From: Maricaulis sp.
Lineage (GTDB): Bacteria > Pseudomonadota > Alphaproteobacteria > Caulobacterales > Maricaulaceae
Assembly (NCBI RefSeq): GCF_030149425.1
Contig: NZ_JASBRQ010000002.1
Span: 62,001-126,000, forward strand
Length of the DNA stretch: 64,000 nt
Direction: 5' to 3'
The number at the start of each line of letters is the position of its first letter. Position 1 is the first letter of the stretch. The notes below the pieces were generated by a model. The model saw only the letters and a list, made by a program, of their open reading frames with translations, searched no databases and was not told the DNA's origin. Positions 1 through 64,000 of the stretch are shown here, piece by piece. The translations under genes and the position numbers were made by a program.

Positions 1-477
1 ATCCCCGCCCGTGAAAGGATTGTTGGCTGCGCCACGCATTTCCACCGGCTTCGTCCAGGCCATCGGCAAGGGAAAGCGTTCGCAATCCTCCGGTTCAGGC
101 GCATCGGGGCGATGGCCTTCTACCCAGGCCAGAGTTTCGCGGCGGCGGGACATAATGCCCAAAGCGCAATTGGCCGGGGTTTCACTGCCGCCAGGGACTA
201 GGTCCGCCGTCCAGAACTGGGTGTTGCGGCCCTGGCGCTTGCACTCAAGATCAATCGTGATCGGCCCTTCACTGGCTCCTGCCAGGAAGTCCGTCGTGAT
301 CGTGGTCAGCTCCATATCGGGGCCTGACGCCTCGATCATGGACTTCGCCAGGATAGCCGCGCTCCAGCCGCCATAGGGGCCGATCATATTCTTGAAGCCG
401 GGGTGAGCGGCACCGCTGAAACGGCGACCGTCCTCACCCAATGGCTCAAGCGCCGTGGCTTCGTCGAAAAGATGCAT
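1..477 (-). CDS. Thioesterase-fold (TesB/4HBT_3-like) acyl-CoA protein, 3' end outside window
   Basis: The reading frame opens with ATG at 477 and is still open at base 1, giving 159 codons; the C-terminus lies outside the window. The N-terminus (MHLFDEATAL, then GPYGGWSAAIL at about residue 30) and the segment TDFLAGASEGPI followed by a charged strand resemble the first hotdog domain of TesB-type acyl-CoA thioesterases. The start overlaps the stop of the upstream SDR gene as TGATG, so the two are probably translationally coupled. As the last visible gene of an acyl-CoA catabolic operon it likely hydrolyses an acyl-CoA, releasing CoA from dead-end intermediates. The family assignment rests on fold-level similarity; the substrate is unknown. 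Confidence 0.7.
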   Translation of the reverse strand, partial: MHLFDEATALEPLGEDGRRFSGAAHPGFKNMIGPYGGWSAAILAKSMIEASGPDMELTTITTDFLAGASEGPITIDLECKRQGRNTQFWTADLVPGGSETPANCALGIMSRRRETLAWVEGHRPDAPEPEDCERFPLPMAWTKPVEMRGAANNPFTGGD

Positions 478-1397
478 CAGCCCAGGCTAACGCCGAGATG
501 GGCTGCCGCCTTGGACAGGAATTTGATCGACTGCTCACCACCCTGGGCAAACTCTTTCTGCCCATCAGTCGCGGTGATGGCATCGATATTGGCCGCCACG
601 CCTTCCGGTGTCTGCTGTTCCGGCGGCAGGTAGATGCCATCGGTTTCATAGATTTTGGTGGCGGCGAACCCACCCGCACCGGCACACAGGACCAGTCGCG
701 AGGGCGCATCCTCGCTGACCAGATAGGCCAGGCCTGCAGACACCGCTTCCGGCTTGAGCAATTCCAGCGCCGGCGGCGGCAGGAGATCTTCGGTCATGCG
801 GGTTGCGGCTACCGGAGCCAGGGCGTTGACGCGGATATTGTACTTGGCGCCTTCCAGGTGCAGCACGTTCATGAAGCCGACGAGACCCATCTTGGCCGCG
901 CCATAATTGGATTGGCCGAAATTGCCGTAGATGCCGGAAGAGGACGCCGTCATGGCGATACGGCCATAGCCAGCCTCACGCATCGGTTCCCAGACAGCCT
1001 TGGTGCAAACCGCCGAGCCCATAACGTGGACATCAAGCACCGCCTGGAAGTCATCGACCGTCATCTTGGCAAAGCTCTTGTCGCGCAAGATGCCGGCATT
1101 ATTGACCAGAATGTCCACCTTACCCCATTTCGCCATGGCCTGATCGACCATGTCCTGAACCTCGTCGGCCTTGGTGACATTGGCGCGGTGCGAAATTGCC
1201 TCGCCGCCCGCATCGCGGATTTCCTGCGCTACATCTTCCGCCGCAGACCCGCTGCCGGAGCCATCCATGGACCCGCCCAGATCATTGACCACGAGTTTGG
1301 CACCACGCGCGGCCAGAAGGTGGGCGTGAGCACGGCCCAGGCCGTGGCCCGCGCCGGTGACGATGGCCACGCGGCCATCAAATCGAATTTCGGTCAT
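477..1397 (-). CDS. SDR-family (3R)-hydroxyacyl-CoA dehydrogenase (HSD17B4/MFE-2-like)
   Basis: A 306-aa short-chain dehydrogenase. The Rossmann nucleotide motif TGAGHGLGRAHA sits at about residues 15-26 and is followed by the VNDLGG segment typical of the dehydrogenase part of peroxisomal multifunctional enzyme type 2. The NNAG motif is near residue 99, and the catalytic Ser/Tyr/Lys set appears as SSSGIYGNFGQSNYGAAK. It should oxidise a (3R)-3-hydroxyacyl-CoA using NAD+. The preceding MaoC protein would supply that substrate by hydration, so the two together mimic the eukaryotic MFE-2 fusion as separate proteins. The C-terminal third, beyond the SDR core, is less typical and may dictate substrate choice. 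Confidence 0.85.
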   Translation of the reverse strand: MTEIRFDGRVAIVTGAGHGLGRAHAHLLAARGAKLVVNDLGGSMDGSGSGSAAEDVAQEIRDAGGEAISHRANVTKADEVQDMVDQAMAKWGKVDILVNNAGILRDKSFAKMTVDDFQAVLDVHVMGSAVCTKAVWEPMREAGYGRIAMTASSSGIYGNFGQSNYGAAKMGLVGFMNVLHLEGAKYNIRVNALAPVAATRMTEDLLPPPALELLKPEAVSAGLAYLVSEDAPSRLVLCAGAGGFAATKIYETDGIYLPPEQQTPEGVAANIDAITATDGQKEFAQGGEQSIKFLSKAAAHLGVSLG

Positions 1398-1415
1398 CTT
1401 GGTCTCTTGTCTGTC

Positions 1416-1880
1416 TTACTTGCCGAGGATTTGCAGGGTCAGCCAATGGCCGATCAGGGCCGGCTTGTCCTCGCCCTCGATTTCAACACTGACGCCATAG
1501 CGCAGCATCCACTGGCCGGGCTGGCGTTCGGTCGCATCTTCCAGCGTGAAACGACCGCGTACCTTCTTTCCGGCGCGCACAGGCTGCAGGAAGCGAATTT
1601 TGTCGAAGCCGTAATTGATACCCATCGCGATGCCCTGGAGCGAGAAGCCCAGATCCATCGCCATCGGTGACAGCAGCGACAGGGAGAGGAAACCATGCGC
1701 AATGGTGCCTCCGAAGGGTGTTTCCTTCGCGGCCCGCTCCGGGTCGATATGGATGAATTGCGGGTCCTCGGTGACATCGGCAAAAACGTCGATGCGCTTC
1801 TGATCGACCTCGATCCAGCGCGATACACCGATTTCCTTGCCGACCAGGTCGGGCAGATCTGCAGGGTTGACGCTTGGCAT
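1416..1880 (-). CDS. MaoC-family enoyl-CoA hydratase
   Basis: A 154-aa single-hotdog protein of usual MaoC/NodN length. It shows the hydratase signature around DPQFIHIDPERAA and FGGTIAHGFLSLSLL (roughly residues 40-70), where Asp and His are the catalytic pair in (R)-specific enoyl-CoA hydratases. The reaction would be hydration of a trans-2-enoyl-CoA to the (3R)-hydroxyacyl-CoA used by the neighbouring SDR. Its ATG overlaps the stop of the acyl-CoA ligase gene (TGATG), which indicates coupled translation within the operon. The acyl chain is not defined by the sequence. Confidence 0.85.
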   Translation of the reverse strand: MPSVNPADLPDLVGKEIGVSRWIEVDQKRIDVFADVTEDPQFIHIDPERAAKETPFGGTIAHGFLSLSLLSPMAMDLGFSLQGIAMGINYGFDKIRFLQPVRAGKKVRGRFTLEDATERQPGQWMLRYGVSVEIEGEDKPALIGHWLTLQILGK

Positions 1881-3592
1881 CAGGCTTCAGCCTCCTCAGT
1901 CAAAAGCATTTTGCGCAGGCCCGGCTTGTCGACCTTGCCGGTGCCGCCGCGCGGCAGTGGCTCGTCGAACCGCCAATAGCGTTCCGGACGTTTGAACTTG
2001 GCCAGGTGCGGCTCGAGGAATTCGAGGATCTCTTCGTCGCTCATATCGACGCCGTCACGCAGCAGGATGGCGGCACCGACGCGCTCGCCGAGACGTTCAT
2101 CAGGGATACCGATGACACCGGCTTCGACGATGTCGGGGTGTTTGGCCAGAGCATGCTCGACTTCAAGGCAGGAGACGTTTTCCCCACCACGCAGGATCAT
2201 ATCCTTGATGCGATCGACGATGAAAAGGAAGCCGTCCTCGTCAAGGTAGCCGATATCACCGGTTTTGAACCAGCCATCCTCGGTCAGCACCGCCGCTGTG
2301 GCTTCGGGCTGGTTGAGATACCCGCGGAACAGGATCGGTCCCTTGATCCAGACCTCACCGGGCTCACCGGTCGCTGCATCACTGCCATCATCCTTGACCG
2401 TCTTGATGTCGGTAACGGCCGGCGTCGCCCGGCCACAGGACCCCGGACGCGCCTGGTAGTCATGCATCGAGACATAGGCGCCAATGGCGTTGGTCTCGGT
2501 CAGGCCATAACCCGACGAGGCCCAGGCCTGCGGGAAGTTTTCGTTGAGCTTGTCGACATGGGCCGGCGGACGCTTGGCGCCACCCGCGGAAATGTCTTTC
2601 ATGCTGTCCAGCGAGGTGCCGCGGCGCTCCGCCTCCAGCGTGATCTCGTGCGACATGGTCGGCACGCCGACCACATTGGTGATCTCTTCCGCTTCGATGA
2701 GATCGACCGCATCACCGGCATCCCATTTGCGCATCAGCACCATTTTGCGGCCGGTGACGAAGGACATCATCATCACTGCGTGCGAACCGGTACAGTGGAA
2801 GAGCGGCACGGCCACCAGGACCGCCGGGTTTTCGCCGAACAGGTCCTCGTCATTGTTAGCCGCCTTCACAGCCGCGCCGACCAGGGCATAAGACAGCACC
2901 GTCGAGACCGCGCCGCGATGGGTGAGAACGGCGCCCTTCGGCTTACCCGTCGAGCCGGACGTGTAGAAGATCGCGAAATCGCTATCGGTATCGATCTGCA
3001 ATTCCGGCGGCGCCTTGCCAGCGCCGGCTTCCAGAATCTGATCGAGATGATCGTCCACTTCGGTGACATCGCCGCGTCCCGCGATCAGCGTCAGGCCGAG
3101 CTTGTCCTTGTAGGGACGGATACGATCGGCCTGGCGGAAACCGGCGATCACGAGCTTGGCGCCGCAGTCTTCCAGCGCGTACTCCATCTCCTCACCCGTC
3201 CACCAGCCATTCATCGGTACGACGACACCGCCGGCGCAGAGAATACCGAAGAAGCTGGCAATCCATTCCGGTGAATTACGCATGGCCAGCGCGATGCGCG
3301 TGCCCGGCGTGACACCATGGCGCTCGATCAAGCCGTTGGCGATCGCGACAGCCTTGCCGATCAGCTCACCATAGGTCCAGCGTTGATCCTCGAAGACGAT
3401 GGCGGTCTTCTCGGCATGCTCCATGGCGGCGACGAGCAGGAAGCGCAGGTCCGCCGGGGCACCGGTGTAGACGCGATGGGTAACACCGCGGATCTCCGCC
3501 GCGCCGAGTTTGAACATCTCCTCGTTTTCGAGGATATGCATGACATAGGGCTCGACCTGGGCCCGTGTCGGACCTTTGCGCTCGGCGCTCAT
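1880..3592 (-). CDS. Acyl-CoA synthetase (class I adenylate-forming, fatty acid-CoA ligase)
   Basis: A 570-aa ANL-superfamily enzyme. Visible motifs are the P-loop-like YTSGSTGKPKGA (about residue 210), the GYGLTETNA motif (about 365), the hinge region TGDIGYLDEDGFLFIVDR (about 445-462), and the C-terminal catalytic lysine region LPRGGTGKVDK. It activates a carboxylic acid with ATP and CoA to give acyl-CoA, AMP and PPi in the cytoplasm, so it is the entry point of the pathway. It lies directly after the ACAD10/11-like gene: that gene's stop codon immediately follows this start on the opposite reading of the map. The substrate is not predictable; long-chain, terpenoid or steroid side-chain acids are possible. 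Confidence 0.88.
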   Translation of the reverse strand: MSAERKGPTRAQVEPYVMHILENEEMFKLGAAEIRGVTHRVYTGAPADLRFLLVAAMEHAEKTAIVFEDQRWTYGELIGKAVAIANGLIERHGVTPGTRIALAMRNSPEWIASFFGILCAGGVVVPMNGWWTGEEMEYALEDCGAKLVIAGFRQADRIRPYKDKLGLTLIAGRGDVTEVDDHLDQILEAGAGKAPPELQIDTDSDFAIFYTSGSTGKPKGAVLTHRGAVSTVLSYALVGAAVKAANNDEDLFGENPAVLVAVPLFHCTGSHAVMMMSFVTGRKMVLMRKWDAGDAVDLIEAEEITNVVGVPTMSHEITLEAERRGTSLDSMKDISAGGAKRPPAHVDKLNENFPQAWASSGYGLTETNAIGAYVSMHDYQARPGSCGRATPAVTDIKTVKDDGSDAATGEPGEVWIKGPILFRGYLNQPEATAAVLTEDGWFKTGDIGYLDEDGFLFIVDRIKDMILRGGENVSCLEVEHALAKHPDIVEAGVIGIPDERLGERVGAAILLRDGVDMSDEEILEFLEPHLAKFKRPERYWRFDEPLPRGGTGKVDKPGLRKMLLTEEAEA

Positions 3593-4840
3593 CTAGCCCT
3601 CCAACGCTTCGTTGACATAGCGCTTGAGCTCCTTGCGGCCGATGACCATACGGTGCACGGCATCGGGACCATCAGCAAAGCGCAGTGTGCGCAAACCGGC
3701 CCACATGCCGGCCAGCGGTGTGTCCTGGGAAACGCCAGTGCCGCCATGCATCTGCATCGCTTCATCCACCGTATCGAGAGCGACACGCGGCGCGATGACC
3801 TTGATCTGCGAAATCCACGGCGCTGCCGCGCGCGGATCGCCCTGATCCATCATCCAGGCCGCTTTCAGGCACAGAAGCCGCGCCTGCTCAATCGCCATGC
3901 GGCGCTCGGCGATGATATCCACATTGGCCCCCAGCTTGGCCAGCGGACGGCCAAAGGCCTCTCGCGTGACCGAGCGGCGGCAAAGCAGCTCCAGCGCCCG
4001 CTCGGCCTGACCGATAGCGCGCATGCAGTGGTGGATACGACCCGGCCCAAGGCGTCCCTGGGAGATTTCAAAACCACGGCCACGGCCGAGGATAATGCTA
4101 TCAGCCGGAATGCGCGCATTGGTGAAGCGGATATGCATATGCCCATGCGGCGCATCATCATGCCCGAACACCGTCATCGGACGCAGGATCTCGATCCCGT
4201 CAGTATTCTTGGCATCCACCAGGAATTGCGAGTGCTGACCATGACGGCCGGCCTCCTCGCCTTCGGTTTTGGCCATCAGGACATAGACTTCGCAACGCGG
4301 ATCACCGGCGCCGGAGGCCCAGTATTTCTCGCCATTGAGAACCCACCCATCGCCCTCAAGCACAGCAGAGAAGGAGATATTGGTCGCGTCGGACGAGGCC
4401 ACATCGGGCTCGGTCATGAGATAGGCCGAACGGATCTTGCCCTCGAGCAGGCCGCCAAGCCATTTCTCTTTCTGGGCCGGCGTCCCGTAACGCTCGATGA
4501 CTTCCATATTGCCGGTATCCGGCGCGGAACAGTTGAACACTTCCGGCGCCAGGAAGGACCAGCCCATTTCCTCGGCGAGGTGGGCGTATTCGACGGTGGA
4601 GAGGCCATAACCGCGATCGCTGTCGGTCAGCCAGAAATTCCACAGGCCGCGTTCTCGCGCCTTGGCCTTGAGGCCTTCACGGATCTCATTTTGCCGGTCG
4701 GTAAATGCGAAGCGATCCCCTCCCGGGGCCTTGCCGACCTCGTGATGATACTCGTCTTCCAACGGCATGATTTCATCACGCACCATGGCGCGAACCTGAT
4801 CGATGAGCGGCTTGACGCGCTCCGAAACTCCAAGATCCAT
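3593..4840 (-). CDS. Acyl-CoA dehydrogenase, ACAD10/11-like
   Basis: A 415-aa flavoprotein dehydrogenase. It has the acyl-CoA dehydrogenase middle domain (MTEPDVASSDATNI near residue 140) and the C-terminal FAD-contact motif MQMHGGTGVSQDTPLAG. The catalytic region reads RFADGPDAVH, the form seen in the ACAD10/11 subfamily, where an Asp takes the place of the usual Glu base. It introduces the alpha,beta double bond in an acyl-CoA. ACAD10/11 relatives often act on branched or 4-hydroxy-acyl-CoAs, so a non-standard acyl chain is plausible. Start ATG at 4840; the SDR gene upstream ends 40 bp away. Confidence 0.87.
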   Translation of the reverse strand: MDLGVSERVKPLIDQVRAMVRDEIMPLEDEYHHEVGKAPGGDRFAFTDRQNEIREGLKAKARERGLWNFWLTDSDRGYGLSTVEYAHLAEEMGWSFLAPEVFNCSAPDTGNMEVIERYGTPAQKEKWLGGLLEGKIRSAYLMTEPDVASSDATNISFSAVLEGDGWVLNGEKYWASGAGDPRCEVYVLMAKTEGEEAGRHGQHSQFLVDAKNTDGIEILRPMTVFGHDDAPHGHMHIRFTNARIPADSIILGRGRGFEISQGRLGPGRIHHCMRAIGQAERALELLCRRSVTREAFGRPLAKLGANVDIIAERRMAIEQARLLCLKAAWMMDQGDPRAAAPWISQIKVIAPRVALDTVDEAMQMHGGTGVSQDTPLAGMWAGLRTLRFADGPDAVHRMVIGRKELKRYVNEALEG

Positions 4841-4880
4841 GCTATCTCCCTCGCGCTTATTGTTTTGACTTTAATTCACC

Positions 4881-5672
4881 TTAGACGGGACGCCCGCGCG
4901 CGCCCACCATCATACGTCGAAATTTCCGCATACCGCCGATCCACCGGTCACGCTCGGTCGCCCTAAGGGCTTCATACTGCGCGACCTGCGGGTGCGGCAG
5001 GGCCAGAAAATGCTTGTTCTCGATCGAGGCCATCAAGGCATCGGCCACGTCAGACGGCTCGACGATGCCGTCCGCTCCGGCGATACCGCCATCCTCGCTA
5101 TCGCCAATCATGTCGGTCCGGACCGCCTGCGGGCAGACGCAAACAACCTGCAAGCCCTCATCGCCATGGGTTATGGCCAGGCTTTCGGCAAAAGAAACCG
5201 CGGCGTGCTTGGTGGCCGTGTAGGAGGAGGCCCCGATCTGCCCGAGCAAACCGGCAGCCGAGGCGACGATCGCAAAGATTCCGCCACCACGCGGCTTCAT
5301 CCGCGGCCAGACCTGGCGCGCCGAGCGCACCGCGCCCATGACGTTGACTTCGAAGCTGTCCTGCCAGGCCTTGTCCGTCGCACCGGCCGCATCCCAGCTG
5401 GGGTCATCGGCGCGCAGAATGCCCGCATTGGAGACAAAGACACTGACCGGGCCGAGCTGAGCCTCGGCCTGGTCGAGGAATTTTCCGATCTGGGCTTCAT
5501 CGGTGACGTCGAGCGTCATGCCCAGTGCACCGATCTCCGCGGCGGTTTCCTCCGCGCCGTTGAGATCACCGATCGCCACTTTCGCGCCCTTGGCCTTGAA
5601 GGCCTCGGCGATGGCGCGCCCGATTCCGCGCGCGCCCCCTGTGACGGCTACCACATGGTCTGAATAGTCCAT
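4881..5672 (-). CDS. SDR-family NAD(P)-dependent oxidoreductase
   Basis: A 263-aa classical short-chain dehydrogenase starting at the ATG at 5672 (MDYSDHVVAV). The frame stays open 132 bp further upstream, but that stretch lies within the preceding gene and lacks family similarity. The cofactor motif TGGARGIGRAIA is near residue 10, SNAG near 86, and the active-site SSYTATK near 155. It probably oxidises or reduces a hydroxyl/keto group on an intermediate of the operon's pathway. It is distinct from the HSD17B4-like SDR downstream, so two alcohol/ketone steps are available. Substrate unknown. Confidence 0.82.
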   Translation of the reverse strand: MDYSDHVVAVTGGARGIGRAIAEAFKAKGAKVAIGDLNGAEETAAEIGALGMTLDVTDEAQIGKFLDQAEAQLGPVSVFVSNAGILRADDPSWDAAGATDKAWQDSFEVNVMGAVRSARQVWPRMKPRGGGIFAIVASAAGLLGQIGASSYTATKHAAVSFAESLAITHGDEGLQVVCVCPQAVRTDMIGDSEDGGIAGADGIVEPSDVADALMASIENKHFLALPHPQVAQYEALRATERDRWIGGMRKFRRMMVGARGRPV

Positions 5673-5697
5673 CTCAAGCCCTCCCCGGCTCTGTGGA

Positions 5698-6837
5698 TCA
5701 GTATTTGCGCAGGCGGGCGAACTTGTCGGTATGGTAGTTGGTATCCCCGAACAGCGCAGCGGCCACGCGAACGCGCTTGATGAAGAAGCCGATATCGTAC
5801 TCATCGGTCATGCCGATACCGCCATGCATCTGGATCGCTTCCTGCGCCGCCAGCTGAGCCACGGAGCCCATCTTCGACTTCGCCGCTGAAACCATCATCG
5901 CGGCATGATCCGGTGCCAGATCCAGGGTCTGAAGCGTCTTCAGAACGATGGACTTGCCCAGTTCGATCTCGGAATAAAGATGCGCCGCGCGGTGCTGCAG
6001 GCCCTGATAGGTCCCGATCACCTCACCGAACTGCTTGCGCTCCTTGAGGTACTCGACCGTCTGCTCGAGGCATTCCTGGGCCGAACCCGACATCTCAGCC
6101 GACAAACCCGCCCGGCCGGCATCAAGCACGGCTTCCAGCGGCTTGTAGCCATTATCGACATCGCCCAGCACTGCATCGGCATTAAGCTCGACATTGTCCA
6201 AAATCACCCGGGCAGAGTTGCGGCTGTCGACCATGGAGGCGCGCTCAATGGTGACCCCTGCCGCGTCCTGCGGCACCAGGAAAAGACTGACACCGTCTTC
6301 TTCCGCATCGCCGCCCGCGGTCCGGGCCGAAACGATGAGCATGTCAGCGATGTGACCATCGGCGACAAAGCTCTTCTTGCCGTTCAGCTTGAAGCCATTT
6401 CCGGAGCGCTCGGCGCGCGTCTCGACATGAGCCGGTGCGTGCTTGCGGCCTTCGTCAACAGCGAGAGCCGTAATCGCCTTACCGCCCGCGATGCGCGGCA
6501 GCCATTCGCCCTTCTGTGCTTCCGAGCCGAAACGGGTCAGCGCCGTGGCGCCCATAACGGCGGTCGACAGGAAGGGTGACGCGGTCAGCGTGCGCCCCAT
6601 CTCCTCGGCGATAACGCCGGCGGCGACATGGCCCATTTCCACACCGCCATGGGCTTCGGGAACCAGTACGCTGGTCCAGCCCATCTCGGCCATCGCTTTC
6701 CAGGTATCACGGTCGAACCCGTCGGCGCTTTCTGTATCGCGCAACTTGCGCAACTGACTTACCGGTGCGCTGTCGGCCAAAAATCCCTTGGCCGCGTCTT
6801 TCAGCATGCCGGCTTCTTCGCTCAATACCATTGCCAT
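5698..6837 (-). CDS. Acyl-CoA dehydrogenase, probable non-catalytic partner subunit
   Basis: A 379-aa acyl-CoA dehydrogenase with the N-terminal helical domain, the middle beta domain and the C-terminal FAD motif IQMHGGIGMTDEYDIG. Where ordinary family members have the catalytic Glu (xEGTxxIQ), this protein reads ALFGDTNYH, with Phe at the Glu position. It lies 21 bp after another dehydrogenase gene that retains Glu. Paired genes of this kind encode alpha2beta2 heterotetramers in mycobacterial and proteobacterial steroid side-chain degradation, where only one subunit supplies the base. I infer the same arrangement here. An independent enzyme with a different base cannot be excluded. Confidence 0.85.
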   Translation of the reverse strand: MAMVLSEEAGMLKDAAKGFLADSAPVSQLRKLRDTESADGFDRDTWKAMAEMGWTSVLVPEAHGGVEMGHVAAGVIAEEMGRTLTASPFLSTAVMGATALTRFGSEAQKGEWLPRIAGGKAITALAVDEGRKHAPAHVETRAERSGNGFKLNGKKSFVADGHIADMLIVSARTAGGDAEEDGVSLFLVPQDAAGVTIERASMVDSRNSARVILDNVELNADAVLGDVDNGYKPLEAVLDAGRAGLSAEMSGSAQECLEQTVEYLKERKQFGEVIGTYQGLQHRAAHLYSEIELGKSIVLKTLQTLDLAPDHAAMMVSAAKSKMGSVAQLAAQEAIQMHGGIGMTDEYDIGFFIKRVRVAAALFGDTNYHTDKFARLRKY

Positions 6838-6858
6838 GGTGAAACTCTCCCCGGATGC

Positions 6859-8028
6859 CTATGCGGTCGGCAAATTCAAAATGCGCTTGGAAATGATGTT
6901 GAGCTGAACCTCGGAGGTTCCGCCCTCGATGGAGTTGGCCTTGGTCCGCAGCCAATGACGGGCAACGTCATTTTCCTGGTCCCACTCCAGGCCGTCATGG
7001 CCTGAACTGTCCATCATCAGTTCAAAGCGGCGCTTGTTCAGCTCGGTGCCATAGTATTTCAGCATAGAGGAATTGGCGCCCACGCCCTGGCCGGATTTGG
7101 CCTCGTCAGTCACGCGCTCCATGGTCGCCATAAAGGCCAGACCATCGATCTCAGCCCGCGCCACATCGGTCCGCAGCACCGGGTCACAAAGCTGGCCCGC
7201 ATCATTGAGACCAAGCTGCTGAACCGCAATATCGCCCATCGGGCGCATCGCCCCGGTGCCGGTACCGCCGATCATTTCGCGCTCATGGGTGAGCAGATAT
7301 TTGGCGATGGTCCAGCCTTTGTTCTTCTCGCCGACGAGATTGTATTTCTCGCACCGGGCATCGTCGAAGAAAGTCTCACAGAAAGGCGACTTGCCGGAGA
7401 TCAACTTGATCGGCTTGGTAGTCACGCCCGGCTGGTCCATATCGACCAGAACGAAGCTGATGCCTTCATGCTTGGGCGCGTCGAAATCGGTGCGCACGAG
7501 CGCGAAAATCCAATCCGCCTCGTCGGCATAAGAGGTCCAGACCTTCTGACCATTGATCAGATAGTGATCGTCCTGATCCTCGCACTTGGTCATCAGCGAA
7601 GCCAGATCGGACCCGGCATTGGGTTCGGAATAACCCTGGGCCCAGCGGATTTCGCCGCGCGCGATCTTGGGCAGGTGTTCTTTCTTCTGCTCTTCATTGC
7701 CGAATTTGAGCAGAGCCGGCCCAAGCATCCAGATGCCGAAAGACATCAGCGGCGAGCGCGCCTTGATCGCCTTCATCTCATCGCGCAGAACCTTGGCTTC
7801 TTCCTTGGAGAGACCGCCGCCGCCGTACTCGACCGGCCATTCCGGCACGGTCCAGCCCTTGGCTGCCATGCGTTCGAGCCAGACTTTCTGGGCTTCGCTC
7901 TGGAAGGTCCAGTTCCGGCCACCCCAGCAAGCATCCCCCTCGCCGGTCATGGGTTTGCGCATTTCCGGCGGGCAATTCTCTTCCAGCCAGGCGCGCGTCT
8001 CCGCGCGGAAGGTTTCAAGGTCCGACAT
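6859..8028 (-). CDS. Acyl-CoA dehydrogenase, probable catalytic subunit of a heteromeric pair
   Basis: A 389-aa dehydrogenase that is the first gene of the operon. The substrate/FAD segment YSEPNAGSDLASL is near residue 135, and the C-terminus carries SIEGGTSEVQ, where the Glu at the classical catalytic position is retained. It would form an alpha,beta-unsaturated acyl-CoA, passing electrons to electron-transfer flavoprotein. The following gene encodes a dehydrogenase lacking this Glu, which suggests a heteromer. ATG at 8028 is preceded by a purine-rich site (GGGGAGAT). A 20-bp palindrome (8053-8072) lies just upstream and is the likely operator for the whole operon. Confidence 0.87.
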   Translation of the reverse strand: MSDLETFRAETRAWLEENCPPEMRKPMTGEGDACWGGRNWTFQSEAQKVWLERMAAKGWTVPEWPVEYGGGGLSKEEAKVLRDEMKAIKARSPLMSFGIWMLGPALLKFGNEEQKKEHLPKIARGEIRWAQGYSEPNAGSDLASLMTKCEDQDDHYLINGQKVWTSYADEADWIFALVRTDFDAPKHEGISFVLVDMDQPGVTTKPIKLISGKSPFCETFFDDARCEKYNLVGEKNKGWTIAKYLLTHEREMIGGTGTGAMRPMGDIAVQQLGLNDAGQLCDPVLRTDVARAEIDGLAFMATMERVTDEAKSGQGVGANSSMLKYYGTELNKRRFELMMDSSGHDGLEWDQENDVARHWLRTKANSIEGGTSEVQLNIISKRILNLPTA

Positions 8029-8052
8029 AGATCTCCCCTTTATCGGCTCAGA

Positions 8053-8072
8053 TGACGTTTACGCACACGTCA
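8053..8072. promoter_or_regulatory. Palindromic operator upstream of acyl-CoA operon
   Basis: The inverted repeat TGACGT-N8-ACGTCA has perfect 6-bp arms, with TTACGCAC between, and lies 25 bp upstream of the first start codon at 8028. As I remember them, operators of the LiuR type (MerR family) upstream of fatty-acid and branched-chain acyl-CoA degradation genes in proteobacteria have a similar TTTACGT/ACGTAAA character. No regulator gene is within view, so the cognate protein is inferred only. Confidence 0.5.
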
Positions 8073-8125
8073 ACTTAGCGCCCATAGCTCTTCCGGCCAG
8101 TGGGACGCAGCAGGCAAAACGCGCC

Positions 8126-9034
8126 TCAGGCGAATTGAGGCGCGATTTCTAGGTTTTTGGCAAGCCCCAGACGCCGCAGAACGAGCAAAAACGTCCCGTT
8201 GTAATCAACGACCCGGTTCCAGAAGCCATTCTTCGGCAAATGCAGCGCACTGCGCGGATGATCATGGTGGTGATCATGCAGCGCCTCGCCGCCGGTCAGC
8301 AGCGCCAGAAAATAATCAAACCAGAGCGGCGTCTTCATGTGACCGAACACATTCACACCGAGCGTGGTCGCGTGGAACTGGATGGCACGACCGATGATGA
8401 CACTGGCATGCAAAAGCGCCGTCAGGATCAGCGAGCCACCGGACAGGGCGACAATCGCATAGATCACGGCCGGCACGGCAAAGTGCAGGATCAGTGAAAG
8501 GGTGATATGAAACTTGTCACCGAAGAGCACGACCTTGTTCTCCTTCAGCCACATCGGCATCGGGCGCTCCAGGTCTTTCTCGTCACGCCAAAGGATCCAG
8601 CCGACCCAGGCCCAGCGCTTGCTCTCGAACGGATTGTGCGGATCGCCGGGCTTATCGGCGAAGCGGTGATGCTGGGAATGGTAGTTTACCCAGTCGCGCA
8701 GTGAGCCCTGCATGGCCAGGATGCAATTGAACATGGCGAAAACCTGGGCCGGCCATTTGATCTCGCCGGCGCGGTGCTGCCAGATCCGGTGCAGTGGCCC
8801 GATGCCCATATTGCACATGAAGATGGTGAAAGCGGTCACCGCGAGGGCGATCGGGGCATACCACCAATGCAGGGTCAAACCTTCGAGCGCCAGACCGAGT
8901 ACGATCATGGTGACGAGCAGAGCAAGCCCGAGCGCCGGATAGATAAAGGCGGAAAAGGCGCTGGCCCAGTTGAGCGTTTTCCAGGATTTCAAAATGGCCT
9001 CTGACCGGGCCAGGATGCGGGGAGACGTAGTCAT
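8126..9034 (-). CDS. Membrane fatty acid desaturase (acyl-CoA/acyl-lipid Delta-9 type)
   Basis: A 302-aa integral membrane di-iron desaturase. The three histidine boxes are visible: HRIWQH near residue 82, HSQHH near 119 and HDHHHDHP near 257. Hydrophobic segments at about 25-70 and 175-215 give the expected four-helix topology. It inserts a cis double bond into a fatty acyl chain using O2 and an external electron donor, adjusting membrane fluidity. It is monocistronic, 97 bp upstream of the acyl-CoA operon on the same strand. No fused cytochrome b5 or ferredoxin domain is present, so the electron donor is separate. The third box is richer in His and Asp than the common HNFHH form. Confidence 0.88.
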   Translation of the reverse strand: MTTSPRILARSEAILKSWKTLNWASAFSAFIYPALGLALLVTMIVLGLALEGLTLHWWYAPIALAVTAFTIFMCNMGIGPLHRIWQHRAGEIKWPAQVFAMFNCILAMQGSLRDWVNYHSQHHRFADKPGDPHNPFESKRWAWVGWILWRDEKDLERPMPMWLKENKVVLFGDKFHITLSLILHFAVPAVIYAIVALSGGSLILTALLHASVIIGRAIQFHATTLGVNVFGHMKTPLWFDYFLALLTGGEALHDHHHDHPRSALHLPKNGFWNRVVDYNGTFLLVLRRLGLAKNLEIAPQFA

Positions 9035-9326
9035 GAACGCGCTCTCTTATGATGTGACGCCCTCGACCTGGGCGCTTCGTTGGACGAAACATTCGGGCGG
9101 AAGGGGGTGGAGGTCAAACCCGATTTCATCTCTTCGCCAGCGCGGCGAATCGATCACTGCGAACGATTCCACGCTGGAAATCCGAGCAATTTCCTACCAA
9201 AACCCGCGAAGAAAGCTGAAAAACCCGCATGTTTTATTCCGATTTATCGATAGTCAGGATGGACCCCGGCTGCGGATTACGGTTTCGTAATGGTGAATGA
9301 TCCTTTGATTCACGGCTGGGGAGGCG
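9035..9326. other. Divergent intergenic region
   Basis: About 290 bp between the leftward desaturase gene and the rightward small secreted-protein gene. I see no coding frame, repeat or RNA gene in it. It must hold both promoters; an A/T-richer stretch at about 9190-9250 is the only compositional feature. Confidence 0.5.
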
Positions 9327-9329
9327 ATG

Positions 9330-9575
9330 ATGAAGAGTGGACTGATGGCGGCAGGTGCCGCTGTGCTGGCTGCAGGTGCAGTCGTTTTGTGTCCCGCGTC
9401 TGTGCGCACCGAAATCGCGGAGCGTACAAGTGTTCCTGAAGGCTATGCTGCGGAAGCCGAACGCCAGATCGATATGTTTGTGGCCTGGCTGCGCGACGAT
9501 GCCTCCAAGCCCGAGCAAGAAGCTCGCGCGAGCATCCGGGATGACAGTTCCCTGGTGCGAGAGCTGACGCCCTGA
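9330..9575 (+). CDS. Small secreted hypothetical protein
   Basis: An 81-aa protein starting at ATG 9330, five bases after a strong ribosome-binding site (GGGGAGG at 9318-9324); an in-frame ATG at 9327 is too close to that site. The N-terminus (MKSGLMAAGAAVLAAGAVVL) is a signal peptide or a single membrane anchor. The mature part is short, acidic and contains a predicted helix (AEAERQIDMFVAWLRDD). I do not recognise a family. A good Shine-Dalgarno, signal sequence and downstream terminator make it a real gene; its function is unknown. Confidence 0.6.
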   Translation: MKSGLMAAGAAVLAAGAVVLCPASVRTEIAERTSVPEGYAAEAERQIDMFVAWLRDDASKPEQEARASIRDDSSLVRELTP

Positions 9576-9592
9576 GCAAACAGGCCTTCGAG

Positions 9593-9625
9593 AAAAAAGC
9601 CCGCCGGTCTTCCGGCGGTTTTTTT
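9593..9625. terminator. Bidirectional Rho-independent terminator
   Basis: The stem CCGCCGG (9601-9607)/CCGGCGG (9612-9618) has a TCTT loop, an A6 run before it and a T7 run after it. It serves both the small gene on the plus strand and the ccm operon ending at 9638 on the minus strand. Confidence 0.9.
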
Positions 9626-9637
9626 CTGTTCCGGTTT

Positions 9638-10450
9638 CTATTCCGGCGGGGACAGCGCCGCCAGGCGCGCATCAATGAATTGGCGTGCCGGGTCGCCCTC
9701 CTGCATCTCGTCTCTTAGGGCTCGCAGAAGGCTGGCGCCGAGCTCAAGATCGCCGTCCTGCAGCACCGCCTCGGCCAGATAGACCCGCGCGATCAGATGC
9801 TCTGGGTCGAGCTCCACCGCCCGGGAGAAGGCTTCGCGAGCGGCCGGTGTCAGCGCACCATTCTCGGAGAAGACGTAGGCTTGGCCCAGAAGCGCGAAGA
9901 GCTCGGCTGAGTCCGGACGGCTATTGATCGCGTTATTGAAGGCAATCGCCGCTTCGCCAAAACGGCCGAGCGCCAGATAGGCCTGCCCAAGCCCTGTCCA
10001 TCCGTCCGGGTCATCCGGGTTCTGCATCAACCGTTCAGCCAATGCATTGACCTCGGTCACCAGCTCTCGCACCGGTTCAGGAATTTCCGCCTGCTGCGGC
10101 GGCGCCTGCCCGATCAGCTGCGGATTGCCCGTGCTCATATAGATCGCAACGGCGCCCATCGCCGCCAGGGCCGAAAAGGCAATGCCCGCCTGCCGCAAAC
10201 GCGCGCTGGGCGCACCATCAAGGTCGGTATGCTGCTGCGCGGCCAGCAGGCGACGATTGATGTCCAGTTCGACCTGGCGCGCCTCGTCCTCGCCGATCAG
10301 GCCCAGCTCGCGATCGCGCTCGAGCTCGGCCAGCTGCCCTTTGAAGACCCCCAGCCCGTCCGCTGCAGCCACACCGTCGCGGCGCAGAAACGGATAGACC
10401 AGCGCCAGGATAACTAGGGCACTGGTCGAACCAATCAGAACCCAGATCAT
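9638..10450 (-). CDS. ccmI: c-type cytochrome biogenesis protein CcmI (CycH)
   Basis: A 270-aa protein with an N-terminal membrane helix (MIWVLIGSTSALVILALVY). A cytoplasmic coiled segment follows (about 30-75, rich in LAELERDRELG), then a second helix near 90-110 (AFSALAAMGAVAIYM) and a periplasmic TPR domain (about 125-260: WTGLGQAYLALGRFGEAAIAF and the following repeat). CcmI binds apocytochrome c tails and presents them to the CcmF/CcmH haem-ligation complex. The start overlaps the ccmH stop by four bases. It is the last gene of the operon, ending at the bidirectional terminator. Confidence 0.92.
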   Translation of the reverse strand: MIWVLIGSTSALVILALVYPFLRRDGVAAADGLGVFKGQLAELERDRELGLIGEDEARQVELDINRRLLAAQQHTDLDGAPSARLRQAGIAFSALAAMGAVAIYMSTGNPQLIGQAPPQQAEIPEPVRELVTEVNALAERLMQNPDDPDGWTGLGQAYLALGRFGEAAIAFNNAINSRPDSAELFALLGQAYVFSENGALTPAAREAFSRAVELDPEHLIARVYLAEAVLQDGDLELGASLLRALRDEMQEGDPARQFIDARLAALSPPE

Positions 10451-10917
10451 TCCAGCCCCTCCTCGCGTTTAAGCGCCGCGAGTTGAGCTTCTTCCTCAGG
10501 ACTCAACTCGGTTTCTCCGGCTTGGTCCTGGCGTCGCACAAAGAAGAAGGCCAGCCCGCCAGCGAACAGGAGCAATACGATCGGGAATCCCCAAAGCACC
10601 AGTGTATTGGCCTGTACCGGCGGCAGCATGAGGACGTAATCACCATAGCGTTGTTGCAAGTAGGCCCGCACTTCCGCGTCGCTATCGCCGGCCAGCAGGC
10701 GTTCGCGCACCACCACTCGCATATCACTCGCCAGATCGGCATTGCTGTCACCAATGCTTTGGCTCTGGCAGACGACACAGCGCAGTTGGCGATAAAGCAC
10801 CATAGCGCGCGCCTCCAGCTCCGGATCATCCATGATTTCGTCAGGCCCCGGGCGGGCCAGCGCCTGTGCCGACAGCGAGATCAGCAAGGCGAGCAGGATC
10901 AGGGAAAATCGCATCAT
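10447..10917 (-). CDS. ccmH: Cytochrome c maturation thiol-reductase CcmH (CycL)
   Basis: A 156-aa periplasmic protein with a cleavable signal (LLALLISLSAQALA), the family redox motif LRCVVCQ (about residues 44-50), a three-helix-bundle domain, and a single C-terminal anchor (VLWGFPIVLLLFAGGLAFFF). It reduces the CxxCH thiols of apocytochromes c before haem attachment, working with CcmG and CcmF. It is the short alphaproteobacterial form, lacking the fused CcmI-like TPR domain found in E. coli CcmH, which is encoded by the next gene. It overlaps both neighbours by four bases (ATGA). Confidence 0.94.
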   Translation of the reverse strand: MMRFSLILLALLISLSAQALARPGPDEIMDDPELEARAMVLYRQLRCVVCQSQSIGDSNADLASDMRVVVRERLLAGDSDAEVRAYLQQRYGDYVLMLPPVQANTLVLWGFPIVLLLFAGGLAFFFVRRQDQAGETELSPEEEAQLAALKREEGLE

Positions 10918-11447
10918 TCTTCGCGCAAGGCCTCGATCATGGGACGCAGGGTCTGGCGCCAGACATCCGGTGTAATGACACCGACATGGCGATAGCGTAC
11001 CCGCCCTGCCCGGTCGATGACGAAGGTTTCCGGTGCCCCGGTAATGCCGAACTCGATGGCCAGACGGCCGGAGGCGTCGTCGCCGATACGGGTATAGGGA
11101 TTGCCGTGGCGCTGCAGCCAGGCTGTCCCCGCCCCCGGCGGATCGCGCCAGTCAATGCCGTAAATCGGCACCTCTCCGGAGCGCGCGATCAGCATCAACA
11201 TGGGATGTTCGACCAGACAGGGCGGGCACCAGGATCCGAAATAATTGAGCAGCACGACCTCACCGGTCAGGTCGGCAGAGCTGAGCCCCTGATCAAACCC
11301 CTCGATGGGCGGCAAATCGAACTCCGGCAGCGGCGCGTCGATCAGTTGCGACGGGATATCGGTCGGGTCCTCGCGCAGGCCAACAGCGAAATACACTGCG
11401 AGAGCGAGGAAGAGCGCAAGCGGCGCGAAGACAATAAATCGGCTCAT
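10914..11447 (-). CDS. ccmG: Thiol:disulfide interchange protein CcmG/DsbE
   Basis: A 177-aa membrane-tethered thioredoxin-fold protein. An N-terminal helix (FIVFAPLALFLALAVYFAVG) anchors a periplasmic domain with the active site FGSWCPPC near residues 69-76 and the cis-Pro region GITGAPETFVID near 140. It keeps CcmH and the apocytochrome haem-binding cysteines reduced. The acidic residues characteristic of CcmG proteins around the domain are consistent with that role rather than with a general DsbA-type oxidase. Its start overlaps the ccmF stop as ATGA. Confidence 0.93.
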   Translation of the reverse strand: MSRFIVFAPLALFLALAVYFAVGLREDPTDIPSQLIDAPLPEFDLPPIEGFDQGLSSADLTGEVVLLNYFGSWCPPCLVEHPMLMLIARSGEVPIYGIDWRDPPGAGTAWLQRHGNPYTRIGDDASGRLAIEFGITGAPETFVIDRAGRVRYRHVGVITPDVWRQTLRPMIEALREE

Positions 11448-13432
11448 TCCGCCACCTCCGGCTGGGCCTTGGCCGGCGGCGGAACCGGTTTGCGGCCCAG
11501 TGATCGCCGACCCCTGTCAAGAATGGACAGGAGACCCCCCAGGGCCAGGATCAAACTGCCGATCCACAGCCAGACGGCCAGCGGATAGACATAGATGTGC
11601 ACCGGCCAGCCGCGACCTTCGACCCGCTCGCCAATTGTGACATAGAGATCGCCCTGGATCCGGCCGACAATGCCGGCCTCGGTCGTGCCCATGCCGCGGA
11701 CCGGATAGAAGCGGCTTTCCGAGACAATATCGGTGACCCGCACGCCATTGCGGCTGGCTTCGAAACGGCCGACCTCGGCGACGTAATTGGCTTCTTGTGC
11801 CTGGTTTACCTCGGCCAGGGTGATGACATAGCTACCGATCTCGACCCGGTCGCCCTCGGCCATGAAGGCCCGCGCTTCATGCTTCCACGCGCTCACCCCG
11901 GTAATCGCGATAATGGCGACCGCCAGTCCCAAATGGGCGACAATCATGCCCCAAATGCCCAGCGGCAGATTGCGGGCTCGCGCCATCGAGGCGGCAAAAT
12001 CGATCTCGAACAGCTTGATGCGGGATTTCAGGTCAAGCAGGACACCGACACCGACCCAGACAGCGAGGCCCGTACCCAGCGCGCCGGCGAGCTTTTCGCG
12101 GTCGGCAAGCCAGAATGCAATCACCAGTGCCGCCGCACTTGCAGCCAGCGCTGGCCACAGGGTTTGCCAGATCCTGTCCAGCTTGCCGCGCTTCCAGGCG
12201 ATCAGGCCGCTGATCGGCACTAGCAGGAAGAGCGCCCCCATCAGCGGATTGAAGACAGCATTATAGAACGGCGCGCCAATGGTCAGGGTTTCATCGCTCA
12301 CCGTGGTGATGAAGAGCGGATAGAAAGTTCCGAACAATACCACCGCACAGGCGACCGAGAAGACGATATTATTGATCAGCAGCGAGCTTTCACGGCTCAC
12401 CGGTGAGAACACGCCGGTCGGCTTGAGGGTTGCTGCGCGCAAGCCGAAGAGGAAGAGCGCCCCGCCGATCAGAACCAGGAGGATGAGCAGGATGAAGACG
12501 CCACGCTCCGGATCGACCGCAAAAGCATGTACCGAGGTGATGATGCCCGAGCGCACCAGGAAGGTACCGACCAGGCTCAAAGAGAAACTCATCAGCGCTA
12601 GCAGGACAGTCCAGGCTTTCAGCGTATCGCGCTTTTCCATCACCCGCAGGGAGTGGATGAAAGCGGTACCAGCCAGCCAGGGCATCAGCGAGGCGTTCTC
12701 GACCGGATCCCAGGCCCACCAGCCACCCCAGCCGAGCTCGTAATAAGCCCAGCTTGCGCCCAAGGCGATACCAATGGTGAGGAAGGTCCAGGCCGCGAGC
12801 GCCCAGGGGCGCACAATTCGGGCCCAGCGCGCATCCACCCGCCCTTCGATCAGGGCGGCGACAGCGAAGGAGAAGGTGATCGAGAACCCGACATAGCCGG
12901 CATAGAGCATGGGCGGGTGTGAGGCGAGACCGGGGTCTTGCAGGAGCGGGTTGAGATCATTGCCGTTGAGCGGCGCCGGCCAGAGCCGGGCAAACGGGTT
13001 CGATGTGAACAACAGGAAAGCGGTGAAAGCCGCGGTGATCGCACTTTGAACCGCGAAGGTCAGGGTGATCAGCTTGGGGGCCACCGCCTTGCCGGCATAG
13101 GCCAGGACCGCCGTATAGGCCGTCAGGATCAGACACCAGAGCAGCATCGAGCCTTCATGATTCCCCCAGACGCCGGTCAGCTTGTAGAGGAAGGGCTTGT
13201 CGGTGTGGGAGTTGTCCGCCACCACAAGGACGGAGAAGTCCGACACCGCGAAAAGCCAGGTCAGACAGGCAAATGAGACCAGGATGAGAGCGAATTGCGC
13301 GACCGCACCGGCCCGCGCAAAGCCGAAAATCGCCGGATCATTGGCCCTCAGCCCGGCAATGGTCAGACCGGACTGAAGAACGGCAACGCAAAAGGCGAGG
13401 ATAAGGAGGAAGTGACCCAGTTCAGCAATCAT
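11444..13432 (-). CDS. ccmF: Haem lyase CcmF
   Basis: A 662-aa polytopic membrane protein of the expected size. It has the haem-handling tryptophan-rich motif WGGWWAWDPVENAS near residues 229-243, more than a dozen hydrophobic segments, and conserved periplasmic histidines (e.g. NSHTDKPFLYK near 75). CcmF receives haem from CcmE and forms the thioether bonds to apocytochrome c with CcmH/CcmI. It is the first gene of the ccmFGHI operon. ccmE, which commonly lies beside ccmF in alphaproteobacteria, is absent here, as is ccmABCD, so they must be elsewhere in the genome. Confidence 0.95.
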   Translation of the reverse strand: MIAELGHFLLILAFCVAVLQSGLTIAGLRANDPAIFGFARAGAVAQFALILVSFACLTWLFAVSDFSVLVVADNSHTDKPFLYKLTGVWGNHEGSMLLWCLILTAYTAVLAYAGKAVAPKLITLTFAVQSAITAAFTAFLLFTSNPFARLWPAPLNGNDLNPLLQDPGLASHPPMLYAGYVGFSITFSFAVAALIEGRVDARWARIVRPWALAAWTFLTIGIALGASWAYYELGWGGWWAWDPVENASLMPWLAGTAFIHSLRVMEKRDTLKAWTVLLALMSFSLSLVGTFLVRSGIITSVHAFAVDPERGVFILLILLVLIGGALFLFGLRAATLKPTGVFSPVSRESSLLINNIVFSVACAVVLFGTFYPLFITTVSDETLTIGAPFYNAVFNPLMGALFLLVPISGLIAWKRGKLDRIWQTLWPALAASAAALVIAFWLADREKLAGALGTGLAVWVGVGVLLDLKSRIKLFEIDFAASMARARNLPLGIWGMIVAHLGLAVAIIAITGVSAWKHEARAFMAEGDRVEIGSYVITLAEVNQAQEANYVAEVGRFEASRNGVRVTDIVSESRFYPVRGMGTTEAGIVGRIQGDLYVTIGERVEGRGWPVHIYVYPLAVWLWIGSLILALGGLLSILDRGRRSLGRKPVPPPAKAQPEVAE

Positions 13433-13569
13433 GGCCGGGACTTCTTATGTTCTGACGCGCAGGTCAAGCGGTCGGGGTGTCGCAGGGGGAGTCCCTCCGG
13501 CTTGCCAGCGGCCAACGCAGCGAAACTGCAACAACTCCGCGCCGGTTGCCTAAGCGGACTGATAAACTA

Positions 13570-15045
13570 TCAGGCTCGGGTTTGCTCACCGCGGCCGGCC
13601 CAGAGAATACCCAGCGCAGGCAGCCAGGGCACAAGCCGCTCGAACGGGTCACCGGGCAGCACGGCCCAGCCATGCATTACCCCCATCAAACCACCAGACA
13701 CCTCGCCCGCCGGGATTTGACCGATCAGGTTGAAGATCACGGTCAAGGCGAACCCCGTGACCATGGCCGACAGGATCGCCCAGCCGGCGGGTTCATAGCC
13801 GAGCACCCGCATCACGACGGTCGGTCCGAAGGCAGCACCGAGTGCGGCCCAGGCAAATAGTACGCGTGCGAATATTGAGCTTTCAACGCTCAGGGTCAGC
13901 ACCACAGCCAAGCCGGCAATGACGGCCATGACAATGCGGGAGATCGTCACTTCGCGCCCGGGGAAAAGTTTGACCAGGCGCATATCATGGGCCACCGCAG
14001 CCGATGCGGAGAGAAGAATGCTGTCCACAGTGGACATGATGGCCGAGAGAATGGCCGCGATGACGATACCCGCCAGAATGGGAGGCAGGAGATCGCCGGC
14101 AACACGGTAGAACAGGGTTTCACCATCCAGCCCGCCGCCCATCAGAGCCCGCCCCGACAAGGCCAGAACGCTCATGCCGACATAGACCAGCACCGCCCAG
14201 GCGATCGCGATCTGGAAACCGCGCCGCCGGGCCGGCTCATCCTTGATCGCCATCAGGCGGGCAAGCAGATGCGGCTGCCCCATCGCGCCGACCCCGACGC
14301 CCCAGACACCGAGGATAAAGCCGACCAAAATCCAGCCGGCAAACCCGCCAGTGATGTCGAGATATTCCGGTGGCGTCGAGGTAGCGAGACCATCAGCAAT
14401 ACCGCCAAAACCGCCCGCCGCCATGAAAGCAGCCAGCGGCAAGAGCAAGGCAACCAGAGCCATCATCGCGCCCTGCAGCATGTCGGTAACGCTGACCGCC
14501 CAGAAGCCTCCGAGGAGCGCGTAGATCAGGACCACGCCGGCCCCGAGCAGAACCGCTTCCCGGGTATTCAGCCCGAACTGGGTCTCGAAGGCGCTGGCCG
14601 CCGCACCGAATTGCGCCGCGATGTAAAAGATGAAACAGAAGACGATCATCAGCGCCGCCGTCAGGGCGATGGCATACCGCATCGACCCGGTGCGTGTGGC
14701 CGTGAGGAAATCAGTCAGGGTGACATGGCCCTTGGCCTGCGTCTCATCGCGCAGGCGACGACCGAAGAACAACCACACCGCGGCATAGCCACCCCAAATG
14801 CCCGGCACCATCCACAGCGCAGACAGTCCGTTGAGATAGACAAAGCCGGAAAAGCCCAGAAGCACCCAGGCCGATGACGTCGAGGCGGCGTAGGACAAGC
14901 CCGACACCCAGGCTCCAACCCCCTGCCCTGCCAAGAAGAAATCGCTTTCGGTGCGGGTACGTTTGGCAGCCCACAGGCCGACCAGGATCAAAACCAGCTT
15001 GTAGACGATCAGCGTGATCAGAACGAGAAGTCCGTCGGTCGTCAT
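13570..15045 (-). CDS. Sodium:solute symporter (SSS family, PutP-like)
   Basis: A 491-aa protein with about 13 transmembrane segments. I chose ATG 15045 (MTTDGLLVLI) because a G6 Shine-Dalgarno lies just upstream; an in-frame ATG at 15063 adds six residues. The signature SDFFLAGQGVGAWVSGLSYAAS (about 34-55) and the VGAMGQPHLLARLMAI segment (about 255) match proline symporters of the SSS family. It probably imports proline or another small organic solute with Na+, which suits a marine organism. It is monocistronic, 137 bp upstream of ccmF on the same strand. Confidence 0.85.
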   Translation of the reverse strand: MTTDGLLVLITLIVYKLVLILVGLWAAKRTRTESDFFLAGQGVGAWVSGLSYAASTSSAWVLLGFSGFVYLNGLSALWMVPGIWGGYAAVWLFFGRRLRDETQAKGHVTLTDFLTATRTGSMRYAIALTAALMIVFCFIFYIAAQFGAAASAFETQFGLNTREAVLLGAGVVLIYALLGGFWAVSVTDMLQGAMMALVALLLPLAAFMAAGGFGGIADGLATSTPPEYLDITGGFAGWILVGFILGVWGVGVGAMGQPHLLARLMAIKDEPARRRGFQIAIAWAVLVYVGMSVLALSGRALMGGGLDGETLFYRVAGDLLPPILAGIVIAAILSAIMSTVDSILLSASAAVAHDMRLVKLFPGREVTISRIVMAVIAGLAVVLTLSVESSIFARVLFAWAALGAAFGPTVVMRVLGYEPAGWAILSAMVTGFALTVIFNLIGQIPAGEVSGGLMGVMHGWAVLPGDPFERLVPWLPALGILWAGRGEQTRA

Positions 15046-15258
15046 AAGCCCCCCCTTCGGCATAGCAACCAGCTATCCCACCGCCTCGCTTAACCTGCTT
15101 TGGCCAGAAGGACAAAGCCATAGCCGTCTGACACCGCGACGGCATGACCAAACGGGCACAATGAAATACACTGGCGGGGTTGTCTTGGCGCAGCAAGAGA
15201 TCGATACCAGACGCCAGACATGCCCGCCCGGCGGGCCCGGCGTACGAGGAGAAGCCCG

Positions 15259-16479
<1,221 letters not shown>

Positions 16480-16546
16480 GACTGGTGACGGGCAGTGGGG
16501 CGCCACTGCCTGCCCCCTCCAATGCGAAAAATTGCGTTACAAGACA

Positions 16547-16576
16547 AGCCGGGACGCCCCTGTCGCCCGGCTTTTT
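16547..16576 (+). terminator. Rho-independent terminator after gcdH
   Basis: The stem AGCCGGG (16547-16553)/CCCGGCT (16566-16572) is followed by TTTTT. An additional T-less hairpin GGCAGTGG/CCACTGCC lies at 16491-16510. Confidence 0.75.
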
Positions 16577-16641
16577 GTGAACAAGAATACTACTCAAATT
16601 ATTTTTTTGATTGAATTACAATTTTGTATTGTACGCGTCAG

Positions 16642-16660
16642 AGGCGACGGCTAGCGTCTC
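16642..16660 (+). promoter_or_regulatory. Leader hairpin before small secreted gene
   Basis: GGCGACG and CGTCTCC form a seven-base stem with one mismatch around GCTAG, ending about 12 bases before the Shine-Dalgarno of the gene at 16688. It could influence leader stability or translation; this is inference from base pairing alone. Confidence 0.3.
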
Positions 16661-16687
16661 CCTGCAATCTGAAAGGGAGTGTTTGAA

Positions 16688-16957
16688 ATGTTCAAGAAAA
16701 CTGCAGGCTTGATTGCGGCGGGGGCCGCAACTGTTGCGCTCACGGCGACCGCTTTTGCTTTCGTCGATGCCGCACCGGAGGCAGCGCCGGCCGAAGCGCC
16801 GCGGCTGAGCTCGGCCGAGATCAGCGCCTATCTGAACGCTCAGGGCGGGGATGTGACCTGCGAGGAAATCACCGGGCCGTTCGGAGAGTGTATTGCGCTC
16901 ATCTGTACCGACCGGTTCGGTAATCGCGAACTGCGCACCTGCGACGGCGACCTCTAG
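16688..16957 (+). CDS. Small secreted protein with four cysteines
   Basis: An 89-aa protein from ATG 16688, eight bases after AAAGGGAG; a GTG at 16679 is in frame but overlaps that site. The N-terminus is a signal peptide (FKKTAGLIAAGAATVALTATAFA) followed by an Ala/Pro-rich linker. The mature domain carries four Cys in the pattern C-x10-C-x4-C-x11-C (VTCEEITGPFGEC, ICTDRFGN, LRTC), suggesting two disulfides in the periplasm. It is preceded by an unusually A/T-rich promoter region (16577-16640) and followed by a terminator. No family recognised. Confidence 0.65.
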   Translation: MFKKTAGLIAAGAATVALTATAFAFVDAAPEAAPAEAPRLSSAEISAYLNAQGGDVTCEEITGPFGECIALICTDRFGNRELRTCDGDL

Positions 16958-16986
16958 CCTCCGCAGACCGGGTAACGAAGCGTGAG

Positions 16987-17020
16987 ACGGCCCTCGCCAG
17001 CCCGGCGGGGGCCGTTTTTA
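16987..17020 (+). terminator. Rho-independent terminator
   Basis: The stem ACGGCCCTCGCC (16987-16998)/GGCGGGGGCCGT (17004-17015), with one T-G wobble and an AGCCC loop, is followed by TTTT. It ends the small secreted-protein transcript before the tRNA gene. Confidence 0.85.
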
Positions 17021-17101
17021 TGCGGTGTCATCTGTAGCTTATGCAGCATCTGCCGCGACACCCCCTTGCGAGCCTCGCCAGAGATCATTAGACCGGTGAG
17101 T

Positions 17102-17192
17102 GGACAGGTGGCCGAGTGGTCGAAGGCGCTCCCCTGCTAAGGGAGTAGGCGGTGTCCCCGTCTCGTGGGTTCGAATCCCATCCTGTCCGCCA
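17102..17192 (+). tRNA. tRNA-Ser (anticodon GCT)
   Basis: The acceptor stem GGACAGG (17102-17108) pairs with CCTGTCC (17182-17188), with discriminator G and an encoded CCA at 17190-17192. The anticodon arm is CTCCC-CTGCTAA-GGGAG, giving GCT, which reads AGC/AGU codons. A long variable arm and the T-loop GTTCGAATC are present, as expected for a class II tRNA. No integrated element or direct repeat of its 3' end is visible nearby. Confidence 0.97.
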
Positions 17193-17342
17193 TTTTCTTC
17201 TCTCGATATCGGGTTCGGTTCCAATTTTGCGCGGGCCCAAACTATTCCGCGGTTCCAAGACATCGCCTGGGCGCTGGCAATTCGAGCGGGCTCGACTTTA
17301 GCCTGCCAGCACCGCCATTACCTCAATGAGCCGCGGGCATAC

Positions 17343-18407
17343 TCAGCGCTGCGCAGCCCAGGCGCGCAGCCGTGCTGCGTTTTCGCCGCGCAATTGCCAG
17401 GACATGCAGCGCACACCACCGCCCATCGCACAGACTTGGCCCGATTGCACCGGGACAACCGTCTTGTCCGTCCAGGAGCGGACCGCGGCCAAGGCCTCGG
17501 CATCCTCGGCAATGCCGAATTGCGGCAGATAGATACGGTCCGGCGTCACCAGCATGTTGGTATATAACCCGCAAGCCGATCCGAAGCGCTCATCATAGAT
17601 ATCGCTGCCGTCATAGGGCGTTACAATGATGTGGATGGTGACACCGGGCAGGCCGGCTCTCAGATCGGCCACCAGCGCGTCGGCATAGGCGGGATCCTCC
17701 GGATAGGCATTGATCACCAGAGTGTTGGCATCGATAAAGGCAACGACGCCATCGGCATGCTCGAGGCCGCCCTGCTCGTCCGCCTCGATGAAAGCGACAT
17801 GTTCTAGACCGTAGCGCTGTTGCAGCAGCGCCCGGCCCTGCGCCTCAGTGAGGGCGTTATCGCGGAGAAATTTGCGGCTGAGGACTGCGCGGTCGGCATA
17901 ATCATCAACAAAATTGCCGCCATCATTGAGCCAGTCAGATTCGGTAAAGTCGAGCCCGGCCGCCTGCATCAATCCGGCGAGTTCCTCCTGGACGTGATCA
18001 GCTTCATCCTGCCCGTCCCGACCGCCACCCTGCCCTTCCGCAGTATAGCGGAACATGACCGGGGCATTGGCGTTTGAGAGGCTGAAATCGCGCATCCAGA
18101 TATCGTCCTGGGGCGCGATGGCGACACGCTCGGGGCCGAGCGCTGCGATATAGGCGGGGGCAGACCGGGCATCAGCCAGAACGAGGAAATCATCATGCAC
18201 CTGGACCGCTTGGGCATAGGCGACATGAAACTCGAAAATCCCGGCGGCAACATCTGCGTAATACGGATCGCCATAACGTGGCGCCGCGACCACGATCAGC
18301 TCGCGCTCAGACTGCATCACCGTCTCATCTTCCATCCGCGCGGCTGCACCGGTCTCACCGCCACAGCCGGCCAGTATCAGGCACAGCCCCATCAGATATG
18401 AACGCAC
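17343..18407 (-). CDS. Agmatine deiminase/PAD-family (PF04371-like) lipoprotein
   Basis: A 354-aa protein starting at GTG 18407, supported by GGAGGT six bases upstream. The N-terminus has a lipobox (CLILAGC), so the mature protein should be lipid-anchored. Guanidine-modifying-fold motifs are DIWMRDFS (about residue 100), NDGGNFVDDY (about 163), the catalytic His region EHADGVVAFID (about 215) and GGGVRCMSWQ near the C-terminus with the nucleophilic Cys. Porphyromonas-type peptidylarginine deiminase and agmatine deiminase share this fold. An exported, lipidated form suggests action on extracytoplasmic guanidino compounds or peptide arginine. The His usually found in the GGGxHC motif is Arg here. 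Confidence 0.8.
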   Translation of the reverse strand: MRSYLMGLCLILAGCGGETGAAARMEDETVMQSERELIVVAAPRYGDPYYADVAAGIFEFHVAYAQAVQVHDDFLVLADARSAPAYIAALGPERVAIAPQDDIWMRDFSLSNANAPVMFRYTAEGQGGGRDGQDEADHVQEELAGLMQAAGLDFTESDWLNDGGNFVDDYADRAVLSRKFLRDNALTEAQGRALLQQRYGLEHVAFIEADEQGGLEHADGVVAFIDANTLVINAYPEDPAYADALVADLRAGLPGVTIHIIVTPYDGSDIYDERFGSACGLYTNMLVTPDRIYLPQFGIAEDAEALAAVRSWTDKTVVPVQSGQVCAMGGGVRCMSWQLRGENAARLRAWAAQR

Positions 18408-18452
18408 TGTCCACCTCCGCTTATCCCCTCGGCCGGCCTCATGCCCTCGCCT

Positions 18453-20780
18453 CTAGCGCTGGATGATCGAGGTGGACACGGCCGCTGCCCGCGCCTCGTC
18501 GATATCGAGATACAGGGCCTCCCAGCCCTTCTCGGAGTAGAGCCGGGTCTGATCACCATAATGCGGTGAGGTTGGGTCGGTGGATTGGGAATAGGTCAGC
18601 ACGCCTTCACTGCGCACACCTTCATCTGAAAACTCGACCGTCATGATCCAGCTCGAACCATGGCGAACACTCGTCCACCCAGTGCCCGGAACCGGGCTGC
18701 CCGGAATGATCATGTTGAACACACCGGTACCGGACGGGCCGCCATGGATCGGGATACGCGTCTCCCCGCGCATCTCCCCCATGACATCGCCGAGCGGCGC
18801 ATCCGGCGCCAGCTGCAACTGCGCCAGCTGCTCGGCAGCAGAGCGCAGCGCCGCGAGTACCGCCGGATTGTCACTGGCAAGGCCGACCGGGGTGGTCGCC
18901 CCGTTTTCCGCATCGAAGGCGCCGGCGAACACATCCCCGCCCGCCAGCAGGTAGAGCGCCATGACATGGGCGCCGGTACTGTTCAGATTGACCTTGAGAT
19001 CCCATCCCGCCAAGGCGTCGCACAGCGGCTGCAGCGCAGCATCGCCGCTGGCCTCGCACACCTCGACCACGCTATCGCGCAACAGCTCGCCGCCATGATG
19101 GCGGTTGGAATACATCACCGCCTGGACCGTTTCGAGGTCGAAACCGGCTTCGCCAAGACCATCCGTTCCGGCCAAACGCTGGGCTATTTGATCGAGCGCC
19201 AAGCGTGTGCGCATCGAGCGCGGGGTCGCTTCATCGCCCCAGATCGGGCTGTACCCGGTCAGCGGTTCGGCCGGGTTGGTCAGCCAGGGCGAGTCATTGG
19301 ACTGGGCGACAAAATCGGGACGGAAGAGATGGGGCGCGTCGGCCGGGCCGAACACACCCGGCGCCGAAGCTTGATCCCCGTCCTGCCAGCGACAACTGGA
19401 ATCGGAGGCATCCAGGATCGGTATCCGGGCCCGCATCCAATAGCCTTGCGCCAGCTCGGACACGGCACAGCGCATGACAAGCGCCGTATCAACATTGGGC
19501 ACTAGGCCCATATCGCCATAAAAGGCGCCACCTTGATGATCCACGGCCATGGTGTTGAAGGCGGTTGCCTGATAACGCGACAGCGCATCATGCAAAGTCT
19601 CGACATTGTCCGCCTCATACATCGCCAGATACTGGTCGATAATGCGCAGACCACCGCTCGGGGCAGCGAAAGCAAAGGCCGTCTCGGCCGACCATGGCAT
19701 GCGTTGCGAAACAGCGACAGGACCGAATTCGGTCTCCCAGATGGTCCGGGTGACCGGCGTGGTTTCACCATTTTCGCCAAGGACTTCAACGGTGACGTTA
19801 TTGGCCATCATGGCACGGCTGGCCCCGTCAATCAGGTAGCGGGTCGGGTCAGCAGGATCCAAGGTCAGCTCGTAATAGCCAAAACGCCGGGCCGTCGACA
19901 CGGTATGGGTCCAGGCAATGTTCTCGGTATGGCCAATGCCGACAAAAGGCGTTGTGATCAGGCCCGCCCCGACCACATTGAGCTCACCGGGGATGGTCAG
20001 ACCCACGCGATAAAAGCGCAGCGCCCCGTCCCAGGGATAGTGCGGATTACCGAGCAGGACCGCGTTGACATCCTCGCGCGTCCCGTCAGATCCGACAGCA
20101 TAGGCGTTCGACCCCATACCCCGGCGCTGGACCAGAAGATCCTCCACCCTCGCCTCGCTATGGGTGGCATCGGCACCGGCCGGTGGTTCGGCGGAGGTGA
20201 CCGCCTGGATCGGTTGTCCAAAGGGAAGCGTCAAGGCGCCATACCAGATGTCCTGCGGCGAAAGCTCCCGCACCCAGGCCTGTCCGGCGCAATTGGGGTC
20301 ACCGGTTACGGTATTGGCCAGGACATGGTTCACCCCGTCGGCAAACCCTTCGATAAAGGCGCGGGCATCGTCGCTCGGCGTATCCACGGCACCGGGCTCG
20401 CCCGCCAGAAGGGCCTCAACCGTGCCGGCGTTGCGAATACGGCGATGATAGACATCGCTGGCGATATTGGCGTTATTCTCGCCGGCGCCGAGGAAGGCAG
20501 CGCGCTCACCTCGCACCGTCATAGCGCGGTCCATGAGCAGGCAGAGATTGTCTTCCGCCGCGACAAAGCCGGCGCCAAAGCCGAGCCCTTCGTGATCCGA
20601 GGCGATGATACGCGGCACCCCATAGGGTAGCCGCAGAATTTCAACGGATGCCGCTGTGTCCGCTTGCGCAGATGGGGCCGTCAGCCCGGCAACACTATCC
20701 CTGACACTGGCACAGCCGGCCAGGACTGCGCACAAAGTCATGCCCGTCAGGGCGGTGGTAAGCGAACGACGCGACTTCAT
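18453..20780 (-). CDS. Penicillin acylase-family lipoprotein (acyl-homoserine-lactone acylase-like)
   Basis: A 775-aa Ntn-hydrolase precursor with a lipobox (AVLAGCASV). The alpha chain begins around IEILRLPYGVPRI. The autoproteolytic junction and nucleophile Ser are in RGMGSNAYAVG (about residue 221), followed by the beta-chain segments LLGNPHYPW and GIGHTENIAWTHTV, typical of the PvdQ/QuiP/aculeacin acylase branch. Such enzymes remove acyl chains from N-acyl homoserine lactones or lipopeptides in the periplasm. A second, shorter relative lies at 49870-51996. GTG/ATG choice is clear: the ATG follows GGGGGAG. Quorum-signal degradation is plausible but unproven. Confidence 0.88.
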   Translation of the reverse strand: MKSRRSLTTALTGMTLCAVLAGCASVRDSVAGLTAPSAQADTAASVEILRLPYGVPRIIASDHEGLGFGAGFVAAEDNLCLLMDRAMTVRGERAAFLGAGENNANIASDVYHRRIRNAGTVEALLAGEPGAVDTPSDDARAFIEGFADGVNHVLANTVTGDPNCAGQAWVRELSPQDIWYGALTLPFGQPIQAVTSAEPPAGADATHSEARVEDLLVQRRGMGSNAYAVGSDGTREDVNAVLLGNPHYPWDGALRFYRVGLTIPGELNVVGAGLITTPFVGIGHTENIAWTHTVSTARRFGYYELTLDPADPTRYLIDGASRAMMANNVTVEVLGENGETTPVTRTIWETEFGPVAVSQRMPWSAETAFAFAAPSGGLRIIDQYLAMYEADNVETLHDALSRYQATAFNTMAVDHQGGAFYGDMGLVPNVDTALVMRCAVSELAQGYWMRARIPILDASDSSCRWQDGDQASAPGVFGPADAPHLFRPDFVAQSNDSPWLTNPAEPLTGYSPIWGDEATPRSMRTRLALDQIAQRLAGTDGLGEAGFDLETVQAVMYSNRHHGGELLRDSVVEVCEASGDAALQPLCDALAGWDLKVNLNSTGAHVMALYLLAGGDVFAGAFDAENGATTPVGLASDNPAVLAALRSAAEQLAQLQLAPDAPLGDVMGEMRGETRIPIHGGPSGTGVFNMIIPGSPVPGTGWTSVRHGSSWIMTVEFSDEGVRSEGVLTYSQSTDPTSPHYGDQTRLYSEKGWEALYLDIDEARAAAVSTSIIQR

Positions 20781-20867
20781 CGACCGGTCTCCCCCGTAAT
20801 TTCGGGGCGGCTATTCCCTGCCCCTACGGCAATCACCCCGCTACCGGGCAAGGTGCTGCGTGTTGTT

Positions 20868-20890
20868 CCGTGCTTTTCTACGAAGCACGG
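20868..20890. other. Inverted repeat between DUF5996 gene and acylase gene
   Basis: CCGTGCTT (20868-20875) and AAGCACGG (20883-20890) form an eight-base stem with a seven-base loop. It lies 88 bp upstream of the acylase start and 53 bp beyond the end of the DUF5996 gene. It lacks a T-run, so it may be a weak terminator or an operator. Confidence 0.4.
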
Positions 20891-20942
20891 CAAAGCCTAG
20901 CTTGGAACGCTTGAACCTGACCAGAGCCGGTCACACGATCGA

Positions 20943-21839
20943 TCAAACATGCTGATGTCGCAGATCTTCTGACGGCCAGTTCGCCTTCTGCGCCGCGCCG
21001 GCATAAAGACTGTCGAGGAAGGCGAGCACGGTCTGGGCCGGATCGGGTTCGGCGATAGCTGCCTCATAGGGCAGGATCGCCAGGGCACCACCATTCTTCT
21101 CGGCCCAGTAGGCAGAAGCCGGCTGGAGTTCAACGGCGTTCAGCCCCTCCGGTTCCGGATAGGCATAGCCGTAGAACGCCGCTTCCTGAAAACTGTCATC
21201 GCCTGGCCAGAAACCGGCAGAGATGACTTCATGCGAATAGGCTTCGCGATCAGACTGTGTTCCACCCGCAAGCGGGAAGGGTTTGCCGCTAAAGCGGGTC
21301 ACCACCAGATCGAAAGAATGCCAGTACAGCTGGACCGGGGTCTGCTTGCCGGTGAAATGGCTGCGGAACACCTCGAAGACGCTGGAAATCGAACACAGCG
21401 CCCGCCAGTAGTCCGATACAGCCGCCCGGTCGTATTGCCGCGGCGCATGATCCTCAGGGAAGGAAATTGTCGACTTGTTGTCATAAGGGATGGCCAGGAT
21501 TTCGACGTGAATGTCGAGTTCGTCGAGACTGGAAAACAAGGCCTCGTAAAACCCTGCCACCGTCAGGCCCGGGACGCTGAATTCGACCTGGCGTCCATCA
21601 TTGCTCGAGACCACGACCTTGTGCTCGAGCATGTCGAAGAATATCTCGAAACCGCTCATCCCGAAGGGTATGCGGCCCGTGGTCAGGCCGCGGACATGAG
21701 GATAAAGCGTGACGTGCCACCAATGGTTCAGCTTGGGATGCGTCTTCAGCCGGACCTTGCCGATCATCTGCAGGAACAGATGCAATGTGTCGCGCGTTTC
21801 CACCCAGTCGCCATAGCGCAGGGACGGCCATTTGCTCAT
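20943..21839 (-). CDS. DUF5996 family protein
   Basis: A 298-aa soluble protein starting at ATG 21839 behind GGGAGAACGA. The N-terminus (WPSLRYGDWVETRDTLHLFLQMIGKVRL, here only in part) and LNHWWHVTLYPHVRGLTTGRI match the DUF5996 pattern known from many bacteria. Conserved tryptophan- and histidine-rich stretches (VQLYWHSFDLVVTRF, SAGFWPGDDSF) suggest a binding pocket, but no catalytic motif is obvious. No signal peptide is visible, so it is cytoplasmic. Function unknown. Confidence 0.8.
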   Translation of the reverse strand: MSKWPSLRYGDWVETRDTLHLFLQMIGKVRLKTHPKLNHWWHVTLYPHVRGLTTGRIPFGMSGFEIFFDMLEHKVVVSSNDGRQVEFSVPGLTVAGFYEALFSSLDELDIHVEILAIPYDNKSTISFPEDHAPRQYDRAAVSDYWRALCSISSVFEVFRSHFTGKQTPVQLYWHSFDLVVTRFSGKPFPLAGGTQSDREAYSHEVISAGFWPGDDSFQEAAFYGYAYPEPEGLNAVELQPASAYWAEKNGGALAILPYEAAIAEPDPAQTVLAFLDSLYAGAAQKANWPSEDLRHQHV

Positions 21840-21950
21840 TCTCGTTCTCCCGGTCAGCTTGTCTGACGGTGAGGATATAGGGCGTTTGCAACGCTTCGCC
21901 CCAGAAACCTCGAACTTTCGTCGATCAGGTTCGACTGCCGGGTTGCCGGT

Positions 21951-23111
21951 CTATCGGCCGCGTGCGGCCTGTTCTTGCAGCGCGACCGTGAGGTCCGGCA
22001 CCTCGACCTGACCGGCACATCCCTCACCGCCATCGATGACACAGGCGAAATAGCCACGCATGGCCTCTTCCATGGTCTTTGGCGTCCAGTGCTCAATACC
22101 GGGCAGGATGATGGAGTTGAAATCGACCATGCCGAACTCGCGATAGATCTCTGCCACATGCGGGACACGTTCAACGGTCGACGCGCCGAACACATCATTC
22201 ACCCACAGCGCCTGCTCGCAGCTATAACTGTCCGAGCCGAATTCATCGCAGCTGAAAGGCGGTTCGGTGATGGAGTCGTTCTCATCGGCACCGCCCTGGA
22301 ACAGGAGGACGGGCGTCGCGCGCAAGGCGTCGGCATTGAGCGGACCGTCGGCGATCTGATCCAGGTTGGATACCCCGACCGGGAAGGTAAGCGCCTCGCC
22401 CTGATAGGCCTCCAGCGGCAGGATGGGCAAACCGCCCGCACCACCTGCCACAACAGCGCGAACGCGCTCAGGATGCAGCACGGTTATGCGGGTGACAAAA
22501 TCAGCGGCCGCCGAGAAGCCCCAGAACAGGGCGTCTTCGCTGGTTTCAAAACCGCTGGCGCTAAGCTTGGCGCGGGCATCGTCCAGCATGGCGATCAACT
22601 GCCGGTCCGGACGCGCATAGCGCGGATCGTCCGAGCGCATCGCCGCTTCTGTCAGGGCATGAATATAGAGATTGCCATTTCCATTATCGACCAGTGGTCG
22701 CGGAAACGCCGGGGTGAGCATCGGCGTGTTCAGATGGCGGCCGAAATCGACATATAGCTGCTCATTGCGCATGGCGGCCCAGTACTCATGGGTTTCCTGC
22801 GGAGCGCCCCAGAGCCCGTCATTATTCGGCTCGATCAACACCGGATGTCCGGCTGGCACGTGGTTGGGCAAAAGCAGGAAATAGGGCCAGTGAAACCCGG
22901 CTCCGGGATTGGCCTCGATGCGATAGATTTTGCGTGTTTCAAGCGCGCCCTCATAGGCGTGCGTTGTGGGCGCCGGACCAACCGGCTCGCCGATATGATC
23001 GGGCACCCGGCTCTCACGGTCGAAGGCCGCCACGCGGGCCCGCGGATCAACATCCTGAGCCACCGCCTGATTGCCCCCCAGAACAGCCAGCAGAAAAGCC
23101 AAAACTCTCAT
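21951..23111 (-). CDS. Exported alpha/beta hydrolase
   Basis: A 386-aa protein from ATG 23111 (MRVLAFLLAVLGGNQAVAQD, a signal peptide). A TTG at 23126 in the same frame is a weaker start. The nucleophile elbow appears as WGFSAAADFV (about residue 197). The strand/loop LLFQGGADENDSI could supply the acid, and the late PGIEHWTP supplies the His, together giving a Ser-Asp-His triad. Two Cys pairs (FSCDEFGSDSYSC, FACVIDGGEGC) would form disulfides in the periplasm. It resembles poorly characterised PHB depolymerase/esterase-like hydrolases; substrate unknown. Confidence 0.65.
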   Translation of the reverse strand: MRVLAFLLAVLGGNQAVAQDVDPRARVAAFDRESRVPDHIGEPVGPAPTTHAYEGALETRKIYRIEANPGAGFHWPYFLLLPNHVPAGHPVLIEPNNDGLWGAPQETHEYWAAMRNEQLYVDFGRHLNTPMLTPAFPRPLVDNGNGNLYIHALTEAAMRSDDPRYARPDRQLIAMLDDARAKLSASGFETSEDALFWGFSAAADFVTRITVLHPERVRAVVAGGAGGLPILPLEAYQGEALTFPVGVSNLDQIADGPLNADALRATPVLLFQGGADENDSITEPPFSCDEFGSDSYSCEQALWVNDVFGASTVERVPHVAEIYREFGMVDFNSIILPGIEHWTPKTMEEAMRGYFACVIDGGEGCAGQVEVPDLTVALQEQAARGR

Positions 23112-23309
23112 TTCATGCGCCCCCAAGGTTTTCCGCGCTCACCATGAGTGACCTAACTGCCCGGCATTGAGTGCTGGCGCAATGGGGACAAATGCCGGCT
23201 TCATCCCGCTCCCGGCGACACCAGGGTAGAGATGTGGACCCAGCGAAAGGGCGCGCTATCTTGGCCGGCTGTTGCCGCCAGTCGCAACGCGTTACGCAAG
23301 GGGAGCATC

Positions 23310-25094
23310 ATGAAGAATTCCGTCACCGCTTTGAGCGCGGCCGCGCTTATGGCCGCCCTCGATTCAGGGACCGCCGCCAGTGCCCAGGCCTATCCGGGGG
23401 ACCGGGTCAGCGGCGACCAGTTTGCCACCCGCTCGGTGACCACCGCGACACAAGGCATGGCGGCCACCGCTCATCCGCTCGCCAGCCAGGTCGCGATCAA
23501 TGTCCTCCAGTCCGGCGGCAATGCGGTTGACGCGGCCATTGCCGCCAATGCGGCGATCGGCCTGATGGAACCCACCGGGAACGGCATTGGTGGTGATATC
23601 TTCGTCATCATCTGGGATCCCGAGACGCGCCAGGTCTATGGCATTAACGGTGCCGGCCGTTCGCCCATGGGGCTGAGCTATGACACGGTCGTTGAGACCC
23701 TGGGCGCTGGCAATGCGATACCGCCCCTGGGCGCCATGCCGGTTTCTGTACCGGGCACGGTGGATGGATGGTTCGCCATGCATGAACGCTTCGGTTCCAT
23801 GCCGATGGACGAGATTCTCGCCCCGGCCATTCGCTATGCCGAAACCGGTTTCCCGCTGACCGAGACCATCGCCTATTACTGGGAGCGCAATATGCGCATC
23901 CTCGATGGCCGTTTCGCGAACGGCGAGTTCGAGGAGTTCGCCAATGCCCAGGCGACCTATTTGACCGAGGATGGCGATGCCCCGCGCGAGGGCGAGATTT
24001 TCCGCAATCCCGATCTGGCCAACACCTATCGCTTGATCGCCGAAGGTGGCCGCGATGCCTTCTATGACGGCCCGATCTCGCAGACGATCAATGACTATAT
24101 GGAGCGGATTGGCGGCTGGATCTCCTATGATGATCTCGCCGCGCATCGCACCGAATGGGTCGAGCCGCTCAGCGTCAATTATCGCGGCTATGATGTCTGG
24201 GAATTGCCGCCGCAGGGTCAGGGCATCGCCGCGCTGCAAATGCTGCAGACCCTGGAAGCCTACGACCTCGCTTCCATGGGCTTTATGAGTGCGGAGGCCA
24301 TCCACCTGATGGTTGAAGCCAAGCGCCTGGCCTTTGAGGACCGGGCCCGCTTCTATTCCGATCCCGCCTTCTACGACGAAGCCGACCCGGCCGCACTCTA
24401 TGCCGAGCTTATCAGCGACGAATACGCCGACACCCGGCGGCAACTGATCTCCTCCGACGCCGCGATGGAAAACGTCACCCATGGCGATCCGTCCATCATC
24501 GAGGACGGCGATACGACCTATCTCACCGTCGCCGACAGCAATGGCATGATGGTCTCGCTGATCCAGTCCAATTTCCGCGGTATGGGTTCCGGCCTGGTCC
24601 CGGACGGTCTCGGCTTCATGCTGCAAAACCGCGGCGAGCTGTTCAGCCTCGATACGGACCATCCCAATGTCTACGAGCCCGGCAAACGCCCCTTCCACAC
24701 CATCATCCCGGCCATGATCACGCGCGATGGCGAGGCCTTCATGAGCTTCGGCCTGATGGGCGGCGCCATGCAGCCCCAGGGGCATGTCCAGATCATCACC
24801 TCGGTGATCGATTTCGGGCTCAACATCCAGCAGGCCGGCGATGCAGCACGCTGGCGTCATGACGGCTCGACCTCGGAAACGGGTCAGGCCGGTGAGACGG
24901 CAGGCGTCGGTGTGCTCTCGGTGGAAAGCGGCGTGCCGCAAGGCGTGCGCGACGCGCTGAGCGCGCTGGGCCATGAGGTCGTGGACGGCAATGGTGGCTT
25001 TGGCGGCTATCAGGCCATCTTGCGCGATCCGGAAACCGGCGTGCTCTACGGAGCCAGCGAAATGCGCAAGGATGGCGCAGCCCAAGGTTACTAG
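23310..25094 (+). CDS. ggt: Gamma-glutamyltransferase
   Basis: A 594-aa Ntn-hydrolase from ATG 23310 (SD GGGGAG), with a signal peptide ending near ASAQA. The N-terminal signature QVAINVLQSGGNAVDAAIAAN and GNGIGGDIF (about 70-110) is typical. The autoprocessing site reads DGDTTYLTVAD (about residue 400), where the first Thr of the TT pair should become the nucleophile of the small subunit. The usual TTH motif has Tyr instead of His. It hydrolyses or transfers the gamma-glutamyl group of glutathione or gamma-glutamyl peptides in the periplasm, fitting the window's peptide-scavenging theme. Monocistronic with a terminator downstream. Confidence 0.92.
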   Translation: MKNSVTALSAAALMAALDSGTAASAQAYPGDRVSGDQFATRSVTTATQGMAATAHPLASQVAINVLQSGGNAVDAAIAANAAIGLMEPTGNGIGGDIFVIIWDPETRQVYGINGAGRSPMGLSYDTVVETLGAGNAIPPLGAMPVSVPGTVDGWFAMHERFGSMPMDEILAPAIRYAETGFPLTETIAYYWERNMRILDGRFANGEFEEFANAQATYLTEDGDAPREGEIFRNPDLANTYRLIAEGGRDAFYDGPISQTINDYMERIGGWISYDDLAAHRTEWVEPLSVNYRGYDVWELPPQGQGIAALQMLQTLEAYDLASMGFMSAEAIHLMVEAKRLAFEDRARFYSDPAFYDEADPAALYAELISDEYADTRRQLISSDAAMENVTHGDPSIIEDGDTTYLTVADSNGMMVSLIQSNFRGMGSGLVPDGLGFMLQNRGELFSLDTDHPNVYEPGKRPFHTIIPAMITRDGEAFMSFGLMGGAMQPQGHVQIITSVIDFGLNIQQAGDAARWRHDGSTSETGQAGETAGVGVLSVESGVPQGVRDALSALGHEVVDGNGGFGGYQAILRDPETGVLYGASEMRKDGAAQGY

Positions 25095-25108
25095 TGCCAC
25101 CGAACAAA

Positions 25109-25135
25109 GCGCTGTCTGACCGGGCAGCGCCTTTT
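25109..25135 (+). terminator. Probable terminator after ggt
   Basis: GCGCTG (25109-25114)/CAGCGC (25125-25130), extended by wobble pairs, is followed by CTTTT. Confidence 0.6.
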
Positions 25136-25233
25136 CCATTGCTTGCCGGTCCATCACCGGGCCGCGTTCCTCTCGAATATGTTGGAGCGGCCCCGGTGTC
25201 TCTGCTAACCCGAGGCGGTTGAGGGAGTTATCG

Positions 25234-25974
25234 ATGCTGTTACGCCGCCTGAGCGAACATGTGCGCACCCAGAACTGGATTGCGGTGGCGATCGATTTTG
25301 TCATCGTCCTGGTCGGTGTCCTGCTCGCCTTTCAGATCAATGCCTGGAATGAAAGCCGGTTGGAGCGAGCGGAACAGGCGGCCGCGCTGGATCGCCTGCT
25401 GTCGGAATCGGAAGAAGCCGTTGTCTATCTGCGCCGCTCTATCGCCCGGTTCGAAGAAGGCAATACGCGCCGCGTGGAACTGCTGACCCGGCTGAATGAC
25501 GATAATTGGGACGGGTTTGATAATGACGCCATGGCCCAGGCCATCGTCACCATCGGCCGCGCCCCGCCTGCGGCTCCGCCGCGCAGCGCCTATGACGAGG
25601 TTATTGCCTCCGGCCTGTTCTCAGGTATTGGCGATGCTGAGGTGCGCGATGCGATCACCGAATACTATGCATCCGTCGACTATCTCAATGGCATGTCGGT
25701 CTATATCCAGCGCCTGGCCAGCTGGGATCCGTATTGGCGCTATGACAGCACGACCGACGTGTTCGCACCGGACTTTTTCTACCAGACCCGGACCCTGGTC
25801 GATGTCGAGGCCATACGCGCCAATGCCGAATTCGCGGAAATGCTGGTACGCGGGCACCGGGTACAGATCGCTTTGACCGAGTGGTGGCAAGGCGCGCTGG
25901 AAGATGCGCAGGCCATGTGCGAAGCGCTGGCCGGGTTTTCCCAGAGCGAGTGCGAGGCGGCCGCGACAGACTAG
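25234..25974 (+). CDS. Membrane-anchored hypothetical protein (DUF6090-like)
   Basis: A 246-aa protein from ATG 25234, preceded by GAGGGA. It has a single helix near the N-terminus (AVAIDFVIVLVGVLLAFQINAW) followed directly by NESRLER and an alpha-helical domain with two late Cys (about residues 228 and 237). The helix followed by QINAWNE is characteristic of a family of uncharacterised proteins (DUF6090 and relatives). Predicted topology is a short cytoplasmic tail with a periplasmic helical domain. Its stop codon overlaps the stop of the convergent aconitase-X gene in the tetranucleotide CTAG. Function unknown. Confidence 0.65.
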   Translation: MLLRRLSEHVRTQNWIAVAIDFVIVLVGVLLAFQINAWNESRLERAEQAAALDRLLSESEEAVVYLRRSIARFEEGNTRRVELLTRLNDDNWDGFDNDAMAQAIVTIGRAPPAAPPRSAYDEVIASGLFSGIGDAEVRDAITEYYASVDYLNGMSVYIQRLASWDPYWRYDSTTDVFAPDFFYQTRTLVDVEAIRANAEFAEMLVRGHRVQIALTEWWQGALEDAQAMCEALAGFSQSECEAAATD

Positions 25975-27797
25975 GCCAGCCACTCTGGCACAGACAGCCC
26001 CGCCGCGCTGGTTCGGGCCGCCACGGCACATTCAGCCAGGCTTCCCAGACGCAGGCTGCAGCCGGACAGGCTGGGGCCGTAATGGGCATACTTGCCTGAA
26101 TTGGTCAGAATATGGCGGGCCGAGGCCGGGAAGAGCGGCCTGGAGATCGAGCACCAGCATACATCGGTTACCAGCTGCACGCCGAGCCGTTCGAGCTCGG
26201 CCCGGGTCCCGTCCTCTTCAATCTCGGCATTGACCGCCCGGCCCAGCGTCAGCATCACGCTCACCCCGTCAGCCACCGCATTGCCGTCCATCAAACGGGC
26301 AAACTGCCGGCATTCGGATGCGGACAGGTGCGGACTGCCGAGGGCCACAAGATCGACCTTGGCCGGCCCCTGGTTCAAGGCCTGCCAAGCCTGACGCAGG
26401 GCGGCCCGGTCGATCCGGTGGCGCGGCAGGGACGGGTCGTAGCTGTCACCCGCTTCCGGGGTGACACCGGCCATGTGCAGCATGGGCGCGCCGGATGTGG
26501 TCCCAAAGGCCGCACACACTGCCTTGAGGTCATCGGGTCCGGGATGATGCTCGGCCAGACCGTTGAGCAGCGGGATGCGGTCCGGGGCCAGCTGACCGGC
26601 AAGCCAGCCAAGCAGGGGCCAGACGCTCTCATCGGCTTGCTCCGGCAGGTCGACATCCAGAACCAGGCGGGCCTGCCGGTGGGCATCGAGATACACGCCG
26701 GACGCCGGAGCCCGCCCGGTGACGGCAATCATCAGATCGAAAAAGTCTGCATGCTTGTTGCTGCGCGCACCCAGCACGCTGTTGGCATAGATTACGGCGT
26801 TGGATTCTGACCAGCCGATCACCTCCCCCTGCCGCGGTTTGTCGCTGAGGAGATAAGGCGCACAGGTAAAGCTCGGCCGCGCGCCCATGGCCAGATAGGC
26901 TTCGGCCAGTGCGCTGGCCGGTTCGCCAAAATCGGCCGGGACGCCTTGGGCGCGCCAATGCGGCAGGTCGACGGAAATCGCATTCATGGTGGTCGGAACG
27001 CGGACCCTCGCCCCGCGCGCCTGCATGGCCCGGGCAAAGGTCAGATTGGCCTCGCTGGCATAAATGCAGCCATCAATATGAACGCGGGAGACATCAATCA
27101 AAGTCCGGGCGCCCTGCAAGACCGCCAGGATGCACATCGTCTCCATGGCCAGTTGAGCCGCTTCGCCCTCGCCTCCCGCCAGCATGTTTTCATCGGCAGC
27201 AGACAGGCTCAGACCAGACCGGTCCAGGGTTCCCAACTCAAATGTGAGATCACCGGCCGTGAGATGAGCGCCGGTCAGCTGCGCGTCTGTTTCGCAGGAC
27301 AGCTTCTGATAGTCCTCAGCGCCGAGCCGGATCACGGCAATGCGCGCGTCAAACATGATGCGGGCGATAATGGCCCCCAGGCTCAGGACGTCCTCGGGCT
27401 CGCGAAACACCAGCGCGGCCGGGGCCTTGCCCGCCAGGGCGAGGCTCAGCAGGACGGCACTTCCGGTACACGACCCGCGCGAGGTCGGCATCATCAGAAC
27501 CTTGCCGGCTATCGACTGTCCGCATTGCGGGTGGTGCTGATCGAGTATGGTCCCGCTTTGCGCATCCACCCCGCCCCAAAAGCTCAGCCCTTCCTCGCAA
27601 TACAGGATAGGCCCGGACAGATCGGCGGCCTGGATCAGGGTGTTGGGATGCTGCGGATCGAAAGCGCCCTGGCTCAAACGGGTCACCTTTGCGGAGGGGA
27701 GAGAGACCCTCTCCTTATCCGCGTTTAACCCGGCCGGTGCAAATACCGCTGCCGTCGAAAAAGGCGCAGACCCGGCCCGGCTTGCCGGGACAGGCAT
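25971..27797 (-). CDS. Aconitase X, fused small + large subunits (cis-3-hydroxy-L-proline dehydratase-like)
   Basis: A 608-aa protein that joins a swivel (small-subunit) domain at about 35-165 with the AcnX catalytic domain at about 180-600. The swivel domain shows EEGLSFWGGVDAQSG, GQSIAGKVLMMPTSRGSCTGS. The catalytic domain shows RVHIDGCIYAS, SNAVIYANSVLGARSNKHADFFDL, and DVCWCSISRPLFP near the C-terminus. Characterised fused bacterial members dehydrate cis-3-hydroxy-L-proline; the archaeal split form is phosphomevalonate dehydratase. The first 30 residues fit poorly, so the true start may be downstream. It follows pepF by 24 bp on the same strand, with no hydroxyproline genes in view. Confidence 0.82.
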   Translation of the reverse strand: MPVPASRAGSAPFSTAAVFAPAGLNADKERVSLPSAKVTRLSQGAFDPQHPNTLIQAADLSGPILYCEEGLSFWGGVDAQSGTILDQHHPQCGQSIAGKVLMMPTSRGSCTGSAVLLSLALAGKAPAALVFREPEDVLSLGAIIARIMFDARIAVIRLGAEDYQKLSCETDAQLTGAHLTAGDLTFELGTLDRSGLSLSAADENMLAGGEGEAAQLAMETMCILAVLQGARTLIDVSRVHIDGCIYASEANLTFARAMQARGARVRVPTTMNAISVDLPHWRAQGVPADFGEPASALAEAYLAMGARPSFTCAPYLLSDKPRQGEVIGWSESNAVIYANSVLGARSNKHADFFDLMIAVTGRAPASGVYLDAHRQARLVLDVDLPEQADESVWPLLGWLAGQLAPDRIPLLNGLAEHHPGPDDLKAVCAAFGTTSGAPMLHMAGVTPEAGDSYDPSLPRHRIDRAALRQAWQALNQGPAKVDLVALGSPHLSASECRQFARLMDGNAVADGVSVMLTLGRAVNAEIEEDGTRAELERLGVQLVTDVCWCSISRPLFPASARHILTNSGKYAHYGPSLSGCSLRLGSLAECAVAARTSAAGLSVPEWLA

Positions 27798-27821
27798 GCG
27801 CCTTCATCGAGATGTCGCGCC

Positions 27822-29717
27822 CTAGTTTTCGCGGGCGTCGAGAATGGCTTCGATCTCGTCCATCACGGCGACCATGCGGTCGATGACGGCGTTATAGGGA
27901 TCCGCCGTCGTCATATCGAGGCCCGCATCACGCAGGATCTCGACCGGATAATCCGAACCGCCGGCCTTGAGGAAATTGAGATAGGTCTCGCGCGCCTCAT
28001 CCCCACCGGTCTCCAGCTGGTCGACGAAATAGGCCGCCCCGGCGATCGAGGTCGCATACTGGTAGACATAGAAGTTGAAATAGAAGTGCGGGATATAGGC
28101 CCACTCGATCATCTCACGCTCGGTGATCTCCAACACGCCTTCCTCATGCCCATGATAACGGCGCAGGATTTCACCGTAGATCTCGGTCATGCGCGGGCCG
28201 GTCAGAGCCTCGCCGCGTTCGACGGCCTCGTGAATGGCAACTTCAAACTCCGAGAACATGACCTGGCGGAAGAAAGTGCCGCGCATCTGCTCGAGGGCGT
28301 AGCCGAGATAGAAAAGCCGTTCCTCATCGCTTTCGGCCTGTTCGAGCATGTGCTCCTGCAGCAGCAATTCCTGGGCAATGGCTGCGATCTCGGTGGTGAA
28401 GATCGAGAAATTGGACAACTCGTAAGGCTGGTTCGCATTGGTCAGCACCTGGTGCATCGCATGACCCCACTCATGGGCGTAGGTCGAGGCGCTGTTATAA
28501 TTGTCCAGGTGATTGAGCAGGATGAGCGGGTGGACGTCATAGGCGCCGCCGGACATGTAGGCACCGGAGGATTTGCCCGGCTGCGGATAGACATGCATCC
28601 AGCGCTCGCTCGATGCCTGCGCGAAGGTCTGCGAGAACTCCTCGCCCAGCACATCCATGGACGCCAGAACGTGTTCGCGGGTCTCCTCGACCGGGAAGGT
28701 CAGATCGGTTTCAACCAGGGCCGGATAGATGTCGTGATAGCCCTGGTCCTCAATTCCGAGCATGCGGCCGCGCAGCTCGAAATAGCGGTGCAGGACGTCG
28801 ATCCGGTCATTGGTGACCTCGACCAGCGTGCGATAGACCTCCTCCGGGATGTTATCGCCGGACAGGAAGTATTGCAGCGTATTGTCGTAATTGCGCGCCC
28901 GGGCCATGGCGACATTGGCCTGGACCTCACCGTTGAGATTGGCGCCGAACGTGCTCTCATACTGTGACCAGGTGCCCCAGAAAGCGTCGAACACCGCTTC
29001 ACGGTCTTCGCGGTCCGGGTCTTCGCGGTGCAGGGTATAGCCGGCCGGGGTAAGATGGGCCTCGGTGCCGTCGCTGAGTGTGATGGTGGGCCAGTCGATC
29101 TCGGCATTGGCCAGCAGACCGCGGGCATTTTGCGGCGCCGACAGGGCATTACCCATCAGCGAGAGAACCTCTTCGGCTTCCGGGGTGAGGACATGTTCCG
29201 CCTGGCGCAGCGTGTTGCGCAAGCCGAGCGCGTGCTTCTCCAGCCCCTCCTGCTCAGCGATGAACTGCTCGATCCGCTCGGCGCCGATCTCGACAATTTC
29301 CGGCGCCACAAAGCTGCCGGCGGCACTGGCCAGACCAAACATGGCCGACAGGCGGCCGACCATGACCTGGCCATCCGGGTCACTCAGATCGGTATTGCGC
29401 TGGTTGGAGGCATAGGTCCAAAGCCGCGAAGCCTCCTTGAACAATGCCGACTGCGCATCGAGCGCCTCGAGCAGGATCTCCGAGCTCTCGCCAAGACGGC
29501 CCTGATAAGCGGTGATGCCGTCGATTTCGCCCTGGAGGCGCTCAACCTCGGCCTCCCAGTCCGCCCGGGTCGCGTAGAACGGGGTCAGGTCCCAGACATA
29601 GCGCTCGTCAACCGCCTCCCCGGCGTCCTGCGCCAGCGCCGGAGCGCTCATGGCGGTCAGCGCCAGCGCGCTGGCGGTGATCAAATGCATTGCGGTTTGG
29701 CGAAGTCCTCGCTTCAT
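27822..29717 (-). CDS. pepF: Exported oligoendopeptidase F (M3B family)
   Basis: A 631-aa zinc peptidase. I chose ATG 29717 (MKRGLRQTAMHL) because AGAAGG lies seven bases upstream; in-frame codons up to 29882 are non-homologous. A signal peptide ends near PALAQ, unlike the cytosolic PepF of Firmicutes. The N-terminal helical domain contains WDLTPFYATRADWEAE. The active site is YAHEWGHAMHQ (about residues 412-420), with the third ligand Glu in the following helix (TTEIAAIAQELL). It cleaves short oligopeptides, here in the periplasm. The fused aconitase-X gene follows and is probably co-transcribed. Confidence 0.9.
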   Translation of the reverse strand: MKRGLRQTAMHLITASALALTAMSAPALAQDAGEAVDERYVWDLTPFYATRADWEAEVERLQGEIDGITAYQGRLGESSEILLEALDAQSALFKEASRLWTYASNQRNTDLSDPDGQVMVGRLSAMFGLASAAGSFVAPEIVEIGAERIEQFIAEQEGLEKHALGLRNTLRQAEHVLTPEAEEVLSLMGNALSAPQNARGLLANAEIDWPTITLSDGTEAHLTPAGYTLHREDPDREDREAVFDAFWGTWSQYESTFGANLNGEVQANVAMARARNYDNTLQYFLSGDNIPEEVYRTLVEVTNDRIDVLHRYFELRGRMLGIEDQGYHDIYPALVETDLTFPVEETREHVLASMDVLGEEFSQTFAQASSERWMHVYPQPGKSSGAYMSGGAYDVHPLILLNHLDNYNSASTYAHEWGHAMHQVLTNANQPYELSNFSIFTTEIAAIAQELLLQEHMLEQAESDEERLFYLGYALEQMRGTFFRQVMFSEFEVAIHEAVERGEALTGPRMTEIYGEILRRYHGHEEGVLEITEREMIEWAYIPHFYFNFYVYQYATSIAGAAYFVDQLETGGDEARETYLNFLKAGGSDYPVEILRDAGLDMTTADPYNAVIDRMVAVMDEIEAILDAREN

Positions 29718-29905
29718 GGTCATGCCTTCTCTTGCAGGTGCCCGAGCACCCATCCCCTCAACTGAATTATGATGTCCTGCGCGGTCATCCCGCACGCAGT
29801 CCGGCGTGTGCAGCTTGTTACAGGTCCCGTCGAAACCGGACATTTCCCTGCCATTGAATTTCATTAACAAAGCGACATGCATGGGGACGCTTGTTGGTCG
29901 TTAGC

Positions 29906-29922
29906 ATGTTACAGTATAACAT
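29906..29922. promoter_or_regulatory. Zur-type operator (zinc-responsive)
   Basis: The inverted repeat ATGTTA-N5-TAACAT has perfect arms. The 17-mer differs from the Zur consensus core ATGTTATAnTATAACAT at only one defined position. It lies 52 bp upstream of the start of the COG0523 gene at 29974, where it would overlap the promoter, and 189 bp from the pepF start. The gene content downstream (COG0523 GTPase and DUF1826) independently points to Zur control. Confidence 0.72.
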
Positions 29923-29973
29923 TGCATCAACTCCCGGGCGGCACCACCCCGCCACAGCAGAAAGCGCAATACC

Positions 29974-31203
29974 ATGCCCTCTCCCCGCGATAAGCGCCTC
30001 CCGGTGACCGTGCTCTCCGGCTTTCTTGGCGCCGGAAAAACCACCCTGCTCAACCGCGTACTCAATAATCGCGAGGGCATCCGGGTCGCGGTGATCGTCA
30101 ACGACATGTCCGAGGTCAATATCGACGCCGATCTTGTCCGGGCCGGAACGGAATTGAGCCGCACCGACGAGACGCTCGTGGAAATGTCCAATGGCTGTAT
30201 CTGCTGCACCTTGCGCGACGATTTGCTCGCAGAGGTCCGCCGCCTCGCGGATGAAAAACGATTTGATTACTTGCTGATCGAATCCACTGGCATTTCGGAA
30301 CCTTTGCCCGTGGCCGCGACCTTCGATTTCCGCTCAGAGGAAGGCGATAGCCTGTCCGATGTCGCGCGGATCGACACCATGGTCACCGTGGTTGATGCGG
30401 TAAATCTGCTGAGGGATTTTTCCAGCCACGACTTTCTCAAGGACCGCGGCGAGTCGCTCGGCGATGAGGACGACCGGACCTTGGTGCACCTGCTGACAGA
30501 TCAGATCGAGTTCGCGGATGTCATCGTCCTCAATAAGGTCGATGATGCCCGCCCCGACCAGGTTGATGCAGCGCGCAAGATCATTCGCAGCTTGAATGCC
30601 GATGTCCGTATTCTCGAGGCCAACTATTCCGACGTGCCGGCGGAGGACATCCTGAATACCGGCCTGTTCGACTTCGAAAAAGCCCATGAACATCCGATGT
30701 GGGCCAAGGAGCTTTATGGCTATGAGGATCACACGCCTGAAACCGAGGAATATGGCGTCACCTCCTATGTCTACCGCGCCCGCCGCCCCTTCCTGCCGGA
30801 ACGCATCCACGCGATCTTGAACGGCGCTCTGCCCGGCGTCATCCGCGCCAAGGGGCACTTCTGGATGGCGACACGCCCGGAATGGGTCGCGGAGTATTCC
30901 ATGGCGGGAGCGCTTTCCAGTGTGTCCCCGATCGGTACCTGGTGGGCCAGCGTACCGCCGGACCAATGGCCGGAAGGACCGGCCGTCGACGCCTATCTGG
31001 CGGATCATTGGCAAGAGCCTTTTGGTGATCGCCGCCAGGAACTGGTCTTTATTGGTGCCGGGATCGACTGGCCTGAGCTAAAAGCGCGTCTGGACGCCGC
31101 GCTTGTGCCTGAAATCCAAGCCTACTCACCCCATGATATCCCGCAAATGGCAGATCCGTTTCCGCGCTGGCAACGAGCCGAGGAAGCGGAACCGGCCGCA
31201 TGA
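29974..31203 (+). CDS. COG0523/CobW-family GTPase, ZigA-type zinc metallochaperone
   Basis: A 409-aa G3E GTPase. The Walker A motif [10 protein letters not shown] is at residues 15-24. The metal-binding GCICC (CxCC) is near 74-78, Walker B/switch ESTGISEP near 110, and the guanine-specificity motif NKVD near 188; a CobW C-terminal domain starts after about 270. COG0523 proteins of the Zur-regulated branch deliver zinc to client proteins under zinc limitation. A Zur-like site lies in the promoter, and a DUF1826 gene overlaps the 3' end, the same pairing described for Zur-regulated loci in other proteobacteria. A cobalamin role is unlikely, as no cobalamin genes are nearby. Confidence 0.88.
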
Positions 31204-31856
31204 ACCTGATAGCCCAGAACGCGTTCAACGCCGACCTCGGCACACCGATACGGCGCGTTCAACACCTGAGCGGACTGACGGCCCTCGCCAATCCCGGCGC
31301 AGAGGCGGTTATCTGGGACCGGCCCATCCCGCCCGCCATGGCCCGCGCTCTGGAAGGCTGGCCGAAGGCAAAGGCCGCCGATATCCGCCTGGTGCTCAAT
31401 CTGAGCGAGATTGAAGCGGCCGCGGTCCGGGTATTCAATACGTGGGGCGGGCTGGAGCCAATGGCCCGCGACTGGCTGGCAAAGGACATTGCCGGGCTTG
31501 CCACCCAGCTGGCGCAAACGCTGGCTGCCTCGCGCGTGCACCTGCGTTTCGAACATGTCCGTGACGACGCCTGCCGCCGCTTCCACAAAGACAATGTCCG
31601 GGCCCGGCTAATCTGCACCTATCGCGGACCGGGCACACAGTTCGGCTATACCGAGCGCCTGGCAGACGAGCCGGCTCGTTTCGACACCGTGGCAACCGGA
31701 TCGCCGATCTTCCTGCGCGGCAAAACCTGGCCGTCGAGCCAGGTCGGGCATGTCGTGCACCGTTCGCCCCCGGTTCAGGCTGACGGCGTAAGCCGACTCG
31801 TGATTGTGATCGATGAGGCAAAACCGGAACTGCCACACGGCCTTCAGACGCGCTGA
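31200..31856 (+). CDS. DUF1826 family protein
   Basis: A 218-aa protein whose ATG overlaps the stop of the COG0523 GTPase gene by four bases, implying coupled translation. The C-terminal half has the family pattern [23 protein letters not shown] and later [10 protein letters not shown], with His and Asp residues that look like a cupin/dioxygenase-type metal site. DUF1826 genes repeatedly sit beside zinc-chaperone COG0523 genes in Zur regulons, so a role in zinc-limited growth is likely. The biochemical activity is unknown. No signal peptide; cytoplasmic. Confidence 0.83.
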
Positions 31857-31870
31857 GCCAAAGCCCAGGG

Positions 31871-32698
31871 CTAGAGTCCGAACTTCCCCAGATCCCCAAG
31901 GACGTCATCCCGATCAAGCGGTGGGTGATCCAGAACAGGCAGGAGATCGGTTCCGAAATCCTCAACCGGATCGTGCTGCGTCATATCCATTCGGCGCTCG
32001 ATTTGCGGCCGCAGTGGAGGCCAGCGGTGGCCGCAATCATCCACCAAGGTGTGGATCATATCCATGCTCACACGGACATCATCATCGCCCAGCTCAGCCC
32101 TTGATCGCGCATCGACGCGTGCCAGCACGTCGAGGACATTCTCTTCGGTGACGACCCGGCAGAGCTCATATTGCAAGTCTACGAGCTGATAGGGCCCATG
32201 GCCCTGAACCGCTTCCGGCAGGCTGCGCAAATGCCGGTCGATAAAGTCGCTGACCTTTATGGCCTCAGGAAAAACCAGGGCGGAATGCGAACTGGAGCTG
32301 AAACTGTCCGCCAGTGCCTGCCCGGCCTTTGCCAGGCTGGCTCCGGCCTCCGGCGCTTCAAGGCTCAGCGCTACTGATCCGGCACGCTCGTCCAACCCGG
32401 CGAGTGCTGCAAATCCTTGTGCATCCTCTGACCGGTCGAAGCGGAACTCGACATCACCTGACGCTAGTTTCAACCGGCAATACCAGAGCATCGGAGCCAG
32501 CGGATAGCGCAACTCGACCCAGCGCGGTCCGTTATCCAGCCGCACCGAATCCACCGCCAGACGATGATCGCTCCAGATCGGTTGGAGCAAGCGCGCCAGC
32601 CGGCGCTTTTGCTCGCCACCATCCTGCTCAAACAGGACCTGCAACATCTGGCGATCGCGCTCGCTATACTGGCGCTTATAAGGATAGGCAGAGGACAT
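31871..32698 (-). CDS. Hypothetical cytoplasmic protein
   Basis: A 275-aa protein from ATG 32698 (MSSAYPYKRQ); a GTG at 32749 in frame is possible, and neither has a strong Shine-Dalgarno. It is acidic overall, with no signal peptide, membrane helix or catalytic motif. The N-terminal part (about 10-120) looks like an alpha/beta domain, and the end is rich in Asp and Pro (HPPLDRDDVLGDLG). I do not recognise the family. It converges on the DUF1826 gene with a 14-bp gap, and its start is 78 bp from the end of the upstream secreted-protein gene on the same strand. Confidence 0.55.
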   Translation of the reverse strand: MSSAYPYKRQYSERDRQMLQVLFEQDGGEQKRRLARLLQPIWSDHRLAVDSVRLDNGPRWVELRYPLAPMLWYCRLKLASGDVEFRFDRSEDAQGFAALAGLDERAGSVALSLEAPEAGASLAKAGQALADSFSSSSHSALVFPEAIKVSDFIDRHLRSLPEAVQGHGPYQLVDLQYELCRVVTEENVLDVLARVDARSRAELGDDDVRVSMDMIHTLVDDCGHRWPPLRPQIERRMDMTQHDPVEDFGTDLLPVLDHPPLDRDDVLGDLGKFGL

Positions 32699-32776
32699 CG
32701 GATCTCGGGCGAAGACGGGATGGAAATACCGGCAAGGCCAGCCTCCCACGCCCGCAGCTGCACCGCAAGCCGAGCG

Positions 32777-33691
32777 CTACTCGATCCCGTATTGAGCTAT
32801 AATGCGCGCCCGCGTCTCATCATCCGCGAGCGGGATGGTCGAGCCCTGGCTGCCGAAGAACTGATAGCCCTCCGTCGCGCCATAAATCCGGTCGAGCAGC
32901 ATTTTTAGCGCCAGGTCATTGCTGAGCTCCCCCTCGCGCACAGCAGCGTGCACATGGGGCAGATAGCGGCGCATATAGGGAATGTTGGAATGCTGGATCA
33001 CCAGGAACATGGCGATCTCCAGCTCTTCTCCGACCATGGAGCGACCGATATAGCGGCCATGACGCTCGAACAGGGCATCGATCCGGGCCTGGTTCTGAGC
33101 ATCCAGCGCCTGTTGGGCCTCGTTGAGATCAGGGCGATACATAGCATCATCAAGCGAAATCTGGTGGATTTCCCGGACCAGGTCCGCATCAAAATCGTGA
33201 TCGGCGATATGGGCCTCGACATCAAACGGGGTCACCGCAGCAAGGATTTGCGGGCAGTCATCGACAAAGGCGAAAAAGACCTCCGGAATGGCCGCTTCAA
33301 ACGGATGCGGCGCGGCGTCGATATAGCCGCAGATCGCCGCCGGATCGCTTTCAAAGGCTAGGCTGAAGGCCAGCCCGGTATTCGCCGCCGGCTCGCCCAG
33401 CGCATAAAAGGCCAGGGCGAGGTTCCAATAGTCGACGTGAACAAAATTGTCCGGATTTCCGCTCACGGCGGCCTTGGTCTGATTGAGATAGAACAGGCCA
33501 CGCGCAAACACGTCCTCGGCAACATCATCCCGGCGCACCGGTTGATAGGCGAGCACAGTCTCGTGGAAATTCTCAGCCGTGAGAACCGGCGTCGCCTGAC
33601 CCTGCAGCGCATGGGCTGCGGCGGTACCAGGAACGGCCAGGGCCGAGAGCCCGGCGCCCAGAAAACACGCCTTGAAAATTTCACTCATCAT
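32777..33691 (-). CDS. Secreted DUF6624-like protein
   Basis: A 304-aa protein with a signal peptide (LSALAVPGTAAAHA). The C-terminal part contains EIAMFLVIQHSN, MRRYLPHVHAAVREGELS and GYQFFGSQGS, the sequence pattern of DUF6624 domains, where the late segment is usually YGTQ-like. The N-terminal half has paired helices (VFARGLFYLNQTKAAVS, NLALAFYALGEPAA) and two Cys. It starts at ATG 33691 (GGGGCGATG). Function unknown; periplasmic by prediction. Confidence 0.65.
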   Translation of the reverse strand: MMSEIFKACFLGAGLSALAVPGTAAAHALQGQATPVLTAENFHETVLAYQPVRRDDVAEDVFARGLFYLNQTKAAVSGNPDNFVHVDYWNLALAFYALGEPAANTGLAFSLAFESDPAAICGYIDAAPHPFEAAIPEVFFAFVDDCPQILAAVTPFDVEAHIADHDFDADLVREIHQISLDDAMYRPDLNEAQQALDAQNQARIDALFERHGRYIGRSMVGEELEIAMFLVIQHSNIPYMRRYLPHVHAAVREGELSNDLALKMLLDRIYGATEGYQFFGSQGSTIPLADDETRARIIAQYGIE

Positions 33692-33910
33692 CGCCCCTGC
33701 CCTTCCACAAACAGATCAAAACCGGCGGCCTTATAGGCAGCGCCTCCGGGGAGTTCATCTTAAAACGCGGTCACGAACTTAAAGGCCGTTCATGATGCCG
33801 CGAGACGCGCCTGGAACCGCCCTAGCCCGCCGCTCCGGCTTGTTGCATCGCGCATATAAGGCTATGCCCGACAGACAGCGCCCGTGCGGTTGGGCGCAAA
33901 GGGGGACATT

Positions 33911-36211
33911 ATGCGTTTTCAGCTTATGGCACCGGCAGCTTTCGGAATGGCGGCTCTGGGGGCGAGCAGCTGCGCAGACGCGGCGCCGCATCACCAGCAT
34001 GGACATGGCGCCAGCGACAGCGAGGGTATTGCCGGCAGCGTCACCGAGGCGGCTCCGGAGTTTACTCACACTTTTGAGCTGGAAGCGGGCCAAGTCGTGA
34101 CCCTGACGACCCAGTCGGATGAGAATTTCGATACCGTTCTGACGCTGAGCGGGCTGGGCGGCAAACCGATCACGCAAAACGACGATGCCGATCCGACAAC
34201 GCTGCAATCCCTCATCCTTTTCGCCGTTCCGCAAAGCGGCAGCTATACGGCCTCTGTTACCGGTTATGGCGGCGCGACGGGCAATTTCGAGCTCTTCATT
34301 GAAGAAGGTGTCGATTTCGGCCTCTCCGACGAGGCGGTCATCCTGGAAGAAGGCGTAACCCGCTTCAGTGGACGCGAGCTGACCCGCGACGTCGAGGTCC
34401 AGCTGAATGAAGGCGACATCCTGGTCGCCTCGACCGAAGCGCTCAGCCCCGAGCTCGACACCACGCTGACCCTGTTCGATGCCTCCGGTGAGGTTATCGC
34501 CATGAATGATGATCGCGGCGATGGCACGCTGAACTCGCAGATCATCTTCCTGGTCGAGACCGCCGGTGAATATACCGTGCAGGCGGGCAGCTATAGCGGG
34601 CGGGATATGGGCGAGCTCTTCCTCTCCGTCGCCACCGATGCCAATGCCGAACTGCCGTTTGATTTCACTGCCCTTGATGGCGAGATGATCGCGACCGAGA
34701 CCGGCCGCGTCGACGACAACACCCCGGTCTATCGCCGCGACATCACTATTGCCGAAGGTCAGACGCTTTATGCCTATGCCGACCGCGCCGATGGCGATCT
34801 CGACCCGGTGCTACGCCTGCTCGGCCCGGACGGGCTGCCGGTGGCGATGAATGATGATCGTGGCGACGGCTCGCTCAATTCCGCTTTCGCCTACACCGCC
34901 CCGGCGACCGGCGATTACATCGTCGAAGTCGACCGCTATAGCGGCAGCGGCTCGTCCGGCGGCTTCAGCCTGACCCTTTCCTGGGTCGAGGCGTCCGTGG
35001 TGGAGGTCCTGCAGGGCCTGCGCGAATCCATTGTCACGCTGAGCGGCGACCCGCAGAGTTTCCGGACCGACGATTTCGTCGTCAATTACACCCTGGACGG
35101 TGAAGACAGCACCACCCTCGCCTATGCCCAGAGTGTCGGCGACGCCCTGCAGCATGCGCTGGATGAACAGCTCGGCCGTATGGGCTGGCGCGAACCGGTG
35201 CGCGATGCCGATGGCCTCTACCGCGCCTTTGTCGCCGACGCCAATGGCTCCATGGGCGTGACCTATCCGGTCGAGACCGTGTTCGACAATCCGCACACCA
35301 GCGATATCCGCGAGCCGCTCGCCTCGCGCACGGTCTTTGTCGTCGAGAATGATTTCGAGGGCTTTGATGAAAAGACGGCGCCGGTGGACAGCCTGATGCG
35401 GGCCACCGCGACCCATGAATTCGCCCATGTGGTCCAGTTTGGCTATGATTCAGAGGAAGGCCTGGACTGGCTTTACGAGTCCACAGCGTCCTGGATCGAG
35501 ACCGTTACCGTTGGTCATCACCAGGATGCCACGGATTATGTCGAGACGGACTATCAGCGCCCGGATCTGTGCTGGACGACGACACAGGGCGGGTTCGACT
35601 ATTCCCAGTGGACGCTATTGCAATCCCTCGCCGATGTTCATGGCGAGCGCATCGTCGTCCGTATCTGGGAAAACGCGGTCGACCATGACGGTTTCGACAC
35701 CATGGCGGTCACCCTGGGTGAGGTCGACACGACCATTCCCGATGCGCTGCGCCGCTGGCGGGCCCAGAATTTTGCCATGGCCTATGAACTCGCCCCGCTG
35801 TTTGATCGCCCCGTAGCGCTCAATCGCAGCTTCAACACGGCGGAAAGCTGGACCTCGAAACAAGGCCCGGAACAGCTCGGCGCGAATTATTTCGAACTAG
35901 CTCTGGATGGCCGTCACACCATCTCGCTGAACGGCAATAATGCCCTTGAACTGGTTGCCCTGGGCTATCGCGACGGCACGGTTGATGTCATCGAACTGGG
36001 CCAGTCCGGTGTGGTTGATCCGGCGGCCTACGAGCATCTCGGCCTGATGGTCTTCAACCCCGTCATTCCCGAGGCGCCGGGCGTGTGCTCCTCCGGCATG
36101 TATACGCTGGATATCAGCGCCACCTCCGAAGCAGCGACTCAGCCAGCAGCTTATCAATTTGAGGCGCCGCACTTTACCGCCCCGACGCCGGTCAGCGAGG
36201 CCATCGAATAG
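33911..36211 (+). CDS. Secreted metallopeptidase with N-terminal PPC-like repeats
   Basis: A 766-aa protein from ATG 33911 (SD GGGGGA). After a signal peptide come three consecutive beta-sandwich repeats (about 35-135, 140-235, 250-350). Each has a FDTVLTLSG/LDTTLTLFD/LDPVLRLLG strand, an (A/N)DD acidic turn and a GxYxVxxxxYSG strand, typical of bacterial pre-peptidase C-terminal (PPC) domains. The catalytic domain follows: ATHEFAHVVQFGYD (about 500-513), then WLYESTASWIE (about 520-530). This is HExxH with a downstream Glu ligand, as in gluzincins. Domain order is reversed compared with most PPC proteases. The exact family is uncertain. Confidence 0.72.
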   Translation: MRFQLMAPAAFGMAALGASSCADAAPHHQHGHGASDSEGIAGSVTEAAPEFTHTFELEAGQVVTLTTQSDENFDTVLTLSGLGGKPITQNDDADPTTLQSLILFAVPQSGSYTASVTGYGGATGNFELFIEEGVDFGLSDEAVILEEGVTRFSGRELTRDVEVQLNEGDILVASTEALSPELDTTLTLFDASGEVIAMNDDRGDGTLNSQIIFLVETAGEYTVQAGSYSGRDMGELFLSVATDANAELPFDFTALDGEMIATETGRVDDNTPVYRRDITIAEGQTLYAYADRADGDLDPVLRLLGPDGLPVAMNDDRGDGSLNSAFAYTAPATGDYIVEVDRYSGSGSSGGFSLTLSWVEASVVEVLQGLRESIVTLSGDPQSFRTDDFVVNYTLDGEDSTTLAYAQSVGDALQHALDEQLGRMGWREPVRDADGLYRAFVADANGSMGVTYPVETVFDNPHTSDIREPLASRTVFVVENDFEGFDEKTAPVDSLMRATATHEFAHVVQFGYDSEEGLDWLYESTASWIETVTVGHHQDATDYVETDYQRPDLCWTTTQGGFDYSQWTLLQSLADVHGERIVVRIWENAVDHDGFDTMAVTLGEVDTTIPDALRRWRAQNFAMAYELAPLFDRPVALNRSFNTAESWTSKQGPEQLGANYFELALDGRHTISLNGNNALELVALGYRDGTVDVIELGQSGVVDPAAYEHLGLMVFNPVIPEAPGVCSSGMYTLDISATSEAATQPAAYQFEAPHFTAPTPVSEAIE

Positions 36212-36250
36212 CCACAGAACGGGCACCGGTCCACATCACGGCGGGCACAT

Positions 36251-36291
36251 AAAAAGCGCGGGCCGGCAACTGCCGGCCCGCGCCTTTATTT
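36251..36291. terminator. Bidirectional Rho-independent terminator
   Basis: The 12-bp stem GCGCGGGCCGGC (36256-36267)/GCCGGCCCGCGC (36272-36283) has an A5 run before and CTTTATTT after. It separates the convergent metallopeptidase and M3 peptidase genes. Confidence 0.9.
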
Positions 36292-36312
36292 GTCCTCAGA
36301 CGCGGCGATCTT

Positions 36313-38520
36313 CTAGCCGTCAGCGTCCGTATCGAACCCGCGATTGCGCAGCAGCGGCTCAACGCTCGGCTCGCGGCCGCGGAAGCCGACATAGGCGTCC
36401 ATGGCCGGCAGGGTATCACCAGCCGAGAAAACGCTGTCGAGCAGTTTCTGCGCCAGTTCCGGATCGAAGATATCGCCCGCTTCCTCAAACGCCGCGAACC
36501 CGTCATTGTCCAGAACGCCGGCCCAGAGATAGCTGTAATAGCCGGCGGAATAGCCCTCTCCTGCGAAGCTGTGCAGGAAGTGCGGGGAGCGGTGGCGCAT
36601 CGGGATGGCGTCGAGGTTTTGACGGCTGCTCAGCACCTCCTCCTCGAAGGCATGGATATCGATATCGCCCGGCTCGGTGTTGAGATGGTAGGCCATATCG
36701 ACAAAGCCGGAATTGAGGAACTCAACCGTGGCAAAGCCCTGGTTGAAGGTCTGGGCTTCCAGCACGCGCTCGAGCAGCGCCGGCCTCATCGGCTCACCGG
36801 TCTCATAGTGAAGGGCAAAGCGCTCGAGCACTTCAGGCTGTTCCAGCCAGTGTTCATAGATCTGCGCCGGGAATTCCACGAAGTCGCGGTCAACCGCGGT
36901 CCCGGCCAGGCTGGGATACTCGGTATTGGACAACAGACCGTGCAGACCGTGGCCGAATTCGTGGAATAGCGTGCTCGCATCGATGAAGGACAAGAGCGCA
37001 GGCTCGCCATCGGCCGGCTTGTTGTAATTACAGTTATTGATGATGATCGGGATATCACCGCTAATCCCGTTCTGGGCGCGGAAGCTGGACATCCAGGCGC
37101 CGCCGCGCTTGCCCGGGCGAGCAAAGTAATCACCGTAGAACAGGCCGATCACCTCGCCTTCCGTATTGGTCATCTCCCAAACGCGGACGTCCGGATGATA
37201 GACTTCCATATCGGTGCGCTCGGTGAAGCTGACACCGAACAGGCGCTCGGCGACGTAGAACTGGGCCTCGATCATATTGTCGAGCTGGAGGTAGGATTTC
37301 ACCTCGCTCGGGTCGAGATCATAGCGCTCGGCGCGCACCTGTTCGGTGTAATAGCGCCAGTCCCACGGCATGACGCCATGGTCGAGACCGGCCGCGGCGA
37401 TACGCGCTTCGATATCGGCCTGTTCTTCCAGCGCGCGTTCACGGGCCGGCCACCAGACCTGCTCCATCAGCGAGGTTGCCGCCAGCGGTGTGCCAGCCAT
37501 GGTGCCACCGGTGCGGTAATGCGCGAAGGTCTCATAGCCCAGAAGGTTGGCCATCTCGAGACGCAGGCGAAGAATGTCGCGGATCGTATCGTGATTGTTA
37601 TTGGCGTTCTCGTTGTCACCGCGGCTGGTCCAGGCCCGCCATGCCTGTTCGCGCAGCTCGCGATTGGGCGAGGTTTGCAGGAAGGGCTCTACGCTGGAGC
37701 GCGCCAGGGTAACGACATGGCCCTCTAGGCCGCGGTCAGCAGCAGCACCGGCAGCCGCGGACACGACGAAGTCCGGCAGGCCTTCCAGGTCCTCCGCCTC
37801 CAGTGCCATGGTCCAGCTTTCACGGTCCGCCTGCTCGTTCTGGGCGAATTGCGTGTAAAGACCCGCCAGGCCCGCACGGACGTCGGCGAAACGCTGACGG
37901 TCATCGCCCTCCAGCTGGGCGCCGGCGCGGACGAAGTCATGGTGGGTAACTTCCAGCAAACGAAGTTGCTGCGGTTCCAGACCCAGGCTTTCGCGCTGCT
38001 GGTACAGGCTGTCGATGCGGGCAAAGAGATCGGCATTGAGCGTGATCGAAGCGGAGTGCGCGGCCATGCGCGGGCTCATCTCGCGCTGGATGGCGCGGAT
38101 TTCGTCATTACTGGCCGAGCTGGCCAGGTTGAAGAACACGCTGCTGATACGGCCGAGCTGGGCGCCGGACTGCTCCATGGCCAGCATCGTGTTGGCAAAG
38201 CTTGCCGGCTGCGGATTGCTGGCGATGGCTTCGATCTCGGCCGTGTGCGCCGCCAGGGCTACTTCGAAGGCCGGCAGGAAATGGGCCTCCTCAATGGCAT
38301 CGAAGGGCGGCGCCTGGTGCGGAGTATTCCAGGCCGACAGCAGCGGGTTATCCGATGCAGGCACGGCAGCATCGGCAACTTGCGTGGTAGCGGTCCCGGC
38401 CTCGCTGACGGTTTCACTGGCAGCGTCCCCGGCGGTTTCAGGTGTCTCCCCGGCCTGCGGAGAACATGCAGCAAGAAGAAGAGCGGTGCTGGCAGCGCTC
38501 AAAAGCATGGCGGCTTTCAT
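36313..38520 (-). CDS. M3-family peptidyl-dipeptidase/oligopeptidase lipoprotein (Dcp-like)
   Basis: A 735-aa zinc peptidase with a lipobox (LLLAACSP) and an Ala/Thr/Glu-rich linker. The fold begins at WNTPHQAPPFDAIEEAHFLPAFE (in part; about residue 65). The active site is LFHEFGHGLHGLL (about 515-527), with the downstream Glu ligand region VDRDFVEFPAQIYEHW. The C-terminus, DNDGFAAFEEAGDIFDPELAQKLLDSV (in part), is typical of Dcp/OpdA-type M3A enzymes. It would degrade peptides at the periplasmic membrane surface. A Zur-like palindrome sits at 38545-38556, only 25 bp upstream of the start codon, suggesting repression by zinc. Confidence 0.92.
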   Translation of the reverse strand: MKAAMLLSAASTALLLAACSPQAGETPETAGDAASETVSEAGTATTQVADAAVPASDNPLLSAWNTPHQAPPFDAIEEAHFLPAFEVALAAHTAEIEAIASNPQPASFANTMLAMEQSGAQLGRISSVFFNLASSASNDEIRAIQREMSPRMAAHSASITLNADLFARIDSLYQQRESLGLEPQQLRLLEVTHHDFVRAGAQLEGDDRQRFADVRAGLAGLYTQFAQNEQADRESWTMALEAEDLEGLPDFVVSAAAGAAADRGLEGHVVTLARSSVEPFLQTSPNRELREQAWRAWTSRGDNENANNNHDTIRDILRLRLEMANLLGYETFAHYRTGGTMAGTPLAATSLMEQVWWPARERALEEQADIEARIAAAGLDHGVMPWDWRYYTEQVRAERYDLDPSEVKSYLQLDNMIEAQFYVAERLFGVSFTERTDMEVYHPDVRVWEMTNTEGEVIGLFYGDYFARPGKRGGAWMSSFRAQNGISGDIPIIINNCNYNKPADGEPALLSFIDASTLFHEFGHGLHGLLSNTEYPSLAGTAVDRDFVEFPAQIYEHWLEQPEVLERFALHYETGEPMRPALLERVLEAQTFNQGFATVEFLNSGFVDMAYHLNTEPGDIDIHAFEEEVLSSRQNLDAIPMRHRSPHFLHSFAGEGYSAGYYSYLWAGVLDNDGFAAFEEAGDIFDPELAQKLLDSVFSAGDTLPAMDAYVGFRGREPSVEPLLRNRGFDTDADG

Positions 38521-38544
38521 GACAAATCCCTTGATAAATTAAGG

Positions 38545-38561
38545 ATGTTATAACATAACGC
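38545..38561. promoter_or_regulatory. Zur-like palindrome upstream of M3 peptidase
   Basis: ATGTTATAACAT (38545-38556) is a perfect 12-bp palindrome. Read as a 17-mer it agrees with the Zur core ATGTTATAnTATAACAT at 13 of 16 defined positions. It lies 25 bp upstream of the start codon. It shares ATGTTA/TAACAT arms with the site at 29906-29922 but with a different spacing, so control by a different regulator cannot be excluded. Confidence 0.5.
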
Positions 38562-38647
38562 ACACTAGCGAAGAGCCCGCGAAAGCTCAAGATTAAGACT
38601 GAGTCATGTGCTGGGTTATTGCGCACCCCGGCTTTGACCGGCGCTTG

Positions 38648-39160
38648 CTACTCGGACGCGCCCATACCCATTGCGATAAAGGCGTCCCGAACCGCTTCTG
38701 GGGCGTAGTCCGGATTACTGGCCTCATAGAGCTCGAACCGGTTGGTGGCACCGGTGCTCAACGGTCCGTAGGGCGTATTCAGCGCATGGGTAACGCAATC
38801 GCGATTATCGAGGCACTCGAACTGGTAAAAACTTCCGGTCAGGCTGGTACCGCGCGCCGTCAGCCGGACCTCATGCCAATCGAATTCAACCCGGTGCAGC
38901 AATTTGGGCAGCCCCTCGCCCTCACCGCCTGAGCTGAAGTGATAGACCGCCGCAATACCGGGCCCGCCCGGCTCGAAGCGGGTCTCGTAAATCCGCGCGC
39001 CCTGCACCGTGTCATCCATGTTCGAAAATTGCTGCTCCAGCACTTGCCCCGCCGGCACGGTATCGGGCTGGGGCTGGGCCTGGGCCGGGGAAACGGCCAG
39101 CTGGACAAGCCCCGCGGCTAGAACGAAAGCACGCGGGCTGATCCTACCCATTCTCAACAT
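38648..39160 (-). CDS. Secreted hypothetical protein
   Basis: A 170-aa protein. ATG 39160 has a good Shine-Dalgarno (GAGGAAA). A GTG at 39184 would overlap the stop of the gene before it but is less well placed. A signal peptide (RAFVLAAGLVQLAVSPAQAQ) precedes a beta-rich domain with two Cys (FECLDNRDC, likely a disulfide). No family recognised. It follows the 39181 gene closely and is probably co-transcribed with it. Confidence 0.6.
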   Translation of the reverse strand: MLRMGRISPRAFVLAAGLVQLAVSPAQAQPQPDTVPAGQVLEQQFSNMDDTVQGARIYETRFEPGGPGIAAVYHFSSGGEGEGLPKLLHRVEFDWHEVRLTARGTSLTGSFYQFECLDNRDCVTHALNTPYGPLSTGATNRFELYEASNPDYAPEAVRDAFIAMGMGASE

Positions 39161-39180
39161 GCTTTTCCTCGCTCGATCGC

Positions 39181-39873
39181 TCACTCATCGCCCTCATAAG
39201 GCAGATGGGCCAGAGCAATAAAGCAAGTCTCTGTCAGCTCTTCCAGAAGGCCGGGGCTGCGCGCGACGAGGTCCGAGAAATTCGCCAGGTCCAAGGGAAA
39301 GCTCGCCAAGGTCCGGGCCTCAGCATCAGCTGCGGTAAAACGGACTGTGAGCACGCCACCACTACTCCCATGAGTGCCAAGATGATCCAGCAGGACGCCT
39401 ACCTCGCCCGTGCCATCCTCTGGGGCGATCAGATAATGATATTCGCCACCGCCCTGCGGCGGCCGCACATACATGAGCTGGCCGGCACGCGCCCACGCCC
39501 ACCCTTCAGCGTCAGAGACAGCGATCTCGAACACGCCCTGATACAGCCGCGTACCGCCATAGCTCGGGTCCATCTCGCTGGGCAGGTTGTAGACCTGCGG
39601 CCAGATGCCCGCGATCAGAGCGTTGAGTTCAAAGCCGAAGCGCTCCTCCTGCTCGAAAGGGTCATTGCGCCAGAATGCCAGCCCGCTCGGGCGGTGCAGA
39701 TAATCGTAATACAGGGTCGACTGACTGAACCACTGCGACCCGAAACTATGGCGCAGCTGGACCTGCCAATCCCCCGCCTCGGCGCTCAGACGGCAAGCCG
39801 CTTCCATTTCCTCACGGTCAGCGTCCGTGGCCGACTGTGCGACCATCCAAACGGCAAGCAAAGCTAAAATCAC
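39181..39873 (-). CDS. Secreted hypothetical protein
   Basis: A 230-aa protein starting at GTG 39873, supported by AAGGAG eight bases upstream. The first 14 residues (ILALLAVWMVAQSA) form a short signal peptide. The mature protein has two Cys (EAACRLS, TETCFIA), aromatic-rich stretches (LYYDYLHRPSG, GEYHYLIAPEDG) and no catalytic motif I recognise. It lies 15 bp after the beta-lactamase-like gene, so the three genes 40995 to 38648 look like one transcript. Function unknown. Confidence 0.6.
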   Translation of the reverse strand: MILALLAVWMVAQSATDADREEMEAACRLSAEAGDWQVQLRHSFGSQWFSQSTLYYDYLHRPSGLAFWRNDPFEQEERFGFELNALIAGIWPQVYNLPSEMDPSYGGTRLYQGVFEIAVSDAEGWAWARAGQLMYVRPPQGGGEYHYLIAPEDGTGEVGVLLDHLGTHGSSGGVLTVRFTAADAEARTLASFPLDLANFSDLVARSPGLLEELTETCFIALAHLPYEGDE

Positions 39874-39888
39874 TGCAACCGCTCCTTA

Positions 39889-40995
39889 TCAGTCCACACG
39901 GGAGCCGGGATCATCAGCCGCCAGCTCATGCACAAGCGCTCGCATGGCGCCAAACTCACTCTGATCAAGCACGACGGCGGCGATGGCCAGGTCGCGCTCG
40001 GGTATATAAACGGCATACGTCCCCCAAAAACCGCTGTGGGAATAAGCCGTCGCGCCATCAATGGTCTCGATGAAAACGCCCAGGCGATAGCGCTCCGGCG
40101 CCACCTGCCCGGGGGCTTCGATCATCAGGTTCAGCGTTGCAGCATCGGCAAACACCTCGCCGCGGAACAGGGCGCGCCAGAACCGCGCCAGGTCGCGCGG
40201 GCTGGCGATCAGCCCACCCCCGCCATAGAGGTCGAGCGAGCCGTTAAATCCGGTGGTATCCATATCTCCGAGATATTGGTGCGCCCGGGGCTGCACCTCC
40301 GCGCCGGCCTGTTCGGCCTGCTCCCACCAGGTCTGATCCAGACCCAGCGCGTCAAAGCGCAACAGGCGCCGCACCGCCGCAGACAATGGCTCGCCTGTCA
40401 CGCGCTCAATCATGCGGCCAAGCAGGATATAGCCGGTATCGGAATAGACGAAGCGCTCGCCAGGACCGCCGATCGGGTCATGGTTTGCGGTCAGGAATTC
40501 AACCTGATCCGCCCGCGTCCATTGCCGCTGCGTATCCTCAAAGACGGCTGCCACATAGGTGTCGTCCGCATGGTCCGGCATGCCGGCATTGTGCATCAGA
40601 AGATGCCGCGGGGTGATCAGATCCGTGCGGTATCCATCCGCGCTCAAAAGCCGGTCGAACTCTGGATCAATCATACCGTTTATCGGCTCATCGAGAGGCA
40701 AGAGCCCCTCTTCCCAAAGCCGCAGATAAGCCGCCGCGACATAGGTTTTGGTGTTGCTGGCAATGCGCACCGGCGTCTGCGCGTTGAGCACCCGCCCATC
40801 AGGGTCGGCATGTCCAAAGGCGGCCCCTGCACCGGCCGCCATCTCGCCGCCCTCAACCCAGACCGCCAGGCCGGGTAGTTCGGGGTGGGCGGACTGGACC
40901 TCCTGGACAGAAGCGTGGAGCGGTGTGGTGTCAGCCTGCTGCCCGCAGGCCATTACGAATAAGGCACTCAACACCAAGAAAAACTGACGCGGCAT
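39889..40995 (-). CDS. Serine beta-lactamase-like hydrolase (class C/PBP4* fold) lipoprotein
   Basis: A 368-aa protein with a lipobox (FVMACGQ). Catalytic motifs of the beta-lactamase/D-Ala carboxypeptidase superfamily are present: SxxK as ASNTKT (about residue 79), YxN-like YSDTGY (about 185) and the KTG equivalent SHSGFWG (about 325, HSG). The substitution of His for Lys in the third motif is common in esterase/peptidase members such as EstB and D-aminopeptidases. It probably hydrolyses a peptide or ester in the periplasm and is not evidence of drug resistance. ATG 40995 follows CGAGGACG. Confidence 0.85.
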   Translation of the reverse strand: MPRQFFLVLSALFVMACGQQADTTPLHASVQEVQSAHPELPGLAVWVEGGEMAAGAGAAFGHADPDGRVLNAQTPVRIASNTKTYVAAAYLRLWEEGLLPLDEPINGMIDPEFDRLLSADGYRTDLITPRHLLMHNAGMPDHADDTYVAAVFEDTQRQWTRADQVEFLTANHDPIGGPGERFVYSDTGYILLGRMIERVTGEPLSAAVRRLLRFDALGLDQTWWEQAEQAGAEVQPRAHQYLGDMDTTGFNGSLDLYGGGGLIASPRDLARFWRALFRGEVFADAATLNLMIEAPGQVAPERYRLGVFIETIDGATAYSHSGFWGTYAVYIPERDLAIAAVVLDQSEFGAMRALVHELAADDPGSRVD

Positions 40996-41058
40996 AAAAC
41001 GTCCTCGATACGAAAGGGTTATGCCCCCCAGACAAATACCCGGGCGCTAGGGTAGCGA

Positions 41059-41871
41059 TCAGGCGGGCCGATGCAATGGCGCATCCAGCTCAAAGCCGAA
41101 CCGGGCCAGTGCTCTCGCATAGCCCGTATCCGGTCCGACCAGAGCGGTGAGCAATGCGGTGTCGGCCGCGGCCGGCTGGCCCGCCTGCGGCGCAAGTTCA
41201 TCGACCCGTCGGGCGATGGCCGCCCCGGTATCCAGATAGCTCCAGTTACGCGGCGCGGTGGCTTCCAACTCGGCCTGAAGCAGCGGATAATGGGTACAAC
41301 CCAGCACCAGCGTATCCACCTCTTCGCCGCGTGGCGCCGCCAGGATCGCCTCTTGCAGGCCACGCAGCAGGTCGAGATCCGGCGCAGCGCCGGCGAGCAC
41401 GGCTTCCGCCTCGCGGGCTAGGCCCTCAGCGGGCTGGACGATGAAATGACGCCCGTCGCCATGATCGCGGACCAACGCGTCGATATAGCCGGACTGCGCG
41501 GTCCGCGGCGTCGCCAGGACCCCGATCACGCCGGAGCGGGAACGTTCGGCCGCCGGCTTGATGCCCGGTACCGTACCGACAACCGGCAGTTCCAGCGCCT
41601 CACGCAGAGTGTCGAGTGCGATGGTCGAGGCAGTATTACAGGCCAGGACAACGAGGCGCGGCCGGTCGCGTTCGACCGCCGCGCCGATCACCTCAATGAC
41701 CCGCTGTTTGAGGAATTCGTCCGCCTTCAGCCCATAGGGAAAGGCGGCATTGTCAGCGAGATAGGTCAGCGGCAAGTCGGGCCGGCGCTGGCGAATCTCC
41801 GCCGCGACGGACAGGCCGCCGAGACCGGAATCGAAGACAAGAACCGGACTGGAAACCGGGTTACCGCTCAC
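41059..41871 (-). CDS. murI: Glutamate racemase
   Basis: A 270-aa enzyme. I place the start at GTG 41871 (VSGNPVSSPVLVFDSG), which has GGAG seven bases upstream; an in-frame GTG at 41910 adds 13 basic residues unlike the family. Motifs are VFDSGLGGLSV, LACNTAS with the first catalytic Cys, and LVLGCTHYPLL with the second Cys. It interconverts L- and D-glutamate for peptidoglycan synthesis in the cytoplasm. It ends 64 bp upstream of the beta-lactamase-like gene on the same strand. Confidence 0.93.
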   Translation of the reverse strand: MSGNPVSSPVLVFDSGLGGLSVAAEIRQRRPDLPLTYLADNAAFPYGLKADEFLKQRVIEVIGAAVERDRPRLVVLACNTASTIALDTLREALELPVVGTVPGIKPAAERSRSGVIGVLATPRTAQSGYIDALVRDHGDGRHFIVQPAEGLAREAEAVLAGAAPDLDLLRGLQEAILAAPRGEEVDTLVLGCTHYPLLQAELEATAPRNWSYLDTGAAIARRVDELAPQAGQPAAADTALLTALVGPDTGYARALARFGFELDAPLHRPA

Positions 41872-42030
41872 GCGCCTACTCCGCCTGGCATTGCCCGTCC
41901 CGGACAACACGCTGAAATCATGTCCCGGTTTTTACCCTCGCCCGGCCTCGCGGTACAGGGGCGCAATAACCGCAAATTTTTTGAGCTAATAAGGAACAAA
42001 TGCGCTATGCTTGCGGCGAAAGGACCTCTC

Positions 42031-42216
42031 ATGGATCCCCATCAGATCGACCGCTGGGACATGTTCGGCCATGTTATTCGCCGCACCTGCCCGGATTGCA
42101 CGACCGGCCAGTCGCGCCTGTCCTGGTATAAGGACTGGTTCACGCTGATGCGTGCGCCGGCGGCCGAGCCAGGTGTGCTAGCGCCCGCTGCCCGGAAAGC
42201 AGAGCTCCCTCGATAA
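42031..42216 (+). CDS. Possible small CxxC protein
   Basis: A 61-aa frame from ATG 42031 with a good Shine-Dalgarno (GAAAGGA, six-base spacing). The sequence has a CPDC motif in RRTCPDCTTGQSRLSWYKD, followed by aromatic residues, which could bind metal if dimerised or act in redox. The last 25 codons are antisense to the end of the amine-oxidase gene, so the protein may have an over-long tail. No family recognised; the ribosome-binding site is the main support. Confidence 0.5.
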   Translation: MDPHQIDRWDMFGHVIRRTCPDCTTGQSRLSWYKDWFTLMRAPAAEPGVLAPAARKAELPR

Positions 42217-43222
42217 GCCCGCCGCTTTCACTGATCGTTTCCGCGCCGGCCAGGGCGATGCGGCCGTCAAACCAGCTTTGCTCGAATAGCGCCCCGCCAT
42301 AGTGCGGATGCCCGCCGCGATAGCTGGCGTCCGCCTCATTGGCGGTAAAGCGCTCCTGCGACCAGTCGACGAAATGGGTTTCGATCGGCGAAAGCGCCTG
42401 TTCTCCGAAGAAGCGGCCGAACTGCTGCAGCACTTTACCGGTCAATGCCTCGCCTTCACGCAGGCGCTGCTGGGCTGGCCAGCCGATGAAAGCGAACAGT
42501 ACGCCAAGCGATCCGTCTTCCGGACTTTGATCGGCGACCTCCATGACCGGACCATTGCGGCTTGATCCGCTACCGGACAGCCCATGTTCACGCCAGAAGG
42601 GACGGTCATAGACCGCGATCAGCTTGGCATGCGCTCCCATCCAGGTGGGCAGAGCCTGCATGGCGCGGTCCAGCTCGGCCGGTAGGCCCGGCTGCCAGTT
42701 GAGCGCCTGCGCCAGGCGCGGCGGCAGGGCGATAACCGCCTGATCCGCGCGCACGACATCCCCGTCAGCACTTTCGATCTCAACGTCCTCAGCCACGCGC
42801 ACGTTTTGCGCCGCCCAACCGGTGCGGATCGAACCCTCCGGTAGTTTGCCGGCCAAGCCGTCGATCAGCCCGGCCGCCCCGCCGGGGAAACGGATCGCAT
42901 CGTGATACCGGCTCGGCGCGCTGAACCGCTGTACCTGCCCCATATCCTCAAAGCTGAACGCGCCGGTTTCATGCTGGCGGGCGGCAGCAACATCCAGCGC
43001 GCGCCGCAACGCATCAAGCTTGGGCTGAAAAGCCGGCCACATCCAGGCCGGTCCCAGGTCGGCATGGGCGCGGCCGCCCGCCAGGGGCTGGCTCAATATC
43101 CGCCCACCCAGCCGGTTCCGGGCCTCCAGAACGGTGACGGCATAGCCTGCTTCATGGGCCGCCACCGCAGCCGACAAGCCGCTCATGCCTGCGCCGACAA
43201 CAACAAGCCGCTTGGCCATCAT
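42140..43222 (-). CDS. Flavin-containing amine oxidase/FAD-dependent oxidoreductase
   Basis: A 360-aa flavoprotein. The dinucleotide fold VVVGAGMSGLSAA (about 7-19) is followed by VLEARNRLGGRI, and the C-terminal FAD-contact segment IALAGAETISESGGLIEGALLSG (in part) is typical of the monoamine oxidase family. It is somewhat shorter than classical amine oxidases (about 450 aa). It probably oxidises a primary or secondary amine or another CH-NH compound. Its ATG overlaps the stop of the cupin gene (ATGATG), so both form an operon, probably controlled by the operator at 43919-43938. Confidence 0.85.
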   Translation of the reverse strand: MMAKRLVVVGAGMSGLSAAVAAHEAGYAVTVLEARNRLGGRILSQPLAGGRAHADLGPAWMWPAFQPKLDALRRALDVAAARQHETGAFSFEDMGQVQRFSAPSRYHDAIRFPGGAAGLIDGLAGKLPEGSIRTGWAAQNVRVAEDVEIESADGDVVRADQAVIALPPRLAQALNWQPGLPAELDRAMQALPTWMGAHAKLIAVYDRPFWREHGLSGSGSSRNGPVMEVADQSPEDGSLGVLFAFIGWPAQQRLREGEALTGKVLQQFGRFFGEQALSPIETHFVDWSQERFTANEADASYRGGHPHYGGALFEQSWFDGRIALAGAETISESGGLIEGALLSGQRALAHLARPPAHASA

Positions 43223-43899
43223 CCTGCCTCCGGCAGGCGGATATGGCGCAGATGTCCGGTCTTGCGCCAGATTTTCACCGGTTGATCCAACGTCGTTATG
43301 CGTGCCTCATAGCCATCGGGCAGACGCAACCAGCTGCCGGCCGAAAAGCGCTCTCCCGCCTCCTCGAACTCGCCCTCAACAACATAAAGCTCAGCGCCAC
43401 CATCGGTGTCGATGCTGACCGCCGAGGCCGCCGCCCAGATCTCATGGGCGACATCTTCCCTGTCCGAGGCAAACAAGGGCTGGACCTGTACGCCCGGCCG
43501 CGCGGGATCGGCCGTGAAGTCCGGGAATTCGGTCTGGTAGCGCAGCTGGGTCAGATCCTGCGGATCGAACTGCCAGAGCTTGACGAGAATCGTACAGCCC
43601 GGTGCTGAGCCCGGCGTGTGTGACGTGCCCGGCGGATTGCGCACATAGCTACCGGCCGGATAGTCGCCATGCTCGTCCTGGAACACACCGTCAAGCACCA
43701 GAAACTCCTCACCGCCGCCATGGGTGTGCCGTGAGAAGGAGCTCCCCGGCGCATAGCGGACGATGGAGGTCGCGCGGGCGACTTCATCGCCGATGCGGTC
43801 CAGCATTTTGCGCTCGACGCCGGCCATGGGCGATGCACGCCAGGGATTATCACGATCATGCACGGCGGCCCGTGCGGCAAAGTCTGCATTGAGTTCCAT
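43219..43899 (-). CDS. ChrR-like double cupin protein
   Basis: A 226-aa protein with two cupin domains. The first shows the full metal-binding pattern SRHTHGGGEEFLVLDG (about 56-71) plus the partner motif NPPGTSHTPG. The second (about 150-215) keeps GAELYVVEGEFEE but lacks the His set. This is the layout of the cupin domain of ChrR-type anti-sigma factors, without the zinc-binding anti-sigma domain, so it is more likely an enzyme or sensor than a sigma regulator. It is the first gene of a two-gene operon with the amine oxidase. Confidence 0.8.
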   Translation of the reverse strand: MELNADFAARAAVHDRDNPWRASPMAGVERKMLDRIGDEVARATSIVRYAPGSSFSRHTHGGGEEFLVLDGVFQDEHGDYPAGSYVRNPPGTSHTPGSAPGCTILVKLWQFDPQDLTQLRYQTEFPDFTADPARPGVQVQPLFASDREDVAHEIWAAASAVSIDTDGGAELYVVEGEFEEAGERFSAGSWLRLPDGYEARITTLDQPVKIWRKTGHLRHIRLPEAG

Positions 43900-43918
43900 G
43901 ATCCGGCCTCCAGCTTGC

Positions 43919-43938
43919 TACCTACCAGTAGATAGGTA
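43919..43938. promoter_or_regulatory. Inverted-repeat operator upstream of cupin-amine oxidase operon
   Basis: TACCTA-N8-TAGGTA has perfect six-base arms and is centred 30 bp upstream of the cupin start. The arms resemble operators of TetR-family repressors. The regulator gene is not visible nearby. Confidence 0.5.
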
Positions 43939-43975
43939 AACTGTTTTGCAGTTCAAGACCTGATGGTGGAATGGC

Positions 43976-45649
43976 CTATTCGCGCTTCACCGCACCGGTC
44001 AGACCCGCGACCGCCAATGCCGTGAGAATGTAGCCGAACGCGATGTGTATCCACATATAAACGTGCCCGCCGACGAAAAACACGGGGCCATCAACGCGGG
44101 GAATCCAGTTGGGCTCCTGGTGCAGATTGACGACCGGGAAAAAGGTGTCGACGGCATAGGCTAGCGGAACAAAGTCGGGAAAATCCTCTCCCTGCGGTGT
44201 GCGCCGCCAGCACTCCGCCACATGCACCGGATCGATCCGGCTACACTCGGCCCACTCTTCGGAGCGCAGGATGAACGGGTTATTCGGTACAAACCCGCCC
44301 ACCTTGTAGGACTGATCAAAAAAGACAGCCCCAAACCCAATCAGGGCCACAGCGATCAGAACCGCGCGCGCGGGCCGATAACCATATCCGGCCACGAAGT
44401 CGAACAGGATGCGCAAACACCACATCGAGGCCGCCTGAATAAGCCCCAGGGCTTTGCGCATGAATGGACGATCGTCCGGAGCTGTTTCCGCAGCGCCCTC
44501 GCCCCTTGCTTCCGCACCGTTGCAATCGGCGCGACGGCTGAACAGAGCCGACCAATGCTCGCACCAGCTGGCTTTGCGGATCAGCCGGTTCTTCTCGATC
44601 TCGACCCGTTGGGCATCGACGCCATGCCCGGCTTTGCGCATAGCACTGACAAGTTGCTCAAAAGGCTGACGCTTTAGCGCTGCGTTCAAATGCGCCGTCG
44701 GTTGCAGTTCAAGCCAGGCCTTACGGCTCGCAAAGTCGACCGGGGCATGATTGTGAAATCCGCCATAATCGAACCCGTCGAGAATGAGCTCACCCCGGCC
44801 CGGCCAAGCCTCAGGGCTGTCCACGAGGCGGCGGCAGGAGGCACCGCGCAGGTCCAGCGTGCCGACAAAGCGCGCGTGTAGCATCTGATTGTCGAGCCGG
44901 ACGCCCGTGACGCTGCCGTGCCGTTTGGTGAGGATCAAATCGCCCTCTATGCGCGCATTGGTCATGAAGAGTGCGGTGTCGCCGGGATTGCAAAACTCCA
45001 CATCCAGCAGCTCGCAATCTCCCCCACAGCTCAAGCCCTTGAAGTTTGAAGACCCTCGAATTCGGACCGCCTTACGAATGAAAATCGAGCCGCCGACGGT
45101 GGCACCGCGCAGGGTCATGGCGTGACCAACCGGGAAATCATCCAAGGCGGAATTGCCCGCTATGTTGAGGAAGCTGACATGGTCCTCGATATAGAGCGAG
45201 CCGGTGATAACGGCGTCGGCGAAGCGGCACTCTCCATTACAAATCAGCCCCTTGCGCAAGGATACGCTACCGTCGAACTCGCATTGACCGGCAAACAAAT
45301 GCTGTTCCAGCAAACAATGGTCGAGGGCGAGCGATCGGAGCTTGGCATTATACAGGACAAGCTTGCCGTCGAACTTGCAGGACGAGAAGGTCAGGGCGAC
45401 GGGAATGGACAATCCGGTCAGATCGAGCAAACCGCATATGTGCAGACCCATGAAATGTATCCTGCCAACGGGCCTGGACGGTTTATGGGCGTAGCCGATG
45501 ATGATGGCGCGGAGGAACTCTGCCCGGACACGACCGGGATTATCATTCCACCCCCGCTCCGGGTCTCCGGCCGGGAGGCCCGCTTCAACCAGCTCAAGAA
45601 CGCGACGTTCAATATCATTTTCGGGCGCCAACTTGATCCCCGCCTGCAC
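43976..45649 (-). CDS. Pentapeptide/beta-helix-like protein with C-terminal membrane domain
   Basis: A 557-aa protein. Residues about 60-300 form an irregular solenoid of short beta strands (FMGLHICGLLDLTGLSIP, LVLYNAKLRSLALDHC, FVGTLDLRGASCRRL) suggestive of a right-handed beta-helix. A charged linker follows (about 330-405), then a membrane part: one helix near 430-447 (ARAVLIAVALIGFGAVFF) and another at the C-terminus (YMWIHIAFGYILTALAVAGL). A segment with Cys (SEEWAECSRIDPVHVAECW) probably faces the periplasm. The start is uncertain: GTG 45649 has no clear Shine-Dalgarno. Relatives are often annotated only as membrane-associated proteins. Confidence 0.6.
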   Translation of the reverse strand: MQAGIKLAPENDIERRVLELVEAGLPAGDPERGWNDNPGRVRAEFLRAIIIGYAHKPSRPVGRIHFMGLHICGLLDLTGLSIPVALTFSSCKFDGKLVLYNAKLRSLALDHCLLEQHLFAGQCEFDGSVSLRKGLICNGECRFADAVITGSLYIEDHVSFLNIAGNSALDDFPVGHAMTLRGATVGGSIFIRKAVRIRGSSNFKGLSCGGDCELLDVEFCNPGDTALFMTNARIEGDLILTKRHGSVTGVRLDNQMLHARFVGTLDLRGASCRRLVDSPEAWPGRGELILDGFDYGGFHNHAPVDFASRKAWLELQPTAHLNAALKRQPFEQLVSAMRKAGHGVDAQRVEIEKNRLIRKASWCEHWSALFSRRADCNGAEARGEGAAETAPDDRPFMRKALGLIQAASMWCLRILFDFVAGYGYRPARAVLIAVALIGFGAVFFDQSYKVGGFVPNNPFILRSEEWAECSRIDPVHVAECWRRTPQGEDFPDFVPLAYAVDTFFPVVNLHQEPNWIPRVDGPVFFVGGHVYMWIHIAFGYILTALAVAGLTGAVKRE

Positions 45650-45796
45650 CGTTGATGATGAAACCCCTCACGCGACACCATCACCCTGTTCGGGCATCAA
45701 AGGCAAGAACACCCTAAGGCAGAAACCCTGCTCCCGGCCTTTGGGCTCATCGCAGACCCTTGCTATACAGCCCGCAAAATAAACAAGGCCGTTGCC

Positions 45797-46750
45797 ATGC
45801 CCCGTTTTCTTGTCGCTGCGCTGTACAAATTTGCCCCGCTTCAGGCCGATGCCGCCGCACAGGCGCAGATCAAGTCGGTGTGCGAGGGCCATGATGTGTT
45901 CGGCACTTTGCTGCTGGCCGATGAGGGCCTGAACGGCACGATTGCCGGACCGGCTGACGGCGTCGCTGCGGTGCTGGCACATTTGCGCGCCCTGCCCGGG
46001 TTTGCCGATCTGGAGCACAAGGAAAGCTGGGCCGAGGAACAGCCCTTCCTGCGTATGAAAGTGCGGTTGAAGAAAGAGATCGTCACCATGGGCGTGCCCG
46101 GCACCGACCCGACCCGGATCGTGGGCACCTATGTCGAGCCGGAAGACTGGAATGATCTGATCACGGCGGAGGATGTCGTCACCATCGACACGCGCAATGA
46201 TTATGAGGTCCGCATCGGCCAGTTCGAGGGGGCGGTCGATCCCGAGACCGTCAATTTCCGCGAGTTTCCCGACTGGTTCCGCAAATTCCGTCAAGGCCGC
46301 CCCAATGCCCGCATCGCTATGTATTGCACTGGTGGGATCCGCTGCGAAAAGGCGACGGCTTTCGTCAAATCGGAAGGCATTGAGGACGTCTATCACCTCA
46401 AGGGCGGGATTTTGAAATATCTCGAGACGGTGCCGGAGGCCGACAGTCTGTGGCGCGGGGAATGCTTCGTCTTTGACCGTCGCGTGGCGGTCAAGCACGG
46501 CCTGGAACTGGGCAGTTACACCCTGTGCCATGCCTGCCGCGAGCCGCTGGGCCCGGAAGATCTCAAATCCGACCTCTTCATAGCCGGCGAGCAATGCCCG
46601 CATTGCGCCGGACGCTATAGCGCGGCCGACCGGTCCCGCTTTGCCGAGCGTGAACGCCAGGAACAACTCGCCATGGCCCGCGGCGAGCGCCATATCGGCG
46701 CGCGGCCGCAGGATGCCTCAGAGCCACAGGTCGAAGGTGATGACGGCTAG
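45797..46750 (+). CDS. trhO: tRNA uridine hydroxylase TrhO (rhodanese-like, YceA family)
   Basis: A 317-aa protein. The N-terminal ferredoxin-like domain ([13 protein letters not shown] near 38-50) is followed by a rhodanese domain ([15 protein letters not shown] near 130) with the active-site loop [12 protein letters not shown] near 175. The C-terminal Cys-rich region ([18 protein letters not shown]) probably binds zinc. TrhO hydroxylates uridine 34 of tRNA using O2 to form 5-hydroxyuridine. The stop overlaps the start of the GST gene by several bases, so they are co-transcribed. Confidence 0.92.
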
Positions 46751-47363
46751 TCGGCCCATCCTCTACTCCTTCCGGCGCTGCCCCTATGCCATGCGCGCCC
46801 GCCTCGCCCTGCATGTCAGCGGCATTGAGGTCGAGCACCGCGAGATATTGCTCAAGGACAAGCCCCAAGCGATGCTCGACGTCTCGCCGAAAGGCACGGT
46901 TCCGGTGCTGGTCTTGCCGGACGGGCAGGTCCTGGAAGAAAGCCTCGATGTAATGCGGTGGGCACTGAGCCAGAATGATCCGGAGGCCTGGCTACCGCTG
47001 GACAATCAGATGCGGGATTGGGTTGCCAGCAATGACGGGCCCTTCAAGCAGGCGCTGGATCGTTACAAATATGCCTCCCGTTTCGACGATGCCGATGCGG
47101 AGACAGAACGCGAGATCGCGGCGACCTTCCTGCGCCAGCTGGATGCGGCCCTGCGCCAGCAGCCCTGGCTGTCCGGTCAGGCGCCCGGTTTCGCTGACCA
47201 TGCCATTTTCCCCTTCACGCGCCAGTATGCGATGACCGACAGGGATTGGTTCAATGCCCAGGACTGGCCAGCTCTGATCAGCTGGCTGGATACACTCCTG
47301 GCCAGCGATCGCTTTGCCGACATTATGCAAAAACACGAAATATGGTCACCGCAGGCGAAGTGA
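46740..47363 (+). CDS. Glutathione S-transferase-like protein
   Basis: A 207-aa protein from ATG 46740, overlapping the end of trhO by 11 bp. The thioredoxin-like N-terminal domain starts [18 protein letters not shown], with a CPYA redox/glutathione motif, followed by [12 protein letters not shown] (cis-Pro) and [10 protein letters not shown]. The all-helical C-terminal domain follows. The Cys at the active position suggests glutaredoxin-like or glutathione-lyase chemistry, not classical Ser/Tyr conjugation. The link to tRNA modification is only by operon position. Confidence 0.85.
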
Positions 47364-47385
47364 ATCGGCTAACCCCCTGAGTTAA

Positions 47386-47400
47386 TTGTGCATCGCACAA
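47386..47400. promoter_or_regulatory. Palindrome upstream of TonB-dependent receptor
   Basis: TTGTGC-ATC-GCACAA is a perfect inverted repeat with a three-base centre, about 190 bp upstream of the receptor start and 23 bp after the end of the GST gene. It lacks a T-run, so it is either a weak terminator or a regulator site. Confidence 0.4.
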
Positions 47401-47590
47401 CTCCGCCGATTTTCCTTATTTCATATAACTGATGCAATAAAATCGCACCCGATTGCGAAGTGCTCACTTGCATAAATCCGGACCTGTCACTGATCTGCAA
47501 TATCCGCTAACGGATCGCTCGTCGCTCACCAGCTCCGGAGAGAAAACCATCCGGGGCGTGTATCAAACGGTTGATCAGGATCCACTACAC

Positions 47591-49801
47591 ATGACGACTA
47601 CCACTGCCCGCGCCGCGCTTCTCGCCGGCACCGCTCTCGCCGCCGTTGTCAGCACCGGCTTTTCCGCTCCGGCCATCGCCCAGGACGCACAACTGGAAAC
47701 CATCACCGTGACGACCAATCGTCGCGAAGAAAGCATCCAGGACGTTGCCGCATCGGTGACCGCAGCATCTGGCGAGGAACTCGCGCCCTTCACCGAAGGC
47801 GGCGCCGACATTCTCTCCCTCGCGGCCCGCGTCCCGAGCCTCTATGCCGAGAGCTCCAATGGCCGTGTCGCTCCGCGTTTCTACATCCGCGGCCTCGGCA
47901 ATACCGATTTCGACCTTGCGGCCTCGCAGCCGGTTTCGGTCATCATGGACGATATCGTCCAGGAAAACGTGATCCTGAAGAGCTTCCCGCTGTTCGACGT
48001 CGCCCAGGTTGAGATCGCTCGCGGTCCGCAGGGCACGCTGTTCGGCCGCAACACCACCGCCGGCACGATCAAGTTCGACAGCGTTCGCCCGAGCGAAGAA
48101 ACCGACGGTTACTTCTCCGGCACGATCGGCACGCTTGGCACCGTCAATGTTGAAGCAGCCCTTGGCGGCACCATCATCGAAGACACGCTGACCGGCCGTA
48201 TGTCGGTGATGACGCAGAACCGCGAAGACTGGATCGACAATGCCTTCACCGGCGAAGACGATGCTCTGGGCGGTCACCGCGAGTGGGCCGGCCGTGCGCA
48301 GCTGATGTACACGCCGAACGAAAGCTTCGACGCGCTGTTCAACGTCCACGCCCGTTCGCTGGCCGGTACGTCCGCCGTCTTCCGCGCCAATATCCTGTCG
48401 CCGGGTTCGAACGATCTGAACGAGAATTTCGATCGCGACGAAGTCTATTTCGACAGCACGTTCAACAACCCGCAGAATTATGACAGCTGGGGCACGAGCG
48501 CGACGTTGAACTGGCACCTCGATGGCGCAACCTTCACCTCCATCACCGGCTATGAGACGGCTGAAGGCCGCTCTCTCGGCGATATCGATGGCGGCAACAT
48601 GGTCAGCGGCCCGGGCTTCATCCCCTTCCCGTCGGAAACCCAGGACGGCCTGGATGATCTCGACCAGTTCACCCAGGAATTCCGTCTCGCCTCTGCCGAC
48701 GATCTGGTGACGACCTGGCAGGTCGGTGCCTACTTCTTCGACAGTGAGTTCGACATCACCACGTTCGGCCCGAATGGTGGTTTCCCGCCGCCGACGACCG
48801 TGCGTCACAGCAATGAGCTGTGGGCGGTCTTCGGTCAGGTCAGCCACCAAGCAACCGAGCGCCTCGAACTGTCCGGTGGCGTGCGCTACACCAGCGATGA
48901 GAAATCCCTGGAAGTGATCCAGGCGGTCTGGCCTGCCGGTGGTCCGGTTGAAGTCTCCGACGAGGAGTTCAGCTGGGACCTGTCGGCCTACTACACGCTC
49001 GACGACACCACCGCCGTGTTCGGCCGTGTTGCCCGCGGCTTCCGTGGCCCGTCGATCCAGGCCCGTGACGTCGCCTTCTTCAGCCCGGCATCCGTGGCCG
49101 ACAGCGAAACCTCGATCTCCTATGAGGCCGGCATCAAGTCCGAGCCGATGGGCGGCCGCGCACGCATCAATGCCACGGCCTTCTACTACACCGTTTCCGA
49201 CCTGCAGCTGTCCGCTGTCGGCGGCGGCGCCAATCTGGTCCAGCTGGTCAATGCCGATGAAGGCATCGGCTATGGTTTCGAGATCGACAGTGAGTTCCTG
49301 GTCTCCGACAACCTGCTGATCACCGCCGGTGCAAGCTGGAACAAGACCGAGCTGAATGATGACGATCTGCTGGTCGGCATCTGCGCCCAGTGCACCGTCA
49401 CCGACCCGCTGGTCGATGTCGGCGGCACCGATCGCGCTGCTGTGGACGGTAACCCCTTCCCGCAGGCTCCGGAATGGATCTTCTCCTTCACGGCTCGCTA
49501 TTCCATCCCGGCCGCCAATGGCGGCGAGTGGTTCGCTTACACCGACTGGTTCTACCAGGGCGAAACCAACCTCTTCCTGTATGAGTCGGAAGAGTTCAAC
49601 TCGGATGGCAATTTCGAAGGCGGTCTGCGCGTCGGCTATGCCGGTCAGACCTCCAATGGCCGCACCTATGAAGCCGCTGCCTTCGTGCGCAATATCACGG
49701 ACGAGGAAAACCTCGTGGGTGGTATCGACTTCAACAACAATACCGGCTTCGTCAACGAGCCGCGCATCTGGGGCCTGTCCTATCGCCTCAGCCTGAACTA
49801 A
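47591..49801 (+). CDS. TonB-dependent outer-membrane receptor
   Basis: A 736-aa protein from ATG 47591, with a signal peptide ending near APAIAQ; the frame upstream of that ATG is non-homologous. The TonB box region is ETITVTTNRREES. The plug includes FYIRGLGNTDFD and the conserved VEIARGPQGTLFGRNTTAGTI. The remainder is a 22-strand barrel ending in a terminal aromatic/Leu residue pattern (GLSYRLSLN). Two Cys in a loop (GICAQCTV) are present. The substrate is unknown, and no Zur-like or Fur-like box is evident in the upstream region. It is the class of receptor abundant in Caulobacterales/Maricaulales for uptake of large substrates. Confidence 0.9.
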   Translation: MTTTTARAALLAGTALAAVVSTGFSAPAIAQDAQLETITVTTNRREESIQDVAASVTAASGEELAPFTEGGADILSLAARVPSLYAESSNGRVAPRFYIRGLGNTDFDLAASQPVSVIMDDIVQENVILKSFPLFDVAQVEIARGPQGTLFGRNTTAGTIKFDSVRPSEETDGYFSGTIGTLGTVNVEAALGGTIIEDTLTGRMSVMTQNREDWIDNAFTGEDDALGGHREWAGRAQLMYTPNESFDALFNVHARSLAGTSAVFRANILSPGSNDLNENFDRDEVYFDSTFNNPQNYDSWGTSATLNWHLDGATFTSITGYETAEGRSLGDIDGGNMVSGPGFIPFPSETQDGLDDLDQFTQEFRLASADDLVTTWQVGAYFFDSEFDITTFGPNGGFPPPTTVRHSNELWAVFGQVSHQATERLELSGGVRYTSDEKSLEVIQAVWPAGGPVEVSDEEFSWDLSAYYTLDDTTAVFGRVARGFRGPSIQARDVAFFSPASVADSETSISYEAGIKSEPMGGRARINATAFYYTVSDLQLSAVGGGANLVQLVNADEGIGYGFEIDSEFLVSDNLLITAGASWNKTELNDDDLLVGICAQCTVTDPLVDVGGTDRAAVDGNPFPQAPEWIFSFTARYSIPAANGGEWFAYTDWFYQGETNLFLYESEEFNSDGNFEGGLRVGYAGQTSNGRTYEAAAFVRNITDEENLVGGIDFNNNTGFVNEPRIWGLSYRLSLN

Positions 49802-49823
49802 GCCGGGCCAGACGCTCGAACGG

Positions 49824-49858
49824 AAAGCCCCGGACCTCCAGGTCCGGGGCTTTTCTTT
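49824..49858. terminator. Strong terminator after TonB-dependent receptor
   Basis: The 14-bp stem AAAGCCCCGGACCT (49824-49837)/AGGTCCGGGGCTTT (49840-49853) has a two-base gap and is followed by TTCTTTTT. It separates the receptor from the convergent acylase gene, and its A-run could serve both directions. Confidence 0.93.
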
Positions 49859-49869
49859 TTCCAGCTTGG

Positions 49870-51996
49870 CTATTGCGCCGGCTGTGCCAGACCCCAGTCG
49901 ATCTCGCGCCATTCTTCGCGCGCGAACAATACCGCCTGGTCGTCGAAATGTTCAGACGTCTCATCGATTGTGGCGGAGCCATATTGATGGATCGCCTCGG
50001 AGCGCATCTCACCGTCGGCACTCCACTCTACCGCCATGATGTAAGTGTCACCCGCTACGCCGCGCACCCGCCCGTCCGGATCGAGACCGTCATTACCGCC
50101 ATAGACCGCGCGCAAGACATCCGGCCCGCCGCCGAGCGGCATGTCGACATCGCCGCGGACCATGCGATTGATCTCGCCCCAGGCCGGGTCGAGGCGGCCA
50201 TGATGGGTCATCAGTTCTGCAGCGGCGGCTGCCAGCGCCTCGCGCGGATCCATCAGCCAGGGGTCATCATGATGACGGTTACCGATACAGCGCACTGCCG
50301 TGAGCACGCCGATAGCAGCATTGCGATTGTCGATATCGGTCGACAAGTCCCAGTCACGGATCAGCGCCTGGGCTTCACTCAACAGCGCATCACCGGACAC
50401 ATCCAGGGCCAGAACCTCCCGCATCAGCCGCGCCACGGCCGAGTTCTCCGAATAGGTCTTGTCGAACTTGATCTGCATCAGCCGCTCACGTGACATCGAG
50501 GTCTCGGCGCGCAGCAATTCCAGCCCGCGATGACCGCGATTGGTCATGCGCGGCTCGATGCCAAAAGTCGGCGAGAAATCGCCGGGGTCGAGATTTTCCT
50601 CCACCACGGTGGCGTCAAATACGGTCTGATTGGCTGATAGCAGCCAGCCCGCCCGCGGATTGAGATAGGCGGGCATGGTTCCATAGGGGTGGTAGCCCTG
50701 CCAGATCAGTTCGGAGCGGTCACCGGGCAGGTATTGACGCCAGTCATAGCCCTCAACACGATCCGGCATCACGGCGTTGTAGAGATAGGCGATATTGCCC
50801 TCGCGGTCGGCATAGATGGTGTTGAGCGAGGAGATCGCATTCAGCTCCATCGCACCGAGCCAGTCGCTCAGACTGCGCGCCCGGTTCATCCGGTACCATT
50901 GCTCGACCTGGCGCACCTCATCCATGCCGGAATAGCGAATGGCATAATCGCCGTGTCCGGTGCGCACGACCGGGCCGTGCTCGGACCACCACAGATCGCG
51001 TTCCACGGTCCAGCGGATGGAGCCAAAGAGGCGCACATTGAGCCGTGCCGTGCCCTGCTCGAGGTCACGCCACTCACCATCCAGCAAATAGCGGTCTCCC
51101 TCGGTCTCCAGCACGTAAATATCAGCGAGATCGGGCAGGTTGACCGTATGCGCCCAGCCCAGATCGGCATTGTGACCGTGCAGGATCAGGGGCGCGCCGG
51201 GGAAGGTTCCACCGGCCATGTCCCAGCCTTCGTCCGAGCGCAGCCGCGCCTCATACCAGGCCACCGGCCCCTCATAGGGCTGGTGCGAGTTGATAATCAG
51301 CCGGGTCGCACCGTCATTGGAGAAGCTTGGCGCAATAGCGAAGGCGTTGGAGCCGAAGGGCAAGCGCTGCCCCTCAAGCCATTGAAACGCCGTATCGGTA
51401 TCGGCCATGGAGATATTGCGCTGGCGCTCATCCTCGAAAAGTTCCGCCAGATCGCCATCGAGCCCGTACATGAAAGGCGTGCGCAGGACGAAACCGGCGA
51501 CGATATCCTCGCCTGTCACCGGCAGGGCCCCGCCCCAGACGCGCAACGGGTTTTCTGCCGCGTAAAGCGTGATACCGGCCGCATAGGCTTCGAGAATGGC
51601 TCGAGTTTCCGCGGTCAGATCGGCAGCGTAACGATCGGCCACCAGCTCGCGGATGCGCAATAGTCGGACGATGTAATCGGTCGGCGCCGCATCGGGGCCC
51701 TGAAAGCGCGCCAGTTGACCGCGCGCAGCGACAAGCGTGGTCTGGATCGTCTCCCAGTCATCGCTGGCATGGGCATATCCGAGCCCGAAAGCGGTATCGG
51801 CATCGCGCTCACCCCAGATATGCGGCACGCCGTACTCATCGCGGGTAATCGTGTGATTGGCGTAAGGCGCAGCCGCCGCCTGGGCCGCCTCCAGACTGAT
51901 GCCCGGTCCGGGGCCAAGCGTGAATTTTGCCAGCCCAGCCAACACCAGCGCCAGCACCAAAGCCCCGGCAAATACCCAACGGTTCAATCCAATCAC
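49870..51996 (-). CDS. Penicillin acylase-family protein (acyl-homoserine-lactone acylase-like)
   Basis: A 708-aa Ntn-hydrolase precursor starting at GTG 51996, six bases after GGGGAGGG. An N-terminal helix (VFAGALVLALVLAGLAKFTL) exports or anchors it. The alpha chain includes DEYGVPHIWGE and GLGYAHASDDW. The processing site and nucleophile Ser are in LPFGSNAFAIAP (about residue 216). Beta-chain motifs include INSHQPYEGPVAW and LGWAHTVNLPDLADIY. It belongs with PvdQ/AHL-acylase-like enzymes. It is about 70 residues shorter than the lipoprotein at 18453-20780 and diverged from it, so they are separate paralogues, not a recent duplication. Confidence 0.88.
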   Translation of the reverse strand: MIGLNRWVFAGALVLALVLAGLAKFTLGPGPGISLEAAQAAAAPYANHTITRDEYGVPHIWGERDADTAFGLGYAHASDDWETIQTTLVAARGQLARFQGPDAAPTDYIVRLLRIRELVADRYAADLTAETRAILEAYAAGITLYAAENPLRVWGGALPVTGEDIVAGFVLRTPFMYGLDGDLAELFEDERQRNISMADTDTAFQWLEGQRLPFGSNAFAIAPSFSNDGATRLIINSHQPYEGPVAWYEARLRSDEGWDMAGGTFPGAPLILHGHNADLGWAHTVNLPDLADIYVLETEGDRYLLDGEWRDLEQGTARLNVRLFGSIRWTVERDLWWSEHGPVVRTGHGDYAIRYSGMDEVRQVEQWYRMNRARSLSDWLGAMELNAISSLNTIYADREGNIAYLYNAVMPDRVEGYDWRQYLPGDRSELIWQGYHPYGTMPAYLNPRAGWLLSANQTVFDATVVEENLDPGDFSPTFGIEPRMTNRGHRGLELLRAETSMSRERLMQIKFDKTYSENSAVARLMREVLALDVSGDALLSEAQALIRDWDLSTDIDNRNAAIGVLTAVRCIGNRHHDDPWLMDPREALAAAAAELMTHHGRLDPAWGEINRMVRGDVDMPLGGGPDVLRAVYGGNDGLDPDGRVRGVAGDTYIMAVEWSADGEMRSEAIHQYGSATIDETSEHFDDQAVLFAREEWREIDWGLAQPAQ

Positions 51997-52087
51997 GAAA
52001 AGCCCTCCCCGGCCTGTTGGAAGGGAGAGTTGCGGTGTTTTGGGCTGGAGGCAAGGCTTGCGGGCGGAAACCCTCAGGCGTCGCCAT

Positions 52088-52106
52088 CCCCCGGTTTATC
52101 CGGGGG
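52088..52106 (+). repeat. REP-like palindrome, copy 1
   Basis: CCCCCGG-TTTAT-CCGGGGG within CGCCATCCCCC...GGGGGACCTC. Related copies occur at 56325-56356 and, inverted, at 56393-56411. It sits between the acylase and amidohydrolase genes. A second hairpin, CCCCGGACCCGCG/CGCGGACCGGGG, follows at about 52137-52167. Confidence 0.7.
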
Positions 52107-52196
52107 ACCTCAACTTTGACCCTCTGCGGCGAGGTACCCCGGACCCGCGCTGATACGCGGACCGGGGCATAACGATCAGGGGTTTTGGCCTGAGGC

Positions 52197-55100
52197 CTAC
52201 TCCCAGTAATACGCCTCGCGCGCTTCATCGCCGGTGATGACTTCATTCATCGTTACCGGGTCGTAGAGGCGGCCATTGAGCATCACATAGGCGATCTCAT
52301 CGGTCTGGAAGATGTCCTCGAGCGGGTTCTCGCGCAGGACGACGAGGTCGGCCAGCTTACCTGCTTCCAGCGTGCCGATATCGTCGATAAAGCCCAAATG
52401 GCGGGCCGGAGCGACGGTGGCTGTGGTCAGCACCTCGAGCGGCGTCATGCCGCCGCGGGCGAAGGACCACATCTCCCAGTGCGCCGCGAGGCCCTGTTGC
52501 TGGCCGTGGGCACCGATCGAGACGTGAATGCCGCGCTGGGCCAGGAGGCGCGCGGAAGCGGCCGAGTTGGCGTCAGCGAAATTGCTCTCCGGCGCCGTGG
52601 TCCGGCGCACGGTGGAGGGCAGCAGCACATGCGGCGGCACATGCTCGGACAGGATCGGATGCTCCCAGACATTCATCGCCTGACGCCAGAACGGGTCACC
52701 GGCGAGGCCGCCATAGGTCACCGTCAGCGTCGGGGTCAGGGCCACTTCGGTCTGCTCCCACATGCTCAGCACGTCTTCATACAGCGTGGAGACCGGGATG
52801 TTGTGCTCCATGGACGTATTGCCATCGATGATCATCGACATGTCCATATGGTAGTTGGAGCCCCCCTCCGATGCGGTGATCAGATTGGCTTCCATCGCGG
52901 CATAGGTGACCTGCTGGCGCTGTTCCCGGCGCGGCTGGTTGTAGTTCTTGATACCATGAGCACCCTGCGCCTGCAGGCGGAAGACGTGTTCACGGGCATC
53001 ATCCTCACCATCAATCGCCGCATGGAAACCCGGAGCCCGGGCGCCGTAGACGATCTCGCCGGTGGAATAGGTCCGCGGCTGCAATTGCACGCCGGCGCGC
53101 TGGTATTCCGCCGCCGGGAAGATCGACGCGGCCGAGCTGGACGGGTCAAAGATGGTGGTCACACCGAGCGCGAGATGCGCCAGGGTCGACCAGTTCTGCT
53201 GCGGGATAATGCCGTCGCTGGCCTGCGGGCCATGCGCGTGGGCATCAATGAAGCCCGGCGTAATGGTGTGACCGGACATGTCGGAGACCACAGCGCCATC
53301 CGGGATCTCGACAGAACCGGCCTCGCCGATCGCGACAATGCGATTGCCGTCGATGACGATGACGCCATTCTCGATGACGCCGCCATCCTCGCCCGCCATG
53401 GTAATCAGACGCGCACCGGTGATCGCGACCATGCCGTCCGGACGGTCGGTCTCGATCGTCATCGCCAGCGAGATGCCCTCGCCCGGCTCCGGCGGGCTGT
53501 AAGCCTCGTCCTCATCAGCATCCGGATTGGGACGGATCTGCTCAATCGTGGCCGAGAACAGTTCAGCACCCATGGTCCAGTTGACGCGATTACCGCCTTC
53601 CGACCAGTGGATATCGGTACCGCCATTGCCCGACAGCTCTACCACCGGCAGGGCACCGGTATTGTTGGAAACCGACAGGTTTTGCGGGCCCACCGGCATC
53701 GGCATGACCCAGGCGTCGTAGTTTTCGCGGAAGGCCAGATGACGCTCGTCCGGCGAGACATGGAATTCGCCGGTCATGCCGCCATTGGCATGCACACGCT
53801 CGTCAAAACCGTCCAGATTGACCGAGTAGAGCTCCAGGCCCGGCGCCCGCCGGGTCAGGAAAATGCGGTCATTGGAAGCGCCGAAATGCGGGTTGGAGCC
53901 ACTGTCTGCGACTTCACGCATCTCGCCACCGCGGGCGGAAACCGTGAAGATACCGGTGGTTTCAGACCATTCATTCGAGGTCAGGAAACCACCGCCGTCT
54001 TTTTCAAACACGACCGTATTGCCATCCGGCGAGAAGCGCGGACGGCGGTAGATACCCGGCTCACGGGTCAGCGTCCGCTCGCCGCGGCCGGCTGCGGTCA
54101 CGCTCCGGATCGAGCCGAGGTCCTGGTCATCCCAGGTAGCAAAGACGATGCGGCTGCCATCCCGGCTCCAGGAGGCGAACAATTCGCGCCGGTCCGAGCT
54201 GTCACGGGTCAGACGGCGCGGTTCGCCGCCATCGGTGTCCATGATGTAGAGCTTGCCGAGATTTTCAAACACGACCTGGTCGCCATCGGGCGAGACCGAG
54301 GTAAAGCGCGGCATGCGCGTCTCGAACGTGTCCGGGGCGACCGGCACCGCCGGACGAACGGGATCGATCACTTCACGCGTATCGGTCACTTCGAACGGGA
54401 TATTGGTGACTTCCTCGGTCTCGATATCGATACGGTGGATACCGCCGCCGGACCAGAACACGATGGAGCCGCTGTCCGGTGTCCAGTCCATGTTCGGATA
54501 CATGCCGACAACGCCCCAGGTTTCCTGGTTGTCGCGGTCGAGATTATCATAGATGCGGCGGGTCTCGCCGGAGCGCAGATCCTTGATATAGAGGCCGGAC
54601 TGCATCTCGACACGGCGCACGAAGGCAATATAGCGCCCGTCCGGAGACGGTGCGGCGCGCACGGCACCGCCGGCGCCATCAACGGCTGTATCGATCTCGC
54701 CGGTGACCATGTCATAGCGGCGGATATTGAACAGGTCGCCGTTGGAATCGTCCGCATAGGTAAAGGTGTTCCCCGGGCTCACAGCGCGGGTGTAATAGAT
54801 ATAGCGGCCATCGGCGGAGAAGATCGGCTCGCCCTGCTCTTTCTGGTATTGCGGGTTGGGACGCTCCACCAGCGCAGAACCGCTACCGCCCAGCACGTGG
54901 TAGAGCCAGATCTCGCCAGTACCGGCCGAGCGCGATGTGGTGAAGTGCTTGCGCGCCGCGATATAGCGGCCATCCGGCGACCAGGTCGGGTTGTTGAGAA
55001 GGCGGAAGTTTTCCTGCGTCACCTGGCGGGCATTCTCGCCATCCACATCCATGACCCAGATATTGTCCCCGCCCCCGCGATCCGAGGTGAAGGCAATCTG

Positions 55101-55442
55101 CGAGCCGTCCGGAGAAAAGCGCGGCTGGATCTCCCAAGCGAGGCCGGACGCGATATTGGTCGCTTCGCCGCCGCTGATCGGCATGGTGTAGATGTCACCC
55201 ATGAGGTCGAAAGCAATGGTCTCACCGTCCGGGCTGACATCGACCGACATCCAGGTGCCTTCGGTGACATTGAAGTCGATTTCCCGGGTTTCCATCGGCG
55301 GGTTGGACACGTCCCAACCTTCCGGCGCTGTTTCTTCCACTTCGGCCTCAGCCTCGGCATCGGCATCGGCTTCCTGGAAGGCCCAGCCCGGTGCAGACGC
55401 CAGAATCGTCGACGCCGTCAGCGCCGCAATAAATCGTTTCAT
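52197..55442 (-). CDS. Secreted TolB/WD40-type beta-propeller plus amidohydrolase
   Basis: A 1081-aa exported protein. After a signal peptide (TASTILASAPGWA) and an acidic linker, residues about 60-640 form repeated propeller blades (SVDVSPDGETIAF, PRFSPDGSQIAFTSDRGG, PTWSPDGRYIAA, PRFSPDGNTVVF). The C-terminal amidohydrolase domain (about 680-1075) shows TPGFIDAHAHG with the HxH metal motif, KNYNQP around the bridging Lys, SEGGSNYHMDM, and the late GTLEAGKLADLVVLRENP. It probably hydrolyses a peptide-like or cyclic amide substrate, the propeller acting as a gate. A promoter-region palindrome (55467-55484) and a weak Zur-like site (55560-55577) lie upstream. Confidence 0.88.
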   Translation of the reverse strand: MKRFIAALTASTILASAPGWAFQEADADAEAEAEVEETAPEGWDVSNPPMETREIDFNVTEGTWMSVDVSPDGETIAFDLMGDIYTMPISGGEATNIASGLAWEIQPRFSPDGSQIAFTSDRGGGDNIWVMDVDGENARQVTQENFRLLNNPTWSPDGRYIAARKHFTTSRSAGTGEIWLYHVLGGSGSALVERPNPQYQKEQGEPIFSADGRYIYYTRAVSPGNTFTYADDSNGDLFNIRRYDMVTGEIDTAVDGAGGAVRAAPSPDGRYIAFVRRVEMQSGLYIKDLRSGETRRIYDNLDRDNQETWGVVGMYPNMDWTPDSGSIVFWSGGGIHRIDIETEEVTNIPFEVTDTREVIDPVRPAVPVAPDTFETRMPRFTSVSPDGDQVVFENLGKLYIMDTDGGEPRRLTRDSSDRRELFASWSRDGSRIVFATWDDQDLGSIRSVTAAGRGERTLTREPGIYRRPRFSPDGNTVVFEKDGGGFLTSNEWSETTGIFTVSARGGEMREVADSGSNPHFGASNDRIFLTRRAPGLELYSVNLDGFDERVHANGGMTGEFHVSPDERHLAFRENYDAWVMPMPVGPQNLSVSNNTGALPVVELSGNGGTDIHWSEGGNRVNWTMGAELFSATIEQIRPNPDADEDEAYSPPEPGEGISLAMTIETDRPDGMVAITGARLITMAGEDGGVIENGVIVIDGNRIVAIGEAGSVEIPDGAVVSDMSGHTITPGFIDAHAHGPQASDGIIPQQNWSTLAHLALGVTTIFDPSSSAASIFPAAEYQRAGVQLQPRTYSTGEIVYGARAPGFHAAIDGEDDAREHVFRLQAQGAHGIKNYNQPRREQRQQVTYAAMEANLITASEGGSNYHMDMSMIIDGNTSMEHNIPVSTLYEDVLSMWEQTEVALTPTLTVTYGGLAGDPFWRQAMNVWEHPILSEHVPPHVLLPSTVRRTTAPESNFADANSAASARLLAQRGIHVSIGAHGQQQGLAAHWEMWSFARGGMTPLEVLTTATVAPARHLGFIDDIGTLEAGKLADLVVLRENPLEDIFQTDEIAYVMLNGRLYDPVTMNEVITGDEAREAYYWE

Positions 55443-55466
55443 GGTGCTCCCCTCGCAATGCGATCT

Positions 55467-55484
55467 GTTTGTTGGCGCACAAAC
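55467..55484. promoter_or_regulatory. Inverted repeat upstream of amidohydrolase
   Basis: GTTTGT-TGGCGC-ACAAAC, perfect six-base arms around a six-base centre, ends 25 bp upstream of the amidohydrolase start codon. It is placed to overlap the promoter or leader, so it is a likely operator. Confidence 0.5.
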
Positions 55485-55559
55485 TAGTCCGCATCTCCGA
55501 TGACACCAAACTAATCATTCCGTAAGCACGGCTTTGTTATCGCGATGACGATCTTTATT

Positions 55560-55577
55560 GTTATGTTATTTCGTAAC
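55560..55577. promoter_or_regulatory. Weak Zur-like site upstream of amidohydrolase
   Basis: GTTATGTTATTTCGTAAC matches an extended GTTATGTTATAACATAAC palindrome at 15 of 18 positions but fits the classical 17-bp Zur core at only 11 of 16. It lies 118 bp from the start codon. Tentative. Confidence 0.25.
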
Positions 55578-55726
55578 CCTTCTAAGTCATCGCTTCCCTG
55601 ACCTCATGTCGCGGTTCGGGAAGCGCAAAGCCGCAATCCTCGCCCAGATTGCTTGCGACCCCGGACGCAGACTCGCCCTTTGTGGTATGAGGGCGTGGAG
55701 GGGCGCCTATCCGGCACCAACCTTCC

Positions 55727-55781
55727 TTCTCCTCGCCCGGGGAGAAGGTGCCCCGGATATGATCCGGGGCGGATGAGGGGC
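55727..55781 (+). repeat. GC-rich interspersed repeat (two hairpins)
   Basis: CTTCTCC/GGAGAAG flanks a CG-rich loop, then GCCCCGGAT-ATG-ATCCGGGGC, ending GGATGAGGGG. This form of double-hairpin repeat occurs between genes in many alphaproteobacterial chromosomes. Confidence 0.6.
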
Positions 55782-55812
55782 TTGGCTAAAAGCTTGCGAC
55801 TGTTTCCAGTTC

Positions 55813-55890
55813 TCCCTTGCGCGGCGTTCGCCGCGCGCCCCTCACCCCCGCTGCGCGGGACCTCTCCCCGGAGGGGGAGAGGGAGGGGTT
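55813..55890 (+). repeat. GC-rich interspersed repeat (three hairpins)
   Basis: GCGCGGCG-TT-CGCCGCGC, then CCCGC-TGC-GCGGG, then CTCTCCCC/GGGGAGAG in the sequence CCCCTCACCCCCGC...GGGGGAGAGG. The same class is widespread in GC-rich alphaproteobacteria. Confidence 0.6.
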
Positions 55891-56113
55891 ATCCTCACCC
55901 TCGCACTTACCCCCATAATCCCCCTCAGCTCCCGGGATGAGAGGCCGTGGCCACGTCATCAGGGCCCGGGCGCCAGCGGAGCCTGTCCGCGGTGGGTGCG
56001 GTGACGCGCACTTGTCTCCGGCAGGGCGTCGGGAAGGTCCGGGCGGCACTAGAACCGACCGTCTTTACCTTCCCGGTTGGATACGGAGCGGAGACGCTCC
56101 GGGAAAGCTCCGC

Positions 56114-56181
56114 GTGCGGGATGTCAGATCATGCCACGCACTTAAATACATTGAGATTCCGGCACGGCCGGCATCCCGCAC
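56114..56181 (+). ncRNA. Possible structured RNA or stable stem
   Basis: GTGCGGGATG (56114-56123) pairs perfectly with CATCCCGCAC (56172-56181), extendable by two further pairs inside, enclosing about 46 bases. A second hairpin (GGAGCG-GAGA-CGCTCC, about 56085-56100) precedes it. This could be a small RNA or only a repeat. No promoter or terminator is assigned. Confidence 0.25.
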
Positions 56182-56324
56182 ATCCTCTCCTCTCGCGCGG
56201 TCGCAAGCCGTGCGGGCGAGAACCCTTGTCTTGATGGATGTGGAAGGGAGACTTTCGATGAAACACCATCGCCGTATCAACCCCACGGCGCGTGAGCCGA
56301 CCGGGGTCTAGACTGAACCGACAT

Positions 56325-56356
56325 CCCCCGGTGACCGCGCAGCGGTCATCCGGGGG
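56325..56356 (+). repeat. REP-like palindrome, copy 2
   Basis: CCCCCGG-TGACCGC-GCA-GCGGTCA-T-CCGGGGG, with the same flanks (ACAT...GACCTC) as copy 1 at 52088 but a longer inner stem. Confidence 0.7.
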
Positions 56357-56392
56357 ACCTCGTCACATCCGGTGACGGATTTGGTGAGCCCC

Positions 56393-56411
56393 CCCCCGAA
56401 TAAATCGGGGG
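56393..56411 (-). repeat. REP-like palindrome, copy 3 (inverted)
   Basis: CCCCCG-AATAAAT-CGGGGG, followed by GATGGCGAG. Read on the minus strand this is CGCCATCCCCCG, the same flank as copy 1. With copy 2 it makes an inverted pair next to the 3' end of the SulP gene. Confidence 0.65.
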
Positions 56412-56435
56412 ATGGCGAGTGGGCTTTGATTACCC

Positions 56436-58118
56436 CTAATGCCCACCGCCCATACGGCCGAGGCGGACACGATAGTCCACCGAGACGCCATAAACCGGGT
56501 CGTCATCGCTATCGACGACGAGCTGGCCCGCCTTGGACAGGAGGGCATGGCAATCGCGGCTGAGATGGCGCAGCTCGACCTGCTTGCCGGCCTTGGCGTA
56601 TTTCGCGGCCAGGTCCTCGATCGCCTGCAGGGCGGACTGGTCGACCACGCGACTGTCGGCGAAATCGATGATGACGCGGTCGGGATCACCCTTGAGGTCA
56701 AAAATGTCCATGAAGCCCTCGATCGACCCGAAGAAAAGCGGACCATCGACACGGTAGATTTTCTCACCGTTTTCGCCCTCGTCCTCACGGGCATGAATGT
56801 GCGAGGCGGCCTTCCAGGCATAAACCAGGGCCGAGACAATGACGCCGACGATCACGGCGATAGCCAGGTCGTGGGCCACGGTCACACCGGTCACCAGCAC
56901 GATGACGAAGGCGTCGGAGCGGGGGATGCGGCGCATGATCATGAAGGTCTGCCAGGCGAAGGTACCGATCACGACCATGAACATCACGCCGACCAGGGCT
57001 GCGAGCGGGATTTGCTCGATCAGCGGCGAGGCAAACAGGATGAAGCCGAGCAGGAAGAGCGCTGCGGAAATGCCCGACAGGCGCAGACGTCCGCCGGATT
57101 TCACATTGATCATGGACTGGCCGATCATCGCACAACCGCCCATGCCGCCGAAGAAACCGGTGATCAGATTGGCAGCCCCCTGGGCCACACATTCCTGCGA
57201 GGCGCCGCCCTTGCGGCCGGTGATCTCGCCGACGAGGTTGAGTGTCAGCAGGCTCTCGATCAGGCCGATCGCGGCCAGGATCAGGGCATAGGGCAGGATG
57301 ATGGTGAAGGTTTCCCAATTGAGCGGCGCCAGCGCATCGCCAAACGGCCCCACGCCTTCACCGAACGGTATGTGGAATTGCGGCAGCCCGCCTTCAATCG
57401 ATGCCAGATCGCCCACCGTCGGCACGTTGAGGCCAAGCGCGATGACAATGCCGGCGACGATGACAATGCCCATCAGGGGAGCCGGGACCGCCTTGGTTAG
57501 TTTCGGGGTCAGCCAGATTACCGCCATGGTCAAAATGACCAGGCCGAGCATCAAGGACAGCTCCGGCATGGGCAGCCATTCCGCTCCAGCCAGGCCCGGA
57601 CCATGTCCGCCAGCGCCCTCGCCCGCCGCTTCGGAGCCGGGGACCTGGAAGAGCTTGAGCTGGGCCAGACCGATAACAATGGCGAGGCCATTGACGAAGC
57701 CGAGCATCACAGGATGCGGCACCATGCGGATGAACTTCCCGAGCCGGAAAATACCGGCCGCGATCTGGATCAGGCCCATCAGGATGACGGTGGCGAAGAG
57801 GTATTCGATACCGTGCTCGTAAACCAGGTGCACCATGACCACGGCAAGCGCACCGGTCGCGCCCGAAATCATGCCCCGGCGCCCACCGAAAACGGCCGTA
57901 ATCAGGCCGACGATAAAGGCGGCGTAGAGCCCCACGAGCGGCGGAACCCCCGCGACAAAGGCAAAGGCCACGGCTTCCGGAACCAGCGCCAGCGCCACTG
58001 TCAGGCCGGCCAGTACTTCGATACGGACCTGGGACACGGTCAGCGGCGGCAGCTCACCGCGATTGCGGATGGAGGCGGAAAAGCGTTCGGCGAACGCAGC
58101 GAGCGAGTTTTGCAGCAT
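56436..58118 (-). CDS. SulP-family anion transporter with STAS domain
   Basis: A 560-aa inner-membrane protein. The SulP signature VALALVPEAVAFAFVAGVPP is near residues 41-60, followed by GLYAAF and GATGALAVVM, with about 12-14 transmembrane segments to about residue 430. A cytoplasmic STAS domain ends the protein (RVIIDFADSRVVDQSALQAIEDL near 475). Members carry sulfate, bicarbonate or dicarboxylates. No sulfate-assimilation or carbonic-anhydrase gene is adjacent to decide the substrate. The gene is divergent from the polysaccharide cluster. Confidence 0.92.
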   Translation of the reverse strand: MLQNSLAAFAERFSASIRNRGELPPLTVSQVRIEVLAGLTVALALVPEAVAFAFVAGVPPLVGLYAAFIVGLITAVFGGRRGMISGATGALAVVMVHLVYEHGIEYLFATVILMGLIQIAAGIFRLGKFIRMVPHPVMLGFVNGLAIVIGLAQLKLFQVPGSEAAGEGAGGHGPGLAGAEWLPMPELSLMLGLVILTMAVIWLTPKLTKAVPAPLMGIVIVAGIVIALGLNVPTVGDLASIEGGLPQFHIPFGEGVGPFGDALAPLNWETFTIILPYALILAAIGLIESLLTLNLVGEITGRKGGASQECVAQGAANLITGFFGGMGGCAMIGQSMINVKSGGRLRLSGISAALFLLGFILFASPLIEQIPLAALVGVMFMVVIGTFAWQTFMIMRRIPRSDAFVIVLVTGVTVAHDLAIAVIVGVIVSALVYAWKAASHIHAREDEGENGEKIYRVDGPLFFGSIEGFMDIFDLKGDPDRVIIDFADSRVVDQSALQAIEDLAAKYAKAGKQVELRHLSRDCHALLSKAGQLVVDSDDDPVYGVSVDYRVRLGRMGGGH

Positions 58119-58308
58119 GGTCTTGTCCCGTTTTTGGTGCAGCGCACCAAGTCAAGCCGCGCCCCTTAAGCTGATATGGTCTTCATGGCCACCCCTCTTG
58201 TGCCATGGCCGGTATAAGAAAAAGCGCCGGAAACGCCTTGTTAACCACGCTTTTCAACGGATTATCAGCCTCATTGTGGGAGGTTGCCGGGCAGAGGGAG
58301 ATTATCCA

Positions 58309-59838
58309 ATGGCGTTTTTCTCAGCCCCGAACGCACCGAGCGGTCCGGCCAATGACTGCTCTGAAACGCCGGTCCGTCCGGAACGTGACGCGGCCGCACT
58401 GGCCCGTGCGCATTTGAAGGCGAAGACGCGTGCCCCGTCCAACCGGGTCAATCGCCGTGCCGCCGGACGCATGTTCCAGATCGTCGATACCCTGGCCGTT
58501 TTGACCCTGGCCGCGATCTCAGCCGGCATGATCAGCCAGGGCCAGCTGGCTGCGGCACCGATGATCGATCTCCTGCCGCTGATTGCGCTCGCTGCCGTAG
58601 CGCTCGTGGCCCTGCCCCTGTCCGGCGTTTATCGCATCGAACCGCGCCGGCCTCTGGCGCTGCAAATCCTGCGCGCCGTCAGCGCGACCGGGCTGGCGGG
58701 TATCGCCGGCGTCGCGACAGCCCTGGCAACGAGTCCGGCCTTTGCCGACCTGCACGCGCTTAACGCCGTGGTCCTGACCGGTGCCCTGTTTGCGCTGCAG
58801 ATGATCTATGCCGGCATCGTCAATCACTGGGCCCGCGCCGGCCGTCTGGCCCGCAATGTCATTCTGGTTGGCGCCACCCCCAATGCGCGCCACCTGATCG
58901 CGGCCAATGCCGGGTCGGGCTATGTCAATGTCGTCGGCGTGTTTGACGACCGCCAGACCCGCTCGCCCTCCCTGCTCGCGGGTGCGCCCTATCTGGGCAC
59001 CACGGACGACTTGTTCAACTGGCCGCTCCTGCACGAGGCCGACCGCATTATCCTGACCGTCTCGGCCAAGGCCGAGGAACGCGTCCAGCACCTTTTGGAA
59101 AAACTCCGCGCGCTGCCGCAGCCGGTCATTTTGCTGCTCGACATCAACGGTTTCAGCCCGGATGAAACGTCTCTGGATGATCTAGTCGGCGTGCATGCTG
59201 CCCGCATGAGCGGTAGCGAGGAACAGCTCGGCCGGATCATTTCCAAGCGCGTTCAGGATCTGGTGTTCGGGTCGGTTTTGACCCTGGCCGCCCTGCCCGT
59301 CATGGCGCTGATTGCATTGGCCGTCAAACTGACCAGCCCGGGCCCGGTACTGTTCCGCCAGACCCGCGAGGGCTTTCATGGCCGGCCGATCAATGTGCTG
59401 AAATTCCGCACCATGCGGCACGACCCCGAGGCCGACACCAAGCGCGTGCGCCAGGTCGAGCTCAATGATCCGCGGGTCACCCGGATCGGTGGTTTCCTGC
59501 GCAAGACGAGCCTGGATGAGCTGCCGCAATTCTTCAATGTCCTGGGCGGCTCCATGTCCCTTGTCGGCCCTCGCCCGCATGCGCCGGGCATGCGCACCGG
59601 CGGCACCGAGACCGCCAAGCTGGTCGCAGAATACGCGCATCGCTACCGCGTCAAGCCAGGCATAACCGGTTGGGCCCAGATCAATGGCTCACGCGGCCCG
59701 TTGCATTCGCCGGAAGACGCCCGCGAGCGCATCGCCCTGGATGTGGAATATATTTCCCGTGCCAGCTTCTGGCTCGATGTCTGGATCATGCTGCGCACCC
59801 TGCCGGCCCTGCTGGGCGACAAGATCAACGTCCGCTAG
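58309..59838 (+). CDS. Undecaprenyl-phosphate sugar phosphotransferase (WbaP/HfsE-like)
   Basis: A 509-aa protein from ATG 58309, with AGAGGGAG upstream; the open frame before it has no similarity. Four N-terminal helices (about 50-165) are followed by a Rossmann-like domain (NVILVGATPNARHLIAAN near 183). A further helix near 320 leads into the catalytic phosphoglycosyltransferase domain: SPGPVLFRQTREGFHGRPINVLKFRTM (in part), RKTSLDELPQFFNVL, SLVGPRPHAPGM. It transfers a sugar-1-phosphate to the lipid carrier, starting a polysaccharide repeat unit. In Caulobacter such enzymes (HfsE, PssY, PssZ) start holdfast synthesis, so this is a possible role. Confidence 0.92.
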   Translation: MAFFSAPNAPSGPANDCSETPVRPERDAAALARAHLKAKTRAPSNRVNRRAAGRMFQIVDTLAVLTLAAISAGMISQGQLAAAPMIDLLPLIALAAVALVALPLSGVYRIEPRRPLALQILRAVSATGLAGIAGVATALATSPAFADLHALNAVVLTGALFALQMIYAGIVNHWARAGRLARNVILVGATPNARHLIAANAGSGYVNVVGVFDDRQTRSPSLLAGAPYLGTTDDLFNWPLLHEADRIILTVSAKAEERVQHLLEKLRALPQPVILLLDINGFSPDETSLDDLVGVHAARMSGSEEQLGRIISKRVQDLVFGSVLTLAALPVMALIALAVKLTSPGPVLFRQTREGFHGRPINVLKFRTMRHDPEADTKRVRQVELNDPRVTRIGGFLRKTSLDELPQFFNVLGGSMSLVGPRPHAPGMRTGGTETAKLVAEYAHRYRVKPGITGWAQINGSRGPLHSPEDARERIALDVEYISRASFWLDVWIMLRTLPALLGDKINVR

Positions 59839-59849
59839 CGCAGCTTGGA

Positions 59850-61061
59850 TCAGTTCGGGGCTTTGACCCCGCGTTGGCCGGCATCTTTGCGATTACGCAG
59901 CCGGCGCAGGACCGGATGGAACCAGCAGGCCAGTCCCGGCACCGGGTCACGCCAGCTGAACACCAGATCGACATTGGAGCGGATCATCCCGCGCAGGATA
60001 CGCAAGGCCCCGGCCAGGCTTGCACCCAGGCCCGCTCCCTGGCGCAGGCGCCAGACCCAGCCGGAGAAATCCCCCTTGGCCCAGTGATAGCGCACGCCGG
60101 TCCGGGCGTGTGACCACGGCTCTTCGCTGAGCGCGATATCCCGGCCCAAAGTCAAATCCAGCAAGGTCTTGGCGATGTCTGCCCCGGCGGCTTCCGCTCC
60201 GGCTATATTGGCACCGAGACGCGGATTGATTTCCAGAAAGGAGGTCTGGTCGCTATCGCGGGCGGTCATGAACTGGGCACAGCCGACACCGGTATAGTTG
60301 AGCGCTTCGACGAGCGCCTCGGTCTGGTCGACCAGATCGGGCCGCGGGGTAATCGAGATTCCCTCGACCGCATAACCGGAACCGTCGGCGCGGTCGGTGC
60401 GCTCGACCTCAATCGCACAGGCCGTCAATATATCCCCGCCCCAGGCCACGAAATAATGGTTGATCCGGTTACCGCTGAGACGGCGCTGCACCAGGAGATG
60501 CGCATGCTCAGCCGGCCACGCCGCAAATTCGCGGTCCAGATCGGCCGGCGAATCCAGCGTGATGACCTTGTGACCGAAAACGAACTGTCCCTCCCCGGTC
60601 GGCTTGACCACCAGCGGATAACCCAGGCTTTCACAAGCCCGCTTGAGCTGGCTCAGATTGGCGACCGGCAAATAATCGGCGACAGGGACTTTTTCCGTGC
60701 GGCACAGCTCGGCCATGCGCGTTTTGGAAACACAGCGCGCGACAATGTCCGGATCCGGCGACATCACGGTGACCGATTTCGGCAGCGCCGCCCGGTATCC
60801 GGCGAGCAGCCGTGTCGCCCGGTCCGTGACCGGCACGACGATATCGAAGCCATAGTCTTCGCAATATTCCGCAATGGACCGGATGCAGGCGGATTCGTTG
60901 GCGAAATCGGGGATTGGGAGGCTGCCGGTAACGCTGTTGGAGCGCTCGAAATAGTCCGAATATCCGTTATGGCCGGCCCAAATCTCATGCCCCTGACGAT
61001 GCAGAGTGCGCGCCAGGGCAAAGGATGGGCGATGATTCCCGATCAGGAACAATTTGGCCAT
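59850..61061 (-). CDS. ATP-grasp domain protein
   Basis: A 403-aa protein from ATG 61061 (MAKLFLIGNH), eight bases after AGGGGAG. The N-terminal pre-ATP-grasp domain is followed by YPLVVKPTGEGQFVFGHKV (about 145), the phosphate-binding region, and EINPRLGANIAGAEAAG (about 275), the metal-binding end of the ATP-grasp fold. The C-terminal 60 residues are basic and may contact a membrane. Such proteins couple ATP to ligation of a carboxylate to an amine or sugar, suggesting modification of a polysaccharide building block. It follows the GNAT gene on the same strand by 57 bp. Confidence 0.82.
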   Translation of the reverse strand: MAKLFLIGNHRPSFALARTLHRQGHEIWAGHNGYSDYFERSNSVTGSLPIPDFANESACIRSIAEYCEDYGFDIVVPVTDRATRLLAGYRAALPKSVTVMSPDPDIVARCVSKTRMAELCRTEKVPVADYLPVANLSQLKRACESLGYPLVVKPTGEGQFVFGHKVITLDSPADLDREFAAWPAEHAHLLVQRRLSGNRINHYFVAWGGDILTACAIEVERTDRADGSGYAVEGISITPRPDLVDQTEALVEALNYTGVGCAQFMTARDSDQTSFLEINPRLGANIAGAEAAGADIAKTLLDLTLGRDIALSEEPWSHARTGVRYHWAKGDFSGWVWRLRQGAGLGASLAGALRILRGMIRSNVDLVFSWRDPVPGLACWFHPVLRRLRNRKDAGQRGVKAPN

Positions 61062-61118
61062 TCGATCTCCCCTTTGCGGGGAAACTCGCAAGCCGCGGGC
61101 CAAGCCCGTTCGACCCAT

Positions 61119-62204
61119 CTAGAGAGCGTAAAATCCGGCCATTTCATCAAGACGCCGCAGCGCCTTGCCCGGCCAGCGGGCCGGCTGGGCCTCGATGCGG
61201 TCCAGGCGTTCGACCCAGTTGTCGAGGCGGTTATGCACCCAGGTTCGCGACGGCGACGGCGCCAGGAAGCCCGAGGCCAAGCCGCGCTGATAACTAGCCA
61301 ATTCCTGCTTGAAGCCGTAATCGCCCGGTCCCAGCTCGACTGCCTCCAGACCAAGATCCGCCGCCATGCGGATGAACTCTTCCAGCAGCAAGAGCCCCGG
61401 GCTGATGCGGGAAAAGTCCGCGTGATAAGCCGGGAACCAGAAATGCGCCATGCGGTCACTGACCATGCCGAGATGCAGCGCAGCAAGCCGGCCATCGACG
61501 CTGAGCGTCGACAATATGCCGGAAAACCGGGGTGTCTGGCGCTTGAGGACGGCCGCCAACAGCCGCTGGGTCCAGCCCACCCGGAATGCATCGAACACAC
61601 CGGTGCGCCGGTATTGCGCGCTTTTCCAGTCAACAAGCGTGGCAAAGGCTTCCGGTCGCGCATCGGAAAGCCGCAGCGTGTGGCCCGCCTCGAAACGTTC
61701 GAGCCGACGCCGGCGCATATCCAGATTCTTGATCAGCTTGGGCACGACCGACCGGCGATTGTCACGCCAGGCGTCAAAGCCGGCGCGGGTATCCACCATC
61801 CAGGAGCCATCGCGGCTGCGCGCCGCTCTGGCAAAGCCCGGTTGTTCGGCCAGTGCGCTTTTGAACTCGAACAGGGCGATCCCCGCCTGCTCCAGCAGCA
61901 GGGACGGCTGGATATCGGCTCCCGGCTCGGCAATAACACCATGCACATCACCCAGCGGACCACCGATCGGGCGCGCAAATCCGAAGCGGCCAGTCTGCAT
62001 CGGCAAGAATGCCTTGATCGCACCGTGGCGACGATAAACCGCAACGCGGGTATCGCTGCGCGCCTCTTCACAGCATTCGGCGAAGTCGGGCGCGAAATAC
62101 GGGCTCGCAAGCCGCGCATCTGCGGCGACAAAGTCCTGCCACGCCTGACGTTCTGCAGACGTCAGCTCGCTCGGCCGTATCAGCTTGGTATCACCTTGGG
62201 TCAT
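61119..62204 (-). CDS. FemAB/GNAT-like acetyltransferase (BcsL/CelD-type)
   Basis: A 361-aa protein with the double-GNAT architecture of the CelD/FemAB family. The second-domain features are RRRRLERFEAGHTLRL (about 165), LVDWKSAQYRRTGVFD (about 192), LHLGMVSDRMAHFWFPAYHADFSR (in part, about 243) and LGLEAVELGPGDYGFKQEL. Caulobacter HfsK, a holdfast N-acetyltransferase, belongs to this class. The position beside a polysaccharide flippase and ATP-grasp gene supports a role in acylating a saccharide unit. The gene is divergent from the flippase. Confidence 0.85.
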   Translation of the reverse strand: MTQGDTKLIRPSELTSAERQAWQDFVAADARLASPYFAPDFAECCEEARSDTRVAVYRRHGAIKAFLPMQTGRFGFARPIGGPLGDVHGVIAEPGADIQPSLLLEQAGIALFEFKSALAEQPGFARAARSRDGSWMVDTRAGFDAWRDNRRSVVPKLIKNLDMRRRRLERFEAGHTLRLSDARPEAFATLVDWKSAQYRRTGVFDAFRVGWTQRLLAAVLKRQTPRFSGILSTLSVDGRLAALHLGMVSDRMAHFWFPAYHADFSRISPGLLLLEEFIRMAADLGLEAVELGPGDYGFKQELASYQRGLASGFLAPSPSRTWVHNRLDNWVERLDRIEAQPARWPGKALRRLDEMAGFYAL

Positions 62205-62355
62205 CCTGAAACGCCCCAGCTGGGAGCTCCCCTCTCAACACGATGGAAAGACTAGTGCAATCGCCTTATCAGGCAGTGAATACGCGAAGGCATCTCTCGC
62301 CTGCCAATCGGCACCGGAATTGCAGTCTTCCCCTCTGAGGCGAGCGGAGCGTGCC

Positions 62356-63810
62356 ATGCTTGGACGACATCTTCTGGGGTATTTGCCGGTGCAACTGGCA
62401 CAGGCCATTGTGGGCTTCGGCTCAGTGGCTGTGTTCACGCGGCTGATGTCAGCGGAAGATTACGGCATTTATGCCCTCGCCATCGCCTCGCTGGCGCTCA
62501 CCCACATCATCGCTTTCACCTGGCTGGAAGCCGCGGTGGCGCGCTATCATGCCCGCGCCGAGATGCGCGGCCGTTTGCGCGATCACCTGGCCACCGCCTA
62601 CGCACTTTATGCCGGGGCCGCGGTTATCGGCGTTGTCCTGATCGCCACAGCCCTCTGGCTCGCACCCTTGGATATCAAGCTCAAAAGCGCGTTCAGCTTC
62701 GCCGCTATTTCCCTGTTGCTGCGCGCCCTGTTGCAGATCGGGTTGGAAACGCATCGGGCCCAGGGCGATATTGGCCGCTATTCCGCCCTTGAGGCCAGCT
62801 TCCTGATGGCCGGGTTCATGATCGGCGTCGGCCTCTTGCTGACCACCGATCTGGGGGCTGGCGGGATTTTCCTCGGCACCGCCATCGCCGCCGGACTGGC
62901 GCTGATGGTCGATCTTCCCGTGATGTTGCGCCGCACCCGCGGCGGCCGCCGCCAGGCGGTACGCGCCAAGACCTATGGTCGCTATGGCGCCGCGCTGTCG
63001 GTGTCCTTGATCTTTGAACACCTCCTGTCGATCGGCGACCGTTTCCTGATCGCCGCCTTTCTGGGGTCCGGCGCGGTCGGCATGTATGCGGCGGGTTATG
63101 GCCTCGCAGACCGGCTGCTCGACATCATCTTCATCTGGTTTGGCACCGCCATCTGGCCGCTGACCATCCGCGCCCTGGAAAGCGAGGGTGAAGCAGCAGC
63201 CAAGGCCATGGCCCATAAGGCCGCCGGCATGATGGCCTTGATCGCCTTTCCCGCTGCCGCCGGCCTCGCCCTGGTGGCTGAACCGCTGACGACGCTGATC
63301 ATCGGTGAAAGCGTCCGTGCGCAAGCCGCCACTATCCTGCCCTGGATTGCCTTTTCCGGCCTGATCAACGGCATGATGACCTATTATTTCCACGAAGCCT
63401 TCACGCTGAAGCGCAAGACCGGTGTGATGGCAGCCCTGATGGCCGGCGCGGCGGCTCTGAACCTGGTGCTCAACCTGATTTTCATCCCGCAATTCGGCAT
63501 TACCGGCGCGGCGGCAGCAACCGTGATCGCCTATGCCCTGGCACTGATCGCCTGCGCCATGATCGGCCGCCGCCACTTTGCCCTGCCCCTGCCCTGGGGC
63601 GACTGGATCAAGGCCGGCAGCGCGACCCTGGTGATGGCAGCGGCGGTGATCAACCTGCCCGCTATCGGTCCGGCCTGGGCCGACCTGATTGTCCAGGCTA
63701 TCGCGGGCGCGCTGGTCTATGGCGCCCTTGCCATCGCGTTCAACATTGCCGGCTGCCGCAGCTGGCTCGCGGCCCTGCGTCCCGCCCGACAAACGATCGA
63801 GGTTCAGTAA
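62356..63810 (+). CDS. Oligosaccharide flippase (Wzx/MATE-like)
   Basis: A 484-aa polytopic membrane protein from ATG 62356; the frame upstream is unrelated. It has 12-14 helices with the polysaccharide-flippase N-terminus LVQLAQAIVGFGSVAVFTRLMSAEDYGIYAL (in part). The conserved DRFLIAAFLGSGAVGMYAAGY segment is near residue 230. It would flip an undecaprenyl-linked repeat unit across the inner membrane after synthesis started by the phosphotransferase gene. Its stop overlaps the following glycosyltransferase start (TAATG). Confidence 0.88.
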   Translation: MLGRHLLGYLPVQLAQAIVGFGSVAVFTRLMSAEDYGIYALAIASLALTHIIAFTWLEAAVARYHARAEMRGRLRDHLATAYALYAGAAVIGVVLIATALWLAPLDIKLKSAFSFAAISLLLRALLQIGLETHRAQGDIGRYSALEASFLMAGFMIGVGLLLTTDLGAGGIFLGTAIAAGLALMVDLPVMLRRTRGGRRQAVRAKTYGRYGAALSVSLIFEHLLSIGDRFLIAAFLGSGAVGMYAAGYGLADRLLDIIFIWFGTAIWPLTIRALESEGEAAAKAMAHKAAGMMALIAFPAAAGLALVAEPLTTLIIGESVRAQAATILPWIAFSGLINGMMTYYFHEAFTLKRKTGVMAALMAGAAALNLVLNLIFIPQFGITGAAAATVIAYALALIACAMIGRRHFALPLPWGDWIKAGSATLVMAAAVINLPAIGPAWADLIVQAIAGALVYGALAIAFNIAGCRSWLAALRPARQTIEVQ

Positions 63811-64000
63811 TGCGCGATCTTGCAGCTTTCACGACCATGACCAATGCCGCGGCCAAGCGCAGCGCGGGTACGCGCCTGTCGATACTCATCCCTTTCTACA
63901 AGGATGACCCGACGCCGTTGATGACGACGCTGAACACCCTGATTGGTGCGCGCTGCGAGTTCGAGATCCTGCTGCTCGATGATGGCTGCCCCGATATGGA
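63810..64000 (+). CDS. Family 2 glycosyltransferase, 5' part only
   Basis: Starts at ATG 63810 in a TAATG overlap with the flippase and runs off the window after 63 codons. The segment SILIPFYKDDP (about residue 23) and FEILLLDDGCPD match the first nucleotide-sugar-binding strands of GT2 enzymes (a DDG motif in place of DDGS/T). It would extend the polysaccharide repeat unit. Confidence 0.8.
   Translation, partial: MRDLAAFTTMTNAAAKRSAGTRLSILIPFYKDDPTPLMTTLNTLIGARCEFEILLLDDGCPDM

Follow-up and report, generated by a model that had tools for sequence, protein, structure and literature searches.

Our analysis suggests that zigA and the DUF1826 gene that follows it in Maricaulis sp. form a Zur-repressed zinc starvation operon and that the DUF1826 protein is an Fe(II)/2-oxoglutarate (2OG) oxygenase, a joint reading that we consider likely to be correct. 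The case for it is built on the anatomy of the locus, a palindrome and its conservation, the genomic linkage of the two genes, the invariance of four residues in DUF1826 (three predicted iron ligands and an arginine), and the predicted fold of that protein. As a Zur-controlled GTPase-DUF1826 operon the locus would be of a known kind, and this part of the reading is supported by sequence comparison; the assignment of DUF1826 as an oxygenase, with an added invariant cysteine, is the new element here. The features of the locus are listed below, numbered within the window, by which we mean the whole stretch of 64,000 nucleotides that was analyzed.

27822 to 29723, minus strand: gene for a PepF-type M3 oligopeptidase, divergent from zigA, with a probably exported product (we set the start at 29723; the longest ORF begins at 29882)
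29724 to 29973, no strand: intergenic region common to pepF and zigA, 250 bp, aligned with two Maricaulis relatives
29906 to 29922, no strand: Zur-box-like palindrome ATGTTACAGTATAACAT between pepF and zigA, 0 mismatches to ATGTTA-N5-TAACAT
29974 to 31203, plus strand: ZigA-type COG0523/cobW GTPase, 409 aa, from its ORF, profile matches, and motifs
31200 to 31856, plus strand: 218-aa DUF1826 protein (PF08856), probably an Fe(II)/2OG oxygenase, with a double-stranded beta-helix as its predicted fold
31572 to 31592, plus strand: C125-x3-H129-x-D131, the first and second predicted iron ligands plus the invariant Cys
31758 to 31772, plus strand: H187-R-S-P-P, with the third predicted iron ligand, on strand 185-188
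31794 to 31796, plus strand: R199, the Arg predicted to bind 2-oxoglutarate, first residue of the final core strand (199-206)

A conserved Zur-box-like palindrome lies upstream of zigA

The palindrome lies 51 bp upstream of zigA and 182 bp from the pepF start. As the first-pass annotation of this DNA had proposed, the promoter region carries ATGTTA-N5-TAACAT without a single mismatch, and the site is indeed one position away from ATGTTATANTATAACAT, which we take to be the Zur consensus. From the base composition of the window, 0.019 exact copies would be expected per genome. A search of the whole assembly for ATGTTANNNTATAACAT with up to two mismatches gave matches at five places, and the only one with zero mismatches was that at 29906 to 29922. 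We located the exact core GTTA-N5-TAAC at 6 sites in the 3.31-Mb assembly, versus 27 for a reversed control pattern. Within the window, 8 matches to ATGTTA-N5-TAACAT with up to three mismatches were found versus 4.55 expected by shuffling, a count so near chance that only the exact match is informative, and the weak matches were not used. The site also fits exactly the GTTA-5N-TAAC pattern given in the available text of a paper on Caulobacter (PMC4176598). Scans of positions 29700 to 29990 for a sigma-70 consensus promoter and a terminator gave no match, and neither did an Rfam scan of window positions 27000 to 33000.

The pepF-zigA-DUF1826 arrangement is shared with the two Maricaulis relatives (L049 and L050), which carry ACGTTATATTATAACGT and ATGTTATATTATAACGT, respectively, at the equivalent position, the rest of the intergenic region having diverged. 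Across 80 DUF1826 loci (this set, like the genus and phylum locus sets, was taken from the best matches listed), we counted 61 sites with up to two mismatches in 381 kb upstream of DUF1826 versus 7 in 361 kb downstream; letter-shuffled upstream sequence, which preserves base composition only, gave an expectation of 5.4. Counted by locus, such a site is present upstream at 46 of 80 loci (34 have none) and downstream at 6 of 80. Within 400 bp before zigA, it is present at 22 of the 61 loci where this stretch could be examined and absent from the other 39. Overall, in these sequence sets, the candidate Zur box is conserved in relatives and enriched upstream of DUF1826.

A candidate Zur regulon in the Maricaulis genome

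The first-pass proposal depended on the presence of a Zur gene in the genome. Two Fur family genes were found in the assembly, and one of them (C84; L009:7293-7718) encodes a protein for which Zur is the best NCBIfam match. This provides a candidate regulator; at 120 bits, 47 below the curated cutoff of 167, the name itself stays putative. The TonB receptor encoded divergently from the Zur-like gene has ZnuD as its best match (345.8 bits; cutoff, 950), and GTGTAATATTATAACGT, three mismatches from the palindrome, lies between the two genes (L009:5074-7721). One of the exact cores (L010/L013) is flanked on one side by a ZrgA gene accompanied by ABC transporter genes and on the other by a MerC gene in divergent orientation. 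A search of the assembly for ZnuA (PF01297) gave no match and one for ZrgA did, so ZrgA may carry zinc uptake in this organism. Other exact cores are less convincing than that between ZrgA and MerC: one lies before an ArsR-like gene, named by eye (L012), one inside the start region of a gene (L014), and two at window positions 38547 and 55565. In sum, the predicted Zur regulon of this genome is coherent but small.

The two cores within the window have neighbors of some interest. That at 38547 to 38559 is about 25 bp upstream of the start of a Dcp-type M3 peptidase gene (36313 to 38520, minus strand; 649.3 bits, cutoff 944), a position from which the regulator might control a second peptidase. 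That at 55565 to 55577 is about 120 bp upstream of a gene encoding a 1,081-aa protein with TolB-propeller and amidohydrolase matches (52197 to 55442, minus strand).

The ZigA-type GTPase and its linkage to DUF1826

The GTPase carries the motifs GFLGAGKT (residues 16 to 23), CICC (75 to 78), and NKVD (187 to 190), and its profile scores (182.7 bits for PF02492, cobW, and 74.9 bits for PF07683) place it in the COG0523/CobW family. It matches the NCBIfam ZigA model (NF038288) over its full length at 582.7 bits, 17 below the curated cutoff of 600, and we therefore call it ZigA-type and do not file it as an NF038288 equivalog. It resembles ZigA of Acinetobacter baumannii in this full-length match, the P-loop, and the CxCC motif, and it differs in falling short of the cutoff and in being partnered with DUF1826 and pepF. 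The earlier description of a CxCC-bearing COG0523 GTPase gene overlapped by a DUF1826 gene agrees with what we found: zigA comes first, and the two genes overlap by 4 bp.

Among the matches listed for 385 genomes of the class, DUF1826 was present in 54, ZigA (E ≤ 1e-100) in 49, and both in 36 (Fisher P = 2e-26, kinship not corrected for). In 26 of the 36 genomes with both genes, no more than 600 bp separated the two matches. Each was also found alone, DUF1826 without ZigA in 18 of 54 genomes and ZigA without DUF1826 in 13 of 49, so neither needs the other. In the phylum, DUF1826 was found in 47 of 398 genomes (among the matches listed). Across the 80 DUF1826 loci, a zigA-type gene scoring above 150 bits is present at 63, and plasmid records bearing the zigA-DUF1826 pair exist. 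The neighbors of DUF1826 were read at 16 loci, 13 of which have no adjacent ZigA-type gene. DUF1826 follows ZnuA, with a FUR family gene opposite, at L054 (both family-tested), and it follows a TonB receptor at L074 (family-tested) and L127 (by eye). It precedes MerC at L051 (family-tested) and at L057, L074, and L127 (by eye), a threonyl-tRNA synthetase-like gene lies about 2 kb before it at L073 (family-tested) and L064 (by eye), and a GTP cyclohydrolase I gene is nearby at L083. At other loci, L075, L076, and L118 among them, no such neighbor was recognized. The presence of zinc genes beside DUF1826 at loci without zigA indicates that DUF1826 tracks zinc genes and not ZigA alone.

The two partners have diverged to different extents. 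Among 500 sampled pairs from 61 loci, median identity was 57% for DUF1826 versus 83% for ZigA, and DUF1826 was the lower of the two in 497. Between the window and L049, DUF1826 is 43% identical and ZigA 85%; with L050 included, the window DUF1826 stands at 43% against 85 to 89% for its partner, though the active-site residues are constant.

Pairing of the GTPase with DUF1826 had been described as known from zinc regulons of other proteobacteria, and the literature, as far as its text was available, bears this out. In a zinc study of Pseudomonas, the table gives PA5534 57.5 and PA5535 46.1, which we read as fold changes (PMC4542158). The PA5536-PA5534 unit of P. aeruginosa (dksA2, zigA [PA5535], and DUF1826 [PA5534]) is like the Maricaulis locus in combining ZigA with DUF1826 and is Zur regulated there according to the text available; it differs in that here no dksA2 lies between the site and zigA and a divergent pepF is found at the promoter region. 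In excerpts from other papers, PA5534 is listed as a DUF1826 protein of unknown function (PMC9431628), PA5534 and PA5535 are annotated as metallochaperones whose functions are unknown (PMC13083405), and the unit is counted as dksA2 and COG0523 genes (PMC10393844). The accessible portion of Haas 2009 mentions DUF1826 a single time, where the legend of a figure deals with Zur-regulated COG0523 clusters, and that of a Francisella paper has a DUF1826 gene among five from RNA-seq in Zur work (PMC5786701). The Zur regulon of Caulobacter crescentus (the COG0523 pair zrpW-zrpX and TonB receptors) shares with Maricaulis the GTTA-5N-TAAC pattern and a COG0523 gene, in the text available (PMC4176598). 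In contrast to the Maricaulis locus, PF08856 is present in 0 of 14 control genomes, Caulobacter vibrioides included.

DUF1826 is predicted to adopt an Fe(II)/2OG oxygenase fold

The DUF1826 ORF matches PF08856 at 148.5 bits, above the gathering cutoff of 22. All 144 DUF1826 sequences compared share residues C125, H129, D131, R136, G143, G174, H187, R188, S189, P190, and R199; the set is composed of the window protein, those of 29 and 34 loci of the phylum, and those of 80 further loci, from the best matches listed. The set holds duplicates (by sequence, L161 is the L049 gene and L163 the L050 gene), and short or broken matches (e.g., G022, G096, G334, and G752) stand outside the count. The HxD motif is followed 56 residues on by the distal His and, 12 residues after that His, by the Arg. 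In the Fe(II)/2OG superfamily, the pattern is HxD...H with an Arg on the last strand, in such spacing and strand placement. The first-pass annotation had seen a His/Asp pattern in the C-terminal half of DUF1826 and guessed at a metal site; H129, D131, and H187 are invariant throughout, together with R199, and the site guessed at can now be read as probably that of an Fe(II)/2OG oxygenase. dN/dS values of 0.07 to 0.42 in the 12 close DUF1826 pairs computed suggest purifying selection and hence a working gene.

In an AlphaFold2 model of the window protein (73 sequences; pLDDT, 91.4; pTM, 0.88), strand 185-188 carries H187, strand 199-206 begins with R199, and H129 and D131 fall between strands of the core. 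A Foldseek search of the PDB with this model gave 110 matches at E ≤ 0.001; of the best 50, 48 were superfamily oxygenases (by title or known membership) and the remaining 2 were chains of 3pl0, whose title is uninformative; the best E value was 1.9e-6, with a probability of 1.00. Consistent with this result, a second AlphaFold model, built for the L127 protein (34% identity with that of the window; 41 sequences; pLDDT, 87.3; pTM, 0.85), retrieved superfamily members in 49 of the best 50 PDB rows, the other being 3pl0. The PDB matches of the L127 model include ACC oxidase, an enzyme that works without 2-oxoglutarate. TM-scores to the listed oxygenases were modest for both models (0.21 to 0.56). 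The lowest E value of any fold search, 1.6e-10, was to a Harvfovirus protein in BFVD (A0A3G5A5D1; TM, 0.65/0.59), which is like DUF1826 in fold, is 13% identical to it, and has no function given. The predicted models thus display the double-stranded beta-helix of the superfamily, and the HxD...H triad with a basic last-strand residue is present in 144 of 144 sequences, by strand positions in the model. Plant DAO (6kun and 6kwa), HrmJ (9dqp), and the Pseudomonas putida prolyl hydroxylase (4j25) are alike in predicted fold, HxD...H, and last-strand Arg; DUF1826 differs from them in its extra invariant C125 and HRSP and has no sequence similarity to the PF13640-type sets tested.

Evidence for a 2OG relationship at the sequence level failed. 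No 2OG family was among the Pfam matches (E ≤ 10) of 73 DUF1826 members, a PDB sequence search with two DUF1826 profiles returned no solved oxygenase, and four hhalign pairings against three PF13640-type alignments, of 7, 4, and 9 sequences only, gave no link (probability ≤ 0.41%). The oxygenase claim accordingly rests on the predicted fold and the motif, and on that footing DUF1826 is probably an Fe(II)/2OG oxygenase. We found no paper assigning it as such, in a literature search outside which most subscription journals and preprints fall; a full-text search for PF08856 found no paper, and papers on an oxygenase, dioxygenase, or hydroxylase together with Zur or COG0523 did not overlap with those on DUF1826. 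As a separate observation, PF13640 itself (2OG-FeII_Oxy_3) has no match in the Maricaulis assembly and 1 to 8 matches in each of the 18 other genomes of the genus, which could reflect assembly gaps or real loss.

Other readings of DUF1826 and the place of pepF

The invariant Cys125, four residues before H129 in all 144 sequences, suggests another use of the same cluster. C-x3-H-x-D...H could hold zinc, DUF1826 is linked to zinc genes, and PA5534 has been proposed, in the available part of one paper, as a possible Zn-sparing paralogue or Zn chaperone (PMC11761036). DUF1826 might then keep the oxygenase fold as a nonenzyme, its Cys/His/Asp/His cluster binding zinc or another metal so that it serves as a store, chaperone, or sensor beside ZigA. 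We consider this unlikely: R199, R136, G143, G174, and HRSP are also invariant, a degree of conservation beyond what a storage site would be expected to require, and the best 50 PDB rows are almost all oxygenases for both models. Less likely still is that DUF1826 is a direct metal client of ZigA, with the GTPase loading or protecting the metal site of the oxygenase, like other G3E family proteins. The zigA-DUF1826 order with its 4-bp overlap, the adjacency in 26 of the 36 genomes holding both, and a passage in the accessible portion of Haas et al. count in favor of such a relationship, but ZigA is absent from 18 of 54 DUF1826 genomes, its NCBIfam name describes a zinc, not an iron, metallochaperone, and the faster divergence of DUF1826 (57% versus 83%) is unlike that of a tight obligate pair. 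The available text of the Francisella paper ties the DUF1826 domain to zinc-dependent succinylglutamate desuccinylases (PMC5786701), a relationship that we find hardly credible: the predicted fold matches oxygenases in the best 50 PDB rows, and we rejected the candidate on finding no such family in the Pfam matches of the 73 members (E ≤ 10). The oxygenase reading of DUF1826 remains the one that we prefer, and the question that follows is whether the peptidase gene on the other side of the palindrome belongs to the same unit.

The divergent peptidase is PepF, scoring 506.7 bits against TIGR00181 (cutoff, 490.55) and carrying the HEWGH motif. Of the earlier description of a divergent exported zinc peptidase, the enzyme and its orientation stand, and export is probable from an N terminus, starting at 29723, that on visual inspection resembles a signal peptide. 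Among the matches listed for the genus (19 genomes), 3 genomes have PepF at E ≤ 1e-100, the same three as DUF1826, and in all three Maricaulis genomes pepF and DUF1826 flank zigA as a divergent unit. Across the 80 DUF1826 loci, a PepF match was found at 2, both in Maricaulis. We had taken pepF for an accidental neighbor on that count and withdrew this as a firm claim after the genus search, because PepF is present in exactly the three DUF1826 genomes; the co-occurrence lends some weight to the mention of pepF in the first-pass annotation. The immediate outer neighbors in the window are unlike those of both relatives, which share flagellin-side genes. A homologue of window positions 33884 to 36211 (52.5% identity) was found further downstream in L198 when 18 kb of each was compared, so the three genomes may have retained a single old locus. 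Sequence comparison would thus allow pepF-zigA-DUF1826 to be either a functional unit or such an old locus. If the former, the palindrome might also serve pepF, and the probably exported M3 metallopeptidase would act together with zigA-DUF1826 in a zinc starvation unit of three genes. The shared distribution in 3 of 19 congeners, the differing outer neighbors, and the exact core about 25 bp before the start of the second M3 peptidase gene of the window all speak for this arrangement, and the confinement of PepF to 2 of 80 loci, the distance of the site from pepF (182 bp, versus 51 bp for zigA), and the homologue in L198 speak against it, leaving it possible but doubtful. Separately, the gene beside pepF (25971 to 27797, minus strand) encodes a single-chain aconitase X with a swivel domain, and downstream of DUF1826 lies a 292-aa ORF (31871 to 32749, minus strand) for which a Pfam search at E ≤ 0.1 gave nothing.

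Conclusions

In the mechanism that we favor, a fall in cytoplasmic zinc would cause Zur to leave the site at 29906 to 29922, allowing zigA-DUF1826 to be transcribed. ZigA, a COG0523 GTPase, would then allocate scarce zinc to client proteins. In DUF1826, H129, D131, and H187 would hold iron and R199 would anchor 2-oxoglutarate, and the enzyme may contribute to zinc sparing by oxidizing a protein side chain or a small metabolite. We infer the binding of Zur at this operon, as well as the metal, the co-substrate, and the catalysis, from the site, the invariant residues, and the predicted fold. A bolder version, which we regard as very unlikely, is that DUF1826 is a zinc-antagonized oxygenase: Cys125 would let zinc silence the iron site, so that the enzyme would work only when zinc is scarce, modifying parts of the zinc proteome while ZigA helps to sort the metals. 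Were this true, a single conserved module of proteobacteria would bring together metal sensing, zinc sparing, and the chemistry of iron.

DUF1826, a gene without an assigned function, is tied to zinc shortage in the available text of a Pseudomonas study (PMC4542158). From its predicted fold and invariant active site it gains a candidate activity that can be tested, oxidation dependent on iron and 2-oxoglutarate. If our reading is right, the response to zinc starvation would include an iron-dependent oxidation step, which no paper that we found describes for that response, and the partner of ZigA would become an approachable question.
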